Source: Chrysophaeum taylorii (lineage: Eukaryota; Sar; Pelagophyceae; Pelagomonadales; Pelagomonadaceae). Taken from it: a DNA stretch of 64,000 bases. Under the pieces are notes generated by a model. That model was not told the origin of the DNA. It ran no database searches and worked only from the letters and a program-made list of their open reading frames with translations. Shown in pieces: positions 1-64,000 of this stretch (position 1 is its first letter; every line of letters starts with the position of its first letter). The translations under genes were made by a program, and so were the position numbers. The stretch spans positions 1 to 64,000 of the forward strand of contig JAQMWT010000563.1 in NCBI GenBank assembly GCA_029834535.1. Reading direction: 5' to 3'.

Positions 1-117
1 CCGTCTGGCGCCTCTGTTGACTCCTGGACCCGAATAATCAACGCTAGGCTCGCAACGCCCATCCTGTCGAACGAGAGCCTCGCGTCGCGACGTGTTTGGC
101 GGCTTCCGCACCTCCAC

Positions 118-1030
118 TTGCGCGACCCATGTTGGAATCCAGCAGCTCGCCATGCCCAATGGTACATTGATTGCGCCATGAAGGCATTCAACATGCTGAT
201 GAAGCGACAGATCGCCTCCCTCGCTCCGCGCATGGCAGGCACCTCGGCGGTATCACCATCGTCGAGGTACTCGCCCTCCTCCTCGTCGGGGCCTTCTTCG
301 AGCAAAAGCCTGGGATCTGGCCAAGAATCTCCGTGACACAAAGCGAGCTGGTCACTTCATCGGCGAGGACAGCAACTTACAGTATGACCCAACGTTGGCG
401 GTGGACCCGGCCAAGGTGGCCTTCAGCACCAACTTTGACTGGACGACCGACGAAGAAGAAAAAGGCCGCATCCGAGGTCGCCGCCACTGCGGCCACTCCT
501 GCTGCCCTGGACGACGCGGTTGCAGCCGGCCGCGTCGAACTGGTGGCCGTCGCCCAAAAGATGGAGGAAGAATTCAAGGTAGAGCGTGGCTGACGGCGAC
601 GGCTTCAGTGGTCGAGCGGCCCTCGCTCCCCATCAAGCTCCGTCGCAGGTCACGGAACATCACCGACGTCGAGTACGAGATATGATTGCTCGAGAAGGCC
701 GCCGCCAAGGAGCAGAGCAATGGCGCAGTGGTCACGGCGAAGGAGCAGAAGCGGGCCGACGCCTGGGAGAAGCGGAGCTCCGAGATCCGCGCCGCGGAGC
801 GGGTCTTCGCTGCCGTCACAACGCCGTTCAAGCTCTGTCCTGCCCAGCTCAAGTCCTTCTTGCACGGCCGCCTCGGCAAGGGCGCCAAGACCAAGAACAG
901 CACGAAGAATATCCTCGTCAAAGAAGCCCTGCTGCTGCCTCCGACGCCAGCGCCAGCTCAAGACACGCCCGCGGAGAGCGGGCCGCCGCCCCAACGATGA
1001 GAGCGACATCGCCGGGGGTTTCTTCGGCGA
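118..1030 (+). pseudogene. Decayed ORF pieces, unrecognised protein
   Basis: Three overlapping frames each hold a short protein-like stretch and none continues through. One frame near 318-480 reads cleanly through RDTKRAGHFIGEDSN and on to VAFSTNFDW. A second near 460-590 is Lys/Ala-rich. A third at 686-1000 is a charged helical stretch (AKEQKRADAWEKRSSEIRAA) followed by a possible short helix-hairpin segment around PAQLKSFLHGRLGKG. The frame changes suggest an old, broken coding sequence, perhaps the C-terminal part of a mobile-element protein. The charged-helix end resembles in style, but is not demonstrably homologous to, the end of the repeat-encoded protein at 30-33 kb. No function assigned. 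Confidence 0.3.
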
Positions 1031-1250
1031 TCTTGGTGATGACTCCGAAGTCGATGCTTGATTCCCGAGCGCGGGCTCGTCCCCGACGCCCGCCAGCTCA
1101 AAGTCACCTTCCTCGAGACACGCACCCCGTCGCTGGAGGGGATTCTCGTACTCTTTCCCTTCTTCGAATAACGCCCACCTCATCTCGATCGTCCGTCCGC
1201 TTGGCCAAAACGGCCACTTTCGTCTCGAATTATAATCTGTTCCTCTAAAG

Positions 1251-2032
1251 AAAGAGACCCGACTTTGGAGCGAAACATTGAAGCGGCAGCGACTCCTACG
1301 GGCTTTCCTCGGGCTCGTTCTCACGTGTGAGTCCGGATGTCAAGGCTGTGTGGCTGGCTCGGCGGCGGACCTGACCTCGCAGGGTCGCGCGTGATCGCAA
1401 AAGGAGTGGCGAACTTAACTTTATACCTTGGACGACTCAGTGGCCACTTGACTTCTTCTTTACATTTAACGACGTTGCCACACCTCATCAGAGTAAAGGG
1501 GGCTTTACCCGAAAGTGCAACGCCGCACCTTTTCTTCTCTCGAGAGCCAGCCACCTGTCCTTCGTGACATCATATTCTTTTCGTTCGTTTTCTTCGCAGA
1601 AACGGTGTGTCATGACGTCTTTCGCCGGGTCTAATAGATGTCATGACACTATTAGTTTTTCCCCCAACGGATATCCATGCGTCGTTCGTTGTTGGAGATT
1701 CGCATTTTTATTTTTTTTTGCGAACAACAACTTCATGCTCCCCACACACACACACCCCCCTCTTAGGAGTCGACATTTCAAGACAAACAAACAACAACAA
1801 CGAAGCCATAAATCCAACGGCAGGTGAAAACAAGCAAGCATAATCTTCAAGAAACGATCTTTCTGAACGGAAAGATCGGTCGTTTTGCCGCAGTTTTTAA
1901 GGGTTCTTCGGATGAAATCACGTTGATTGAGGCTTCCAACGACCTATCTTCCTGACGCTTCGTGGCGTCATTAAAAAATCGAGAAGGACGCACCAATAAA
2001 TAAAATCCAAACGTAGCGCCCCGACGAAAGCA
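1251..2032. other. Intergenic, upstream of HSF gene
   Basis: No convincing ORF. The stretch is richer in A/T than the genes around it and has a short CA run near 1745-1760. It should contain the promoter and 5' UTR of the HSF-domain gene. One heat-shock-element-like site is listed separately. Confidence 0.5.
1846..1853. promoter_or_regulatory. Possible heat-shock element
   Basis: TTCAAGAA fits the inverted TTCnnGAA dimer bound by HSF proteins and lies about 180 bp before the start of an HSF-domain gene. GAA-like triplets also occur just downstream (GAACGGAA near 1864) but not in perfect 5-bp register. A single dimer is weak and could be chance. Confidence 0.25.
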
Positions 2033-3943
2033 ATGATGATGTTCCAGGCAAGGCTTCTGCTGAGCGCCGGGCTCCAAGAGCGGCTCGAGGTCCGCGCTGC
2101 GAAGGACAAGAGGCGGCTGCCCAAGGGCTTCGAGGAAACCGCGTTGAGGTCGGCACTCGCACCCCCTATTGCCCGCAACGGACGCGACGAACGACCCGTT
2201 CGGGCGCTCTTGCAGTCGGCGGCGTGGCGCGTCTTCGAGCGCAGCGTGGCGACCTACGTGGAGACGTCGCGCAGAGCGTATCCCGAGGATCGGCGCGCCG
2301 CCGAAGAAGCGATTCTCGAACGGCTCGCGGACGCTTCGTACTCGATGACGAAAGTTGCCTACGACAGCAAGCTCGGCCTCTCCCGGTACTTTCCGGATGC
2401 TGGCGGCAAACCCCGCGACGTGGCCGCCTCGGCGATGGTGTGCTGGATCCTGCGTCGCGCCGCGACCGATCTCCGCGAGGCGACGTCGAGTTCCGCCGGC
2501 GCGAAACTCGATCTGAACGGTATGCTCGGGAGCCTCGATTCTGCTCTGGACCTCTTCGCCGCCTCAGCCCCAAGATGCCTCCGCGAAACCCTTGGCGACG
2601 CGCCGCCCGAGCAGACCTCCGGGATCGCCGCCCCGTCGACGACGCCGCCGGAACCCTCAGACCTGTTCCGCGTCTTCGATTCCGAAGAAGTCTTCGATTC
2701 CGAAGAAGTCTTCGATTCCGAAGAACCGTTCACGATCGAAGACGAGTGTGGCGACGACGGCGCCAGCCTCGACCTCTCCCCCTGGGCGTTCGAAGAGGAA
2801 GACGGCGGCCTCGACGACAGCCAGAGCATCACCTCGCCGCCGATCGTCGATTTCGACTCCGTCGCGCTTCCAGCTTCCCCGACAAAAATCCTCCAACCCG
2901 AAGAGTCGCGCTCCTGCCGCACGGCAAAACGCAAGGCCATGTCCGCGCTTTCGACTACTATCCCTTCCAACATCACCACCACCACCACCACGGAATCGAC
3001 AACCCGACGACCCCGAAAACAAATCAAGAAACGTCGTTCTCCTCCTCCTCCTCCTCCGGACGCGCGAGTTTCTTCTTCTTCTTCTTCTTCTTCTTCTTCT
3101 TCTTCTTCCAAGAAGCGCAAATGCGCGCACGTGGTGTGCGACGAGCCGAATAGAAACGTCGGCAAGCCACCAGTCAACGCCAAGTTCCCGGCAAAAATTC
3201 AACAAATCTTGACGAACGACGACTACTCGGACGTGATCGAGTGGGACTCGGAGCTTCGCGCAATCATTTTCTACGACCGAGACAGATTCGAGAGAGACAT
3301 CAACCCGAGCTACTTCACCGGCAACGTGAGGTCCTTCATCCGACAGCTCAACTACTACGGCTTCGAATCCTACTCGGGCGTAAAGCTCGCCGCGAGACTC
3401 GGCCGCCAAAGACGCGCCATAGAGGGGGCGAGCTACTTTTTCAATCGCCACGTTATCACCTCGGTCGACACCCTCAGCGAGGCACTCCTCCGCTTCACGC
3501 CGCGCGACGGAACGGCTACCGCGAAGAAACGAAAGCGATCCCACCACAAGAAGCAGCAGCAGCAGCAGCCCCGAGCCCAAAGGAGGCGACGCCGCCTCAG
3601 AGACGACGACGAGCCGCCTCCGGACCGGGTGCCAGTGTTGCCAGCGCCCATCGTCGACGAGAGACTTCTCCTCAACGACGACGACGACGGCGACGGCCAT
3701 CATCAACTTGGCGGCGGCGGCGCGGACGTTGCGCAGGTCGAGGCAAACAACCTCTTCGAAACCTACGAAATCTGCGACGGCCGCGACATCGTCCAGATGC
3801 ATGCGACTGACGAAACTATCGCCTCCCTCTCCGGCACCGCCAACGCCCAACTCAGGAATGAGATCGCGCGAACCACAGCCTATTCGCACTACGATGGACC
3901 CGACGCCTGCAGTCGACTCCCGCCTCCCGCCCAACAACCTTGA
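2033..3943 (+). CDS. HSF-type DNA-binding transcription factor
   Basis: 636 aa, intronless. The heat-shock-factor winged-helix DNA-binding domain spans about residues 384-475. It starts at KFPAKIQQIL, and the recognition helix carries NVRSFIRQLNYYGF, matching the family's SFvRQLNxYGF signature; it ends near YFFNRHVI. This domain normally binds GAA/TTC repeats in the nucleus. The domain is unusually far from the N-terminus. Residues 1-200 form a helical region I do not recognise. Residues about 214-231 are three tandem VFDSEE units encoded by an 18-bp DNA repeat, and a poly-Ser run (TCT/TTC repeat) sits at about 345-360. No clear heptad oligomerisation domain follows, so it may be one of the divergent HSF-like factors expanded in stramenopiles rather than a classic trimeric HSF. 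The start is the first of two consecutive ATGs. Confidence 0.88.
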   Translation: MMMFQARLLLSAGLQERLEVRAAKDKRRLPKGFEETALRSALAPPIARNGRDERPVRALLQSAAWRVFERSVATYVETSRRAYPEDRRAAEEAILERLADASYSMTKVAYDSKLGLSRYFPDAGGKPRDVAASAMVCWILRRAATDLREATSSSAGAKLDLNGMLGSLDSALDLFAASAPRCLRETLGDAPPEQTSGIAAPSTTPPEPSDLFRVFDSEEVFDSEEVFDSEEPFTIEDECGDDGASLDLSPWAFEEEDGGLDDSQSITSPPIVDFDSVALPASPTKILQPEESRSCRTAKRKAMSALSTTIPSNITTTTTTESTTRRPRKQIKKRRSPPPPPPDARVSSSSSSSSSSSSSKKRKCAHVVCDEPNRNVGKPPVNAKFPAKIQQILTNDDYSDVIEWDSELRAIIFYDRDRFERDINPSYFTGNVRSFIRQLNYYGFESYSGVKLAARLGRQRRAIEGASYFFNRHVITSVDTLSEALLRFTPRDGTATAKKRKRSHHKKQQQQQPRAQRRRRRLRDDDEPPPDRVPVLPAPIVDERLLLNDDDDGDGHHQLGGGGADVAQVEANNLFETYEICDGRDIVQMHATDETIASLSGTANAQLRNEIARTTAYSHYDGPDACSRLPPPAQQP

Positions 3944-4576
3944 CAAACTGTCCCCTTTTCTTTGCAGAAGGCACGTGTGTCCTCTCGAAGGACACCATCT
4001 TATCCACCTACTGGGTGTCTTGAAACCACTACACTCACGATCGATTATTATTGAGGCCGCCTTCCTCACGCCATCTCCGCTGCGCTCCACTTTTGAGACA
4101 GACGGTCGGTCGTCTTGCGGCGACTGTGCGTCTGATCAATCAATCAATCAATCACTTTGGTTTTGATTCTCCATCATCCGCTTGCTTCATTTTTTTCTGT
4201 TGTGCCCAACACGGACACCAACGTCGTCATCTTTACTCCCTCCAGTAAATCGCAGCTCTACTTGAGGGATTAATACTCTTTCTCTTCTCTGCGATGACCC
4301 CACCTCCATTTTGGTTCTTCTTTGTCCTCAGAGCCTGGGAGGTGGTGCTCCCATTTGTGCTCCCCATTATTATAATAACATAGCTCGAGTCGACCACAAC
4401 ACGCCCCAATATAAATAAATAAACAAATAAATAAATGAATGAATGAATGGCTCCCGAGCACATAGTCCTGTTTCTTTCTGTGCTCATACACGGGGTAGAA
4501 GCGTGGGAGAGTGAGGCCCTGATGAGGGGCCGCCGATTCTCCATCTGGCCGCCCCCCATTCGATAGACCATATCAT
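3944..4576. other. Intergenic, 3' of HSF gene
   Basis: No supported gene. It holds short tandem runs: CAAT repeats near 4137-4152 and AAAT/GAAT repeats near 4410-4448. It probably contains the HSF gene's 3' UTR. Confidence 0.45.
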
Positions 4577-4905
4577 GTACTAGGGTTTTTGAAGGTCGAG
4601 GGGGGTGCGCGCGTTTTTTTTTTCTCGTACTAGCAGGGTCGGATAAGAAAGTTCGTACGAGCCGTTAACTATGCTTCAGTTTGTACTAAGACATACTCAA
4701 CGGATCGCTGAGCTATGTTCATTTGTACTCAAGCAGTATGTGCCGCCACGCCGCGAGATCGTCGCGATGGAACTAGTCCCCATAGTGAAGTCGGCATCCT
4801 TTCGTCCCCTCACGCAAAAAAAGGAAAAAGCCCACGCGTTGTAGGACCCGTCGTTGTGGCGCGGGCTAGTCTCGTTTTCTTATCCGACCCTAGTACTACT
4901 AGGGT
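4577..4905. mobile_element. MITE-like inverted-repeat element
   Basis: AGGGTCGGATAAGAAA at 4635-4650 is matched exactly by its reverse complement at 4876-4891. TACTAG-type sequence flanks both arms (TACTAGCAGGG on the left, CCCTAGTACTACTAG on the right). The 225 bp between the arms has no ORF. Short length, terminal inverted repeats and no coding capacity fit a non-autonomous DNA transposon. The outer limits are approximate and no target-site duplication could be fixed. Confidence 0.5.
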
Positions 4906-5470
4906 TGTTTGTCTAAAGATGTGGGTGTCCCGCGCCAGGGCCAAAAATCCCCAAAGATTGATTGGCCCGGATGATAATAAAGGACTCTGAAACACATCCC
5001 AGATGATCTGTCTTGGAACGACAATATCCGTAGCTGCCAAATTGAGAAAGTTCGTCGGGGGCTTTCGTGATATTACGGCGTGCGCGCGGGTCGGGGTCGT
5101 CGCGCGCAGGGGACGCGGGGTAAAGGAGGAGCGGTATGCACATCCAGGAAGGTGCCTGGACGACGCCGCTTGCATCGAACTTCGCCCAACTGGACTGGTG
5201 AGGTCCACAACTGCGGCTACCGCGTCGTCAATCAGCATCGTCAGCCATCCATTCATAACCCGCGAGTCCCTCGTACTTGTTGCTCTCTTCCTTATCATGG
5301 TATTATTCATTGTCCGCCGACTCAAAGCGCCGGGCTTGGTACCGTTGAAGAACTTTAGACGGTCCGCCTCGAGTGCCATCCAGTAGCGAAGCCGTCATCG
5401 TACTCGGCAAAATACTCAAACCAGCCCCGTCTTGAATCCGGTATCTGTCCTTAGAATTCATCGTCGAGAT
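4906..5470. other. Intergenic, no gene recognised
   Basis: Only short competing ORFs on both strands with no recognisable domain. Nothing further can be supported. Confidence 0.4.
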
Positions 5471-5474
5471 CGTC

Positions 5475-8127
5475 TCAACGATGCCGGGCATCCAGTGGGC
5501 AGCTTACTCCCAGAGAACCGAGTACAAACCAATGATCGTCGCGAGTTGTGAGCGTAGAGTCGGTTGCTACTTCCGCTTCTTGACGAAAATTTCTCCTCGA
5601 CCCCCCCCTCGGCGCCGTCGCGGCACCCAGGACGGGCAGTTGCCGTCTGAACGCAAAACCGTCTCGGTCAAAAGCTCGTGGCGGTCCGACTATCGTATGG
5701 CGGGCGTCGTCGTAAAAACGTGCCTCGGGTGCCTCCTGGTCAAAACGGCCACCAAGTTCTCGGCGGTGCTGACATTTCCGATGAAAGCGCGTCCTGCGCG
5801 GCGGACATGTGGGACTTGGGCTTGAGTTCCTCCGTGCACGTGCCGATGTTGTACCTGTGTTCGTCTTCAGCTCTTTCGTCCGCGCGGGCAGCAAGCTGCT
5901 CGAGGGCGGTATCGAGGCGCGCGTTGCCGGTCGTCGAGGTCTTCGTCTCGCGAGTGCAGCCTCGTCGACGAGGGGTTTAACACACATGGCGTCGAGAACC
6001 TTGGCGGAGTCGGCGAACAGCTGCTCGAGCACCTTTTCTTCGACGGCATTGGCGTCTCTGGCCTGGTCGTGGTCGATGGCGGCTTTTTGGCGCGTATAGG
6101 CCCCCTGTACTCCGTGCGGTTGGGACGAGCTGCCTCGATGATGGCCAGCCCGACGTCGGCGCCGAGAACGTCGAGACTCTCCGCCTTCTTCGCCGTCGTG
6201 TCACTGGCCTCGGTCTCGGAGACACTCTTCTCGCGCTTCACCACGTAAGCATCGGCGCCGCGACCGAAGACGTGTTGTCGAGCTGACACGAGACGACGCC
6301 GGACACGCTTTCGATATGCGTGTTTGAGAACATCCCGGCATAGTACTCGAGGGAGCCGAACTTGCTTGCTCGACCCCATTCGTGTTAGAGCGCGAGCCCT
6401 CGTGGGCCTGCTGCAACTCCAAAGTCTGGTTGCCCACGGCGAGCCCGGCGTCGTCGACGTAGCGCGTTCCCCAAGATGTAGAGTCAGCCCCGACTTCGAT
6501 TACCCGGTGCAAGGTCCGAGCGTCAAGTAGAGGTCGTTCCCACGTATGGCGACGAGGAAAGCCTGGAGCTTGCGGCCGAGTCCCGGCCATATCCATTGAC
6601 GTCCGAAGCTTGTCGGTCACGACGACCTGGCCGGCGAGATTCTGGACGTCAGCGCTGCCTGCTGGCAGACAGGATTGCCCTGGCGGCGGCGGCGGCGGCT
6701 CCATGGCGCTCCTCGATGATAATCTGAACCAGCTCGATAGCGCGATTCATATCCCGGAACCGGTGGACTGTCGACTTGGCCTCGCCGGTTTCATTGCTGA
6801 GCTCTCGTTCAGTCGTCAAATGCGTTTCGCGCCGTTACGATTGACACAGAGTTGTGTGTTCAGCTCGACGCCGTCGAGAGGCTGGGGCATCCATGGCGGC
6901 GTCGACAAGCTCGCCGAGATCGAGAGCGGGAAGGACCTTGTGGAGGACTCCCATCTCGGAGCGTAGGATACGAACGAAGCAAGGAAGTTGCGTGTCGCTC
7001 GCTCGCTCGCTCGCTCTGGGCAGACAACAACCTCGTGCACCTCGCTCGGCGCAACGCGCGAGACCACAAGCTTCACGTACAGCCGGCGGATCTTGGGCCC
7101 TTACAACGTCCCTTGACGGTTTCTGCGGCACCAAGACCGCGACACGTTCTTCCTCGAGCTCCTCGACGCGCGCTCATCGGATCCGCCCGATTTCCTCGTC
7201 CTTGGTTGCGCCCAACTGGCGGTCTTCGATTCAGAAGAGCTTTTTCAGGGTCACAGAGCTTGATGTTGTTGTTCCGCAGCATCGGGCGCCACCGAACTGG
7301 CATCCTCCTTCGTCGCTTCCTTCGCCGCCTTTGCCTCGTCTATCGCGCTTCGCTGATTCGCCACATCGCACTGCTTCTCCTTGGAGGCCTGGTGGCGTTC
7401 GATAAGGACCCGGAGCCGCGTCTCCCGACGTGCATCATCCCGGAACTCGTCCTCACCCCTTCCTCTTCGCGGCCATCCGCGCCTCAATCTTCCTCGCCCC
7501 GGTATCCTCAGCCGCGAAGGCGTGGGCCATCTCTGTCTCGTGCTTTGCAACGACAACGCGTCCACCCCGTTGATGATCTCGTCCTTCTGTAACAACAGCT
7601 TTCGAGGCAGCGGCGACGGCCTGGCGCATCGGTTGGACGAGGTCGTCGCGCGCGGATCCACCCCGCCATTTCTCGCAGAGGGACCTTCTTTGTTCTCTGC
7701 GCTCTCGCGAAGCAGCGGTAACGTCGACCACGAGGCCAACGTTGACCACCGTCGTCAACAACGTACCCGACACGAGAGTCATGGTCCCCGTCCCGGGGTC
7801 GTGACGCATCTTCTGAACCAGCCTCGTCCACTCTTCGAATCGTCGTAAAAGAACGACGGACGCCTTGACGCCCGGGCGCGTCTTGAGGTGCAGCAGCGCG
7901 TCCGAGGATAGCTCGCACCGGACCGTCTTCACGCCTCGTGGGCGCGAAGTCTCGCCCACAAGAGGGAGAGCAAGCTCAAAAAAAAATCGATGCTGCCGTC
8001 GAGTCCCGTGAAGTTCGTGATGTGCCCCAGGTCGACCGACCGGCTCTCCTGAACTTCGTTCAAGCTTGTTAACCGCGTTGGTAGGCTGATCCCTAACGTC
8101 CACAGAAGTTCCCATCATATTCGCCAC
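5475..8127 (-). pseudogene. Decayed copy of repeat-encoded protein (family A)
   Basis: On the minus strand, pieces in different frames match the better copy at 30.3-32.9 kb in the same order. RLRVLIERHQASKEKQC (about 7.4 kb) corresponds to RLKVLLNRHKDTKSKQC. KLVVSRVAPSEVHEVV (about 7.05 kb) corresponds to KLLALRVPPAKISEAV. LRSEMGVLHKVLPALDL (about 6.95 kb) corresponds to LRSEMGPLQELLVALEL, and PLDGVELNTQL to PVDGIEIGTAHITL. Frame changes between these blocks show the copy is broken. The coiled coil followed by a VATDAS-type beta strand would suit an RNase-H-fold transposase, but I cannot name the family. It is a dispersed repeat, not a host gene. Confidence 0.65.
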
Positions 8128-8679
8128 GGAAGACCGAACGGCCTTTAGAAAGCAGAAAAACCTTTGGTTGAAAAACTAGCCCTCTCGAAGAGAGGCTTGT
8201 TTGCCAGGACGCGAGCTGACCCTAGAGGGCGGCCGAAAAAGGAGCTTTCGAAACAGCCGTGATTTGGCTTCGCCCTGAAGAAGAAAAGCCTCTCGACGAT
8301 CCAAAAAAAACTAGAAACCCGAATGCCATAGCGAGGTCGTAGGCGTGCGGTGCGCCCGCATGACCTACCGCAAGTTCCGAGGAGGAACGCCGACAAATTT
8401 ATTTCGTGGTGGTGGTGGGGTGCGTATCCCTGAATAACAACAAACAAACACCTTTGGCTCTTTGATGAGCCCGAAGAATGAAGTTGGTCGCTTGGATGCC
8501 ATAATCTTATGAACTATATTGGTCGCTCGCTCGCTCGCTCGCAGATCCAATGCTTTCTGCTGGCACTTGGTCGAGGTAGTTGTAGTAAAATAAAAAAGAA
8601 TAAAAAAATCGTAGGCGGCTCTCTTTTCAAGTAGTCAAAAACGCCTGCAGTAGTAGTTTCCTACCGACGAAATGAATGA
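8128..8679. other. Intergenic, no gene recognised
   Basis: Contains a CTCG run near 8525-8540 and A/T-rich stretches. It is the 3' side of the large membrane-protein gene. No supported coding region. Confidence 0.45.
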
Positions 8680-11600
8680 CTACTGGACGTCGCCGTTAGT
8701 GTTGGTCCGGGGGGGGTAATCGACCGCGGCGGCGTCGTTCTCGTCGTGGTGGTCGCGTACCGTGTCGACGACGACGTCGGGCGCCGTTGTTGTTTGCTCG
8801 TCGTCGTCGTCGTCCGACAAATCGCCGTCGTCGTCGTAGACGTCGGGGGTGACGGCGTCATTCCGAGCGTGGTCTCGCGGCAATTTAAAGGAAACAACGC
8901 TCGAGGCTTTCGTCGTAGAGACTTCGAGGGGCTCGGCAAGAGTGGGTGGTGGTGGCGAGGATGCTCTGTGTAGTTGTTTCGAGGTGATGTTTTGGCCGAA
9001 TAGGAAGCGGGGGCGGAAAGAAAAGCATGTTCCCTGCAGCCAGGCGAAGCGCGGCGAGCCCGAGCGGAAGAGGGAGCGGAGCGCGTAGAAAGTCGCGACG
9101 ATCGGTAGGACAGCGACGAGGATGAGGAAGGTGGCGGCATTATGGCCTCCGATGGAGTCGACGCGGAGGAGAAGCGCGAGGAAGAGGGAGGCTGCTGTGC
9201 AGATCATGGCGGTCAAGACGAGGACGTTGTCGTCGGCGAGGACGAGAGGCTGGAGGCACATCGTGCAGACGGCAAAGGCCGTGGACACGAGGAAGCCGAG
9301 GATGAGCTGTGTGGGCGTGCCAGGCGCGATGATTGCGAGCACGGCGGTCAGCATGATGCGGCGCACGGCCTCGAGGATTTCGAAATAAAAGCATCTTGGC
9401 TTGTAGTCGCACCACAAAAAGCGAAAGGCGAGGACCTGCTCGAAGGGTCCGCCCTCTATCTGGGACTTTCGCGTCTCGGAGACGCGCCGCTGATGAGTCG
9501 AGGACGAGGCGATGAGACGGCGCATGCTCTGGTTCATGAGGTAGCGCGCGCTCGGACGCGCGGAAAGGAGCCGGGGGGCTTGGACGTCGGGGTTGAGGAC
9601 GTCCCGGTGGGAGAAGAGGAGAACGGTGTAGAGCGTGACGACGCCGACTGGCCAGACGGCGATCATGATGGCGGCGAAGGGCGCGATGGCGCGGCGCCAG
9701 AGGTTGGAGTCGCACGAGACGGCCGGCTCGACGCGCAAGTATGCCGTTTGGCGTCCGTCGCCGTCGTCGTACTCGTCGCAGACGAAGGCTTGAAAGGCGG
9801 CGATGCTCGTCGACGGGAGCGCGCAGTGGATCAGCAACAGCGAGACCTGGCCGTAGACGCGGAGTTTGAGGCGGCGGCGGCGGTCGCGGTCTTCGGGCGT
9901 GGTGCTCGTTTTGGCGTTGCCAAACAAGTAGTAACACGCGGCGAGCACGACGAGGACGCAAAGCGGTGCCGTCGTCGTGCCGACGAGCTTGCGGACGTAG
10001 AAGCTTTCGGTCGAGATGTCGAGCATGCAACGCGTCGGGAAGATCCCGACCAAGTCGATGGTGATGACGCCCGCGTGGCGCAAGAATCTCATGTAGGTCT
10101 TCGGGAACGCGACGTTGCCGACGACGAGCGGCATCGAGCTCACGATCGCGTAGAACGAAAAGAGTGCCTTGGCCTTGACGACCGCCATGACGAACCAGGC
10201 CTCGCCGTCTTCTTGATCGTCGTCGTCGTTCTCGTGGTCGTCGTTTTTTTGTTGTTGTTTCGCGTGTTTGACGTACCTGACGATATCGTTCGCGCCCGAT
10301 CCGCCCTGTACCTCGGTCAGCTTGGCGCAGACGGCGAGGCTGCGGCGCGACACGGTAAGCCACCCGAGAAAGACGAAGAATGCGAAAGAAATGAAAGCGA
10401 TGCCGGTTATGGCTAGGAGTCGACTTTCGGTCGTGCATCGCACGCATCTTCCCTCGAAGGTTTTTTCGTACCCCTTCTCGCAGCTCCCGCAGAGAACGGC
10501 CTCGTAGCCGTCTGCGCACGCGCCCGCGGGTCCGCCACACGCGTTGTTGTCGAAGTTGCAGCGATAGACCTCGCGGGAGGTCGCGGTCGTGCGGTAGTAA
10601 CCCGAGTCTGTCTCGAGGCTCGCGAGAGCCGTTCCGGGCTCGTCGCACTCCATTCCACGGCTGCACTCGACGCACGCCTGGGTCTCCTCGCTGAGGTAGG
10701 ACGAGGCGTCGCACACTTCGCACGTGGCTCCGACGTGCCGCTCGTTCGCCAGGCACTCGCGCAACAGGAAGGTGATCGTGTGCTGGGATTCGTAGAGCGT
10801 CTCCAAAGCCGACGAAACGGTCACGTTCACGCGCGCCCCCGGTCGGTCGGCGACGATGAGCGTGTTGAACGCGAAGTAGCCCGCCTCGGAGACGGCGATG
10901 TTGTTGACGGTCGTTGCCGACGAGCCGGTCGCGTCGAGGATGGCCGTCGCCGACACCGGCGACGACGACACGATCTGGCCGCGCTCGTCGAGGAGGGCGA
11001 TCACCACAGGCGGCGACACCTCGCCACTCGAGGCCTCGATCGTCGCATTCGCGACGAGCAGCGCGACGGCGGGCGTCGCGTCGAACCACCCGTAGCCCGC
11101 CTCGTTCCCCGAGGAGTAGGCCCGCACTACGTCGAGCCCGCGCGGCGGTATCACTTCCCAAGATACGGCGCCGCCGCCGCCCCTGAGCGCTTGGTTCTTC
11201 AAGAACCGCGTCGCGCGCGGCCTAACGGGAGCGCTCACCTCGAACGTCGCCGACTTGGACGCGCCGTCGTCCTCCGAAAACGCGAAACGCACGACTTCTC
11301 TTTCTTTACTAGAAACGCCGCCGCCGCCGTCGTCCTCCTCCTCCTCCTCCTCGACCACAGAGACGCGCAGCTCGCCGCCATGCCAGCCTCTGCCCTGCGT
11401 CGCGTGGGCGGTGATGGCGTACGTGCCCGAGCTCAAGCAGTACTCGTGTTCGACGAGGCCACCAGTCGCCGGCAATCCATACTCGATGCGACGAGGACCG
11501 TCGTCGTCGTCGTCGTCGTCGTCGGCGCGTATTTCGAGCAGCTCGTAGTAGTTCTCGCTGTCTTGAATCGGTGTGCTGCTGCACCTGCAACCGAGGCAGT

Positions 11601-14595
11601 CGTCGTATTCTCGGGTCACGTCGCAACTGCCCGCGCCAAAGTCGCACGTGATATAGTTGCCGTTGAGCAAGACGGCGTCGCACTTGGCCGTCGTCTGTTC
11701 CCAGTCGACGACGACGATCGTGGGGACGCAGCTTTCGAGCTTGTCGAGCGACACGTCTGCCCGCCGGGTTCGCAGCGCGCCACCAGAGCCAGCCTCGGCG
11801 ACGTTGGACGCGAAGAGCCCGCCCTTGAAGTCGACGAACGAGTCGACGATCGAGGCAGCCCCGCCCTCGTTCGTCGCGCGGTTGAAGAGAAACGACGTCT
11901 CCGAGACAACGCTCCGGACCTCGTCGCCGAGGTTGATGTGGATTCCACCCCCCTCGGCCGCGAGATTCCGCCGCACCGTCGACGTTTCCACGGTCGTCTC
12001 GAGGATGCGATCCATCGCGAGCCCTCCGCCCTCCGCCCGAGCCGCGTTGCTTTCGACGACGCACGCCTCGAACGTCGTCGAGCTCAGCTGGCCACCGTGG
12101 GCCCCGCCACCGTCGGCCCAGGCATGATTCTTCCGCAACGTGGATCGCACGAGTTGCATGGTGCTGAGCGTGTCGACGGCGATACCCCCTCCGTATTCGG
12201 CCTCGTTCTCGACGACGCCGACGCCGTGGATCGTCGCTTCCGCCCGCTGCGACACGAACAAGCCGCCGCCATGCGAGCCCGCGCGATTTGACGACGCGAG
12301 CGCGTGCGTCGCGGTCGCTGCGGCAGAGATCACAAACCGTGCCGCGAGCTCGCTGTGCACGCCGGTCCGCACCGCGTAGTCGTCCTGATAGACGTCCAGC
12401 GGCGTCTTGGGCGGAAGCTCCAGATTCCAAAACCCGCCGTCCCACCCTTGGCCTGATATGTCGCCCGTCCAGAGGTCGTAGGTGCCGGGCTCGACGCAAT
12501 GGACGTGGCTCTTCACGCTGCCTTCCAGCGCGGTGCCGAGCATGTGGGCGCCGCTCGCGTCGACCGTCGAGCCGGTCTCGGCGTTGCGAATCCAGAAACT
12601 CCCGCTCCCCAACGACGCCCGGGGGTCCGTGAAGTCGAAAGTAAAGATGATCACGTCGCAGCCGGCCGCGGCATACAACCGACCATCGGTATTCAAGATC
12701 GCGATGCCGCCACCGTCGACGAGCGCCTCGTTGTCCGCGAACTCCGCGTCCCTCGCGAAAAGCGTCGCGTCGTCGACGACTGCACCGCCGCCCGAATCGG
12801 CCGTGCAGTTCAAGACGCGGCTGTGCTTCAGGACGGCGCGCGTGCCTTCTACGACCGCGAGACCCCCTCCCGAGCCCTCGAGCGCCGTCGACTCGGCGAT
12901 CACGACCCGGTCCAACACCGCCTCCGAGTTGCTGTCGACGTGGACCGCGCCGCCGCCGTCGCCTCGACTCGAGACGCATGCGCGAAAGTAAGTGTCTTCG
13001 ATCGTCATGTCGACGCCTTCGACCGACACGCAGCCCCCGTGGTTGAAGGACGTACAATTCGTTATGCTCGAATTCACCACGTACACCTCGCCGACCGTCA
13101 CCTTGACGCAGCCGCCGCCACCGCTGTCAAAACTTTCTTGGCCGTCTCCAAAAGTCGAGCAGCTGTCCAATTGCGTGTTCTGGAGCACGACCGAAGAACG
13201 GTATGCGGTCATGCAACCGCCGCTATCGCCTCCGGCGTGTCCGTTTAGAATCCGCGCCGCGTCGAGGAACACGAGCCCCCCCTCTTCGCTGCCGTCGAGG
13301 GAAGTGCAAGAGATGGCGCCGCCCGCGTACTCGAGTGTCACGGCGTCGGATATCGTCGCATCCCGGGACATGAGGACGGCGCTGTCGTCGTAAGCGTAGA
13401 TCCCCGCACCACGGCCGTCAACCAGGGCACGCGAAATTTCAGACGCGTTGTCCATGACGAAATAGGACTCGGACAAAAATACGGCGCCCCCGCTGGGGCC
13501 CGCGCAGTAGCAGTCTTTCAGCGTCGACCCGTTCGTGAGCGTCAGAAGCGAGTGGTCGACGATCGAGACACACCCGCCGACGAGGACTTCGGCCGAGCTC
13601 GAGCGTATGATCGACGCCCCCGTCACCAGCACCTCGGACGCCCCGTCGGCCGCCAAGCCGCCGCCGCCGGTACTCGCATAGCACCGCTCCATGACAGAGC
13701 CTTCGGTCCACGCGAGCGACGCCGAATTGTGAACTTCAAAGCAGCCGCCCATCGCGGAGTACGCGTCGCGGACCACCGAACCTTGCGAGAAGACGGCGGA
13801 CGCCCCCGTCCACACGGCAACGCCGCCGCCCATCACGCTCGCCCAGCAATTCGCGACGACAACGCGGCGGGCAGTGAGGCTCGCGTAGGCCGACACCAGG
13901 ATACACCCCCCAACCCCTTCGACCACGCCGCCAGAGATCGAGGTCGCATCGAGCGCGAGCGAAGCTCGCGGCATCACCGCGACGACGCGGTGTGCCGTTC
14001 TGCCCGCCGCGACGAGGCCGTACCCTCGGACGGCGACTTCGGACGCGTTGACCACCAGCTCGCCGTCGACCATGTCGAGAAATGAGGCGAGCGAGATGCG
14101 CGAGCAGGTCTGCGCTGCCGCGCGCAGCTCTGCCTCCGAGTCCGCGATGACCTCCTCCGCGACGCCGTCGCACGTAGCTGCCCGAGGGATCGAGGTGCTG
14201 CAGGTTTGGCCGCTGCAGTCGCACAGGTTGCCAGAGGCGAAAAGCATTTTGTGGGACTCGAGGTCGACGCAGTCAAACCCATATATCGCGTAGTCGTCGC
14301 ACTCGGCGTTGCAGGCCCAGCAGCTCGTGCTCGCGCACGCCGTCGTCGTCTCGTTCTCCGAGGCGAGGCGTCGCGGTCCCGCCTTACAAGCGCAGGCACC
14401 CGAGCATTCGCACCCATAACTGTCGACGATCGCGCACGTCGACGGCAGATACTCATCGCAGTTTTGAAGCCCTTGGCACAGCTCCTCGCAAGACGGTGAC
14501 ACTTCATCCGTCGTCAAACCACCACCACCACCGCGTGACAAGATGCCAAGCAGCGCCAGCAGGAGATGCTGCTGCTGCCCGATGGGGCGGACCAT
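8680..14595 (-). CDS. Giant Pmp-like beta-helix protein with multi-TM C-terminus
   Basis: 1971 aa in one exon, ATG start. A hydrophobic signal peptide (LLLALLGIL) is followed by a Cys-rich head with CxCxxxCxC clusters (about 30-150). About 1000 residues of short GG-rich repeats follow (GGxxxVxxxxxxxLxxxxFxxNxA style, e.g. GGGIAI, GGAAS, GGGLAVVEG), typical of right-handed parallel beta-helices of the polymorphic-membrane-protein class. Two GW-centred inserts (GWDGGFWNLEL, GWHGGELRVSV) look like small beta-sandwich units. A membrane-proximal Cys-rich segment (about 1290-1390) leads to a bundle of about nine hydrophobic helices (from GIAFISFAFFVFLGWL near 1398 to about 1870). An acidic Asp-rich cytoplasmic tail ends the protein. 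This layout suits a surface adhesin, receptor or TRP-like channel; which one cannot be told from sequence. Many multi-kilobase antisense ORFs here are shadows. Confidence 0.8.
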   Translation of the reverse strand: MVRPIGQQQHLLLALLGILSRGGGGGLTTDEVSPSCEELCQGLQNCDEYLPSTCAIVDSYGCECSGACACKAGPRRLASENETTTACASTSCWACNAECDDYAIYGFDCVDLESHKMLFASGNLCDCSGQTCSTSIPRAATCDGVAEEVIADSEAELRAAAQTCSRISLASFLDMVDGELVVNASEVAVRGYGLVAAGRTAHRVVAVMPRASLALDATSISGGVVEGVGGCILVSAYASLTARRVVVANCWASVMGGGVAVWTGASAVFSQGSVVRDAYSAMGGCFEVHNSASLAWTEGSVMERCYASTGGGGLAADGASEVLVTGASIIRSSSAEVLVGGCVSIVDHSLLTLTNGSTLKDCYCAGPSGGAVFLSESYFVMDNASEISRALVDGRGAGIYAYDDSAVLMSRDATISDAVTLEYAGGAISCTSLDGSEEGGLVFLDAARILNGHAGGDSGGCMTAYRSSVVLQNTQLDSCSTFGDGQESFDSGGGGCVKVTVGEVYVVNSSITNCTSFNHGGCVSVEGVDMTIEDTYFRACVSSRGDGGGAVHVDSNSEAVLDRVVIAESTALEGSGGGLAVVEGTRAVLKHSRVLNCTADSGGGAVVDDATLFARDAEFADNEALVDGGGIAILNTDGRLYAAAGCDVIIFTFDFTDPRASLGSGSFWIRNAETGSTVDASGAHMLGTALEGSVKSHVHCVEPGTYDLWTGDISGQGWDGGFWNLELPPKTPLDVYQDDYAVRTGVHSELAARFVISAAATATHALASSNRAGSHGGGLFVSQRAEATIHGVGVVENEAEYGGGIAVDTLSTMQLVRSTLRKNHAWADGGGAHGGQLSSTTFEACVVESNAARAEGGGLAMDRILETTVETSTVRRNLAAEGGGIHINLGDEVRSVVSETSFLFNRATNEGGAASIVDSFVDFKGGLFASNVAEAGSGGALRTRRADVSLDKLESCVPTIVVVDWEQTTAKCDAVLLNGNYITCDFGAGSCDVTREYDDCLGCRCSSTPIQDSENYYELLEIRADDDDDDDDGPRRIEYGLPATGGLVEHEYCLSSGTYAITAHATQGRGWHGGELRVSVVEEEEEEDDGGGGVSSKEREVVRFAFSEDDGASKSATFEVSAPVRPRATRFLKNQALRGGGGAVSWEVIPPRGLDVVRAYSSGNEAGYGWFDATPAVALLVANATIEASSGEVSPPVVIALLDERGQIVSSSPVSATAILDATGSSATTVNNIAVSEAGYFAFNTLIVADRPGARVNVTVSSALETLYESQHTITFLLRECLANERHVGATCEVCDASSYLSEETQACVECSRGMECDEPGTALASLETDSGYYRTTATSREVYRCNFDNNACGGPAGACADGYEAVLCGSCEKGYEKTFEGRCVRCTTESRLLAITGIAFISFAFFVFLGWLTVSRRSLAVCAKLTEVQGGSGANDIVRYVKHAKQQQKNDDHENDDDDQEDGEAWFVMAVVKAKALFSFYAIVSSMPLVVGNVAFPKTYMRFLRHAGVITIDLVGIFPTRCMLDISTESFYVRKLVGTTTAPLCVLVVLAACYYLFGNAKTSTTPEDRDRRRRLKLRVYGQVSLLLIHCALPSTSIAAFQAFVCDEYDDGDGRQTAYLRVEPAVSCDSNLWRRAIAPFAAIMIAVWPVGVVTLYTVLLFSHRDVLNPDVQAPRLLSARPSARYLMNQSMRRLIASSSTHQRRVSETRKSQIEGGPFEQVLAFRFLWCDYKPRCFYFEILEAVRRIMLTAVLAIIAPGTPTQLILGFLVSTAFAVCTMCLQPLVLADDNVLVLTAMICTAASLFLALLLRVDSIGGHNAATFLILVAVLPIVATFYALRSLFRSGSPRFAWLQGTCFSFRPRFLFGQNITSKQLHRASSPPPPTLAEPLEVSTTKASSVVSFKLPRDHARNDAVTPDVYDDDGDLSDDDDDEQTTTAPDVVVDTVRDHHDENDAAAVDYPPRTNTNGDVQ

Positions 14596-14829
14596 TTGCC
14601 GCCGGCTTTCTCTCCTGCTCAGGAGTCGCCACCCCCCTTAATAGATGAGTTCGCCAAGGTGGGATGCATTCACTCACCCCTGTAGCGTGCAACGCCTCAT
14701 CCGCGAAAAGATCTAATAACGAAACTGCTGCAACTTGTTGTTGCACGTAGTTCAAACAAGGAGGCCGCCACGTTATTATGAATGCCGTTGAGCGACGGGG
14801 GCGTATTTGGTTCTTCCTCGTCACGTCAA

Positions 14830-15696
14830 TCAGTCGTCCTGGAAGATGGCGAAGGCCGTGGAGGAGGGTTGGGGGCTCGGCGGCACGGTAATGACGTCGT
14901 CGTCGTCGTCGTCATCGTGGTGGTGTTGATGTTTGTCGCCGGCGAGCATGGAGGCGTCGTCGTAGTTGGCAGTGCGGTTGTCGTCGTAGAAGAGGGAATC
15001 GATTTCCTTAGCGGCGAGGGCGGAGTTGATGGTGAGGTCGTCTTGGTCGGCCGCTTTGAGGGTCGTCGTTGCAACTGCGGCGGAAGGTTGTTCGCGTTTG
15101 GCGGTGGAAAAGACGAGTCGGCGCGAGATGGCTTTTTTTGCGGTGGATTGGTCCTCCTTCTTCTTCGCCGAGGTGTGGTCGAGGGGGTGGAGCGGCCGGC
15201 GAGTCGTCGTGTTCTCGGTGTCGATCGCGCGGAGGGGCGGTCGCTTGGTGGTCGTCGCTTTCTCGGTGGCCGTGATGAAGTGGCGCTTCATGCGGCGCTC
15301 GAACTCGCGGCGGCGGCGCGAAAGGAGGTCCTTGGGCTTGGCGTCGGCGTGCGCGCCGCGCGCGTAAATCGTGTCCGCGTCCTTGAATCGCTCGGTCTTT
15401 TCGGCGACAAAGGCCCAGGCGATCCAGAATAGGGCGAGGTCGTGGCCTATTTCGTGCTCGTCGAGGAGCTCGAACACCCAGGCCGGATCCTCCTCCTCGG
15501 CGTGGCTCGCGACGGCGAGCCACACTCGGACGTACCTTTCGTCGTTCCGGTACGCCTCGACCCCGAGGAGCGCGCGGCCGCATCGCTCGCGGACGGCCGC
15601 CGCGTCGCCGTGGGTCTCGGCCCAGGCGACGTACCGCAGCCACGGCTCGAGCTCGAGGGGCGCGCGACGCACCCCCGCCTCGAAGGAGCTTGCCAT
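14830..15696 (-). CDS. MadBub/BubR1-like checkpoint protein (kinase-less)
   Basis: 288 aa from the ATG at 15696 (an upstream in-frame extension would need TTG). Residues about 10-135 match the Mad3/BUB1 N-terminal TPR-like region: LELEPWLRYVAW, then YRNDERYVRVWLAVA, IGHDLALFWIAWAFVAE, DADTIYARGAHADAKP and REFERR in family order. This domain docks on KNL1 and forms part of the mitotic checkpoint complex. The rest is a disordered basic then acidic tail. The last residues, FAIFQD (282-287), fit the ABBA motif Fx[ILV][FHY]x[DE] that binds Cdc20/Cdh1. No kinase domain is present and I see no KEN box, which is odd for a Mad3-type inhibitor. A missed exon could account for that. Confidence 0.75.
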   Translation of the reverse strand: MASSFEAGVRRAPLELEPWLRYVAWAETHGDAAAVRERCGRALLGVEAYRNDERYVRVWLAVASHAEEEDPAWVFELLDEHEIGHDLALFWIAWAFVAEKTERFKDADTIYARGAHADAKPKDLLSRRRREFERRMKRHFITATEKATTTKRPPLRAIDTENTTTRRPLHPLDHTSAKKKEDQSTAKKAISRRLVFSTAKREQPSAAVATTTLKAADQDDLTINSALAAKEIDSLFYDDNRTANYDDASMLAGDKHQHHHDDDDDDDVITVPPSPQPSSTAFAIFQDD

Positions 15697-16027
15697 GATG
15701 ATTGTCTGTCTTGTCCGCAACGGTTTATTATTCCTTCCTTTCTTTCTTTCTTTCTCTCTCTATCGAGAGAAGAGAGAGAAGAGAGAGAGAACGCAGCAAC
15801 AACAATTCCATGTACCGCGAGCGGGGGATCGATCGCCAACGCCTTGATCGAAACCCGGGCGCCCTCGCACCGCCACGTCGCCGCTACAACACCCAGACCG
15901 CCCGCGCCGCGCAGGACGTCAAGCTCCGTCGCACATACGTCCGGCGGCAGCATGCGGGCGGAGCCCGTCCTTGCCCCCGCGGCTCGACCCCGACTAGGCC
16001 TCATCCTCCCCCGCCTTCCACCGCAAC
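15697..16027. other. Divergent promoter region
   Basis: 331 bp between two divergent starts. It includes a TTTC run and a GA-rich inverted stretch (CTCTCTATCGAGAGAAGAGAG near 15755, an imperfect hairpin). A short block near 15930-15998 resembles one near 30045-30120 (shared GGCAGCATGCG and ACCCCGACTAGGCC). Confidence 0.4.
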
Positions 16028-17200
16028 ATGAAACCCCTGAACAGCCTGGTGGTGGTTGGGGTCGCGTTTGGGTTCGTCGCGCGCGAGGACGCGGGCGCCC
16101 TCGCCGCGCAGTGCTTGGCTCGGCACGCATGGCTGCGCGAGTTCAACGCCTCGCAGGCTTCGGCGCTCGCCGGACGGAGGGAGATGCGCGCGGTGGTCGT
16201 GCGGCCGCACCCGCTCGCCGGCGTCGGGAACAGAATGCGCGTGATGCGCGCCGCTTTGCTCCTCGCCGCCCAGCACGGCGCCCTCGTGGTGTTCGAGAAG
16301 GACGATTTGTCGCGGCGGCTGCGGCCGCGGCTCGTGAAGTGGGACGCGAGCGCCTGGCCGGCCGGGGCTCGGCGCCGGTTCGAGTCGCTGCCGCGCCGCC
16401 GGCTCGGGCGGAAGGAGGCGGTGCCCGCGGCGTTGTTTCGGGGACCGGGGGTCGTCATCCTCGACGCGTGGAACGACGATCCTATTGGGGGGGACGAGGC
16501 GTGCGCGGCCGTCGCCTTGTTCCGGAAATCTGCGACGTTCGACCGCGAACTCGAGGACCGGCCGCGCGCGGCCGTCGCGCTCCACGTGCGAACCAACAAG
16601 GAGTTCGACCCGGCGTACGTCGCGACCCGCCTCGCGGGCCGGACCCGGAGGGGTCGCCCGAGGCTCGAGGCCTGCGACACCTGCTGGGAAGAAGTCGCGA
16701 GCGTCTTCGGAGCTTGCGCTCGAGCTATGGGCGGCGGCGGAACGTGGTTCCTCGCGTCCGACGACCACGACCTCGTCGACGCGGTCCGCGGTGCCGTCGA
16801 GGCGAACTTTAGCGCGGAGACGCGGTTTTTGCCCCGCTCGGCTCGCGCGCACTCGGGCCTCGCGCGGCCCAACAGCTCGACCGCCGGCCCGCTCCTCGAC
16901 CTCTTCCTCGTCGCGAGGGCGCGCGTCTTCGTCGGCACCGCCGGCAGCTCGTTTTCCGCCCAGGCCGTCGCGGTCGGGGGACTCCAGGCTCTCGGGGGGG
17001 AGAGGGACGCGCTCCGCCGGGGGGCGGCCGTCTTATTCAGGTCCCCCTTCTTGAAGGGGCCAGATTTGTCCGATCCCTCGGCGCACGAGCTCCCCGCGAC
17101 CCCCGACCTCGCAGCGCGCGCGTGTCGTCATCTTCATGAGCTTACTATGCGTCGTCGTCGTCCATCGCAGCTCGGAGCTCGCGGCGGATATCGGGCGTGA
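16028..17200 (+). CDS. Fucosyltransferase-like GT-B glycosyltransferase
   Basis: 390 aa, ATG start, with an N-terminal hydrophobic segment (SLVVVGVAFGFVA) acting as signal anchor, so probably a Golgi type II enzyme. GVGNRMRVMRAALLLAAQHG near 61-80 is the Gly-Asn-Arg loop seen in fucosyltransferase-type folds. ALHVRTNKEFD near 184 occupies the place of the family's HxR donor-binding strand. FLASDDHDLVDAVR near 240 and STAGPLLDLFLVARARVFVG near 282-302, followed by TAGSSFS, match the C-terminal donor-binding half. Acceptor and linkage cannot be inferred, and another GT-B family is possible. The 3' end overlaps the convergent bystin gene by 56 bp; the last about 20 residues are Arg-rich and may not be conserved. 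Confidence 0.6.
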   Translation: MKPLNSLVVVGVAFGFVAREDAGALAAQCLARHAWLREFNASQASALAGRREMRAVVVRPHPLAGVGNRMRVMRAALLLAAQHGALVVFEKDDLSRRLRPRLVKWDASAWPAGARRRFESLPRRRLGRKEAVPAALFRGPGVVILDAWNDDPIGGDEACAAVALFRKSATFDRELEDRPRAAVALHVRTNKEFDPAYVATRLAGRTRRGRPRLEACDTCWEEVASVFGACARAMGGGGTWFLASDDHDLVDAVRGAVEANFSAETRFLPRSARAHSGLARPNSSTAGPLLDLFLVARARVFVGTAGSSFSAQAVAVGGLQALGGERDALRRGAAVLFRSPFLKGPDLSDPSAHELPATPDLAARACRHLHELTMRRRRPSQLGARGGYRA

Positions 17201-18344
17201 TCTTGTCGTGGACGTGGTGGCGCGCCACGGCTTTTAAAGTGTCGAGGTGGTGGGGTTGGAGGTCGCCGCGGTAGCGCTGGGCGAAGACGAGGAGCGACTG
17301 ATGCCAGAGAACGGGGAGTCTATCCCCTTGTTGCACGGTGGCGGTGGTGGGGGTCACGAAGCGCGCGAAGTAGGCGACCAAAGCAGAGACGACCCGCACG
17401 GGAAGCGCGTACTTTTTGTTCAACAAGGCAATCAGAAAGACGGAGGTCGCGCCAGAGTAGGTCCTCGTCCCCTCGGCGAGCTTGAGAAGGACGACGGCGG
17501 CGTGCGCGGCCGGGACGCTCGCCTTGGAGAGCACCGAGGCGAAGATGACGGCCTCGCCCAAGGTGGCGTCCCGAGCCAGCGGCAGCAAAATGCCCTTGAA
17601 CCAGGCCGCGGGCTTGAAGAGAGCGCGATGCAGCGCCTGGTACAAGTGATAGTTCAGCTTGCGGTAAGTCCTCAGATCGTCGCGACACCTCGGCAACAGC
17701 ACGTCTTCATAAAAGACTTTTGCCCGCGCGGGATCGAGATTCGATGCGAAGATCCGCGTGACCGCCCCCACGGCCTGAACCGACCACGCGTCTGGCCTCG
17801 CGAGCCACAAGAGCTCGTCCCATCGCTCGAGCGCCGGAATTACTTTGAGGGCCTTGGGCAGTTTCCCGCTGCGGTACCGCGCGAGGATCGGACCGATAGC
17901 CCGGTAGGTTTCGAGGACCTTGGGCGGGAGCCCGTCTTCATCATCTTCTTCGGGGGGGCATTCCTTCTCGGCGATCTTCGCGAGAATAATGTCCGCGAGA
18001 GTGCGCCTGGTTTCGGGTTCTTCGAAATACGAATCGACGACTCGCGACTCTTTCGCCGACAGACCCACCGCCTCGAACGCCTTCTCCTCCTCCACATCCG
18101 AACCTTCCTCTTCTTCGTCTTCTTCGACGACTTGGCGGCCGAACAATCCGCCCTCCTCATCGTCCTCCATGAGTTCGCGCGCGAGCTCCTGGGCCTTTTT
18201 TCCCGGCTCCTCCTCCTCTTCCTCAGCGGGTAATGATGATGATGATGATGAAGACGGCTCCTTCTTCTTCCTCCTCTTGCGCGCCACGACCTCAACTCGC
18301 GCGTCCTCGCGGAGCTGGGCGTCGAGCGACACCCGCTTCTTCAT
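17145..18344 (-). CDS. ENP1: Bystin / essential nuclear protein 1
   Basis: 399 aa, ATG start, intronless. A Lys/Arg- and acid-rich N-terminus (about 1-110, low complexity) precedes the conserved bystin domain. Landmarks are RYRSGKLPKALKVIPAL, WDELLWLARPDAWSVQAVG, ATRIF-type helices with KVFYEDVLLPRCRDD, YHLYQALHRALFKPAAWFKG, ILLPLARD, VIFASVLSKASVPAAHAAV, LLNKKYALPVRVV, and LPVLWHQSLLVFAQRY near the C-terminus. Bystin/Enp1 is a 40S pre-ribosome assembly and export factor acting in nucleolus and cytoplasm. Length and order fit the family. It converges on and overlaps the glycosyltransferase gene, and diverges from the PI3-kinase gene with only 99 bp between start codons. Confidence 0.95.
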   Translation of the reverse strand: MKKRVSLDAQLREDARVEVVARKRRKKKEPSSSSSSSLPAEEEEEEPGKKAQELARELMEDDEEGGLFGRQVVEEDEEEEGSDVEEEKAFEAVGLSAKESRVVDSYFEEPETRRTLADIILAKIAEKECPPEEDDEDGLPPKVLETYRAIGPILARYRSGKLPKALKVIPALERWDELLWLARPDAWSVQAVGAVTRIFASNLDPARAKVFYEDVLLPRCRDDLRTYRKLNYHLYQALHRALFKPAAWFKGILLPLARDATLGEAVIFASVLSKASVPAAHAAVVLLKLAEGTRTYSGATSVFLIALLNKKYALPVRVVSALVAYFARFVTPTTATVQQGDRLPVLWHQSLLVFAQRYRGDLQPHHLDTLKAVARHHVHDKITPDIRRELRAAMDDDDA

Positions 18345-18443
18345 TAAACTAACTAAACTATCGGCGAGAGATGATGATGATGCCTGAAAAAAACATCAAC
18401 GGATACGGAAGATGGGAAGAGATGACGTCAATGGATACCGAAG

Positions 18444-21400
18444 ATGGTGAGGGCCTTGGTAGTGTCGCACAACATGGACGGCCTCGCCTGGGAGGACCTC
18501 TGGTTCGAGGGGGAAGACCACGACGTGATCGTGGTGGCCCTGCAGGCCTCGAGCTTCTTGTCGTCGTCGTCGCAGGAGGGTCTCGCGGACCCCGAACGCG
18601 GCGACCTCGAGCTGCGGCTTTCGCGCCACCTCGAATCATCATCATTCAGGGCGGCCGGGTACCGTCGCTTCAACGCGCTCCGCGTGTTCCTGTTCGCGCG
18701 CCAAAACGTTTCCGTCGAGATCGAGGCATCGCGCTCGGCGCGACTTTGCGATTTTTACGGTTTCCTTTTCGTCCTTTTTAGAGTTTTTGATTCGAGCGTC
18801 GCCGTCGTCTGTGCCCACCTGCCGCCGGGCGAGGGCCACGCCGCGGAACGCAGCGCGATGCTTTGCGATGCCCTGCGGCACCTCGACGCCGACGACGACC
18901 GCTTGATTCTGGTCGGGGACCTCGGCTTCGCGCTCAGCTCCGTCCGGCCCTTTGGCGTCGCGAGAACAAAGTCGCGCGACGCTGCTCGAGAGGCGGTGCT
19001 CGAGGCTGCCCGGCGGTCGGACTGGAAGACACTCGCCGCGCTCGACGAGCTCGACGCCGAACGGCGGCTGGGCGCGTGTCTGTACGGCTTCGAGTGCGCG
19101 CCCTGCGATCAGGGCCCGCCGAGCTCGAGAGGAGGTGGTCGCGGGGTGCCGTCGTACTCTTGCCGCGTCTTCTGGCGCGGCCTCTTCCGCCACCCCGGAA
19201 AGAGGAGTCTAGAACCGTGGGTCTTGCCGCCGGTCTCGGAGGCCCCTTACCTCCCGCTCCGGGTCTCTCTCGTTCTTCCGGACCGTCGTTGTTTTCGTCC
19301 CGAAAAAAAACGCGTCGTCGCTCTCGTCCTCTCCGACCTTTTCGCGCGGAGATTCGACGGAAACTTTGTGGGCCAGAGGGTCGAGGTTACCCCCCTTGTT
19401 GCTTCCGCCGAAGAAGACGAAGAAGAAGAAAAAAAAAAAGGAAAACCGACGACGACGAACCTCGACTTTGGGTTCCACCCGTCGAGCGTCGAGGCCGCGC
19501 TCCGGACGGCCAAGCACCGGACGTCGGTCCAGACCGTAGGCAAATGGGACGGCGAGGCTATCGTGACCAAGGGTAGTGGTGGTGCTGCTGCTGCTGCGAG
19601 AGTCGGCGACGCGGTCGCGAAATTTCCGGCGGTCGTCGCCGAGGACGGCCCGTTCTGCCTTCCCCTCGCGTCGTACGGCCGCGTCGTCGGGGAGCTCTCG
19701 GGCACGGTCCGGGTGGTCGTCGTCGTCGACGACGAACGGCGCGAGCTCTATCGCGCTCGCGAAAGAGAACTCTCCGAGCGCACGCTCGAGCGCTATCACG
19801 ACAGGGAACTCTCGAAGCGCGCGCTCGAGCGCTATCACGACAGGGAACTCTCCGAGCGCAAGCTCGAGCTTTCGCCGACGTTTTTGAGGTCGATTCCCTT
19901 TTTCAAAGACCTCTCCGAAGAGCAACTGGCCAAGGCTCACGCGGCGCTAGGAGTGCGCCACTTTGCCGACGGCGAAAGAATCATAACGGAGGGCGAAGAA
20001 GCGACCGAGTTCCACGTGGTCGTGAGCGGACGCGTTCGCGTCGAGGTCGGCGGCGCGATGGTTGCCGTGCTGTCCGCCGGCGACTACTTTGGCGAGCGCG
20101 GAATTCTCCTGAACGAGCCGCGCGCTTCGACGTGCACCGCGACTAGAGGACCCGTCGCTTGCTGGACTCTGGAGCGCGAGGCCTTTGATGACGTCTTCGG
20201 CGACATCGACGTCCGCGACACCTTGGATAGCTACGAGCACGACGCCGCCGAACCCTCGATCGCAAACCTCGAGAGCTTTGCGCTCAGATGCGCCGAAGCT
20301 CCGTGCTACGAGGTTGCGACCCCCGAGATGCCCTTCTCGGAGGCGTTGAAGGCGACGTTGGCCGCCGCGTGCACCGACGCCGAGCTCCTCTGGCACGCGG
20401 CGGAGGGTGCGACCGACGTTTGCGTCGTCGATAACCGCGTCGTCGCGGCCGTCAGGGGTGGAACCCGCGAGGAGGTGCGAGCTATCGCGGCTGTCTTTCG
20501 CGAGCGGCTGGACGAGGTCCGGGTCTTCCTTAGTTCTGGCGGTGGTGGTGTCCCCACCACCGAGCCGCCGCCGCCGCTCGTGGTCGCGGCGGCGGCGTCG
20601 TCTTCTCGCCGACGACCCGGCCTCCTCGAGGATCTGGTGAAAAAGGACGTCCTCTACGAGCTTTCGGACGACGACAAGCGCCTGCTGTGGGCGAGGCGAC
20701 GCGAGCTGCCTCCCACGGCCTTGCCCAAGCTCCTGTTGTCGGTCGCGTGGGACCGCGACGAGATGCGCGCCGAGGCGTACGAGCTGCTCGCGCGGTGGCC
20801 GCTCGTCGCGCCCCTCGAGGCCCTCCAGCTGCTGTCGCCGCGCTTCCCCGACGCGCGAGTCCGCGCCTACGCGGTGCGCTGCCTCGACGCGCTCCACGAC
20901 GCCGATCTCGCCGCCGCGGCGCTCCAGCTCGCCCAGGCCGTCAAATTCGAGGCCTCGCACGACACGGCGCTGACGCGGTGGCTCCTGAAGCGCGCGCTCC
21001 GCACCCCGAGCGTCTGCGGTCACGCGCTCTACTGGGCGCTCGCGACCGAGAACGACGACCCAACCCACCGCTGCCGCGTGCTGCGGGACGTCTATATTCG
21101 AACCTGCGGCGACTACCGGACGTCCCTCGGACACCAGAGGACCCTCGTCACGAAACTGGCAAAAATTTGCGATCGCGTCAAGACGATGCGCGGCAGCGAC
21201 GACGACCGCACGGCCGTGCTCCGCTCGGAGCTCGGCCGCCTCGTGCTGCCCCGCACCTTCCAGCTCCCCTTGTCGCCCTTCATGGTTTGCCGCGGCCTCC
21301 ACGTCCCCGAGTGCAAGGTGATGGGCTCGGCGAAAAAACCCCTCTGGCTCACCTTTCACAACGCGTCGCGCGACGACCCTCCCCACGTCGTCATCTTCAA

Positions 21401-22445
21401 GTCCGGCGACGACCTGCGCCAGGACCAGCTCACGCTCCAACTCTTGAGATCCATGGAAGCCCTCTGGAAGGACGCGGGCCTCGACCTCAAGATGTCGCCC
21501 TACGGCTGCGTCGCGACGGCCAAGAACCAAGGGTTTATCGAAGTCGTGCAGCGCTCGAAGACGCTCGCGACGATCACGAGGGGCGGCGACCGCCGAAGAC
21601 TCGGGACGCTCAAGTGGACGCGAAAATACAAGGCGGCGTCCCAGGCCTACTACGGAAACCATTCCTTGTTGACCTGGTTGACAAAAGAGTGCTGCGAGGA
21701 GGAGGAAAAGGTGGCTGCTTCGTCCTCCCCGAGGTCAGAAAACTTTCGCCACGCGGGCCTCCGCGCCTCGTTCGCTTCGTTCGTTAGACACAAAACAACA
21801 ACAGCGGCACCAAAAACTATCGTGGGTGAAGACCCCCACGTCCCGTGCTATCACGACAGCCTACCCCGGCCCTGGAAGTCAAAGCCCTCGGAAATGGACA
21901 ACCCGCTCCACCTCGGAAAGCCGCTCGTCGTCGCGCTCGACAACTTCGCTCGATCGCTCGCCGGCTACTGCGTCGCCACCTACGTCCTCGGGATCGGCGA
22001 CCGCCACAACGACAACATCATGCTCACGACGGACGGCCGCCTCTTCCACATCGATTTTGGCCATTTTTTGGGCAATTTCAAGGAAAAACTCGGTATCAAA
22101 AGAGAAACGGCGCCCTTCGTGCTCACGCCTCATTTCGAGTACGTCCTCGGCGGCCATCGAGCCGGGGCGAACTTTCGCCTCTTCGAGGAAATGGCCGCCA
22201 AGGCTTTTTTTGTGCTGAGACACAACCAAGACTTGATCATGACCTTGCTCGTCTTGATGGTCGATTGCGGCATACCCGAGTTGTCGACCATCGACGACGT
22301 TGCCTGGGTTCACCGTTCCTTGATGGTCGACCAACCCGACGACGCGACTGCCCTCTACGCCTTCATGGACCTCATCGAGGAGTCCTTGAACTGCAAGAGG
22401 ACGCGCACGATGCACGCAATCCACAGTTTTGTTCACACGGCTTGA
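18444..22445 (+). CDS. PI3-kinase with cNMP-binding and 5-phosphatase-like domains
   Basis: 1333 aa, one exon. Residues 1-about 310 look like an inositol-polyphosphate 5-phosphatase/EEP fold, but the usual catalytic motifs are altered: LQE is LQA, GDLN is GDLG (LVGDLGFAL), and no SDHxPV is seen (SEAPYLPL instead). It is probably inactive. Near 440-470 there are about 2.5 copies of a RELSERxLERYHD repeat. Residues about 475-586 are a cyclic-nucleotide-binding domain with an intact-looking phosphate cassette, FGERGILLNEPRAS (Glu and Arg present). Residues about 725-903 form the PI3K helical domain. Residues about 939-1333 form the lipid-kinase domain: VVIFKSGDDLRQDQL, catalytic loop GIGDRHNDNIML (about 1183-1194), and HIDFGHFLG with KRETAPFVLTP following, as in PI3Ks. 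There is no evident C2 or Ras-binding domain. It likely makes 3-phosphoinositides under cAMP/cGMP control (inference). Confidence 0.88.
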   Translation: MVRALVVSHNMDGLAWEDLWFEGEDHDVIVVALQASSFLSSSSQEGLADPERGDLELRLSRHLESSSFRAAGYRRFNALRVFLFARQNVSVEIEASRSARLCDFYGFLFVLFRVFDSSVAVVCAHLPPGEGHAAERSAMLCDALRHLDADDDRLILVGDLGFALSSVRPFGVARTKSRDAAREAVLEAARRSDWKTLAALDELDAERRLGACLYGFECAPCDQGPPSSRGGGRGVPSYSCRVFWRGLFRHPGKRSLEPWVLPPVSEAPYLPLRVSLVLPDRRCFRPEKKRVVALVLSDLFARRFDGNFVGQRVEVTPLVASAEEDEEEEKKKGKPTTTNLDFGFHPSSVEAALRTAKHRTSVQTVGKWDGEAIVTKGSGGAAAAARVGDAVAKFPAVVAEDGPFCLPLASYGRVVGELSGTVRVVVVVDDERRELYRARERELSERTLERYHDRELSKRALERYHDRELSERKLELSPTFLRSIPFFKDLSEEQLAKAHAALGVRHFADGERIITEGEEATEFHVVVSGRVRVEVGGAMVAVLSAGDYFGERGILLNEPRASTCTATRGPVACWTLEREAFDDVFGDIDVRDTLDSYEHDAAEPSIANLESFALRCAEAPCYEVATPEMPFSEALKATLAAACTDAELLWHAAEGATDVCVVDNRVVAAVRGGTREEVRAIAAVFRERLDEVRVFLSSGGGGVPTTEPPPPLVVAAAASSSRRRPGLLEDLVKKDVLYELSDDDKRLLWARRRELPPTALPKLLLSVAWDRDEMRAEAYELLARWPLVAPLEALQLLSPRFPDARVRAYAVRCLDALHDADLAAAALQLAQAVKFEASHDTALTRWLLKRALRTPSVCGHALYWALATENDDPTHRCRVLRDVYIRTCGDYRTSLGHQRTLVTKLAKICDRVKTMRGSDDDRTAVLRSELGRLVLPRTFQLPLSPFMVCRGLHVPECKVMGSAKKPLWLTFHNASRDDPPHVVIFKSGDDLRQDQLTLQLLRSMEALWKDAGLDLKMSPYGCVATAKNQGFIEVVQRSKTLATITRGGDRRRLGTLKWTRKYKAASQAYYGNHSLLTWLTKECCEEEEKVAASSSPRSENFRHAGLRASFASFVRHKTTTAAPKTIVGEDPHVPCYHDSLPRPWKSKPSEMDNPLHLGKPLVVALDNFARSLAGYCVATYVLGIGDRHNDNIMLTTDGRLFHIDFGHFLGNFKEKLGIKRETAPFVLTPHFEYVLGGHRAGANFRLFEEMAAKAFFVLRHNQDLIMTLLVLMVDCGIPELSTIDDVAWVHRSLMVDQPDDATALYAFMDLIEESLNCKRTRTMHAIHSFVHTA

Positions 22446-22522
22446 TTTATATTCGTTTTTTCGTCTGCTCCTCTCCGCGGGGTTGGCTTCCAAAATAATC
22501 ATCATATAATTTTGGGATCCGT

Positions 22523-22775
22523 CAAGTTTGGTCAAAAAGTTTGGTGAATTTCTCTCATGTTTGCTCGATTTTGATGTATGATTAAGGAAAAACTCACATG
22601 TGTGGTCACTTTCCATAGAAGTTAGGTCAGTTAAGTTTGGTCACTCCGAAGTTGCATTAAGTTTGATCAATCAACCCTTCAAGTTTGACTAATTTCCTTG
22701 TAAGTTTGGTCAACAAGTTTGGTCACTACTCCTCAAACTTCCACAGTATTGACCAAACTTCGGCCTTTTAAATCA
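22523..22775. repeat. Left subterminal motif cluster of the MULE
   Basis: Repeated AAGTTTGGTCA variants, roughly every 15-40 bp and mostly in direct orientation, with inverted GACCAAACTT copies at the inner end near 22750. Such subterminal iterations are commonly transposase-binding sites. The same motif recurs at 26180-26370 and 27222-27320. Confidence 0.65.
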
Positions 22776-22855
22776 AACTTAAGGAGGCTTTTTAAGGGGG
22801 CGCGTGAGCGCTTTTGGTGCGAAAATGCTTTTAAAACGAAAGCTAGGTGCTGCAG

Positions 22856-24385
22856 CTACGCAGAATCTACCGTGGCGTTACACGCGCGGCATGGACACCC
22901 CCCCATGACCGCCTTAGAAGGAGATCCTAAGGCAGCGCGGCGATACGCAAGGAGCTTCGCATATTGAGGGCTGCGACGCGCGGCCTCGCCAGCAGTTTCC
23001 CACGGCTTGACGCGGTTAAGCTGGGCCCATTCTCGCACCTTCCATCGTAGGAGCATCCCATACCGCGACTCACCATGGTGCTGTTGCCGTGGTCGTCCGC
23101 CATTCTTCGGCAAGAGGCAGACGCCAAAAGACAAAGGTAAATGGTCAGCGTGACACGGATCACCCCATTCTGGATCCCAAAATCCGAGAGGGAGAGCGTC
23201 TTTGCGAATCGATTCAGGGTCGAGAGCGCGCATCAGAGGTTCTAAGGAGGGTGCCTCTTGATAGTGTTGTGGAGGTTGTCGTCGGCGGTCTTGTCGAGGC
23301 AACCACACTGCTATGTCGAAGTGCCCCCCGGGCGTTAATGAACCATGGATTTGAAGTCGACGCGGGAGCTTGGAAATAAACAAGTCACCTGTGAGCCTTG
23401 TTGAACGAGCGGAGAACATGGCGCACTGGGTCCTTTTCTTGGAGCGAGGCTTTCCGGCCGGTGGAGCACGCGTAGGCCGTCCTGATTGATTGGATTCCTG
23501 CACGAAGCCAGTTGTTTCCGTGTCGAGTGCGTTGGGTGTACATGCCCGATAGGACCGTGGGGTCACACGAGCTCGCTGCTACAAACATTCTTGGACACTC
23601 CCATAAAAACACACATCATTGAACTCGGCTTCAAATATCGCACCGAATCGTTCTCGAAAGGTAAGAAGTACCCCATACTCAGCTCGGCAAGGATTCCCTT
23701 GTCTTCGTCGTTCGCATCATATCGCTCCGTATCGTCCCCGTTGTCGTACGTGACGGCGAACTTATTTCTGGCGTAGGTGACTGTTCCAGGAACGTAGTGT
23801 TTAGGCTGCGCAGCGGGATATGGCACATCCGAAGCCATCACCCGGACTGATTTGAAACTCCTTCCGCGCGCCGAAAGCATATTGAGGGTGGTGGTGAGCT
23901 CGGCGCGCGCACGGTCCCACGCTTCTTTGTCTGTTGGCCACCAGGGAGGAAACGAGCTTGTAGACGACTCTTTCTGCTGCTTGTTTGGGGGCTCGGTCGA
24001 CGCGGGAGGCTCGGTATACGCGGGAGGCTCGGTCGACGCGGGAGGCTCGGTATACGCGGGAGACGCGGGAGGCTCGGTAGACGCGGGAGGCTCGGTAGGC
24101 TCGGGAGGCTCGGTTGCTTTGCGGCCTCCTTTCCTCCGCTTTTTACTGGCGACCCGGGCTGCAGTTCCTTCTGGGTCCAACCCGGCGAACGTCTTGGCCA
24201 TTTCTTTTCGTGCTCGCTTCCGGTCCTTCTTTGACCCCGACCCCGTATTCTTCCGCAGCGAGGATTCTTGGCGTTGGTCGGTCTTTGGCCTGCCTGTCCG
24301 TCGGGGCCCGATCGCGGATGGCAGCCAAGGCTCAAACTCCTCACCAGCTTCTTTGCATTCGGCTTCAATTTCTCCTTGCGCCGAC
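22856..24385 (-). CDS. MULE transposase, C-terminal portion
   Basis: Two minus-strand frames cover this stretch. One (23563-24489) has a Lys/Arg-rich segment, a run of PPAST/EPPAYTE repeats encoded by a GGAGGCTCGGTCGACGCG-like tandem repeat at about 23990-24115, and a small beta-rich end (HYVPGTVTYARNKFAVTYDN) that resembles a Tudor/chromo-type barrel. The next (22856-23566) includes GRPTRAPPAGKPRSKKR, a basic GRP motif typical of MULE C-termini. Whether the frames join through introns is not established. Confidence 0.45.
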
Positions 24386-24785
24386 TCAATTTCCGTTGCG
24401 TTGAGAATCGGAAACACCCCCGACCCGATATTGATTTTCCCAACGCTGCGTCGTGGTCCAAAGTGGATAGAGATCCTCAGCATGCTCACCGCGAGCTATC
24501 TGAGCTCCAATCATGCAAACGCACGGCAAGCGAGAGAACGCGTAGTTGCCACAGCTACAGGAAAGTACGTCGAGTTGCTCCGAATCTTCAAAATTCACGT
24601 ATCCCTTCTGCCCGATAACAACGACGGACGTAAGTTGCTGATTGTTGTCACCTTTGACATACACCAAGAACGTCCCCTTATTGGCGCCAGCGCCGCCGCC
24701 GTAAGGCTGAACTCTTGTTATCCGGGTCTTGCTTTTTGCAACCTTGACTTGGGCATCATTATTGTAGTTGGGCCTACGGTTCACG
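24386..24785 (-). CDS. MULE transposase block with SWIM-type zinc finger
   Basis: Contains LSCSCGNYAFSRLPCVCMIG, a SWIM-like CxCx(n)Cx motif that normally ends in His. Here the fourth ligand is Cys (CVC), so it is CCCC rather than CCCH. SWIM fingers sit C-terminal to the DDE core in MULE transposases and help bind DNA. The preceding strand-rich stretch (VVVIGQKGYVNFEDSEQ) is usual for the region. An intron probably separates it from the upstream block. Confidence 0.6.
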
Positions 24786-24982
24786 CTTAGATATCACATA
24801 AAACAACCCGACAAGTGTGAACATAACAACGGGAGTGTGATCTGAAAAGACAAAGGCCCGTAGGCCCGTACGTATTTGAGATGGTTGAGACCCTTGAGAT
24901 TATTGGCCGAAAGCACGCCATTTTGATCGAAGACAAGACGAAACTAATGACGCAACAATTTGCATCCGAACACGAGGAACAC

Positions 24983-25883
24983 TCACGTGAGCCTCTCGCC
25001 GGTTTTTGCGCACCGGATGGCCGCTGCGCTCGTATCCGCGTAGGTCGTTGCCTGCTCAGCGAACAAGGTCTGGAGGGACTTGGGTCCGTTGCATAACCTC
25101 GCGTTGATGTGCTTCTTGTTGAAAGCCTCCGCCGGGTTGTTCGTACTCGTGCCAAAGAGTGCCCTGGGCCCGTCTAACACTGTGACGGTGTCTGCTTCCT
25201 GATCGTTCAGATGCTTTCGCGCATATTCGCGCCGACTGGCAACCTGTAGTGCCAGAAAACTCAATGCCACGAGGAGATTATGACTCACCCAACGCTGGGC
25301 CTTGGGAGAAAGTTCGGCATGAAAAGCGTCGCTGGCCGCCTTCGTAGGCGCCTCAACAAAGCGACGAAAGATAGCGGCATCCCCGGATTCCGCGATCTTT
25401 GCGATGTTCTCGCTGCCGTGGTTCACTGTGAATAGGACGTATTCACGAAGAGTAAACAGTTCATCAAAGACTTACTGCACGAGAAGGCGTCGGCCTCGGG
25501 CGTATGCTGCGCAGGAATCGGAATTAGACGAGGAATCAAATGGTGCTAGCGAGGTCACTCACGGTGACGTGCGCTATGAGGCTTCCCTTTTGGAAGTCCT
25601 GTACTATGACGAATCCCTGACAGTTTCTGTGCGGGATGTTCTCGACGGTCAGTTTAATGACCTTGCCGATCGATTCCGCAGACTCGGTCATGTTCCACCA
25701 CGAAGTGGATATCATCACGAGGTGGTTGTTGGCATCACGGCCGGTCACAGAAATCATCACCTGGTTGTCGAGGCAGTGAACGCCGTCAATAAACGCCTGC
25801 CGGCGCAGGAGGCCCGCATTCATCATGCGTATGGCGGGTTTCGACACGACGACATAACCTAAGAAGAACTTCCTATCAGCCAA
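24983..25883 (-). CDS. MULE transposase catalytic core
   Basis: Two blocks. In 25536-25883, FIDGVHCLDNQVMISVTGRD holds the first catalytic Asp. ANNHLVMISTSWWNMTESAE follows, and VQDFQKGSLIAHV carries the second Asp in the usual D-xx-KG context. In 24983-25426, GTSTNNPAEAFNKKHINARL is the conserved TNNxAExxN stretch close to the last acidic residue and the SWIM region. This is the RNase-H-like DDE domain that cuts and joins the transposon ends. The block ends at a strong GTGAGT splice donor. It shares orientation with the other blocks of the element. Confidence 0.75.
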
Positions 25884-26179
25884 GGCAGGTGACTGCAGCG
25901 TTTCAGGGATCTTGTAGTCGTTGAGGTCTAAGCTCTTGTACCGGCTCCTGTCGGAGCCATATGCCTGAACTCTTGTTCCGACTTGTGCTCAGACTTGAGC
26001 CTCTTCATGAATACCTTCAGGAGATCTCCTTGTTTCGCGCCATACAACTTAACCGCATGACCGTGGGCTCGCAACGCGCGCTGGCAAGCGTGCAACTCCG
26101 CCTAAGAGAATGACAAGTGTGACTTTGATGCACACACGTGAATGTAGATGTGGCGAAGTATACTAACACACTAAGCTAC

Positions 26180-26370
26180 GATTTTCAAGTGTGGTCACGA
26201 AACCAAAAGAGTTTGATCAGAAAGCTACAAGTTTAATCACAAAGTTTGATCACACGAACATAAGTTTGGTCACCAAGTCAAAAGTTTGGTCATAAAGTCA
26301 CACGTTTGGTCATACAGTCACAAGTTTTGTCACAAAGTTTGGTCAGAACATTACAAGTTTGATCACACAC
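26180..26370. repeat. Internal AAGTTTGGTCA motif cluster
   Basis: About ten spaced copies of AAGTTTGGTCA/AAGTTTGATCA in direct orientation, lying between the zinc-finger block and the catalytic block of the MULE. Terminal-type motifs inside the element suggest a nested or fused second copy, or an old inner end. Confidence 0.6.
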
Positions 26371-26556
26371 ATGCACCTCCTCGCAGGACAACAGCCACAA
26401 ACAAGACCTGCGCAAGACACCGCTGATACCGCGTTCCTCTCCTCGTTTCCCAAGAGCGCTAGGATGACTTGAGCTAGATGTTCTCGACGGATGAGAGTGT
26501 ATGCTCACGGTTCGTCATCTCATTGAGCCTTTCCTTGATGACGTTGTTGTGGACAT

Positions 26557-27151
26557 CTACCAGACGCCTTTCCGAGTAGTGCCTCCTGACTTGCTCTCCA
26601 TAGAGCCCTTCTTGATGATGGTCGTCACGGCCTCTAAGAAGTGCTCTGCGCGGTAGTTCGACTTGGGCTGGGTTTTCGTCGGTGTAAAAACTCCTGTGTG
26701 AGGTTCATCATGCGTGACGACGAAGTCTATAAGCCCATCACGACGAGCAGCGCGCTTAAAGAAGCCGCAGCCCTCTACTTTACACTTGAACGACAACGCC
26801 GTCGCGGTATTGATCATGTTATGCACGCTGTTGCTTCCCCCCCGTGTCGACCATCTTCTGCTGCAACTCGGCCTCTTCCCGAACGCACATACTAAATTCG
26901 GATTTCGTCGGGTAGCGTGAAAGCAGCGAAACGTGGTGCTTGAACATTCTGAGCTGCGACAGCGTACGCGGCGATCTGTCACAGTCGTTAACCTTCGTCA
27001 GGCCACGCTTGCCGTTCTTGGTGTCGTCGTCGCCCGACGTCAGCGTGATACCAGCACGGTCCCGCTCGACCTGAGCGAAGCCCTCGTCGATATCGACCTC
27101 CTCGTCATCCGTGTCGAAGTCGAAGGACGCTCCGGAGTCACGACGCGACAT
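26557..27151 (-). CDS. MULE N-terminal region with zinc finger
   Basis: Two overlapping frames. The first (26819-27151) begins with Met at 27151 and is acidic (DFDTDDEEVDIDEG), ending in SLLSRYPTKSEFSMCVREEA. The second holds ALSFKCKVEGCGFFKRAARR with HDEPHTG following, a Cx4C...HxxxH arrangement typical of the FLYWCH/MuDR DNA-binding finger upstream of the DDE core. A frame change or small intron near 26.82 kb connects the two. Confidence 0.55.
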
Positions 27152-27221
27152 GCAGAACCTCCAAATGCTTGATCACAGCGGGCCTTGTTTTGTCAGCGAG
27201 CCCTATCCTTGCTTTCCTCAA

Positions 27222-27325
27222 GCATAAGTTTAGTCAGCCAAGATACGGATTGACTAAACTTAAGTGACCAAACTTGTTGGGGATTTACGGTGACCAAACA
27301 TACATGGTGGTTGGAAACTTGACTT
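27222..27325. repeat. Right subterminal motif cluster of the MULE
   Basis: Inverted forms of the same motif (GACTAAACTT, GACCAAACTT, GACCAAACAT), mirroring the left cluster as expected for terminal inverted repeats. Confidence 0.6.
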
Positions 27326-27349
27326 TTCCCTATAATTTATCCTTGTTCC

Positions 27350-28660
27350 GCCTATGATCGATCGTCAAGATCGATCGTCAAGACGTTGGCGTTTAATTTT
27401 GGTGGTGCTGGGGGTGGTCGCCGCCGTGGTGGGAGAGAGAGGGCGGGCCCGAGGCATCTCGTGCTTCGGACACGTGCCGCCTACTATACGATCGCATCGC
27501 ACACCATCAATTTGGCTGTCGATCAAACGAACAATCCGTCGCTTTATAATGTGCATTAAGCCTGCTCTGGACTCAAAAGAAGTACTCGACCGGTGGTGGC
27601 ACACCCGCCGGCGACGTGATGATCCGGTCGACCACCTCCTCCTTGCCGACCGGCGTGCATGATGAACGCGGACCGATCGACGCTGCACGTCTGCTCGATC
27701 ATGCTGACCTTGGAGAAGGACTTAACGCGGTTGGTTGGGGTGCTCCAACACCTGCCGTGGATTCATCCGAGGGGGGGACGCACGGCAGACACCCATCTTC
27801 TTGTAGACGTGCCTTGCCTTGTGGAACTTTTTTTTTTTTTGCGGATGCCGCGGCACCGTTTGACGACATTGCGGCTGGCGTGGTTGTCCGAGAGAACGAC
27901 GACGTGTCGGGGGACCGACCTCGCGCTGTGTGATCTCCTCGTCCAGCGGCTTCATCCGGTCGATGAAGAACTCGGCGGTCTTGTTGACGCCGCACGCCGT
28001 GTTCGACATAATAAATAGCGTGCGAACTGAACTTTGAATTCCTCGCAGTTTTTGTCGATTACGGCGAGCTCTTCGGAGGCAGACGTCTTATTAGCGAGCG
28101 GCGATGGAGATGCGTTCGATGCATAGGCGAACCGATGATCCATGACTATCACGAGAGGGGCTTGCTGATGACAAGCGCGCTGCTGGACCTACTCCTCGAC
28201 GAATAGGTAGCCCGACTTGCGCGTTTCAAGGTGTTCGTCCGCGCCGGTGGTATCGATAGACCATCAGCTCGCGTGCACCTTGTCGAAAGGTCATTTATTT
28301 TTCGAGGTGCTGTTATCGCGGCCCGTATGTCCGGGTCAGCTGCGCGGCCCTCTAGTCGCCGGAGACCGTCAGGCAATCGTAATCCAGTGGTCACCAGCGG
28401 GCCGCCGGACACGAAGAGGTGGCCCACCCACGCCACAAGCGATGTTGCCTCTACGAAGTCTCAAAGTCTTGGAACTGCGTGCGCTGATCCTGTTGGTTTC
28501 TGGGGGCTCGGGCCATACCTCAAAGAACCGTTGAGGCACTTCGCATGGAGAATGTGCTGTGCTTGTCGGATTGAGCCCACCAATTACCGCTTTAAAGCCA
28601 GCCCTGGCTCTTGTGGTCGAGCTGCGGCGCGAGCCCACAGTCCGAGCACTTGCTTGGCCC
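27350..28660 (-). pseudogene. Decayed transposase-like remnant
   Basis: Short minus-strand pieces in changing frames. One reads NKTAEFFIDRMKPLDEEITQ and continues in another frame as RHVVVLSDNHASR, which resembles the D-N-H strand of DDE transposases. The region lies directly between the MULE and the family-A repeat. Too degenerate to classify. Confidence 0.25.
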
Positions 28661-30300
28661 AATGAGTCGTCGAAACCTGGCTATGGTTGCCTGTTGTTCC
28701 TCAAATCTTGTGCACATTGCCTTTGCCGCGCCACATCACACCTTCTTGGGTCGGAACTCGACGGTAGTTCCCTATGGGGGTGTAATCTCGTTTCTTACCA
28801 TCCGTAAGGTAGCCAGGGCCAATCACATCCCATCAAGACCGAGCATCAACGCGTCTTGAAGATCTACGGCGGCTAGTAGACATCATATTTCAAGCATTTG
28901 GGCGATGATGCCTGCTTATTCGCTGCGTCGATACACCATGACGAGGTTCTTGTTGCTCTCCCCAGACGGGGAATCGTATCCTCGACATGATCCGCAACCG
29001 CGAATACGTGTCGGCGACTCCGTGGGCGCTTCGACGACGACGTCCGCGGCTTCGTGCTGCCGTTATAAATGGGCCCGGATGTGGCGCCTCGGGAAACCAT
29101 GCAGACTTATATTCTCCTGACGTGGATTTAAGAGGAGCTAAGCCAGAACACGGAATCTGTCAAGGAGCTGCTTGTCGGCGTGAAAGCCCGGGCGAAAGCC
29201 CTCTCCGTTTCTTCCAAACTCTCCGTTGTGTGGGCTCGTGGAATGCCAGGCATCTGAATGATGGCGACGCAACCATTAGCCAATATGAACAGACACACCG
29301 GCGAATTCGAACAAGCTGAATACAAGCACCATCGTGGTACATCAGCAGGAAGCTAATAAAAGTCTGGCTAGGAAGAAGCACCCTGCTTTGGCCGTTTAGT
29401 TCGTATACGTGAGCTCCCGACGTGCGTTTGAATACGCCCTAGGTACCTAGCGCATCTCCACCTGCGACGCATGTAGACATGACAGTTGGTCTCTTCCGAT
29501 GGCCTTCACCATGTGGTTATGGCGCGCCGTTTCCACAGCTCGGTCGCGTTCCCAGCCTTCGGAGTGACTTACCGCGACAGCCGCAAAGACACTGAGCCTC
29601 CGATTGTCCACTCGCTCATTCTTTGGGCAGCCTAACGAGATCCCGGTAAGTGCATGCATTTTGAGGCGCTCACGGTTGGTCCGACCGATGAATGGTGAAG
29701 CTGAGCGTCGGACCCAGAAGTGTGGACGCAGCACATTTGCCCTGTTCAGAGCCAATTGCTTGCGATTTGCTGGTGGCCAACTAGGATGATACGTATGAAA
29801 TCAGAATTGGGCTCATGAAGAGGAATTCAGCGAAGACGCTCACTCATGTTCAGCAACGCCCATCTACAAGACTCCCGCAGCTCCAACGACGTATAACAAT
29901 GTTGTCGTTGCTTTTCCTCCCCAGAAAAATCGACATCGCCTCTAAATTGGTTCGTTCGTTCGTTCGGCCTCGTGTCTGTCTGCTTGACGGTAGGTCGGTC
30001 GCGGGCCACTCATAAACCCCTCCAGTCACGCTTCGTCGCCGACGGCAGCATGCGTACGACCTACTGGCGGCGCCCGTCCTCTCTTCGTCTGCCCCGCGGC
30101 TCGGCGATGACCCCGACTAGGCCCCGTCTTTCAGGCAGCCGCACGTCTTTTGCCCCATCACCTGATTGCGTCGGTCGTCGACGTGTAGGACTTGGGCCGG
30201 AGCTCTTTCAGCCCCATACCCAAGACATGGCGCTTGATCTGCCCAGTCAGCACGCGGGATCGTTCTGCGTCCGACGAGAACGAAGCAAGCTAAGTGGAAA
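28661..30300. other. No gene recognised
   Basis: Only short ORFs on both strands with no recognisable domain. Composition is mixed. Probably old repeat debris. A GTTC run lies near 29950-29965. Confidence 0.4.
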
Positions 30301-30324
30301 GCTCGCGAGTGATTTTTTGAAGAG

Positions 30325-32910
30325 TCACGCGCCCATCGTGGAGATCCGATTCGACGATGATGGGCGTGACCTCGAGGGCCGACTTGGCCTTGCCAAAGCC
30401 TCGACTTGGCGGTTGAGCGCCTTCTCCCGCGCCTCTCGATCCTTGTCGCGACGGCGCTCTTGGGCAGCTTCATGAGCCCTCGCGTCGGCTGTCCAATCTG
30501 CACGTGAGCGGCGAGCAGTCTCGAGCGCCGCCGCCGCGAGCTGGGGTGAGAGCTCGCCCAGCACTCCATCGCTCTGCTCATCCTTGCGCCGGCGCTTCAC
30601 GGTCAACCCACTCGCGCCGTTGTCATCGACCTGCGTGGGACGCACGGATCGAGTCACCAAGACGGCCAAACACATCATCCCTACTGCAGGCAATGACACC
30701 GCAGATACTCGAGATGTTGCTCGAGGGGAAGATTCTGCTGTGGTACTTGGCGCCTCCAAATTGGCTTTCGCAGCGGTTCGTGTGACGTTTCGACCCAACG
30801 TACGCAGTCTTGAGCTCATCTGTCTGGTTCGCCTAGGCCAGCTCGCCGCCGTCCACATAGCGCGTCGCCTGACAATTGTCGAAGATGTGGAGGCAGCCCT
30901 CGCCCCAGGCCTTAATGATCTTGAGCATGACACCCTTGATCTGCGGGTCGAGCTCACCAAATATGATGTCGCGGACGACCGCGACGTCGCGGATCGAGGT
31001 CCTGCCATCGACTGAGCGTTTCGTTGACTCAGAGTGGACGGCCGAAAACTCCTGGTAGGCCTCGATCTCCTTATTGACATCGAAGGCCTGGTAGTCGAGA
31101 GTAGCCACCTTGTCCGGGTTGTCGATGAAAGTGCGGAAGAAAGCGCGCGTCTGGTCGAGGATCGGCGCCATGTCCAGGACGGTCCAGCCCTCGAGCTCCG
31201 TAGAGGCTGCAAAGAAGCGGAAAGGGACTGTAAACTTGTCTTCTATGACGGCGCGGGCGTATAAGGCACCCACGACCTCTCTGGAGGTGAGGGTGGCGTA
31301 GAGGTTGTCCCGGAGCACGTTTTGCGTCGAGTAGAGCTTGTCGTCCATGTATGCGACGAGCAGCCGGAGGTTATGGCCGACGATCCAGGCCGAGGTAGTT
31401 CGAGCATCTTGACGGGTCCCCTTGTCCGTGCGGCCGAGCGTCAGATAGAGCTCGTCGGTGCACTCCTTAGCCTAGTAGGCACACAGGTCGGCGCCAAAGC
31501 TGCCGCCGTACCGCTTGATGCCCTCGCCAAAGCACTAAGAAACGGCGTGGATGACCTTGTCAAGGTCGGACGTCAGACGGAGTTCGTTGAACTTGGGAAG
31601 GAAGTCTTTCCGAAGGGTGGCCAGCAGCTTGGCCTCGAATGCCACGCCACCATCCAGAAACGTGTTGCCAGCGCGGTGGATCGATTTAAAAGAAAAATCC
31701 AGAATGACGTACCGAGATGCCTCATGCAGTTGGCCTGATAGAGCTTGGCCTCGTGCCGTCGCTCCGAGTCTGACAGTGCGTTCCAGGCGTCCTCGCTCCC
31801 CTTGTTGATGAAGTTGCGCTTGGCGGCCTCCGACACCAGCTTTTCGAGCTCGCGCCTTGTCGCAAGAGCGGCTTTTTGCGTTGTCGATCTCGATCACCGC
31901 GCCGTCAAGCTGGAGGAGAGATGTCGACTCAGCTGCTGGCAGGGCAGCGCGCGCAGCCTCGTTCCCGTGGTGGCGCGCCGCGAAGGTGTTGCGCGCGTGC
32001 TCCAGTAGCCGATCCATACACGCGAAGCGGGCAGCCAGACATTGGGCCTCGCCGGCCGCGGTCTGGTCGGCAAGCTCGTACCACGGCAGCGTGATGTGCG
32101 CAGTCCCGATCTCGATGCCGTCCACAGGCGAGGCGTCCGTGGCCACCGAGACGACGCCGGATTCGTTGAGCTCCAAGGCGACCAGGAGTTCCTGGAGTGG
32201 GCCCATCTCGCTGCGCAGCTTACGCGCGAAATCCGTACTCGGCAGTTCGAGCTCCGCGGCCAGCTCGGGACCCAGCACCGCTAAGACGACAGACGCGACA
32301 GCCTCGGAGATCTTGGCCGGTGGCACGCGAAGTGCCAAAAGCTTCATGTACAGCCGCCGGAGCTTGGACGTCCAGGGTGTCCCAGAGCCGGCACCGGCGC
32401 CCGCCGGCTTCGAAGGTACCCAGATCTGTGCCCGTTGGTGCTCAAGCTCGTCGACTCGCTTTTGCAGCCGCCCGACCTCCTCCTCCTTGGCCTCGGCGCG
32501 CCCTTCGGCGGCGAAGAGATCCAGTTGAAGCTCGCGGTTGAGCTTGTTGACGTCGGCATAGCTGGACTGGAGCTTGCGATACTCATTCGGGTTCGAACGC
32601 GAGAGCCGAGCTCTGGTACGTCTCTCGGCGGCCGCGGCCGCTTCCTTGGCCACCTCGTCCGTCTGCTGCCGGGTGGCCTCGAGCTCGGCAATCTTGGCTT
32701 CGAGCTGCTTCTCGGCGTCGCGGGAGCACTGCTTGGACTTGGTGTCTTTGTGTCGGTTGAGCAGCACCTTGAGCCGCTCCTCTCGAGCTGCGGCGACACG
32801 GACAGCCTTCTCCAGCTGCAACTCGGCCTGCTCTCGGCGCTCCTCCGGCGCCGCAGCCACCACCTCAGCGTTGAGAGCGTCGTCGTGCGCTGCGTCGCGG
32901 TCTCTCTCCG
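30325..32910 (-). mobile_element. Repeat-encoded protein, family A (best copy)
   Basis: The long frame 31535-32863 (442 aa) starts with about 150 residues of charged coiled coil (RLKVLLNRHKDTKSKQC; EATRQQTDEVAKEAAAAAER). A conserved block follows: RRLYMKLLALRVPPAKISEA, FARKLRSEMGPLQELLVALE and GVVSVATDASPVDGIEIGTA. The frame then changes, and 30833-31348 continues with VAYMDDKLYSTQNVLRDN and FFAASTELEGWTVLDMAP. A last charged helix plus a short C-terminal helical tail lie at about 30.2-30.8 kb. The coding reading begins before 32863 without a Met and is cut off where the Helitron-helicase fragment begins. A second, worse copy lies at 5.5-8.1 kb. The VATDAS strand could be the first Asp of an RNase-H fold. 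No named family is recognised. Confidence 0.6.
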
Positions 32911-32911
32911 T

Positions 32912-33480
32912 CTACGGCGACCTCGCAGACTATTTCCACGACCCGCGGCGGCTCTTTCAGCGCGCCATTCTCACGCCCCGTCGAAACGATGTTGTCGATG
33001 CTGACAACGCGCGCACGACCGCGGCCTTTTTTTCCCGGAGACGAGGCGTCGGAGTTCTTTTCGGCCGACTAGGTTGGGTCGGAAGACGACGCGCCTCTCT
33101 CTTTACAGTCGAGTTTTCAACTCCCTGACAACCAACAGCATGCTGACTTTGAGCGCGAGCTTAAGGTCTTCGCAACCTCGAACCGTCGCGCGGCCGAAGC
33201 AACGGTACCAGATACGTGATCGATCGCGTCGTGTCACCGAGGCTCCTCCAACCAACTTAGTATCCCTTAAGGCCCGCCTACGCCAAACGATCAACAAGAG
33301 CCAGGGCCAGACGCCCCGCGAGGTCGGCGTCCTCTTGCCCGTCTTCTGCCACGTCCAGCTGCTCTACGTGGCTCTCTGTCGATAGGCAACCCAGAGGGTA
33401 GGTATCCTCTTCTGGGTCGACGACTCCACCCTACCCCGCACGTGCTGCGCAATACCGATAAGCCCCCTCCCGGCGGCGTC
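32912..33480 (+). pseudogene. Helitron-type Pif1 helicase C-terminal fragment
   Basis: YGDLADYFHDPRRLFQRAIL runs into TPRRNDVVDADNAR, the RAIL-x-P-x-N-x-x-V-D-x-x-N signature of Helitron/Pif1 helicases. After a frame change come LRQTINKSQGQTPREVGVLL and VQLLYVALCR, the TINKSQGQT motif V/VI region and the final LYVALSR. Only the last about 180 residues of a helicase are present. Two further copies lie at 49.1-50.05 kb. A degenerate terminal arm follows at 33566-33650. Confidence 0.75.
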
Positions 33481-33565
33481 TCTCTCCACGCGCACTGTCG
33501 TCGTCTACAGCGAGGTCCTCAAGTAGCCGCCCTCTCTCCTGCAGGAGCAGAGTCGTTCTACTTCT

Positions 33566-33650
33566 TGGGACCAGGTGAACGAACTTACCAGGATTAGGTC
33601 AACTTATACTGGGACCAGAGGTCAACTTCCTGGCCTGGAGTTGTATAAAT
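33566..33650 (+). repeat. Degenerate right terminal arm of Helitron-end family
   Basis: GGGACCAGGTGAACGAACTT and GGGACCAGAGGTCAACTT, ending in GGCCTGGAGTTGTA, match in order the arm at 50.04-50.39 kb (GGGACCAGGTGAACTTACT, end GGCCTGCACTTGTA). Confidence 0.6.
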
Positions 33651-33790
33651 TACTATGTTAGTATTTTTGTTCCGGGTAGACGCCAGGAAGTTCGAGCGCC
33701 AACGGTCAAAACGTGGCAATCGAACGAAAAAATGTATCGTCGGGCGTCCTAAAAAAAAAAGTCGCGTCGTCGAGAATATCGAATCTGATC

Positions 33791-35077
33791 ATGTTGTGCA
33801 AGAGCAAGCACCGGCTCGCAGAGGCGTGGTGGCAGCGCACGCGACAGGCCGTAGCCGCTGCCGCGAGTAAGCAGGCGTTGCCATTGCTGGTCGCGGGTCC
33901 GAAGGGGTCCCAGGCGTCGATATTGGAAAAGGCCGCCACGATGTCGAGCGAGCTCGTGGACGTGCTGAGGAGCCTGGTGATGCACGGTGACGTAGCTGCC
34001 GATGATCTGACGTGGGCCGAGGAGACGACTTTGGTGCTCGAGTCGATGCGGGACGAGGCGCGGCCGCTGGTTAGCGAGGCGTTCGAGGACGCGGCTACGG
34101 CGCTGGTCGCGCTCCAGGAGCTCCTCGAGATCTGCGCCCAAGTGCTGAAGGACCCGGGGTGGCCGGCGCGGCTTGGCGTCCTGAAGCGCGAGCTCAGCAG
34201 CCGGAAATTGATCGTCGACCGCGCGATCGATTGCCTGCAGACGGCGCGCGAGGCGTCGTTGGCGGGCCCCGTCGAGCTCGGAAGCGCGAGCGCGGCGGCG
34301 CTCGCGATCCTCGAGGACGTCGAGGAGTTGCGGGGCAAAGGTAAGGATGTCGCTGCGGTCGAGGCCCGCGCGCGGGGAGTCCTCGAGCTGCTGAAGCGTA
34401 CGGAAAAGGCGTGCGAACGCGGCGCGAACACTCCTCGGCAAGAAACTCTCGACGTGCTCGCGGCCAAGCTCGCGCAGCTCCACCGCGTGCTCCTCGACGC
34501 CTACAAGGGACGCGGGTGGCTGCGCGCGCGGTGGACGGGCGTGGTCGGTGCGCCCTTGGCCTCCGCTGACGTCGACGTAAACCGCGCCTGCGACGAACTC
34601 TGCGGCCAAACCGGCCTGCGCCGCGTGCCCAAGCCTCTGACCTACGGCCTCGAAGAGGCGATGCTCCAGACCATCCAGAACACCGCGCGCCGTCGCGGCG
34701 GCACCTTCAAGGACGCCGCGCTCGCGCTCTCCAAGGACGCCGTCGCGACTCAAGGCGTCGCGCTCGCTTCGAACGTCTCCCGAGTCGAACTCAAGGTCGA
34801 GATGCACACCTTTTCCCCCGAGGGTGGCTGCCCGTACTGCGGCGCCTCGCACGACCTTCGCGAGGCTCGATTTTGCCCGACCTGCGGCCACAGGATCGCG
34901 TCGGAAGAAAACGACGACCTTCCCGGGGCAGGGATAATCGACGAGATCGAGGAACTGCCGCAGCTTGTCTCGAGCATGACGCGCGACCATATCGACGACG
35001 ATTCCCTCGTGACACTTCGCGAGATCGATTCGGAGGAGGATGATGATGAAGCGCTCTGGTTTCCGGTCCGCCGCTGA
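33791..35077 (+). CDS. Unrecognised helical protein with C-terminal zinc ribbon
   Basis: 428 aa from the ATG at 33791; the longer frame would need a GTG start, and the paralog's conservation begins here. Residues 1-about 340 are all-helical, beginning KHRLAEAWWQRTRQAV and including AFEDAATALVALQELLEICA and GWLRARWTGVVGAPL. CPYCGASHDLREARFCPTCG is a double CxxC zinc ribbon, and a short acidic tail ends the protein. The gene at 40389 is a clear paralog through the zinc ribbon. No family name is recognised. The repeated short helices resemble in style the helical-bundle N-termini of HeLo/MLKL-type proteins, but this is only an impression. Intronless, GC-rich, host-like codon use. Confidence 0.8.
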   Translation: MLCKSKHRLAEAWWQRTRQAVAAAASKQALPLLVAGPKGSQASILEKAATMSSELVDVLRSLVMHGDVAADDLTWAEETTLVLESMRDEARPLVSEAFEDAATALVALQELLEICAQVLKDPGWPARLGVLKRELSSRKLIVDRAIDCLQTAREASLAGPVELGSASAAALAILEDVEELRGKGKDVAAVEARARGVLELLKRTEKACERGANTPRQETLDVLAAKLAQLHRVLLDAYKGRGWLRARWTGVVGAPLASADVDVNRACDELCGQTGLRRVPKPLTYGLEEAMLQTIQNTARRRGGTFKDAALALSKDAVATQGVALASNVSRVELKVEMHTFSPEGGCPYCGASHDLREARFCPTCGHRIASEENDDLPGAGIIDEIEELPQLVSSMTRDHIDDDSLVTLREIDSEEDDDEALWFPVRR

Positions 35078-36800
35078 GCATATGGCGAGGGTTCGCGCCC
35101 GAAGTAAATCCCGTTTTTGTATCACCACACATCTCTTCTCTTCTCTTCTCAGAACGCTCACCTCTTCTACTTTAATTGGGTGAATCAAAATTTCTGAGGA
35201 CTTCAAAAAGCAGCTTCTTCTGTAACCGGCCGTAGGCACGCTCTCCGGAAAAGAAAAACGACGTCTTCAACGACCTGACTTCTCCTAACCCCGACTCCTT
35301 CTTTTATCACATCATCGTGCGGTCACGTATTTCTTTATTTAATTATGTGCGACATTTCAAATGGGCCCGTCTCTCTCTCTCTCTCTCTCTCTGGCTTTTT
35401 GAGAGGTACGTAATGAGAGCCGCGTGCTGCGAGGCGGTGGAACTGGGTTCTTCTTCTTCTTCGCCAGTAGGCTGAACAATCGTGGCTTTCAAATTCACCT
35501 CGTGTGCGTGATATATCTACTGTAAGGGGCTTGCAACCGTAAATCATGGCGTTGCATTTTAGCTCGGAAAAAAACGCTGCTGACGTTTCACATATGATGC
35601 ATTCTGCCACACAAGGTATCTATCTATCTTTGTTGGACGCAGCAGCAGCACAAGAACAACCAGTACCGTTCGCGGATCTAGGTAGCTTCGTGGCGCCATA
35701 TTTCATGATACAACCACAAAATTCGATGTGGTGCTTCCAAATAAAACAACACAATCTCCGACGGATCAAGAACGACTTGGCAATAGTCATTGTCAATGAT
35801 CTTCTAAGGAAGCTACATCCTCGGCGCCAGACGCTTCATATCATCGATATCGGTGTCATACTCGGGGTTGGGAGCCCCAGTAGTGTCGGGCTTTGAGCAC
35901 AGCCCAGAGCCGGTCGTAGTCCATGCCGCCATCGAATCTCTTTTAAATGGGATGTTGTGTTTGATGATCAAGCGAGAGCGAAGCTGCGTCTTGGTCAGCT
36001 TGGTGAAGTGATCTCTGCCCAGCAATGCTCTCAATTAGCATGGTCGCGGTTTTCGACGGTCGCCGAGTTCATCTTTGTAATATCGAGGCGCGAGCCGCGA
36101 AGTCGACGTAGCGGGGACCCTCCCCGACAACGACGACGATGAAATTCTGGTATGATACCGTCGTCATCCCCCCGAATGTGCGTGGTCTATTTTAGCGCCG
36201 TGTTTCTGCTGCCGCGTAGCGACTGGCTCATCTGCAAATTTGTCACTTTCTGTGCGCACCATCGCCCATTATAGGGTATCGAAGACGCGACGTCCGTATC
36301 CGCTGGATCCCGCTGGTGGTCCGCACGGCGCATCCGCATCCGTAGGTTCCGTAGGATACTAGCAGTCACCCATCCTCCAAATCCGCGGGTCGGATGTGGT
36401 CACGATCCGTGTTGTGAATTCCATCGTGATGATCTCGTTGAATATGTCGTGCAAAAAAGATGCTGATATTGACGTCGACGACGGGTTGATCCTGTCCTTA
36501 CACTCCCAAGCATCTGTTGGTGGCAACTGGGATAATATTATTCGGGACTGTTCCCGAGCGATCGATCTTCTTTAGATTTTGACGAAGTCCTCAGCTTTTT
36601 TTTGATTTGCGAATGGAAAGCTGTCCAGCGATTCAATCGGTTTAGGCTCATTTTCGAGGCTCGCGGATTGACATCGCGGCGAGTGCGTGCTGACGCTAGT
36701 ATCATGCAAGTCGGAGTTGGACCTGGCTGTAGCGCTATAGTAGTCACGAAAGAGAGTGTGAAACAAGAATCCTTCAGCTTCCCCCTGCACACTCAAGTAA
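35078..36800. other. No gene recognised
   Basis: Sequence of lower GC than the genes, with a CT run near 35375-35395. One 116-aa plus-strand ORF (35546-35896) has no recognisable motif. Likely old repeat debris adjoining the fossil below. Confidence 0.35.
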
Positions 36801-36814
36801 GCTTCATAGGCTCA

Positions 36815-37430
36815 TCATCTTCGTACGAGCAGTTCTCGGGGACAATATGTAAGCTCGCAGTCAAAAGATGCGGGCTGTAGCACATCCCATCGCGCTGATT
36901 GTCCAGAGGCATGTCTAGTGTTCCCGAGGAACGACAGGTGTCTGTGGTCTGTTTCCACTCGTGGCTTATTATATGACCTTTGATGCAGGGTAATAAGAAT
37001 GGCTTGAGCGTGGAAAAAAAAACACTGCCGCAAAATTCAGGCGGCGGCGGGGTTCACACACTAGCACATTTTCTTTGAGGCAATTCTGCTCCAGTGCAAA
37101 CTCAATGAATCGTTCGTCCCAAGACGAACGCAGAGTGGTCAGTGTTCCCTCAAGGTTCCTGTGACAAATTTGCGAACGTATAATGTTCGGCATAAACGCG
37201 CCGGCCAAATCTTGATGGATCGCAGCTGCTTCTTTGAATCAGCGCATTGCTTGGTTCCAGGAATTAGCATGCGGCAGATTGCATCCGATGAATGGCGAGT
37301 TGGATGGAGCCCGCCAGCTGTCGAGAGATGTCTATGAACTCGATCTTCTTGGCTTTGCCACCGAAACCTTGATGGTGAAATGAGGGATGACTCGGGCAAC
37401 GCACTGCAAATGTGCGTCACGAGCACGTGG
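36815..37430 (-). mobile_element. Ty3/gypsy-like LTR retrotransposon fossil (RNase H region)
   Basis: A minus-strand stretch reads VETDHRHLSFL, then RWDVLQPASFDCELTYCPRE, the TDHxxL...RW...Y arrangement of the RNase H domain in Ty3/gypsy polymerases. Flanking minus-strand pieces up to about 37.4 kb may be the preceding polymerase part. The element is old and clearly broken, with no LTRs found. Its real extent may reach 35.8-39.4 kb. Confidence 0.45.
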
Positions 37431-39625
37431 GTACGTCGTCAATATTGGGAACAAGTTCACGATCACCCAAAGACTCAATCTAACCCGTACACGCTCAGCT
37501 GCATACTAAAGAGATTTACCGCTGGTTTCACACGCTGATGGTCATCAGGCAAAAAGCTGTGCGCGCCCAGCGGACTGGTGACACTGACCCGTGCCTCTGA
37601 CCTCATCTCGCTCGAGAAGCTGGAGTCAACCGCGGTCTGTGATTTTTTAGTCTCAACAGATACCAAAGTTGTGCGGAAAAACTCCCCGTATAGGAATCAT
37701 TGCATTGCCAAGGAATCTTCTCGACGTACACACTAGGCTAGCTATCGTCCAAAACCAGATCGTTAAGTCAGTCACCTCAAGTCTACAGCAGCTGATAGGC
37801 ATGTGATATGTTTGGCTCGGTGATTTTATTTCGGCAGCGTCAATATTGGAAAGGGACAGCTCAGTCGGCCTAAGCACGGACTCTACCGTCTCGGTATCAC
37901 TTGTCGAGTTTGAGGCACTCGGGCCTCTCCTGCGAGAGTGGATGAAGCGACGAATTGATTGGAACGAGGATCGAGGTCCTTGAAACGCGACATCACCTGC
38001 TGACATCTAAGGCCCATGAAAAAGCGAGACTGTAGATGCTCGTCATTAGGTGCTCAATCATCAACTCGTCGTCATCGCTGACTTCGGGGTGCGTCTGAAT
38101 TCCTTACGTCTCCATTCAAAATGTGATCTATATTCGTTGGTCGGCGCGATGACTTTCGTACTCTCTGATCAGCGTCGATATGGATGTGCAGTGGTTCGGA
38201 GGACCGTCCTCCTCGGCTTTCGTCAAGATATAATTATATGTATTCTGAGCCGGGGATGAAATCTTATTTCTGGAGGTTTCGGCGGTGCCTCTAAATAATT
38301 TGGTGGTGCCTTATCGTCGTCCTTCTTGGTTTCCTGCGAGCCACCGGTTGCAGAAACGGTGACCTTCGAAAAAGACGGAGCCAACCCCAGCGAGACGCAG
38401 TGGAAGAAGATGGAGTGCGTGTGATGGTGGAGACGATTTTCTTCTAGATCAGCCAAAATTGCTGGACACGCGATGCGGTTTCTTCCTGGACCACGTAGTG
38501 CGCGATGATTGTTGCTTGGTCGAGTCGATGAATGATCTCGTATGATGTCGAGTACGAGTAATGAAGCTTGACTCATCAACATTTCGGTCCAACGCCGAAC
38601 GTTTCGGGTCGTTCGCACCAAGAACAGTACCATCCTCCTCATGATTGCTTCTTGTGAAAAGTAACGACTCAGCCCGGCGGTCGTCTTGGATGTTGACCTC
38701 GCCTCAAGTGCGTGATCCAGACTCCATGTTCCAAGGGATTCACATCTCGTATGTGTGTCCTCTCGTCGAGCAAATGCATCTGCGGAGTCTTAAATTGCCG
38801 GCGCTGACGCGAGACACTCGCGTGGCGGCGACTCGCGACTAGGGCGGCGGGCTTCATGCACTCGCTCTAGTTATTTTCGGTCGCGATGGTCTTCACGAAT
38901 GTGGGGTGTCACGGGGTCTTGTGCGTTTGAATCCCGTCGTATGCCGCCGACCCAGCCTTTTTTTTTTTTTTTTTTACGATGGTGCTCCAGCTCGATTCTC
39001 CCCGGCTTGGCGTCGCGATGCCACTCGCGTATGCGTTCTGTCGAGTTGAAAGGCTTCCTCGGTTCGGCGCGGGGGGTCATCAATTCGGGGATTGCAGCCC
39101 TCTGCGCAAGCAAGCAACACCGTGGTGGCCAGGCTAGCAAACTACGACGCGATAGCGAGTCCATCCTTGGTATTGAGCGCTGGTCCGTCACGATAGGAAA
39201 CGAAGCCGCGGACAGTTGTTGCTTTACATACTCTAAAGGACTGGCCATTTTTTTTTGCCCGCAGCACACGCTCTTTATTTAGTCTAAAATCATCCATCGT
39301 CGGCGTTGTCCGAGTCGGCATCGGGCGCTTTGTCCGACGCCGTTGCGGAACCATACCCCTACCTTTCTCGTTGTCGCCTCGTATACCATCAATACCGTGA
39401 ACGTCTCCATTTTGCTGCTCCCTTCCTTGTCACACTCCAGGACAAGCGCCTTATCACGATGCGGCGCCACTTCTGCGATTGCTCCGTCTACGCCTTGATC
39501 CCGAGCTTCGTCGAGTAGTTTTGCGTCGCGGTCCGCTGCACGGACGGACGGAACAGGGGTTTGTGGACAAGCTCAAACGCGGGCCAGGAACGAAACAGGA
39601 TTTCGAAGACGTGGCTTGCGTGTGC
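37431..39625. other. Decayed sequence, no gene recognised
   Basis: Many short ORFs with no conserved motif. A poly-T run is at 38958-38976. Composition matches the fossil region to the left rather than the neighbouring host genes. Confidence 0.35.
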
Positions 39626-39629
39626 GGGT

Positions 39630-39960
39630 TCGACCGACCGAGAGTGGAGGTGTGGAGATTTGGGGCTGGGCAGAGTGTGTGGCGCTGATGAAAGCAGCTA
39701 AGATTGGCGGGGGGCGACTCGTCGAGCGGAAAGGAGAGCTGGGGTGAGTGGTAGGAGAAAAGAAGAAAGTTGACGCAGGCCGTTTGATTAGGGGCCGAGC
39801 GCGAGCCTAGCCGTCCGGGCGCCGCCAGGGACCCGGCGGGCGCGTGGGGTTTAGGCGTCAAAGGTTAGCGAACGTGCGCTGATGAAGAAAAAGCAGCTTA
39901 GATTGGCGGGGGTGAGAGCGTCGAGCTGAAATGAGAGGCCGCGTGGGGTTAGCGTTATTA
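39630..39960 (+). repeat. Two degenerate copies of the Helitron-end arm
   Basis: AAGCAGCTAAGATTGGCGGG near 39690 and AAGCAGCTTAGATTGGCGGG near 39893, each followed by a GAGCTC/GAGCTG-type stretch, match the inner part of the terminal arms at 50.2 kb (AAGCAGCTTGGATTGGCGGG) and 57.3 kb. The outer GTGAACTTACT iterations are missing here. Confidence 0.55.
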
Positions 39961-40388
39961 TAAGATCTCGAGTGACAGTCTGTTGTTCTTTTCGAATTCA
40001 AAGAGTTGCTTGTGACGTCCGAGAACGTCATTCTTGAAGGTTCTCGAAGCGAACCCTCATCATCATCATCATCGCATGTTTTCCTTTCTGCCACTACAAC
40101 TACATGCGCTTACGTGGTGGTGGTGGTATTGGTAGAAAGGAACCAATCAGCAGCAGCAGGTTGAAAACGGTATTTGGACGTGGTGCCTGCGCCGTTTGAC
40201 ATCGGAAAAATAGTCATTGGCGAGATCTGACCGATCCTTGAAGCAAATAGAGTTGCGTTTGCGCCGGTTTGACCGTGGCAAGAAGAAGTAGGATCTTTTC
40301 TGTCGGGGCTCGACGTCAAAAGCACATCTGTGTCACCGCGCCTCCTGAGTGGAGTGGAAGAGGAGTGATCGTGTTGGATCACCGAATC

Positions 40389-42806
40389 ATGCCGCAACTG
40401 GGTCGACTGTACACTCGCAAGCAGCGGGAATCCGCGGCGTGGTGGGAGCGGACGCGGCAGGCGGTGTCCGCGGCGGCGGCGAGCAAGCAGGCTCTGCCCC
40501 TCGTTTTCGCGGGGGCCAAGGCGTCGCAGGCGCGGATGTTGGGCAAGGCGGCCATGATGGCCGGGGATCTGGTTCACGTGCTGCGGAAGCTGGTGGAGCG
40601 GAAGGAGATCGAGGGGGCGGAGGTGTCGTGGGGCGAGGCGACGACGCTCGCTCTCGAGGCGATGCGGGACACGCTCGGGCGCGATCGGGGGGCTCGGCCG
40701 TTCGGGAACGAGGCGTTCGAGCAGGTCGCGGCGGCCATCGTCGCACTTCAGGAGCTCCTGGAGATTTGCACGTGCGTGCTGCGCGAGCCCGGGCAGGCCT
40801 CACCCAGCGTGCTCGCGCACGAGCTCGAAAAGCGCGAGATGATCGTCGACGACGCTTTAGAATATCTTAAATGTCGCGACGACGATACCGACGTGACCGT
40901 CGTGGATATGGGGGGGGTCTCGGCGGCGGCCCTCGCGATCGTCGACGACGTCGAGGCCCTGCGGCCGAAAGGCGACGACGTGATCGCCGTCGGAATGCGC
41001 GCGAAGGCTGTTCTCGAAGTTCTGAAGCGAGACGCGGACTTCTCGCTCGCCCGACAGGCGACGCTCGACGCCCTCGCCGCCAAGCTCGCGCAGCTCCACG
41101 AGCTGCTGCTCTCGTCGTACAAACGGAAAGGTTGGTTGCAGGCGCGGTGGGTCGGCGCGATCGGGTCGCCGTTCTCGGCGGCCGACGCCGACGTCGAGAG
41201 GGCGTGCGACGAGCTCCGCGAGCAGCTCGGGCTGCGGCCGGCGGCTCGCGCCACGACCTACGTTCTCGAGGTGGCGATGGTCCGGAGCATCGAGAAGACG
41301 TGCAAGCGGCTGGGGGGCACGCAGCGCGACGCCGCCATGGTCTTGTCTAAGGACGTGGCGGCCACCGAGCGCGTTTCCGCCGCCGCGAACGTCGACCCCG
41401 ACGAGCTCCGAAAGGAGCTCCTGAAATTTGGACCCGCGGACTGCGCGCACTGCGGGGCCTCTATCGCCGTGCGCGCCGCCAATTTCTGCCCGAACTGCGG
41501 CCAGCGCGTCACCACGGGCCTCGCGCGCCTCGTGGGGGCTTCGTCTCCCTACTCGCCCGAGCTCAAGGCAATCTTCAAGAGCGCGTGGGCGCGAGCCGAC
41601 GCGGTCGTCTCGAGGGCCCTCGAGCAGCTGTCGGAGGGCGACGCCACGGGTGCCCACGCAACGCTGGATGGTCATCGCTCCGATGCCAACGCGTGCGTCG
41701 TCGCAGGCGCAGCGCTCTGCCATCTCGGTCGCTACGAGGCGGCGCTCGATCGCCTCGGCGACGCGATCGAGCTCGACGCGGGCAACGTCGACGCGTGGTT
41801 CGGAATGGCTGTCGTCCGAACCAAGCGCGGGGACGAGGACCTCGCTGCCTTCGAACAGTGCGTGGCCCTCGCCCCCGGCCACTCGATGGCCCGCACCGCC
41901 TACGGCACGGCGCTTTTCGAACGCCGAGACGCCGACGGCGCCGAAAGAGAGCTCCGGAGGGCGATCAAAGCCGATCCTTCCAACGCGATCGCCCACACCT
42001 CCTACGCGATGGTTCTGCAGCTCAAACGCAACCACTCGGCCGCCCAGCGCCTCTACAAGCGCGCGATCGACCTCGACCCGCTCAACTCGGACGCGCTCTG
42101 CAAGTACGGCATCTTCCTCTACGACGTCCGCAACGATTCCGACGCGGCCGAGGTCGTGTTTAAGTCTGCGATCGATGCGGGGGTCGGAAATTCCAACGCC
42201 CACCTCTGCTACGGCTGTCTCCTCGAACAGGCGCGCCACGACTACCGCGGGGCGACCTGCCAGTACAAGTTGGCGATCGACGCCGATCCGACCAACGCGA
42301 TGGCCGCGAAGTGTTACCAGCGGGCCCAGCAAAAGACCCACAAGCTCAAGGAGGAGGTGCGCCTCGAGGTCACCAACTCCACCAGCCTCAACATCCTCTG
42401 TGTCTTCACGGCCGCCCGGGTAGCCTGGTCCTCGCCGCCCCAAACGACGACGATGAAGTCCCTCGTCTCGCTCGCAGCCTTCGAGGTCCACGCGCGCACC
42501 ACCACGACTCTCACCATCGAGGCTGCTTCGATGCCATTCTGCTCGGTCTTCGCGATGGATCTTAAGGCCGCCACCTTTGGCTTTGTCTACGTCAAACCGG
42601 ACGACTCGAACACCCTCAAAATCACTAAATCTGTCCTCAAGATGGACGACCGCCGCCGTTCCCTCCCGCCCGTGCACGACGCCCACCTCCGGGCCCTCGG
42701 CCTCCTGCTCGAGGAGGACGACGACGAAGAGAGCGACGACTTTCACCACCCTCTTGAGTACTCGGAAAGCTGCGGCGCTTCTTCTTTCGCGGGCACAGAC
42801 TCTTGA
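40389..42806 (+). CDS. Helical/zinc-ribbon protein with TPR array (paralog)
   Basis: 805 aa from the ATG at 40389; the upstream extension lacks ATG and is not shared with the paralog. Residues 1-about 340 are homologous to the gene at 33791 (ESAAWWERTRQAV; FEQVAAAIVALQELLEICT; GWLQARWVGAIGSPF). A zinc ribbon, CAHCGASIAVRAANFCPNCG, is near 350-372. About seven TPR-like repeats follow from about 400 to 660, with signatures such as YEAALDRLGDAIELDAGNVD and AQRLYKRAIDLDPLNSDAL. A final beta-rich segment and an Asp/Glu tail end the protein. TPRs indicate a protein-binding scaffold. The helical domain is unrecognised. The pair probably arose by duplication, with gain or loss of the TPR part. Confidence 0.82.
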   Translation: MPQLGRLYTRKQRESAAWWERTRQAVSAAAASKQALPLVFAGAKASQARMLGKAAMMAGDLVHVLRKLVERKEIEGAEVSWGEATTLALEAMRDTLGRDRGARPFGNEAFEQVAAAIVALQELLEICTCVLREPGQASPSVLAHELEKREMIVDDALEYLKCRDDDTDVTVVDMGGVSAAALAIVDDVEALRPKGDDVIAVGMRAKAVLEVLKRDADFSLARQATLDALAAKLAQLHELLLSSYKRKGWLQARWVGAIGSPFSAADADVERACDELREQLGLRPAARATTYVLEVAMVRSIEKTCKRLGGTQRDAAMVLSKDVAATERVSAAANVDPDELRKELLKFGPADCAHCGASIAVRAANFCPNCGQRVTTGLARLVGASSPYSPELKAIFKSAWARADAVVSRALEQLSEGDATGAHATLDGHRSDANACVVAGAALCHLGRYEAALDRLGDAIELDAGNVDAWFGMAVVRTKRGDEDLAAFEQCVALAPGHSMARTAYGTALFERRDADGAERELRRAIKADPSNAIAHTSYAMVLQLKRNHSAAQRLYKRAIDLDPLNSDALCKYGIFLYDVRNDSDAAEVVFKSAIDAGVGNSNAHLCYGCLLEQARHDYRGATCQYKLAIDADPTNAMAAKCYQRAQQKTHKLKEEVRLEVTNSTSLNILCVFTAARVAWSSPPQTTTMKSLVSLAAFEVHARTTTTLTIEAASMPFCSVFAMDLKAATFGFVYVKPDDSNTLKITKSVLKMDDRRRSLPPVHDAHLRALGLLLEEDDDEESDDFHHPLEYSESCGASSFAGTDS

Positions 42807-42909
42807 TCTCAACAAAAAGAACTAAAAAATTTCGAGGCAGGAGCGCGTCGACGGCTCCTGCCATCTATTCGTCCGCGCTGCAGGCGCCTGCTTCAATTAT
42901 TGGGCTGCC

Positions 42910-42941
<32 letters not shown>

Positions 42942-43184
42942 CCTACACGCGCGCAAGGCGACGACGACGACGACGACGACGATAGCACTTCACTTCTTCG
43001 TCGTTGTCAAGATGATTTCCGACACGATGATTTCCGACACCTCTCGCCCATACGTTGTCTGTTTGCTTCGTTGCCATGTCATTAGTATCGTCCTACTCAA
43101 AACTTTCAAGGAAACCTTCGACGACTCTAGGGGGAATGGAATGGAATGGAATGGAATGGAAATCTACCAGCATGCGGTTGGTCG
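42807..43184. repeat. Convergent intergenic with microsatellites
   Basis: Holds a CAT run (about 42912-42941), a CGA run (about 42957-42983), a repeated ATGATTTCCGACAC pair near 43012-43036 and four GGAAT units (about 43135-43158). No gene. Two 3' UTRs must meet here. Confidence 0.7.
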
Positions 43185-44390
43185 TCACTCGTCATTGTCA
43201 AGGTAGTAGTCGAGGATGTGGGCCATGCGGCGGCGGAGGTCCTCGGCATCGGAAAGAAAAGATTTTGGGATGGCGCTGTTGAGTAAAGCAACGAGGGCGT
43301 CCGCTTGGTCGTCGGAGGAGGCGAGGCGACGCCAGAAGCGGTCGGGGATGGAAAATAGGGTGAGGACGACGTGGGCGGGCGTCGGGAGGTTGTCCGTGGG
43401 CTCGACGATGCCCAATTGCTGCGCCGGCTTGTCCATCGAGCGCCGGAGGGCGTCGGTGTTGTGACAGCAGGATGTATCGACGATCACGGCGCGAGGTATA
43501 GCGCCGGCGGAAACGAGGCGGTCGACGCGACGAGCGGCGTCCGTCGGCGTCGCCAGCGCGTCGTCGAGGCGCGTCTCTTCGAGGGCGTCGCGGAGCGCGA
43601 GAGGCCGGCGATCGCGAAGGTACATCGCGTGGTCGAGGAAGAGCAATTGGGCGCCGACGGGAGACCCGACGAGACTTCGCTTCAACGCTAAAAGGCCTCG
43701 CGGTTTTCCCGCGTCGCGGTCCACCGATCGCATCGCCGCGCACAGCTGAGAGACGGGAAGCCAGTGGGAGGGATACTTGAAGCGCGCCGTGTCCATCAAC
43801 AAGACGCGGTCAGAGCCGGCGTGGTACCCCCCCAACGGCGAGAAGTGGCCTTCCCCCGTCTGGCCGACGCCGCGTCGATCGTACGACGCGATCAAAAATT
43901 CCGTTGGGTTGTCCGGCGGCTGCGCGCTCGTGCGCCGAATCACGTCCCTGACCGACTCCTCGAGATGCTCGCAGTCCCCGCGGATCACCTCCACGTCCAA
44001 CGAGTTGCACCGACCCGTGCACGCGAGCAGGTCCAACGTAAGTCCCTCGACCTTGACGCGATCCAACGGCTTGCAGCACTCGAGGAGGTGCTCCGAGTAC
44101 CACCGCCAGGCGCCCTTCCACCGCCGCCCGGGGTCAACCGACAAAGCGTTCAGCACCATCACGAGCGACGCGAGCCCGCAATACGCCGGCTCTTCCTGGG
44201 TGTGGAACTGCTCGGCGAGCCGAAAATACGTCCCCATGCTCTGCGCGGCGAGCGCCTCGGAGAACAGCGCGAGCCCCTCGCTCGACGAAAACGCGATGGC
44301 GCTCTCGGGCAGCTTCCGACGATGGAACGTCTGCTGCTGCTGCTGCTGCTGCTGCTGGGACATGAGCACCACCATAAGCACACGAAGCAT
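43185..44390 (-). CDS. PCS: Phytochelatin synthase
   Basis: 401 aa. The catalytic domain makes phytochelatins from glutathione (gamma-glutamylcysteine dipeptidyl transfer) and binds heavy metals for detoxification. The papain-like triad is visible: Cys71 in EEPAYCGLASLVMVLNAL, His182 in GEGHFSPLGGYH and Asp200 in LLMDTARFKYP. His-Asp spacing of 18 and Cys-His spacing of 111 agree with plant PCS. The C-terminal half is a variable sensor region with scattered Cys (DTSCCHN). The N-terminus carries a poly-Gln run (nine CAG-type codons). In-frame Mets at positions 1, 6 and 10 leave the start uncertain. It is divergent from the selenocysteine candidate with 33 bp between ATGs. Confidence 0.93.
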   Translation of the reverse strand: MLRVLMVVLMSQQQQQQQQQTFHRRKLPESAIAFSSSEGLALFSEALAAQSMGTYFRLAEQFHTQEEPAYCGLASLVMVLNALSVDPGRRWKGAWRWYSEHLLECCKPLDRVKVEGLTLDLLACTGRCNSLDVEVIRGDCEHLEESVRDVIRRTSAQPPDNPTEFLIASYDRRGVGQTGEGHFSPLGGYHAGSDRVLLMDTARFKYPSHWLPVSQLCAAMRSVDRDAGKPRGLLALKRSLVGSPVGAQLLFLDHAMYLRDRRPLALRDALEETRLDDALATPTDAARRVDRLVSAGAIPRAVIVDTSCCHNTDALRRSMDKPAQQLGIVEPTDNLPTPAHVVLTLFSIPDRFWRRLASSDDQADALVALLNSAIPKSFLSDAEDLRRRMAHILDYYLDNDE

Positions 44391-44423
44391 ACACTACTTG
44401 TAGGGTAAGTAATATCATCAGTC

Positions 44424-45068
44424 ATGAAGGCCGGCAGCAAGAGTCTCAACAAGATTTGCATCGATGTCGTCTCGGACACTGTCTGACCCTGGTGCTCGGT
44501 GGGGAAGAAGCACCTAGAGCGTGCCGTCGCTGCCACGCAGGCAGACGTCGAAGTGCGCTGGCGGCCCTTCTTCCTCAACCCGAGCGCCCCCGAGGAGGGT
44601 ATCGAGAAACGCCGCTACTACGAAGAAAAGTTCGGCCGATCGCGCCTCGCGGCGATCGAGCCGAGGCTCCGCGAGGCCTTCCGGAGCGTCGGGTTGCCCT
44701 TCAGCCTCGGAGGACTGACTGGCTCGACGATGGATTCCCATCGCTTGATCGCTTGGGCAGAGGACGTCAGCCTAGACGCCCAGAACAAGCTCGTCGACGA
44801 GCTCTTTCGCAATTACTTTGGCGAGGAAAAGTTCATCAATGACCCCGAGGTCCTCGTGGCGGCCGCGACCAAGGCCGGCTTGGACGAGACCGCCGCCAAG
44901 AATCTCGTCGCCGACAAGACTAAGTACCGCGATCGAGTCGTGGCCCTGTACGACCGTTACGCCACTGGCGTCCAGGGTGTCCCCCACTTCATTATCGGTG
45001 ACGAGGCCATCTCGGGCGCTCAGCCTCCCGAAGTCTTCGTCGAAATCCTCAAAAAGTACCAAGGCTAG
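44424..45068 (+). CDS. DsbA/FrnE-like thioredoxin-fold protein, probable selenoprotein (UPWC)
   Basis: Reading from the ATG at 44424, codon 21 (44484-44486) is TGA exactly where the family has the first active-site Cys: SDTV-TGA-PWCSVGKKHLE replaces the usual SDxxCPWCxxGKxxLE. The frame is otherwise open to the stop at 45068 (214 aa counting UGA as Sec), with the helical insert and the cis-Pro loop GVQGVPHFIIG followed by ISGAQPPEVF, as in FrnE/2-hydroxychromene-carboxylate-isomerase-like DsbA proteins. Without read-through the product would lack the active site. An eukaryotic SECIS is required; a weak candidate is in the 3' UTR. Role: thiol-disulfide exchange, substrate unknown. A Cys-to-stop mutation or sequencing error is the alternative. 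Confidence 0.82.
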
Positions 45069-45089
45069 CTCCTCGGACCAAGCAAACCT

Positions 45090-45135
45090 CTTCTTCTTCT
45101 TCTTCTTCTTCTTCTTCTTCTTCTTCTTCTTCTTC
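45090..45135 (+). repeat. CTT microsatellite in 3' UTR
   Basis: Uninterrupted CTT/TTC units about 20 bp after the stop of the selenoprotein candidate. Confidence 0.9.
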
Positions 45136-45210
45136 GATCGCGCGACCGACATGACGACGCAGCTTCTTCGCTACCGCTCTTGCTGCTGCGCCTGAAATTA
45201 GAACTAAGAA
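45136..45210 (+). promoter_or_regulatory. Candidate SECIS element (weak)
   Basis: ATGA at 45151-45154 and TGA at 45193-45195 could form the non-Watson-Crick quartet. The strands between them, CGACGCAGC and GCTGCTGCG, pair at seven of nine positions around an 18-nt loop. The 45-nt quartet span is what SECIS elements use. Against it: no AA at the 5' side of the apical loop and an unclear lower helix. Listed because the UGA reading demands a SECIS in this UTR. Confidence 0.25.
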
Positions 45211-46212
45211 CGCACCGCGCGCCCCTTCGAGGGAGCAGGAGGCGACCTGCTGTGTCCACTTTTTCAGATAGGGGGCGGCGCTTCTTGTCCGCGAATTGCC
45301 GAGGTGGCCTTGGTTCCTTCCCCCACGCGCGCTCTACTCCGCAGAAGCATTGAGCATGGCGAGGGAGATGATGGTGCTTCTCACCGAGATGGTACGCAAC
45401 AACGTCGATGAAGATCGCAGCTTTTTTGAGCAGAAGCGGGCTCTGGTGCGCTCGCAATATATCTGGGCGAAGACCAGAAAGTCTGGGTGTTTGACTCGTC
45501 GTCGTCGTCGTTCGTCGTCGTCGTCGTCGTCGTCGTCGCTAATGAGACTCTCGTTGCGTTATAAGCTCGAGGAAAGCGCATCACAGACCCCCTTTGCAAA
45601 TCCATCGTCGAAAGTTTAATAGCCACACACTCGAACGATGCCGAAGTCAACACCGCAAGCGAGAGCGACCACCTTACCCCCCAACTCGACATTTACAATA
45701 ACAGTCGTGGCTCTACAAGCCAAGCACGCGTAGCCTCGCAATACTCGTTGTCTCGTGAGTAGTAGCATATCCTCGCAAGACTGCCACACCCCCCTCGAGC
45801 GGCCGTGGTGCGCGAGTAGTAAAGGCAACAACTAGAATGTGTTCTTTTGGTAATGGTATGTGGTGTTGTGCCCTTCGCAAAAACCGCCTCCACATCGTGA
45901 TTTACCGTCCGCGTCGTCCTCGCGTCGTGTCAACAGCAACGACACTCGCCCAAGCAACACAGAGCTGCGACCTACGAGATGCCCACTAATATTTTTGCCG
46001 ATACCTCATCTCAGCCAGGGCTACTACGACTCGATTCTGACACGTTGACGGACTTCCCCTTTATAGCAGTCGACATACAAAAAAAAATCTTTGACGTCGC
46101 GCGAAGTCAGATCCCCCGGCCGCAAGTTCGCACCTTTTCATTCCATTCGAGGACACGAACCTTTCTTTTGTGGCTCTGGAACCCCAGAGTAGAAGGGTAA
46201 AACCGATGATGA
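45211..46212. other. Convergent intergenic region
   Basis: No supported gene. A CGT run lies at about 45497-45540. It should contain the remainder of the selenoprotein candidate's 3' UTR and the MsrA 3' UTR. Confidence 0.5.
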
Positions 46213-47053
46213 TTACACAATATCGGGGCAGCCCGTGCCTTCGAGCAGGCCTCTTTCGTAGTAGGCCATCGCGAGGTCGTTGTAGGCACGAGGATAATCT
46301 TCCCCGAGCATGAAGCCGTCGTGGAACTGGTGGTAAACCTCGGCCTGATGGAAGGGAAAGGCGGCAGTATCATAGACCCAGATTAGCCTCTTCCCGAGGG
46401 TATCCGGGTCGTTGCCGGTCCCCGCTTTGAGTCTCATGCCTTTGTTCAGCAAGACGTCGCTCGCCTCCTGAAAGAGGGGCGAGTCCATGCCACCCGGCAA
46501 CCCCATAAGGCTCCGGTACTCGGAGCCTCGATCGAGCTTGTCGGGTCGATCGCCTCTGTCGTCGAAGAGCTTAGCGTACTCTCGAGCGAACGCGGGCACC
46601 GCGTCCGGGGGCAGCCTCACGCCTGCGCAAACCCTCGGAAACGTCCTCGCGAGATCGACAGGGGGGTCAAAAATGGGTGTAAATCTGATTCTGACTTAGA
46701 GAGATTCGTCACGGGGCGAGTCACTTACTCACGACTTCGCCGTGGCCGAGCTTTCCGTAGTCCGCGACGCGCTGGAAGTTGTGGTAGCACACGAGGTCGC
46801 CGCCGCTTCCTCCGGCGTATCCCGCCCGTGCGGTCAGCTGGTCGTCGCCGCGGCCGAGCAATCGCTTCTCTGCCATCGCGAACTCGTGTTGCACATGCCA
46901 GAAACACCCTACGCCAAAGTAAACTTCGACGGCCTCCTGGACGGCCTGGACCGGCGTCGTGGCGGCGGCACCCAGCACGCTGATCAACCCGCGCCGGTCG
47001 ATCTGCAACGCGGTCGCCACGCAAGCGATCAACGAGACACGCAGCATCATCAT
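46213..47053 (-). CDS. msrA: Peptide methionine sulfoxide reductase A, two exons
   Basis: Exon 1 is 47053-46729 and exon 2 is 46622-46213, 244 aa in all. The 106-nt intron has a GTAAGT donor (46728-46723) and a CAG acceptor (46625-46623); splicing gives GHGEVVSVRLPPDAV in frame. It reduces methionine-S-sulfoxide. Seen: catalytic Cys in VGCFWHVQHEF (Cys, not Sec), RAGYAGG, VCYHN, YGKLGHGEVV in exon 1; KLDRGSEYRSLMGLPGGMDS and FPFHQAEVYHQFH in exon 2. The N-terminus (MMMLRVSLIACVATAL, then RRGLISVLGAAAT) looks like a targeting peptide with a twin-Arg stretch, so a plastid or secretory location is likely. A longer upstream frame lacks an ATG. Divergent from the PHD gene with 141 bp between. Confidence 0.92.
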
Positions 47054-47194
47054 CAACGACACGTCACCGCGATCGATCTCTAGCAGGGGGGAAAACAAAT
47101 AAAAGGGTTTTGACGAAGGAAACAAAGAGGGTTGGAACTTCTTCTTCTTCTTGGACAACAACAAGAAGCGTCCGTTGGGTTCGAGTTCAAAAAT

Positions 47195-48574
47195 ATGAAT
47201 CCCGGGTGGGGTCTGGTTTGGGTGAGCGACAGCGAAGCGCGCGAGCGGGGAATGCGGTTCGGCGGGGAGAGCGTGGCACGGCCACGCGCCGTGGGCATTC
47301 CCGAGTCGCAGGACGCGTGCGCGTGCTGCGGGCTCGCGAACTCGAGCCCCGACGACGACATCGTGTACTGCGACGGGTGCGACGAGGCGTTCCACCAGAG
47401 CTGCTACCACATTCCCGTGATTCCCGAGAAGGAGTTTTATTGTCGACGGTGCCTAGAGGAGCGGCAGGAGGCGGAACCAACGGATCTGGTGGCGCCGCCG
47501 CTGAAAGTAGATTCTGAAGAGGAGGACCTCTCGGAGAGTCTGCGACGGACTGGACTCGACTCGTGCGTGGATTTGTTTATCGTGGCCGCCACCGCCGACC
47601 GGTTCGGGACGCCCGTCGTGGGGTTAAAAGAGCTCGTCGCCGCGTGCGCGAGCCCGTTGCGGTCTGAATCCGCGTACGTCGCGATACTCAGACGCGGCGT
47701 CAAGGCCGGCAAGTGGTGCGTGAGCCTCGCGCGATCCTTGGAGGAGGCGGGCTTTGGGAAGGAGGCCTATTGGGTCTTGGGTGGCGAGACGGCCTGCGAC
47801 GACGACGTCGAGGCGAGGTCCTTCGAGAGGCTCGGGAACCTAGACCCTCGTCGTCGCGCGAGGGTTTTGAGGTGCGCTCTCGACGCGTCGACGACCGTGC
47901 AGCACCGCGTCCGGGACGTGCTGGCGACCACCGAGACGGGGCTGCGGCTCGAATCCTTTGGGGTGGATTCGGCCGGGAGATCATATTTTCTCTTCCAGGA
48001 CGCGACCGGTTCGTTTGCCGTGTGCCGCTGCGCGCTCGGCCAGACCCCCCCGCTTTCTGCTAAATCCAAGAAAATTTTCGCCGATTCCCGCAAGGCCAAG
48101 AAGAGACCCAAAAAGAAGCCCCTCCCCAAGCACCCTCGCTGGGAGACGATGGCGGCGACGGGATCGGAGCTCGGCGAACTCGCGCGTTCGCTGCGACGGT
48201 CCTCGCACGGCGACGACCTCTGGATTTCCTGCGTCCTCCGCGACAAGCTCGTCCCCCACTTGAACTCCACCCTGCTGGCCGCGAGGCTCGAAGCTAAGCG
48301 CCAGGAGCGCGCCCTGCGCAGGACCAAAGCCGCGCAGAAGGACCTCCTCATCGGCAACCATGCAGCCACCGCCCTCGACGGTCCCCGCAAGCGCAAGACG
48401 GTCGACTACAGCTTCAAGGACTTCGACTCCCAGATCGACGCGGCGACCAACGGTGACAAGGCCGCCAAGCGACCCAACAACAACCACCACCACCACCACT
48501 ACTTGAACGGCAAAGGCGGCCGGGCGGCCGGCCACTACGTCGCTCAGCCCCCCCCCCCAACGAGCTTTTTCTAG
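47195..48574 (+). CDS. PHD-finger protein with DDT/WHIM-like region
   Basis: 459 aa from the ATG at 47195; the upstream frame would need TTG. Residues about 41-87 are a PHD finger with complete Cys4-His-Cys3 ligands: CACC, YCDGC, FHQSC, YCRRC. PHD fingers read histone H3 tails. Residues about 107-285 resemble the DDT and WHIM modules of ISWI-partner proteins: CVDLFIVAATADRFGTPVVG, ARVLRCALDAST, and LRLESFGVDSAGRSYFLFQD in the place of the LGxDRxGRxYW motif. The remainder is basic with KKRPKKKPLPKHPR nuclear-localisation-like runs and a poly-His stretch. It probably belongs to a chromatin-remodelling complex (inference). Confidence 0.82.
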   Translation: MNPGWGLVWVSDSEARERGMRFGGESVARPRAVGIPESQDACACCGLANSSPDDDIVYCDGCDEAFHQSCYHIPVIPEKEFYCRRCLEERQEAEPTDLVAPPLKVDSEEEDLSESLRRTGLDSCVDLFIVAATADRFGTPVVGLKELVAACASPLRSESAYVAILRRGVKAGKWCVSLARSLEEAGFGKEAYWVLGGETACDDDVEARSFERLGNLDPRRRARVLRCALDASTTVQHRVRDVLATTETGLRLESFGVDSAGRSYFLFQDATGSFAVCRCALGQTPPLSAKSKKIFADSRKAKKRPKKKPLPKHPRWETMAATGSELGELARSLRRSSHGDDLWISCVLRDKLVPHLNSTLLAARLEAKRQERALRRTKAAQKDLLIGNHAATALDGPRKRKTVDYSFKDFDSQIDAATNGDKAAKRPNNNHHHHHYLNGKGGRAAGHYVAQPPPPTSFF

Positions 48575-48615
48575 CCGTATTTCGCCGCGTCAGAATGAAT
48601 AAATAAATAAATAAA

Positions 48616-49120
48616 TACAAGTGCAGGCCAGTAAGTTCACCTACTCCCAATCTCTAACCCTAGTAAGTTCACCTGGTCCCAGTAAGTTCACCTGGTCAGT
48701 TAGTTCACTTAGTCCCAATCGCATGAGTGTCATGTGTGTATGAAGTGAACGTGGCATGTGACCTAGTGCCAGGACAGGCGACGTGGCGCGTGCGTGGCGC
48801 GAGCGTGGTGTGTCAGTGGCGTGTCACTGGGACAGGCTGGTGCCAATTACTATCCCAGCGTTAACCCACTCGTGCTCACACCCACTCACCCCACTCTCCT
48901 TTGAGCTCGTCGCTCTCACCTCCGCTAATCTAAGCTGCTTTGATCCATACACGCAGCTAGCCTTTGCGTTTACTCTAAAAACCCCAGTAAGTTCACTTGG
49001 TCTCAGTAAGTTCACCTGGTCCCAGTAAGTTCACCTGGTCCCAATAAGTTCACCTAGTCCCAATCTCAAACCCCAGTAAGTTCACCTGGTCCCAGTAAGT
49101 TCACCTACAGTGCACGTGTA
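48616..49120 (-). repeat. Left terminal arm (AGTAAGTTCACC iterations)
   Basis: At least ten copies of AGTAAGTTCACCTGGTCCC-type units in two clusters (48629-48720, 48985-49110), separated by a core with GCTCGTCGCTCTCACCTCCG and a GT-rich insert (about 48725-48850) absent from the right arm. Confidence 0.85.
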
Positions 49121-49676
49121 GACGCCGGAAAGGGTCTTATCGGTATTGCGTAGCACGTGTGGGGTACGGTGGAGTCGTCGACTCAGAAGAGCATATCCTC
49201 GGGGTTGCCGATCGACAGAGAGCCACGTAGAGCTGGACGTGACAGAAGACGGGCCTGTGGGCAAGAGGACGCCGACCTCGCGGGGCGTCTGGCCCTGGCT
49301 TTTGTTGATCGTTTGGCGTAGGCAGGCCTTAAGGGATACAGGTTGGAGGAGCCTCGGTGACACGACACGATCAATCATGTATCTGGTACCGTTGCAGTGG
49401 CCGTGCCACGGGTCGAGGTTGCGAAGACTTTAAGCTCGCGATCAAAGTCAGCATGCCGTTGGTTGTTGGGGAGTTCAAAACTCGACTGTAAAGAGCGAGG
49501 CGTCGGCTTCCGACCCAACCTAGTCTGCCGAAAAGAACTCCGACGCCTCGTCTCCGGGAAAAAAAGGCCGCGGTCATGCGCGCGTTGTCAGCATCGACAA
49601 CATCGTTTCGACGGGGCGTGAGAATGGCGCGCCGAAAGAGCCGCCGCGGGTCGTGAAAATAGTCTGCGAGGTCGCC
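49120..49676 (-). pseudogene. Helitron-type helicase fragment, minus copy
   Basis: On the minus strand it reads DLADYFHDPRRLF and ARMTAAFFSRRRGVGVLFGR, then in another frame LRQTINKSQGQTPREVGVLL. It begins exactly where the 32.9-kb copy begins (CGTCTACGGCGACCTCGCAG) and ends next to the left arm. Confidence 0.75.
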
Positions 49677-50040
49677 GTAGACGAATCCCTGACAACCAAC
49701 GGCATGCTGACTTTGATCGCGAGCTTAATGTCTTCGCAACCTCGACCCGTCGCACGGCCACTGCAACGGTACCAGATACATGATCGATCGTGTCGTGTCA
49801 CCGAGGCTCCTCCAACCTGTATCCCTCAAACCCACCGACGCCAAACGATCAACAAGAGCCAGAGGCAGACGCCCCGCAAGGTCGGCGTCCTCTTGCCCAA
49901 GCCCGTCTTCTGCCACGTCCAGCTCTACGTGGCTCTCTGTCGATCGGCAACCCCGAGGATATGCTCTTCTGAGTCGACGACTCCACCCTACCCCACACGT
50001 GCTACGCAATACCGATAAGCCCCCTCCCGGCGTCTACACG
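49677..50040 (+). pseudogene. Helitron-type helicase fragment, plus copy
   Basis: Starts at CTGACAACCAACGGCATGCT, as in the 33.12-kb copy, and runs through INKSQRQTPRKVGVLLPKPV and HVQLYVALCR to the right arm. It lacks the upstream part still present in the minus copy. Confidence 0.75.
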
Positions 50041-50393
50041 CGCACTGTAGGTGAACTTACTGGGACCAGGTGAACTTACTGGGGTTTGAGATTGGGACTA
50101 GGTGAACTGAGTGACCAGGTGAACTTACTGGGACCAGGTGAACTTACTGGGGTTTTTAGAGTAAACTCAAGGGTTGGCGGCGCGTGCGGATCAAAGCAGC
50201 TTGGATTGGCGGGGGTGAGAGCGACGAGCTCAAAGGAGTGGGTGTGAGCTCGAGTGGGTTTACGCCGAACTTACTGGGGTTAGAGATTTGGACTAGGTGA
50301 ACTTACTTACTGACCAGGTGAACTTACTGGGACCAGGTGAACTTACTGGGGTTAGAGATTGGGACTAGGTGAACTTACTGGCCTGCACTTGTA
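50040..50393 (+). repeat. Right terminal arm (GGTGAACTTACT iterations)
   Basis: Reverse-complement counterpart of the left arm; ends in GGCCTGCACTTGTA followed by AAAT repeats. Confidence 0.85.
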
Positions 50394-50471
50394 AATAAAT
50401 AAATAAATAAATCAATCCGTGTAACAGCAGCAGGCAGGCGGCTAGAGTGGTAGCAGCATTGTTCCACCATT

Positions 50472-51602
50472 ATGTCGGAGGCCGTGAAGAAGCTTACGAT
50501 AACAGAGATCGAGTGCCGCGGGCTCCGGTCGGCGGACTTTTTGACGAACAACGACGTCTACGTGGTGTTCAAGGTCGGGACGAAGAAGGCCAAGACCAGG
50601 TACATCTCCGGCGGCGGGAAAAACGTCAAGTTTCGCGACGTGGTCGAGTTGAACGTCTCGGACGCGGATCTCGATGCTGGGATCGACTTCACAGCCTACG
50701 ATTACGACGTGGGCCCCGACCCCGACGATCTCCTCGGGGTAGGAAAGCTCACGCGTCTCGGGGAACTCAAGAAGACGCCGGGTACTCCGCGGCAGTACGA
50801 CACTCACCTGATGTACAAGGGCAAGCACCGCGGCGACGCGACCTGCATCGTCACGCTCACGTACCCGTCGGGCGGGGAACCACAAAAGCCCCAGCCCTCG
50901 AGCCTGGGGGCCGTGGGGGGGCAGATCTTCAATCAGGCCATGGGGGGCCAGCAGCCTCAACCGGCGTCGGCAGACTTCATGACCGTCGCCTGTCCCGCCA
51001 ACGCCCGAGGTGGCTCGCAAGTGATCGTGCAGGCCCCCGACGGAACGAGGCTCCAGGTAGTGATTCCGGCTGGCGTCCAGCCCGGCCAGCAGTTTCGCGT
51101 TCCGCTTCCAAAGCCCCAGGTCGTCGTGCAGCCCCAGGTCGTCGCGCAGCCCCAGGTCGTCGCGCAGCCCCAGGTCGTCGCGCAGCCCCAGGTCGTCGCT
51201 CAGCCCCAGGTCCCTCGACCCGCGACCGTGCCGGTGGCCGTTGGGACGGCTGTCGACGTCAATGGCGATGGAAGAGCCGACTATTACGTCCCGCATCAGC
51301 CGTCGGCGCCGCCCGCCAGGCCTCCCCGAGCGGTTGGTACGGCCGTCGACGTCGACGGCGACGGACGCGCTGATTACTACGTCCATCACCACCAGCAGCC
51401 TCCGGCTTATGCTCCGCCACCTGCGTACGGTCCCCCGGCCTACGGAGCTCCGCCTCCGGCGTACGCTCACGCTCCGCCAGCCTACGGCCACGGCCAGCCA
51501 CCCCCCCAGTACGGCCAGCCACCTCCCCAGTACGGCCAGCCGCCTCCCCAGTACGGCCAGCCGCCTCCCCAGTACGGCGCACCCCCGCCTCGCTACTACT
51601 GA
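50472..51602 (+). CDS. C2-domain protein with Pro/Gln-rich repeats
   Basis: 376 aa, ATG start. Residues about 5-135 are a C2 domain (LTITEIECRGLRSADFLTNN, DVYVVFKVG, YDYDVGPDPDDLLGVGKL), a Ca2+/phospholipid-binding module with several loop Asp residues. Residues about 170-214 form a small beta unit ending VVIPAGVQPGQQFRVPLP, a PAGVxPGxxF pattern. Then come five QPQVVA hexapeptides (about 217-246), two VGTAVDVxGDGRADYYV units (about 257 and 287) whose DxxGDGxxD resembles EF-hand-like Ca2+ loops, and four QPPPQYG repeats at the C-terminus. The tail resembles Pro-rich, phase-separating or cytoskeletal adaptor tails. Function not known. Confidence 0.78.
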   Translation: MSEAVKKLTITEIECRGLRSADFLTNNDVYVVFKVGTKKAKTRYISGGGKNVKFRDVVELNVSDADLDAGIDFTAYDYDVGPDPDDLLGVGKLTRLGELKKTPGTPRQYDTHLMYKGKHRGDATCIVTLTYPSGGEPQKPQPSSLGAVGGQIFNQAMGGQQPQPASADFMTVACPANARGGSQVIVQAPDGTRLQVVIPAGVQPGQQFRVPLPKPQVVVQPQVVAQPQVVAQPQVVAQPQVVAQPQVPRPATVPVAVGTAVDVNGDGRADYYVPHQPSAPPARPPRAVGTAVDVDGDGRADYYVHHHQQPPAYAPPPAYGPPAYGAPPPAYAHAPPAYGHGQPPPQYGQPPPQYGQPPPQYGQPPPQYGAPPPRYY

Positions 51603-52028
51603 CCGAGCGACTCTTTGCCTTGTTCTTCTTCTTCTTCCTCCACCTTCTTCCCGACCCTCCCTTTCGATCTCCCTCTGTTGTCCTGCCAGCCGACCGACCG
51701 ACCCACCCCGTGTCATGATGATGATGATGATGATGATGGTATACTCCGCCGCATCTTTAAACACGAAGGAAGTCTCCTCGTTAGCTATAGCTAGCGCCGG
51801 CGGCTTATTTTTTTCGCACTGACCGAGATCATTCTTCGAGTCCCCGTCCTGGATGCGGAGATTTCGCGCGATCGATCGATTAGTAGGGAAAGCACGAGAC
51901 GTCAAACACGTGCGATAAGACGACGCGGGGAGTTCATCCATCGTGATCGTGAAAAAATTGCGGCGCTGGATGGTGCCGAAAAAAGGATGCGCGCGCGAGA
52001 AAAGTGGTGGACATAATCATCTTCCGAA
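51603..52028. other. Convergent intergenic region
   Basis: Includes a CTT run near 51623 and an ATG run at about 51715-51738. No gene seen. Confidence 0.5.
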
Positions 52029-52817
52029 TCACGGATGGTGGTAGTGGTCGTCGTCGTCGTCGAAGGTGGAGAGGAGCCAGCGCTGCCTAGGATTGGCCGC
52101 CGGGGGAACGAGGAGGTCGTGGTCGTCGGCGTCGCGCGCGTCGACGCCAACATAATCTGGAAGCGTTGTCGCGAGCATGAGGCCCGGAGCCTTTTTGGAG
52201 AGCTTTGCAAACAACTTTCTGTCGGTGGCAGTCCAGCGTAGCGCCTTGGCATCGTCGGGGGATACGTGGATGACGGGGACGACGTGGTCATCGCGGACGT
52301 AGCCGAGGACGGCCATCGCGTCCCCCGGCTCGACGACGACTTCCCTCGCTCGAAGATTCGTCCTTTCCAAGAGCAGAGGTTTGCCCGAGGGAGCAATAAT
52401 GGTCCCGAAGCGCTCGATGCGGTTGCGGTGGCAGAAGGAGGCGGCGCGCGCGTCGAGCCCGGCGCGCGCGGATATGTCGACGACGACGGAGGTCGGCGCG
52501 AAGCCGAGAACGCCCTCGCTCGTTCGAACGTAGGCCGCACCCGCGCCGTCGGCGAGAAAGGCGTCGACGGCGGCAGCTTCGCGACCGAGCGGTGCCCACG
52601 CAGCGTCGTCCTGCACTTCAACCACCACCTCGTAGTAGACGCACCGTTTCGCGCTCAGAGGAGCTTCCAGGAGCCTGTCATCGGACGTGGCTTTCACGCG
52701 CCCGACCACTTTGAGGACGCGGTCCTTGGAAGCCGACGAGGCGGGTACCCCTCGTGTCTTTCCGAGAAGCTCACCCCCGTCCGCTGCATTGCCAGCGGCT
52801 CCGCAGTGGTTTCCCAT
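52029..52817 (-). CDS. GIDE/MUL1-like domain protein with lipid-anchor N-terminus
   Basis: 262 aa from the ATG at 52817; the upstream frame has no ATG. The N-terminus MGNHCGAAG fits N-myristoylation at Gly2 with a nearby Cys for palmitoylation, so membrane attachment is likely. Residues about 35-185 resemble the GIDE domain of MUL1/MULAN-type E3 ligases: VVGRVKATSDDRLLEAPLSA, RCVYYEVVVEVQ, GFAPTSVVVDIS, REVVVEPGDAMAVLGYVRDD. There is no RING finger, so it is not itself an obvious ubiquitin ligase. The C-terminus is an Asp/His-rich tail. GIDE-only lipidated proteins of this sort occur in protists; role unknown. Confidence 0.6.
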   Translation of the reverse strand: MGNHCGAAGNAADGGELLGKTRGVPASSASKDRVLKVVGRVKATSDDRLLEAPLSAKRCVYYEVVVEVQDDAAWAPLGREAAAVDAFLADGAGAAYVRTSEGVLGFAPTSVVVDISARAGLDARAASFCHRNRIERFGTIIAPSGKPLLLERTNLRAREVVVEPGDAMAVLGYVRDDHVVPVIHVSPDDAKALRWTATDRKLFAKLSKKAPGLMLATTLPDYVGVDARDADDHDLLVPPAANPRQRWLLSTFDDDDDHYHHP

Positions 52818-52947
52818 GAATGAATTCAATTCAGAGTGTCCGAAGAAGAAGAAGAAGAAGCGTTCTCCTAGTGACGTGGTTGATTATTATTTTCCTAGTC
52901 ATCATACATATCATCGGGGGGTGAAACCGAAGCCGGAACGGAACCCC

Positions 52948-53769
52948 CTAGTCTCGAGGCCGAGGTTTGGGACAGGGCCACCAGGAGGAAATCCCGGAGG
53001 CCGGGTGGTGGTCCGTGGACCTCCGGACGCGGATAGCGGCGTGGGAGGCGGCGAATTGCCAGGTGCCGTTTTTGAACTTGGCGGAGGAGCAGAGGATGCC
53101 CATGAGCAGGACTTCGAGGGTAATGATCGCGTTCCATATGGCGGTGTTCTTGTACTTTGGAAGGTCGAACTTACCCGCAGCCCAGGAAAGCGCGAGATCC
53201 GTGCCGGAGTGAACCGAGCAGGTGAGCAAATAGGTCGCCATATAGCGCCAGAACTTGTGGAGCGCTCTGCCGGGACTGAGGCGGCGGATCGCGTGCACGA
53301 ATATCGGCAGGTGCGAGAGAGCCAAGGCAGCGTGCGCGACCCAATAAAAAATGTTCCAAGTACACAGCCAGGCCTTGATGTCGCAGGGCATGCGGATCTT
53401 GGCGACGGCCCTCCGCGCGCAGAACGCGGCTACGCACGCGAGATTCGCGGCCGCGCAATAGAACATCAAATGTATTTTGCGATTGTCGGTTGGCAGCACC
53501 GACGGCAGCACGAGAAAAAAGCTCGCGATCGCGACGACCCAGCACACGTAGTATGCGTGCGAGTACTGCGGCGATTTGACGAGTCCCAAGATCGAAACGG
53601 CGAACACGCCGACGCACCGTCGCAGGTACGCCCTTCCCTGCCGAAACCGTCGCTGGCGGTGCCTCGTCAATTGAGCCACCGGCCCGCCCACGCGATCGAG
53701 GCTCGGTGGCTCCGACGGGTCTACGCGCTCCGTCGTGACCCATAGGCCCGACGGTCGACGACGTGCCAT
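52948..53769 (-). CDS. Multi-pass membrane protein, unknown
   Basis: 273 aa, ATG start. About six hydrophobic helices: CVGVFAVSILGLV, VCWVVAIASFFLVLPSVL, LMFYCAAANLACVAAFCA, FYWVAHAALALSHLPIFV, YMATYLLTCSVHSG and AIITLEVLLMGILCSSA. Loops are basic on the presumed cytoplasmic side. The layout loosely recalls small seven-TM proteins, but I do not recognise a family. The gene lies 130 bp upstream of the GIDE-like gene on the same strand. Confidence 0.7.
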   Translation of the reverse strand: MARRRPSGLWVTTERVDPSEPPSLDRVGGPVAQLTRHRQRRFRQGRAYLRRCVGVFAVSILGLVKSPQYSHAYYVCWVVAIASFFLVLPSVLPTDNRKIHLMFYCAAANLACVAAFCARRAVAKIRMPCDIKAWLCTWNIFYWVAHAALALSHLPIFVHAIRRLSPGRALHKFWRYMATYLLTCSVHSGTDLALSWAAGKFDLPKYKNTAIWNAIITLEVLLMGILCSSAKFKNGTWQFAASHAAIRVRRSTDHHPASGISSWWPCPKPRPRD

Positions 53770-54171
53770 GTCACATTTCGTTCCGGATCAGTTCAACGGA
53801 ACATAAATCCAACTGTCTTGTGCTTACTTCTGCGACTTCTTCTTCTTCTTCTTCTTCGAGGAGGAGGAGGAGGAGGAGGAGGGGCTTTTTTAAATTACTT
53901 TTGTAGACGAAATCAATAAATATGGATAAAATCAAGGTTCATCGCCAAATCCGACCGATTTTCACCACCACCCGCGGGCGTGGGGTTGTCCGTCGGTCAC
54001 TCTCTCTCCACCCACACCGCTGGGAGGGGTGGACGACGTCGTCCTCGTCGTCCTCGTCGTCCTCGTCCTCGTCGAAAACGCCAGAATTTGTTGAGTGGGA
54101 CCAACACGTTGTGAAGAAGGGGCCCTCCCCTGGAATTCGAACTCGAAACTCATGACAAAAAACAAACGCAC
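53770..54171. other. Intergenic region
   Basis: CTT run near 53838-53855 directly followed by GGA units to about 53882, and CGTCCT/CGT repeats near 54030-54075. No gene seen. Confidence 0.5.
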
Positions 54172-55062
54172 TCAGTCTTCGGCATCTTCGTTATTCTTGT
54201 CGTCGTCGTCGTCGTCGTCGTCGTCGCCCCGGTGGCGGCGGTGCACGGCAGACTCGCTATTGCTGTGGTTGTTGACGTGGTCTTGGTCGTCTTCGCGTTC
54301 TTCCCCCTGTTCTTCGCGTTCTTCCCCCTGTTCTTCGGGGGGCTGGGGCTTCGGAGGGTCACTAAAACCGGGAGCGTCGCCGACGGCCCTCGGGGTATCG
54401 TCGTCGTAGGCCGAGGGGCGCGGGCCCGAGCGACCGTCGACCGAGGCCCAAGTCCTCGTAAGGTCGTTGATTGTTATGCCTCGGTCGGCGAGGTCGGATC
54501 TGATGGCGTCGGCCGTGCGATAGTCTCTGGCGACGCGGGCTTTCTCGCGGTCGATAAGGAGCCTGCGGAGGTCGCGATCGTTGGGCGGCGGACCCGCGAG
54601 GCTCCTGAGGGGGCGCGCGGATCCGTCGAAACCCCGCGGCGTCGACGCGTAGCCTCCGGGCGGCTTCAGGTCGCGATCGTAACGGACCACCAACGGACGG
54701 CTCTCGTAGGAGCGGTTGTTCCAGCGGTCGATCGCGTGCGCGGCGTCCTCGGGATCCTGAAACTGGACGATCCCGAATCCTCGGGACCTGCCAGTCGCCG
54801 AGTCGGCCTTGACGATACAGTCGACGACCCTGCCCATCGTCGAGAAGTGGTCGCGCAGCTGCTCGGTCGTCATCGTGTACCTGCACTAAATCGCCAACGC
54901 CACAAAAAAAACGCACGGAATGTTGCCGACGTAGAGTCGCGTCCCTCCCGACTCGCCCTCGCTGTCGTACCGCCGAGGTGGCGGAGAATCGTCATAATGA
55001 CGCCGCTTCCGCCGCCGCCGCCGCTCGCGCGAGTCATCGCTCGGCGATCGCCGCCTGGTCAT
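54172..55062 (-). CDS. SR-like RRM RNA-binding protein, 36-nt intron
   Basis: Exon 1 is 55062-54917 and exon 2 is 54880-54172, 284 aa. Splicing a 36-nt intron (GTGCGT donor, TGCAG acceptor) restores a perfect RNP2, RLYVGNIPYTMTTEQLRDHF, whose halves lie on either side of it. Exon 1 encodes an Arg/Ser-rich start (MTRRRSPSDDSRERRRRRKR). RNP1 is RGFGIVQFQD. The domain is followed by RRLLIDREKARVARDYRTAD and IRSDLADRGITINDL, closely resembling the C-terminal helix of cysteinyl-tRNA synthetases, where it helps bind tRNA. The tail is EEREEQGEERED and poly-Asp. Likely a splicing or mRNA-processing factor; the synthetase-like segment is unusual. Confidence 0.85.
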
Positions 55063-55386
55063 CCATCAGCGCGCGCACGCAGACCGCGCACCGCCGCCGC
55101 CGCCGCGACTCGTCACTGTCTTCCGAGCGCCGTCGACGCATCGCTTCTCGCTAACAACAAACAACACCCGACCCGCGGGTTTCTTTTGTGTACTGCAGGG
55201 GGTTTTAACGGTCAAATACGTGAGAATGGGGGGGAATCAGTGTGTGCGGGAAGCAATTGAAGATGGGGCGTTCGGTGGCATTTATTTGGGCCACGACCGC
55301 AACTGAGAAAGGAACTTGACGACGGTGCGCAGGCAGAAAGTCCCTTCTTTTGACGTCTTCCTTCCCGCTCTATTTTATTATTATAA
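55063..55386. other. Intergenic region
   Basis: No gene seen. Contains the promoter side of the RRM gene and AT-rich sequence next to the duplicated sulfotransferase end. Confidence 0.45.
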
Positions 55387-55525
55387 GCAAAAATCAGACA
55401 CAACGAAAAGGCTCGTCGTAATAAGAGGGCATAAAGCCGCAGAAGGTGTCGACGGCCTCGAGGTCGGCGCACTACTCGAGGTGGCTCGCGATGGTCGCGA
55501 GGAGGAGGCACTGGGCGCTGGGGAA
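55387..55525 (-). pseudogene. Duplicated 3' end of the sulfotransferase gene
   Basis: About 139 bp nearly identical to 60776-60912, the last about 43 codons and the stop region of the intact sulfotransferase gene (shared AAAGCCGCAGAAGGTGTCGA and AGGTGGCTCGCGATGGTCGC). Small insertions (an extra ACT and extra single bases) break the frame. It is in the same orientation as the intact gene, with about 5.2 kb of transposons between. Confidence 0.9.
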
Positions 55526-55547
55526 GTTTGTTGGAACTATTTCCTGC

Positions 55548-55635
55548 TAACTAACTAACTAACTTCAGACCTCTCCCGAGCATGGGAGCCAGGCCGGACC
55601 GACAGGAGCCAGTCCGGAATCACGGGCCGACGTCT
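55548..55635 (-). mobile_element. LINE 3'-end fragment with TTAG tail
   Basis: On the minus strand it ends TGGCTCCCATGCTCGGGAGA, then AAGTTAGTTAGTTAG. The same 3' end occurs at 56163 (minus) and 58137 (plus). A severely 5'-truncated insertion. Confidence 0.75.
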
Positions 55636-55639
55636 CTGC

Positions 55640-56160
55640 GCAGCTCAAACAACAATTTAACAAGATGAATCTCAACGTTAACTCGTACGTGTTTGTTGAA
55701 CAATTGCTTGCTTTTCAGACTCAGGCTCAATAAAGAAGAAGCTAAGATACAGTTTAGTAATTCAATCATTGCACTTAAAGCGCACGAGGAGATCTATAAG
55801 ATCTGTGCGAACCCATCTAATCACGAAAGGTACTCACAGTCACTCATGGAATGGTCTAAACTCTATGAGACAAGCTCCAGCAACGACACTACCCGGGATC
55901 CTGCTCTACTAAAATTAGTGGATCCGAATGACGTTCGTCCGTTGCTGGAGTTTCTTATGAAAGTTTATAATGAAACAAAGTAAACTACCAGCCGTCGATT
56001 TGGATAAACCATCTTCTTGGATCCTTACATCCCCGGAACGACTACGGCAACAAAACCTCCAAAAGTGTTTCTAATGGACACCATTCGGGAGTCGCACGAC
56101 AGTCTCAACAGTACTTATTCCCTTCTAGCTACAGCTGCAGGTAAATCTGACTTCAATGCG
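55640..56160 (+). other. AT-richer ORF of unknown origin
   Basis: A 96-aa frame (55693-55983) includes EEAKIQFSNSIIALKAHEEI and SQSLMEWSKLYETSS. Base composition is clearly more AT than host genes and resembles the copia fossil to the right. It may be a gag-like remnant of that element, but nothing diagnostic is visible. Confidence 0.35.
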
Positions 56161-56162
56161 CG

Positions 56163-57125
56163 TAACTAACTAACTAACAACTAACTTCGGACCTCTCCCG
56201 GGCATGGGAGCCAGGCTGGGCCGGTAGTAGCCGGTCCAGGATCACAGAGCAAAAAATCACACAGTTGGGGTAGAAGCTTGGGATGAAAGTGCATGGATGG
56301 CGGACCGCCACTGCGCGCGGTCTTGTGCGAGGTCGTACCACGAGTTGAAGGGGATGTCGCATTTCCGGAGTGCCTTGGCGAGCGACCTCCCGTACGTCAT
56401 CTGCGGAGCCCCCGGTGGGCGCTTGGAGCGGACCCAAGACGAGAGCATCTTGCGAGGGAGTCGGGAGAAGGGCATGCGGGCGACGTGACCGGCCCAGCGG
56501 AGCTGGCGGCGCGTGACGTAGACGTCGATGGACTCGAGGCCGAGGCGCCGCCGCAGGATCTCCGTTGAGATGTGGTGGGACCAGGTGTGTTTCCGGGTCA
56601 CACGACACATGACGCGGGCGCACTGCGCGTGGAAACACCACAGCCGGCGGAACAGGACCTCGGTGAGGCACCACGATTCCGCACCGTGAAGGAGGATGGC
56701 CAGGACGAGCGAGACATAGACGAGGCGCTTGGCGCGAGCAGAGACGGACTTCGAGGCGAAGATGCAGTCCCGCAAGGCACCGAAGGCCTGAGACGCCTTC
56801 TTGATCCGCGCGTCGACGTCTGAGTCGTCGCGGCAGTCGCGCGAGAGGACCGAGCCGAGGTACTTAAACTGGTCGACGACCGGTATGAAGCGGCCGCGCC
56901 CGAGCTCGATGTCTGAGAGGTTCGTGTCGTCGAACGACTTTGGGTCGCCGTACAGGTGTGCCGGGCGAGCGACGAACAGCATCTCCGTTTTGGACGCCGC
57001 TTTCGTGTGTCGGTTGCCGCAATGCACCTCCATGCCCCAGGCGTCGCAGTGTTCGATGAGGCGCGGTGTCTCGCTGGCGGCGATGTGGCGGTCCCAGAAG
57101 AGAAAGGCAACGTAAATTGCGCAAC
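56163..57125 (-). mobile_element. 5'-truncated LINE (non-LTR retrotransposon)
   Basis: The minus-strand frame about 57110-56257 is open and encodes the C-terminal part of a LINE polyprotein. It reads GRGRFIPVVDQFKYLGSVLS, ARIKKASQAFGALRD, LVYVSLVLAILLHGAESWCL and RQLRWAGHVARMPFSRLPRK, then DRAQWRSAIHA. These are the FKYLGS...LLYGAETW...RLRWxGHVxRM landmarks downstream of the reverse transcriptase core. The 5' part, including the catalytic RT and endonuclease, is missing. The 3' end carries a TTAG-type tail at 56163-56185. Adjoins a Helitron-end arm at 57172. Confidence 0.85.
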
Positions 57126-57171
57126 AATAAAGCTTCGACGATCTCGCCTAGAGATACATCATACTATCGGT

Positions 57172-57470
57172 ACTGGGCCAGGTGAACTTACTGGGGTTTG
57201 AGATTGGGGCTAGGTGAACTGAGTGACCAGGTGAACTTACTGGGACCAGGTGAACTTACTGGGGGTTTTAGAGTAAACTCAAAGGTTAGCGCCGTGTGCG
57301 GATCAAAGCTGCTTAGGTTGGCGGAGGCGAGAGCGACGACCTCGAAGGAGTGGGTGGGTGTGAGCTAGGTGAACTTACTGACCAGGTGAACTTATATGAA
57401 ACTTACTGGGATTAGGTGAACTTACTGGGGTTAGAGATTGGGACTAGGTGAACTTACTGGCCTGCACTTG
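57172..57470 (+). repeat. Solo Helitron-end terminal arm
   Basis: Matches the 50.07-50.39 kb arm in order: GGTGAACTTACTGGGGTTTG, the core GATCAAAGCTGCTTAGGTTG, a second iteration cluster, and the end GGCCTGCACTTG at 57470. No helicase sequence is attached here. Confidence 0.85.
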
Positions 57471-57479
57471 TTTGTTCTT

Positions 57480-60400
57480 AGTCCCGAGAACGGTCAAGTC
57501 CGTGTCTCCTCTAAACTCACTTTCCCCTATCTAACTAGAATCTCCTCCCGATTATGAACAATCCCCACCACCTGCACCTTCTCCCGAGGTACCCTTTTTT
57601 GTTCAAAGCACCCCCAGTGATGCGTTGCAGAGGGGGATTGCTGTGTCTACCGACACTGAACACGAGAGGGGGACTACCTCTACTCCTTCACCAGCTCCAG
57701 CTCCGGCTCCCGCTTCTGCTGCTCCAGTCGAGACACCTACGACATCTGAGTTCCCGCAAAAAGCTTCGCCCGCGCTTACCCTGATCGCCGACTGCGGTTG
57801 CGATGGAGGACGGTGCCTCATGCATCCTGAGCCTTGCGAAGGCATCCGCCCTCCCGGCGAAGGTTGGCACCTATTCGCCTCCCGGGCGGGCCGGTTGGCA
57901 GCCGGAACGTTCGCATTGGGACGGGGTATGGCCGGGGGGCGCAGACGGAAGGTTATCGACGAGTTGGTTGTCAGTCACATCGCGGTCTCCTCGTCGCATG
58001 GCGACAAGCTTGATGGTCACTCTCCGCCGACCGACCTTTCGGCGCTCCTCGTCTACAGGCCCGTGATTCCGGACTGGCTCCTGTCGGTCCGGCCTGGCTC
58101 ACATGCTCGGGAGAGGTCTGAAGTTAGTTAGTTAGTTAGCTTCGCCCGTTATGCAAACATTTCGTGAGCTGTTCTCACAGGATAATCTCCGTCTCACCCA
58201 AGGTCCTAATCAACCTCAACCTCGACGTAAAACTAATCTCCAAGCAGTCCAAGCTCGCCTTGCTTCGCTCACTATCGCCGATTACAAGTACGCTGGTGGT
58301 ACTTTGGCCGATTTCAAATATGATCTGTCCAAGCACTATATCACCTTCTTGGATCCCACCATCCACTCCCCGCATGCTGCTAATGGCATCCACAGGATGG
58401 CTATGCCTCCAGAGGGGGAATTCATATAGACGCTTCATCATCACGTTCACCAAGCTCTTTCGCAATCATCTTCACGTGCATCTTCTGGTGTGGACCAGAG
58501 CAGACAAATCCACCCATCGTTTGCCTCATTAGTTCACTTTCTCGACACCTCCCGCCTCTCGGATTTCCATATTTAGCTCGTGCACTCGTTCACGTTATTA
58601 CCGAACATGCTCAAGCATTCCAAGTGCCTCCCGCTCAATATGCTTATGCATTGTTGACGCCCCACGCCATAACGGCACATAATATAAATAATAAGGCCTC
58701 CTATGGAGATTCTAAACCCCACCTCTCTGACATCGAGGATTACATCACCGTGCAGGCTCACTATATTGAGGCCCATCTACAAGCTGATCCCCTATTCGTT
58801 GTTCAACTAGTCGAAATTCCCGCACATGCTCCCGCTAATTCTGATGCCGATTCTTATGCTAGGACATGTTTGACCCAAGACCCTAGCATCGTCGGCCCTG
58901 ATGAGTACAAGATTCAAGCCAAAGATATATCAAGATTGATGAGTATGAGTTGACCTGCCTAAAACGTCTCTCAGATGCTGATCGCAAGGCCTACATCTCC
59001 GCGATTTCCAAGGAGATCTTCGACATAGTCAAGCTCTCACGGCTCCTTTGAATTGTCGCTGCCGATGGCTAGCTCCAAGCCCATTGACACCCGGCTCGTG
59101 TTGCGTATAAAGACCAACGCCGCCGGCGAGTATCTCAAGCACAAGGCGAGGTTGGTGAGGAGGGGGCTTCTCGCTTCCCTTGGCACCGACTTCTTTAACA
59201 CGTTCAGCCCGATGGCGCAGCTCACCGGCATCCGTTGTGTTCTAGCTCTAGCTGCGCATCTTCGGCTTCCCGTCTATCATATAAACGTGCCCAGCGCGTT
59301 CGTCCAAGCCCCGATCGATTCTCGAGTGTATGTCAAGCTTCCGCAAGGCATATACTTGTTGTTGGATCCAGAAGACGCTGAGTATCAAGGCCGTCGCCTT
59401 CCTAAATTGCCAAAATCACTCACTCTACGGATTACGGCAGAGTCCTGCTCTCTGGAATTAAACAACAAATGGCTTCTTCGACGCACTAGGATACCACCGT
59501 TTTCGCACAGACACATGCATCTACGCTAAGGTCCGAGATGATGCTACTTTCCTATTGTGCACTTTATCTGTGGATGATGATGTTGTTGTCATTTGCACCT
59601 CAGAGAAAATACTTCGTCTTGAGATTCAGCGAGCTATGAAGAAAGAATACTCCGTGGATTCTTTTGAATAAGCTCACACCCTCTTGGGTATGCGAGTCAC
59701 GCGAACTGCTGATGGCTCCATTTCGCTGGATTGTCAAGCTAAGATTGATGCTATTTTTGAGGAGCACTCGATGCAAATGAAACTAAAGCCCTCCTTAACT
59801 CCAATGTCACCCTCAGCTATTTATAAAACTGGAGAGCCGTCCACTGAGACGGACGAGTACATTCTTAAATCATGCTCGACACTTCTTGGTAAATTGACAT
59901 TTGTTCAGTTAGCTTGCCGACCAGATCTCTCTCAAAGTCTCAGCCGATGCTTTCGAGGGATGCATGGCCCATCCTTCTTCCTCGTCCAAATATTATCCGG
60001 TGTTTTTCGCTACCTTCGTAAACCCGAAAATCGCAACCTCCGCTTATGGCATTATTATTCTAAGTCTTCCGCGCTAATGGATCACTTATTTACGCTCTAT
60101 CATTGGCAGCAATCGCTCAGATATGGCAACCAGTTGTTAGACTACTACTCTGCAGAGCAGGTGGATTCTGGTAACTTTTATCCACTTGTTGCATTTGTAG
60201 ATGCTGACAACGCGCCTTCCTTCGAGCATGATCGCAAAAGTACGACTGGCTATGCTATTCTTCTGTTTGGCTCTCTTGTTACATGGAAGTCTAAACTTCA
60301 GCCCATCACTGCCACTTCCAGACATGAGGGTAAACAACTCATTGCTCTTAATACTTGTGCTGATGATGTGGTTTGTCTACGTAAACTGTTAATGGCCTTG

Positions 60401-60690
60401 GCGATAAATCCTCGATACTATCTCCGCCGCCAACCCTCAGAAAACAAGATCGGCTGCTGCTGGATTATGATGCTCTCGACAACCCGCTACAATCGGATAT
60501 GTCGTTTATCCGCAACAGCCCCGTCCTTGGGGACTCTGCTTCTGCTGTCCATTTGTCGAATAACCCTGACAGTGTGACTAAAGCTAAACGCGCTGGTTCC
60601 GCATTCGCGACTACGTCGAGTTAAAACGTATCAGGTTGCACCATATTTCTGGCACCCAAAATGTTGCCGACGGACTCATTCATTGATTCA
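57480..60690 (+). mobile_element. Ty1/copia LTR retrotransposon fossil
   Basis: A Pro/Ala-rich linker (about 57.55-57.76 kb) is followed by a copia-type reverse transcriptase region (59.05-59.5 kb: KARLVRRGLLASLGTDFFNT; LRLPVYHINVPSAFVQA) and a copia RNase H region (59.7-60.6 kb: AFVDADNAPSFEHDRKSTTG; SRHEGKQLIALNTCADDVV). Codon and base use is more AT-rich than the host genes. The copy is broken with several interruptions, and no LTR pair was found. A small LINE fragment is inserted at 57773-58137. Middle-aged fossil by eye. Confidence 0.85.
57773..58137 (+). mobile_element. Small LINE insertion inside the copia fossil, with TSD
   Basis: 365 bp ending in the shared LINE 3' end (GGGAGAGGTCTGAAGTTAG, then TTAG repeats). 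AGCTTCGCCCG occurs at 57762-57772 and again at 58138-58148, a perfect 11-bp target-site duplication. It is 5'-truncated, in the same family as the LINE at 56.2-57.1 kb, and younger than its copia host. Confidence 0.85.
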
Positions 60691-60782
60691 TTGATTCATT
60701 CATTCACTAAGACGCCCTTCCCTCTTCTCAACGTTTCGCACTTTGCTTTTACTACAAGAACCCATCGATCGTCATGCAAAAA

Positions 60783-61907
60783 TCAGACACAACGAAAGCG
60801 CTCGTAGTAGGGGGGCATAAAGCCGCAGAAGGTGTCGACGGCCTCGAGGTCGGCGCACTCGAGGTGGCTCGCGATGGTCGCGAGGAGGAGGCTCTGGGCG
60901 TGGTCGACGTGCGAAGTGACCCAGGTGGCGTCCCGAGTGGGGTAAAAACGGTCCAGCTGGAGGGCAAAGAGGCGGTCGACCGCGGTTGTCCTTGGGACGA
61001 CGTCGAGGCGGCGACGACGACGGAGGGTGTCGCGGGGGATGCCGACGAAGTCGAGAAGCTTGGCTCTCGCGCTCTCGGGATTGGCGAGGAGGTCCTCGTT
61101 GGCGAGACACAAGTAGCTGTTCTCGTCCGGAAAGACGTGCGTCCAACGCCTCAAATTCCGGGGAGCGAGGCTGGTCATGAGGCTGGCCTGGGCGGGATGG
61201 TAAAAGCCCTCGCCCAGGCCGCACGCCTTGACGAGCTTCGCCTCGATCTCGGCCGTCTCGAACCAGTCGTACCGCGACGAGTTGTATATATCGCCGTGAT
61301 CTTCGAGATGGCGTCGTCGGCAATCGGCGAACTGCTCGTGCACGGCAATGCGGCTGGTGACGAACTTGAAGTACGGCACCGTTCGGAGCGTTTTGTTGCT
61401 CGCGTGCAAGTAGAACGACGCGTCTAATTCCAGCGGTTCTCTCGTCGTGAAAACGAACCGCAGGTGCTTGGTCAGCACCGCGCGCGCGCGGTAGGGGGCG
61501 AGGAGGTGCGAGCTGTAGCGCGGCGTCTTGTCGTAGTAAGCGACCGTTCGGTTCGTTTCCGGCACGCGAAAATGTTCGGAGTACGCCGCTAGACCTCGAC
61601 GCAGCTCGCTCGGCGTCGTCAGAAAGTAGGTCTCCCCGTAGCAACACTTCCTCCCGTGGCCCACGATGACGCGCCGCGTCTCGTGCAGCACCTCGGCCGT
61701 CGCGGTGCTCCCGCTCTTCCCCGTCCCGATCCCCAGAAGGTTCGGCCATCGCAAACTGCTCCCGGCGGCAAACGACGGCCGCCGCCCCTGGATACACACC
61801 ATCTCCTCGCTCTGCTTGGACGTCTTCCGCGCGACCTCGCCGATCCACAGACACCGCCGGACCTCATCGCACACGGCGACCTTAACAACAACGAACAACC
61901 ACCACAT
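60783..61907 (-). CDS. PAPS-dependent carbohydrate sulfotransferase
   Basis: 374 aa, ATG start, with an N-terminal hydrophobic anchor (MWWLFVVVKVAV) suggesting a Golgi type II enzyme. The 5'-phosphosulfate loop is GIGTGKSGST at 59-68, the usual place and pattern. The 3'-phosphate-binding region is FVFTTREPLELDASFY, with Arg156 and Ser164. FPDENSYLCLANEDLLANPE and LLDFVGIPRDTL match the C-terminal half of sulfotransferases of the heparan/chondroitin type. It transfers sulfate from PAPS to a glycan; the acceptor cannot be inferred. The last about 43 codons are duplicated at 55.4 kb. Confidence 0.85.
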   Translation of the reverse strand: MWWLFVVVKVAVCDEVRRCLWIGEVARKTSKQSEEMVCIQGRRPSFAAGSSLRWPNLLGIGTGKSGSTATAEVLHETRRVIVGHGRKCCYGETYFLTTPSELRRGLAAYSEHFRVPETNRTVAYYDKTPRYSSHLLAPYRARAVLTKHLRFVFTTREPLELDASFYLHASNKTLRTVPYFKFVTSRIAVHEQFADCRRRHLEDHGDIYNSSRYDWFETAEIEAKLVKACGLGEGFYHPAQASLMTSLAPRNLRRWTHVFPDENSYLCLANEDLLANPESARAKLLDFVGIPRDTLRRRRRLDVVPRTTAVDRLFALQLDRFYPTRDATWVTSHVDHAQSLLLATIASHLECADLEAVDTFCGFMPPYYERFRCV

Positions 61908-62250
61908 CGAGGAGGAGGAGGAGGAGGAGGAGGAGGACGACGACGCTCTCTTTTATTCATAAATATTTCCACAAAATTATTATTAGTTTTAGTACAGAAA
62001 AAAAAAAAAAAACGGTTGTTCATTATGGGCGGTCACGACTTTTCCTCCGCCGCCTCGCAGACAGACGGACACAAGACAACAACAATAATTACGGTCGATC
62101 GGAGGAGGTATCAAGGTGCGGGCATACTATGGTCGGAACCCCCAAACCAAGGGGGCAAAACCGAACAAACGACCAAAAGCTCGTCGTCGTCGTCGTCGTC
62201 GTCGTCAGCGGCGGACGGACGGACGACGATCGGAGTTAACAACTCGGGGA
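61908..62250. other. Intergenic with microsatellites
   Basis: GGA run at about 61912-61935, poly-A at about 61998-62013, CGT run at about 62180-62202. No gene seen. Lies between two minus-strand genes. Confidence 0.55.
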
Positions 62251-63531
62251 CTAGGCGTTGTTTTCGGAGTTGTCGTTGGGCGGCCCGTCGGCGGCGGCGG
62301 CGGCGGCGGCGGCGGGAGTGCGCCCTCTTGGCGAGGTGGAGGAGGCGAGCAGCCTTGGTGATGCATCATCATCACCTTTCGCGGGGATGAAGTAGCCCTC
62401 CTCCCCCTTGGGGAGGGAGTTGGGGAGGTAGGGCACGGCATCGATCGGGCCGCAGCAGATTCTGCGGCCCCTGCCCCCCAAAAAGGTGGGGATGGGACCA
62501 AAGCCGGGGAGGTCCTTGAGGGCATCGCCATAGAGGAGGGTGGAGTAGACGACGCCCGAGGCCCCCAAAAAAAACATGGGGGAAAGATGGAAGTTGTAGA
62601 GGAGGGCGGAGATGATGGCGACGCTGACAACGCTCGCCGCGGTGGCGAAGCACTTGAGGAGATTGTCGGCATGCTTGATGACGGCGGCAATGAGGAGACC
62701 GCCGGCGGCCTTGACGGCGACGTAGGTCCACGCGGCGCCGCCGTAGCCGGCGAAGAAGCCACAACTCGAAACGGTGTCGCGGTCCTTTGTGAGGACGGCC
62801 ATGGTGGCAAACGGGAGCGAGATGGCGGCGAGGTGGAGATTTCTGACCCAGACCGAGATGGGCGAGTTCTTCAGCACGAGCTCGAAGTATACCCCGGCGA
62901 ATCCGCTGACGGCACAAGCCAGAGCAGCGACCGCAAGACCTAGGAGCAGATTCTTCTTTCCCTCGTCGCCGGCGTGGTCGGCCGAAGCGCGGTGCTTGTC
63001 GAGCTGCACGCACACGATGGAGGTGGTGAGGGCCAGGAGAGCCGTCCACCTCCTCGCGCCGAGCTCGCGTCTCAAGAGCGCGACCGAGCACATGCCGACG
63101 GCGAGGATCCGCAAACCACCGAACAAGACCAGCAAGGGCGCCTCGAGGTAGTCGCCGCTGATCAAGACGAGGTTGTTCGAGACGACGTAGCACGCGGCGG
63201 GAACTACGATTTTCAACCCGTCCGTCGGATTGTCGCGCGTTTGTCTCCCCACCATAAAAACAGTTTCCCCGAGCGAGCCGTGGGACTCGAGCATGTGCAA
63301 CAACAGGAACGAGAGCCCCAACTTGAGCACCTCGGTCGTCACCACTGATGTTGTCGTCAGGAACCCGCATCCGCTCAACTCTTCGTCCTTAGACGCCTGC
63401 ACCCGCGACCGTCTCGCGGCTACGTTCAGTAGGGTGTTTTGCACCAGCAACGCTCCTAGGAGACCGATTTTCACCACCACGGGCGTCCGCGACACGATCG
63501 CCGTCTCCTCCTCGTGCACCTTATTCTCCAT
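62251..63531 (-). CDS. Nucleotide-sugar transporter (SLC35A-like)
   Basis: 426 aa, ATG start, about ten TM helices over residues 18-345. Landmarks of the UDP-GlcNAc/UDP-Gal/CMP-sialic-acid transporter family: TTSVVTTEVLKLGLSFLLL, VPAACYVVSNNLVLISGDYL, ACAVSGFAGVYFELVLK, and VKAAGGLLIAAVIKHADNLL with KCFATAASVV following. It exchanges a nucleotide sugar for UMP or CMP across the Golgi membrane. The C-terminus (about 350-426) is a long cytoplasmic, Ala-rich tail encoded partly by a GCC/GGC repeat. Substrate unknown. Golgi role fits the neighbouring sulfotransferase gene on the same strand. Confidence 0.93.
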   Translation of the reverse strand: MENKVHEEETAIVSRTPVVVKIGLLGALLVQNTLLNVAARRSRVQASKDEELSGCGFLTTTSVVTTEVLKLGLSFLLLHMLESHGSLGETVFMVGRQTRDNPTDGLKIVVPAACYVVSNNLVLISGDYLEAPLLVLFGGLRILAVGMCSVALLRRELGARRWTALLALTTSIVCVQLDKHRASADHAGDEGKKNLLLGLAVAALACAVSGFAGVYFELVLKNSPISVWVRNLHLAAISLPFATMAVLTKDRDTVSSCGFFAGYGGAAWTYVAVKAAGGLLIAAVIKHADNLLKCFATAASVVSVAIISALLYNFHLSPMFFLGASGVVYSTLLYGDALKDLPGFGPIPTFLGGRGRRICCGPIDAVPYLPNSLPKGEEGYFIPAKGDDDASPRLLASSTSPRGRTPAAAAAAAADGPPNDNSENNA

Positions 63532-64000
63532 CAGAGGCGCTTCGCTTCGGAACTGCGACCTTCGACGGTGACGTCACTTCTTTTATATTAGTTACCCTTG
63601 TGGCGTTAGGAGACCTCCCACGTATGAGGGTTAGGATTCATGTGTTGTCCCTGTTTGAGGAGAAAGGGCTTTGTAGCAGGTTTCGGTTGTTTCCCTCTAC
63701 TACGCGTGATGATTCTCTGATGCGGTCTTTGCTGCTGCGCACGTCCCTCGCAGAGACGCGGGACGTCGTCGACCACAACGCATCCCTCGGGTCGCTTGGG
63801 TGAACGCGTATGCCGCCGCGATCGACGTCCTTCGGCGGCGCTGGCCTTTTCGTGCAGAAGACGCCCCCGTTTCATGGCTCGCTCGTCGCAAACGGCTCCC
63901 AGGCCGCTTCCCGTATCGGGCCTTGCCGCGATCGACCGCGTGCATGCTTCAGACAAGACAGTTTTTCGACTCGAGGATCCGTTTTCAACTGGGTGGTGGG
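63532..64000. other. Window edge, no gene recognised
   Basis: Short ORFs on both strands without a recognisable domain. It includes the promoter side of the transporter gene. Confidence 0.4.

Follow-up and report, generated by a model that had tools for sequence, protein, structure and literature searches.

Does the TGA that stands in a DsbA/FrnE-like reading frame of Chrysophaeum taylorii, at the codon of the first redox cysteine, encode selenocysteine (Sec)? The frame, here frnE, is located in the window, i.e. the whole 64,000-nucleotide stretch analysed (positions 1 to 64,000 of contig JAQMWT010000563.1). An earlier note, written without knowledge of the source, had proposed a selenoprotein from a pelagophyte alga, and the source is indeed the pelagophyte C. 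taylorii. This proposal is supported by the codon position, the Sec machinery of the host, the relatives of frnE and a SECIS model built from hairpins of other C. taylorii genes. We are thus highly confident that frnE is a selenoprotein gene, encoding a small thiol-disulfide oxidoreductase of the DsbA/FrnE type in which the nucleophilic Cys would be replaced by Sec (U21-P-W-C24).

The frnE frame and its in-frame TGA

The frnE coding sequence (44424..45068, plus strand) consists of 214 codons plus TAG. An in-frame TAA read from the sequence (44406..44408, plus strand) bounds the frame on its 5' side, so that ATG 44424 is its first in-frame Met. Only one stop precedes the TAG at 45066-45068: the TGA at 44484..44486 (plus strand), which is the proposed Sec codon and corresponds to residue 21, the catalytic first Cys of C-P-W-C. 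The surrounding residues read SDTV-U-PWCSVGKKHLE, and the active site, U-P-W-C, agrees with C-P-W-C at the positions other than the proposed Sec. The second active-site cysteine (residue 24) is encoded by the TGC at 44493..44495 (plus strand). Frame translation thus bears out the earlier reading of an ATG at 44424, a TGA at the first Cys of CPWC and an open frame thereafter. The DsbA/FrnE-like fold attributed to the frame also holds: Pfam DSBA (PF01323) matches the read-through protein over residues 13-209 of 214 (115.7 bits, 2.9e-33), and the closest solved structures are SCO1869 (7.3e-24) and FrnE (2.3e-19). Both the Pfam match and the alignment of homologs indicate that the coding sequence is conserved on the two sides of the UGA.

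Visual inspection of the sequence reveals no targeting peptide, and the protein is probably cytosolic; its activity, location and need for selenium would be those suggested by its family. Outside the recoding unit, a phytochelatin synthase gene (43185..44390, minus strand; PF05023, 9.2e-77) lies head to head with frnE; counted from the first ATG of either frame, the two starts are 33 bp apart. The two genes, both connected with metal or redox stress, may share a promoter. Minus-strand ORFs at 46213-47410, which by eye resembled an MsrA gene, were rejected, Pfam giving no match.

Homologs of frnE at the TGA column

The residue that homologs carry at the UGA codon, which the earlier note had left to an alignment, is Cys in nearly all cases. 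The set comprises 119 aligned database proteins, 22 of which begin past the TGA column while 97 reach it. Cys is found in 92 of these 97 (87 CPWC, 2 CPFC and one each of CAWC, CSYC and a gapped CR-C). Two others are gapped at the column, the deposited copy of frnE itself (P0002) and P0067, and three (P0030, P0062 and P0084), with N-termini unlike the family, have another letter. C21, P22, W23, C24 and G27 do not vary among 15 selected homologs and frnE itself, its Sec being entered as C.

All ten homologs of MMETSP origin are among the 22 late starters, as expected of ORF callers that would have met a stop at this column. A maximum-likelihood tree was built on the part after residue 44 (77 rows: the homologs up to P0075 plus the later late starters, short sequences being left out and P0067 counted in the late group). 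There frnE and four late starters, P0006, P0010, P0036 and P0038, form a group with support 98/68. The late-start label is clustered on the tree, with 9 changes vs 19 in shuffles, none of 500 shuffles being as low. The late starters nevertheless do not form one clade, and a land-plant model (P0071) starts late beside Cys relatives; a late start is therefore by itself no proof of a UGA. Sec is presumed in the late-starting relatives. A scan of viral contigs found no relatives of frnE.

The deposited gene model and other readings of the TGA

The top homolog match, P0002, is the C. taylorii protein CTAYLR_008027. It is identical to frnE except for 20 missing residues, VUPWCSVGKKHLERAVAATQ. The deposited model removes as an intron the 60-nt stretch that encodes them (44481..44540, plus strand; splice letters checked). 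The earlier note had expected gene callers to start at 44499 and lose the active site: a mechanical ORF list does give GTG 44499, but the deposited model reaches the same loss by splicing.

If that model were right, 44481-44540 would be a real 60-nt intron and the protein would have 194 aa and lack the active site. The stretch has GT..AG ends, the deposited protein lacks exactly its 20 residues, and the genome annotation used RNA-seq evidence according to the consulted part of the genome paper (PMC10366177). Against this, the length of the supposed intron is a multiple of three, which keeps the frame across it, and what it encodes is the best conserved part of the DsbA/FrnE family, including C21, P22, W23, C24 and G27; P0003 has TICPWCFVGKKHLEQAIAATK where frnE has TVUPWCSVGKKHLERAVAATQ. 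The donor, GTCTGA, is presumably weak, which also counts against a real intron. Moreover, the deposited model of a second DsbA-type gene (P0121) likewise lacks its UGA-bearing stretch. A genuine intron is thus very unlikely. Because family conservation is highest in the removed residues, we regard the annotated intron as an artefact of stop avoidance; 44481-44540 is most plausibly a false intron, whose removal costs the protein a conserved active site. The present reading corrects the deposited model accordingly.

That frnE is a pseudogene, or carries a sequencing error, with a Cys codon turned into TGA and no recoding, is less probable still. A single-base change, TGC to TGA, would suffice at codon 21, but this stop is the only one in 214 codons, it falls exactly on the redox codon and no further lesion accompanies it. 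The nearest relatives on the tree, as called, also lack the N-terminal part, and the SECIS-like hairpin past the frnE stop (see below) is contrary to either explanation. The faintest chance goes to a translation start after the UGA (GTG 44499, as in the mechanical ORF list, or a later Met), which would yield a protein lacking the redox motif: 22 of the 119 database relatives are deposited with such a start, but the first ATG of frnE lies upstream of the UGA, the N-terminus encoded from it is conserved, and the late start would cost the protein its first strand and its active site.

Sec machinery and other UGA genes of C. taylorii

Decoding of UGA 44484 as Sec calls for a host with the corresponding machinery, and genes for tRNA-Sec, eEFSec, SepSecS and SelD were found in the C. 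taylorii genome. The tRNA-Sec gene (C546:147174-147259) was detected by Infernal at 60 bits against a cut-off of 47, with an anticodon read as TCA from the alignment; ARAGORN missed it in the same genome. The eEFSec gene (L062) scores 444.8 bits to solved eEFSec vs 140.8 to the best EF-Tu; in the six-frame search this locus is below the selB family cut-off (204 vs 242 bits). SelD (L018, contig C581) is one long frame with, by eye, an oxidoreductase-like N-terminal part and no TGA within the match.

An in-frame TGA also occurs in eight other genes, at positions which we take to be the Sec place of each family: GPx (L010, L011), SelW-like (L014, L016), SelT-like (L015), MsrA (L055) and SelU-like (L059, L060). 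Two more, the SelU-like L061 and the DSBA-family L009, are UGA genes only if an intron is inferred. The three SelU-like genes differ in this respect: two contexts, RRPG-U-PMC and RRPG-U-PLC, are in frame, while that of L061, SYG-U-FFC, lies upstream in another frame. An internal TGA is rare in thioredoxin-family matches (1/43). Two loci were not counted: L058 (C435), a weak thioredoxin match whose TGA is apparently at an exon end, and the MsrA-like L056, which looks interrupted, with a TGA and a TAG in the matched stretch. In the SelW gene L014, part of the coding sequence and the 3' UTR are repeated directly past the stop, which results in two AUGAC hairpin candidates.

In the mechanism that we propose, UGA 44484 would be decoded by eEFSec and tRNA-Sec under the direction of the hairpin at 45151-45196. 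A SECIS-binding protein on its AUGAC/UGAA core would recruit eEFSec with Sec-tRNA to the UGA. In the finished protein Sec21, in place of the nucleophilic Cys, would attack disulfides (or become oxidised) and Cys24 would resolve the mixed bond.

A SECIS candidate past the frnE stop

The hairpin in question (45151..45196, plus strand) is composed of AUGAC, a stem II pairing GACGCAGC with GCUGCGCC (one A-C mismatch), a large apical loop and UGAA. Its AUGA is 82 nt from the frnE stop codon. The apical loop has UACC and no AA, and the helix below the quartet is indistinct. The candidate that the earlier note had drawn at 45151-45195, with a non-canonical loop, therefore exists as described.

Such a structure rarely arises by chance at this place. 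When the first 200 nt past the stop were dinucleotide-shuffled 3000 times, an AUGA hairpin reached the value of frnE (-11.3 kcal/mol or lower) once; -7 or better was obtained in 10, and in 3 with the strict AUGAC...[CU]GA[AC] core in addition. Across the window, both strands together, the strict core yields 9 candidates, of which the frnE hairpin is the second most stable. The most stable (-14.1 kcal/mol), on the minus strand in a large ORF, was set aside as a chance occurrence; the covariance model R1 described below does not report it.

The Rfam model SECIS_1 gave no match in the frnE 3' region, and none at E <= 10 in the whole C. taylorii genome. It was also silent at five control selenoprotein loci, so its silence at frnE reflects insensitivity and is not evidence.

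Shared hairpins and home-trained models

Seen by eye, the first control Sec genes have AUGAC soon past the stop, a stem closing right behind it and then [CU]GA[AC], and frnE is alike. A stem finder recovered this arrangement in 7 of 8 UGA genes, all seven within 160 nt of the stop (taken as TGA for L015 and L016); the hairpin of L010 failed the finder, and a forced fold does form it. With the AUGAC rule lifted, 4 of the 34 control genes yielded an AUGA hairpin, though in no case an AUGAC one; the scan covered 200 nt for controls (L009 then among them) and 500 nt for UGA genes. The 34 controls are what remains with L009 set aside and two further loci dropped as too short; their stops may be wrong where introns follow. 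AUGAC is present within 160 nt past the stop in 11/11 UGA genes vs 7/34 controls, a count that is partly circular because L009, L059 and L061 were recognised via the hairpin.

We then relied on a covariance model, R1, derived from seven other C. taylorii hairpins, frnE being left out. Each loop was replaced by 12 N because MAFFT misaligned the 3' arms of the raw hairpins. The eight stem pairs of R1 are paired in 71% of cells, vs 54% when shuffled and 30-45% when slid, although pairing was what the arms were selected for. R1 has a single match in the window (both strands, E <= 10), at 45148-45199 on the plus strand (19.5 bits, E 0.039). E-values are rough, and the hairpins used for training were selected by eye on their AUGAC core. 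A model trained without frnE thus singles out the very candidate that the earlier note had put forward. A second model, R2 (nine hairpins), ranks frnE at the top of 4 matches in the window (18.9 bits, E 0.054; next 12.4).

R1 was also run on 37 further loci (122 kb) taken as without TGA. At E <= 10 it matched two, L061 (17.5 bits, E 0.21) and L059 (16.6 bits, E 0.32), in each case about 45-57 nt past the stop of a SelU-like gene with an upstream TGA. A simple home-trained model thereby pointed to two SelU-like genes whose UGA had not been given to it. L060 escaped R1 in this search; its 16.6-bit match appeared only when 1.4 kb were scanned with the filters off. Run on the Sec loci, it produced an 18.1-bit match on the opposite strand of L009, in the score range of frnE, which looks spurious; R1 is therefore not free of false matches. 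For frnE the position in the 3' UTR and the form common to other UGA genes of the genome make the hairpin a candidate SECIS.

A possibly divergent SECIS form

A published SECIS search rule requires NUGA, then AA or CC 10-13 nt further on in the apical loop, then GA (PMC2375036, as given in the part consulted). With this spacing and our own stem filter, no candidate appears in the first 400 nt past the frnE stop. Of the 11 UGA genes, searched in the same way over the first 400 nt, SelW L014 alone has a candidate (1/11). AUGAC...[CU]GA[AC] hairpins are nevertheless found in the 3' UTRs of L009, L010, L011, L014, L015, L016, L055, L059, L060, L061 and frnE. The core sequence of these 11 hairpins is constant, and the 19-45 nt between its halves are variable. 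They may represent a divergent form specific to the lineage; the alternative is that some have been drawn wrongly.

A tentative generalisation, to which we give limited credence, is that selenoprotein mRNAs of C. taylorii, perhaps of pelagophytes, may use a divergent SECIS in which a fixed AUGAC...[CU]GA[AC] core closes stem II over a variable 19-45 nt, mostly with no AA or CC at the canonical distance, that of frnE being one of at least 11. If this is true, standard SECIS finders miss such elements, and the apical AA contact would be dispensable or replaced in the lineage. Confirmed, the hairpins would make it testable which part of a SECIS is really needed for Sec insertion.

A second DsbA-type gene

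L009 (G000:C81, DSBA family) entered the analysis as the 35th control, its matched stretch having no TGA. Its hairpin (locus positions 2116-2172) proved the strongest among those scanned, and its upstream TGA (locus position 1210) was spotted for this reason. L009 is a second DsbA-type Sec candidate, in which CTQ-U-PHG|YIGKK would be read across the inferred intron, without the second Cys of CPWC. A total of 111 homologs, the deposited copy of L009 included, were aligned: 107 begin past the Sec column and 4 have a gap at it, so that a residue at this column is seen in 0/111. The family appears to be marine algal and either Sec-only or always mis-annotated. With frnE, at least two DsbA-type genes of C. 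taylorii would be mis-annotated around a UGA.

Comparison with known Sec-containing FrnE/DsbA proteins

The earlier note had called frnE a selenoprotein of a new type. This is not supported, because Sec-containing FrnE/DsbA proteins are already in the literature, from marine metagenomes, Micromonas and other Mamiellophyceae, M. viride, Ciona and Branchiostoma. In the parts of these sources that we consulted, marine metagenomes are reported to contain DsbA with UxxC (PMC2398784), DsbA selenoproteins are described in Micromonas, Ciona and Branchiostoma (PMC2874816) and Sec-FrnE in Mamiellophyceae and M. viride (PMC6627142), SelenoDB lists "FrnE (DsbA)" (PMC3965025), and DSBA is named as one of the Sec families with the widest distribution in algae (PMC7539508). 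The last study attributes 82 selenoprotein genes of 33 families to the pelagophyte Aureococcus; C. taylorii is absent from the portion of its text consulted. The main text of the C. taylorii genome paper, as consulted, has no occurrence of "selen" (PMC10366177), and our literature search found no paper joining Chrysophaeum and selenoprotein.

The Cys proteins FrnE of PDB 5cnw and Streptomyces SCO1869 (3gl5) are homologous to frnE over residues 9-211, with their CPWC aligned on UPWC, and differ from it in having Cys where frnE has the proposed Sec. In the DsbA of Ciona, Branchiostoma and Micromonas, as in frnE, Sec replaces the upstream Cys of CxxC, and the Ciona and Branchiostoma genes were likewise mis-annotated around the UGA (PMC2874816, part consulted). 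According to the same source, the SECIS of these two animals have an apical AA or CC, whereas the C. taylorii hairpin departs from the published spacing. The FrnE of Mamiellophyceae and M. viride is, like that of C. taylorii, a Sec-containing algal FrnE oxidoreductase, likened here by description only from the part of PMC6627142 consulted; these are green algae and C. taylorii is a pelagophyte. From this comparison with the literature it follows that frnE, judged on its sequence, is a new, mis-annotated member of a known family, and it would add a pelagophyte to the Sec-FrnE/DsbA proteins.
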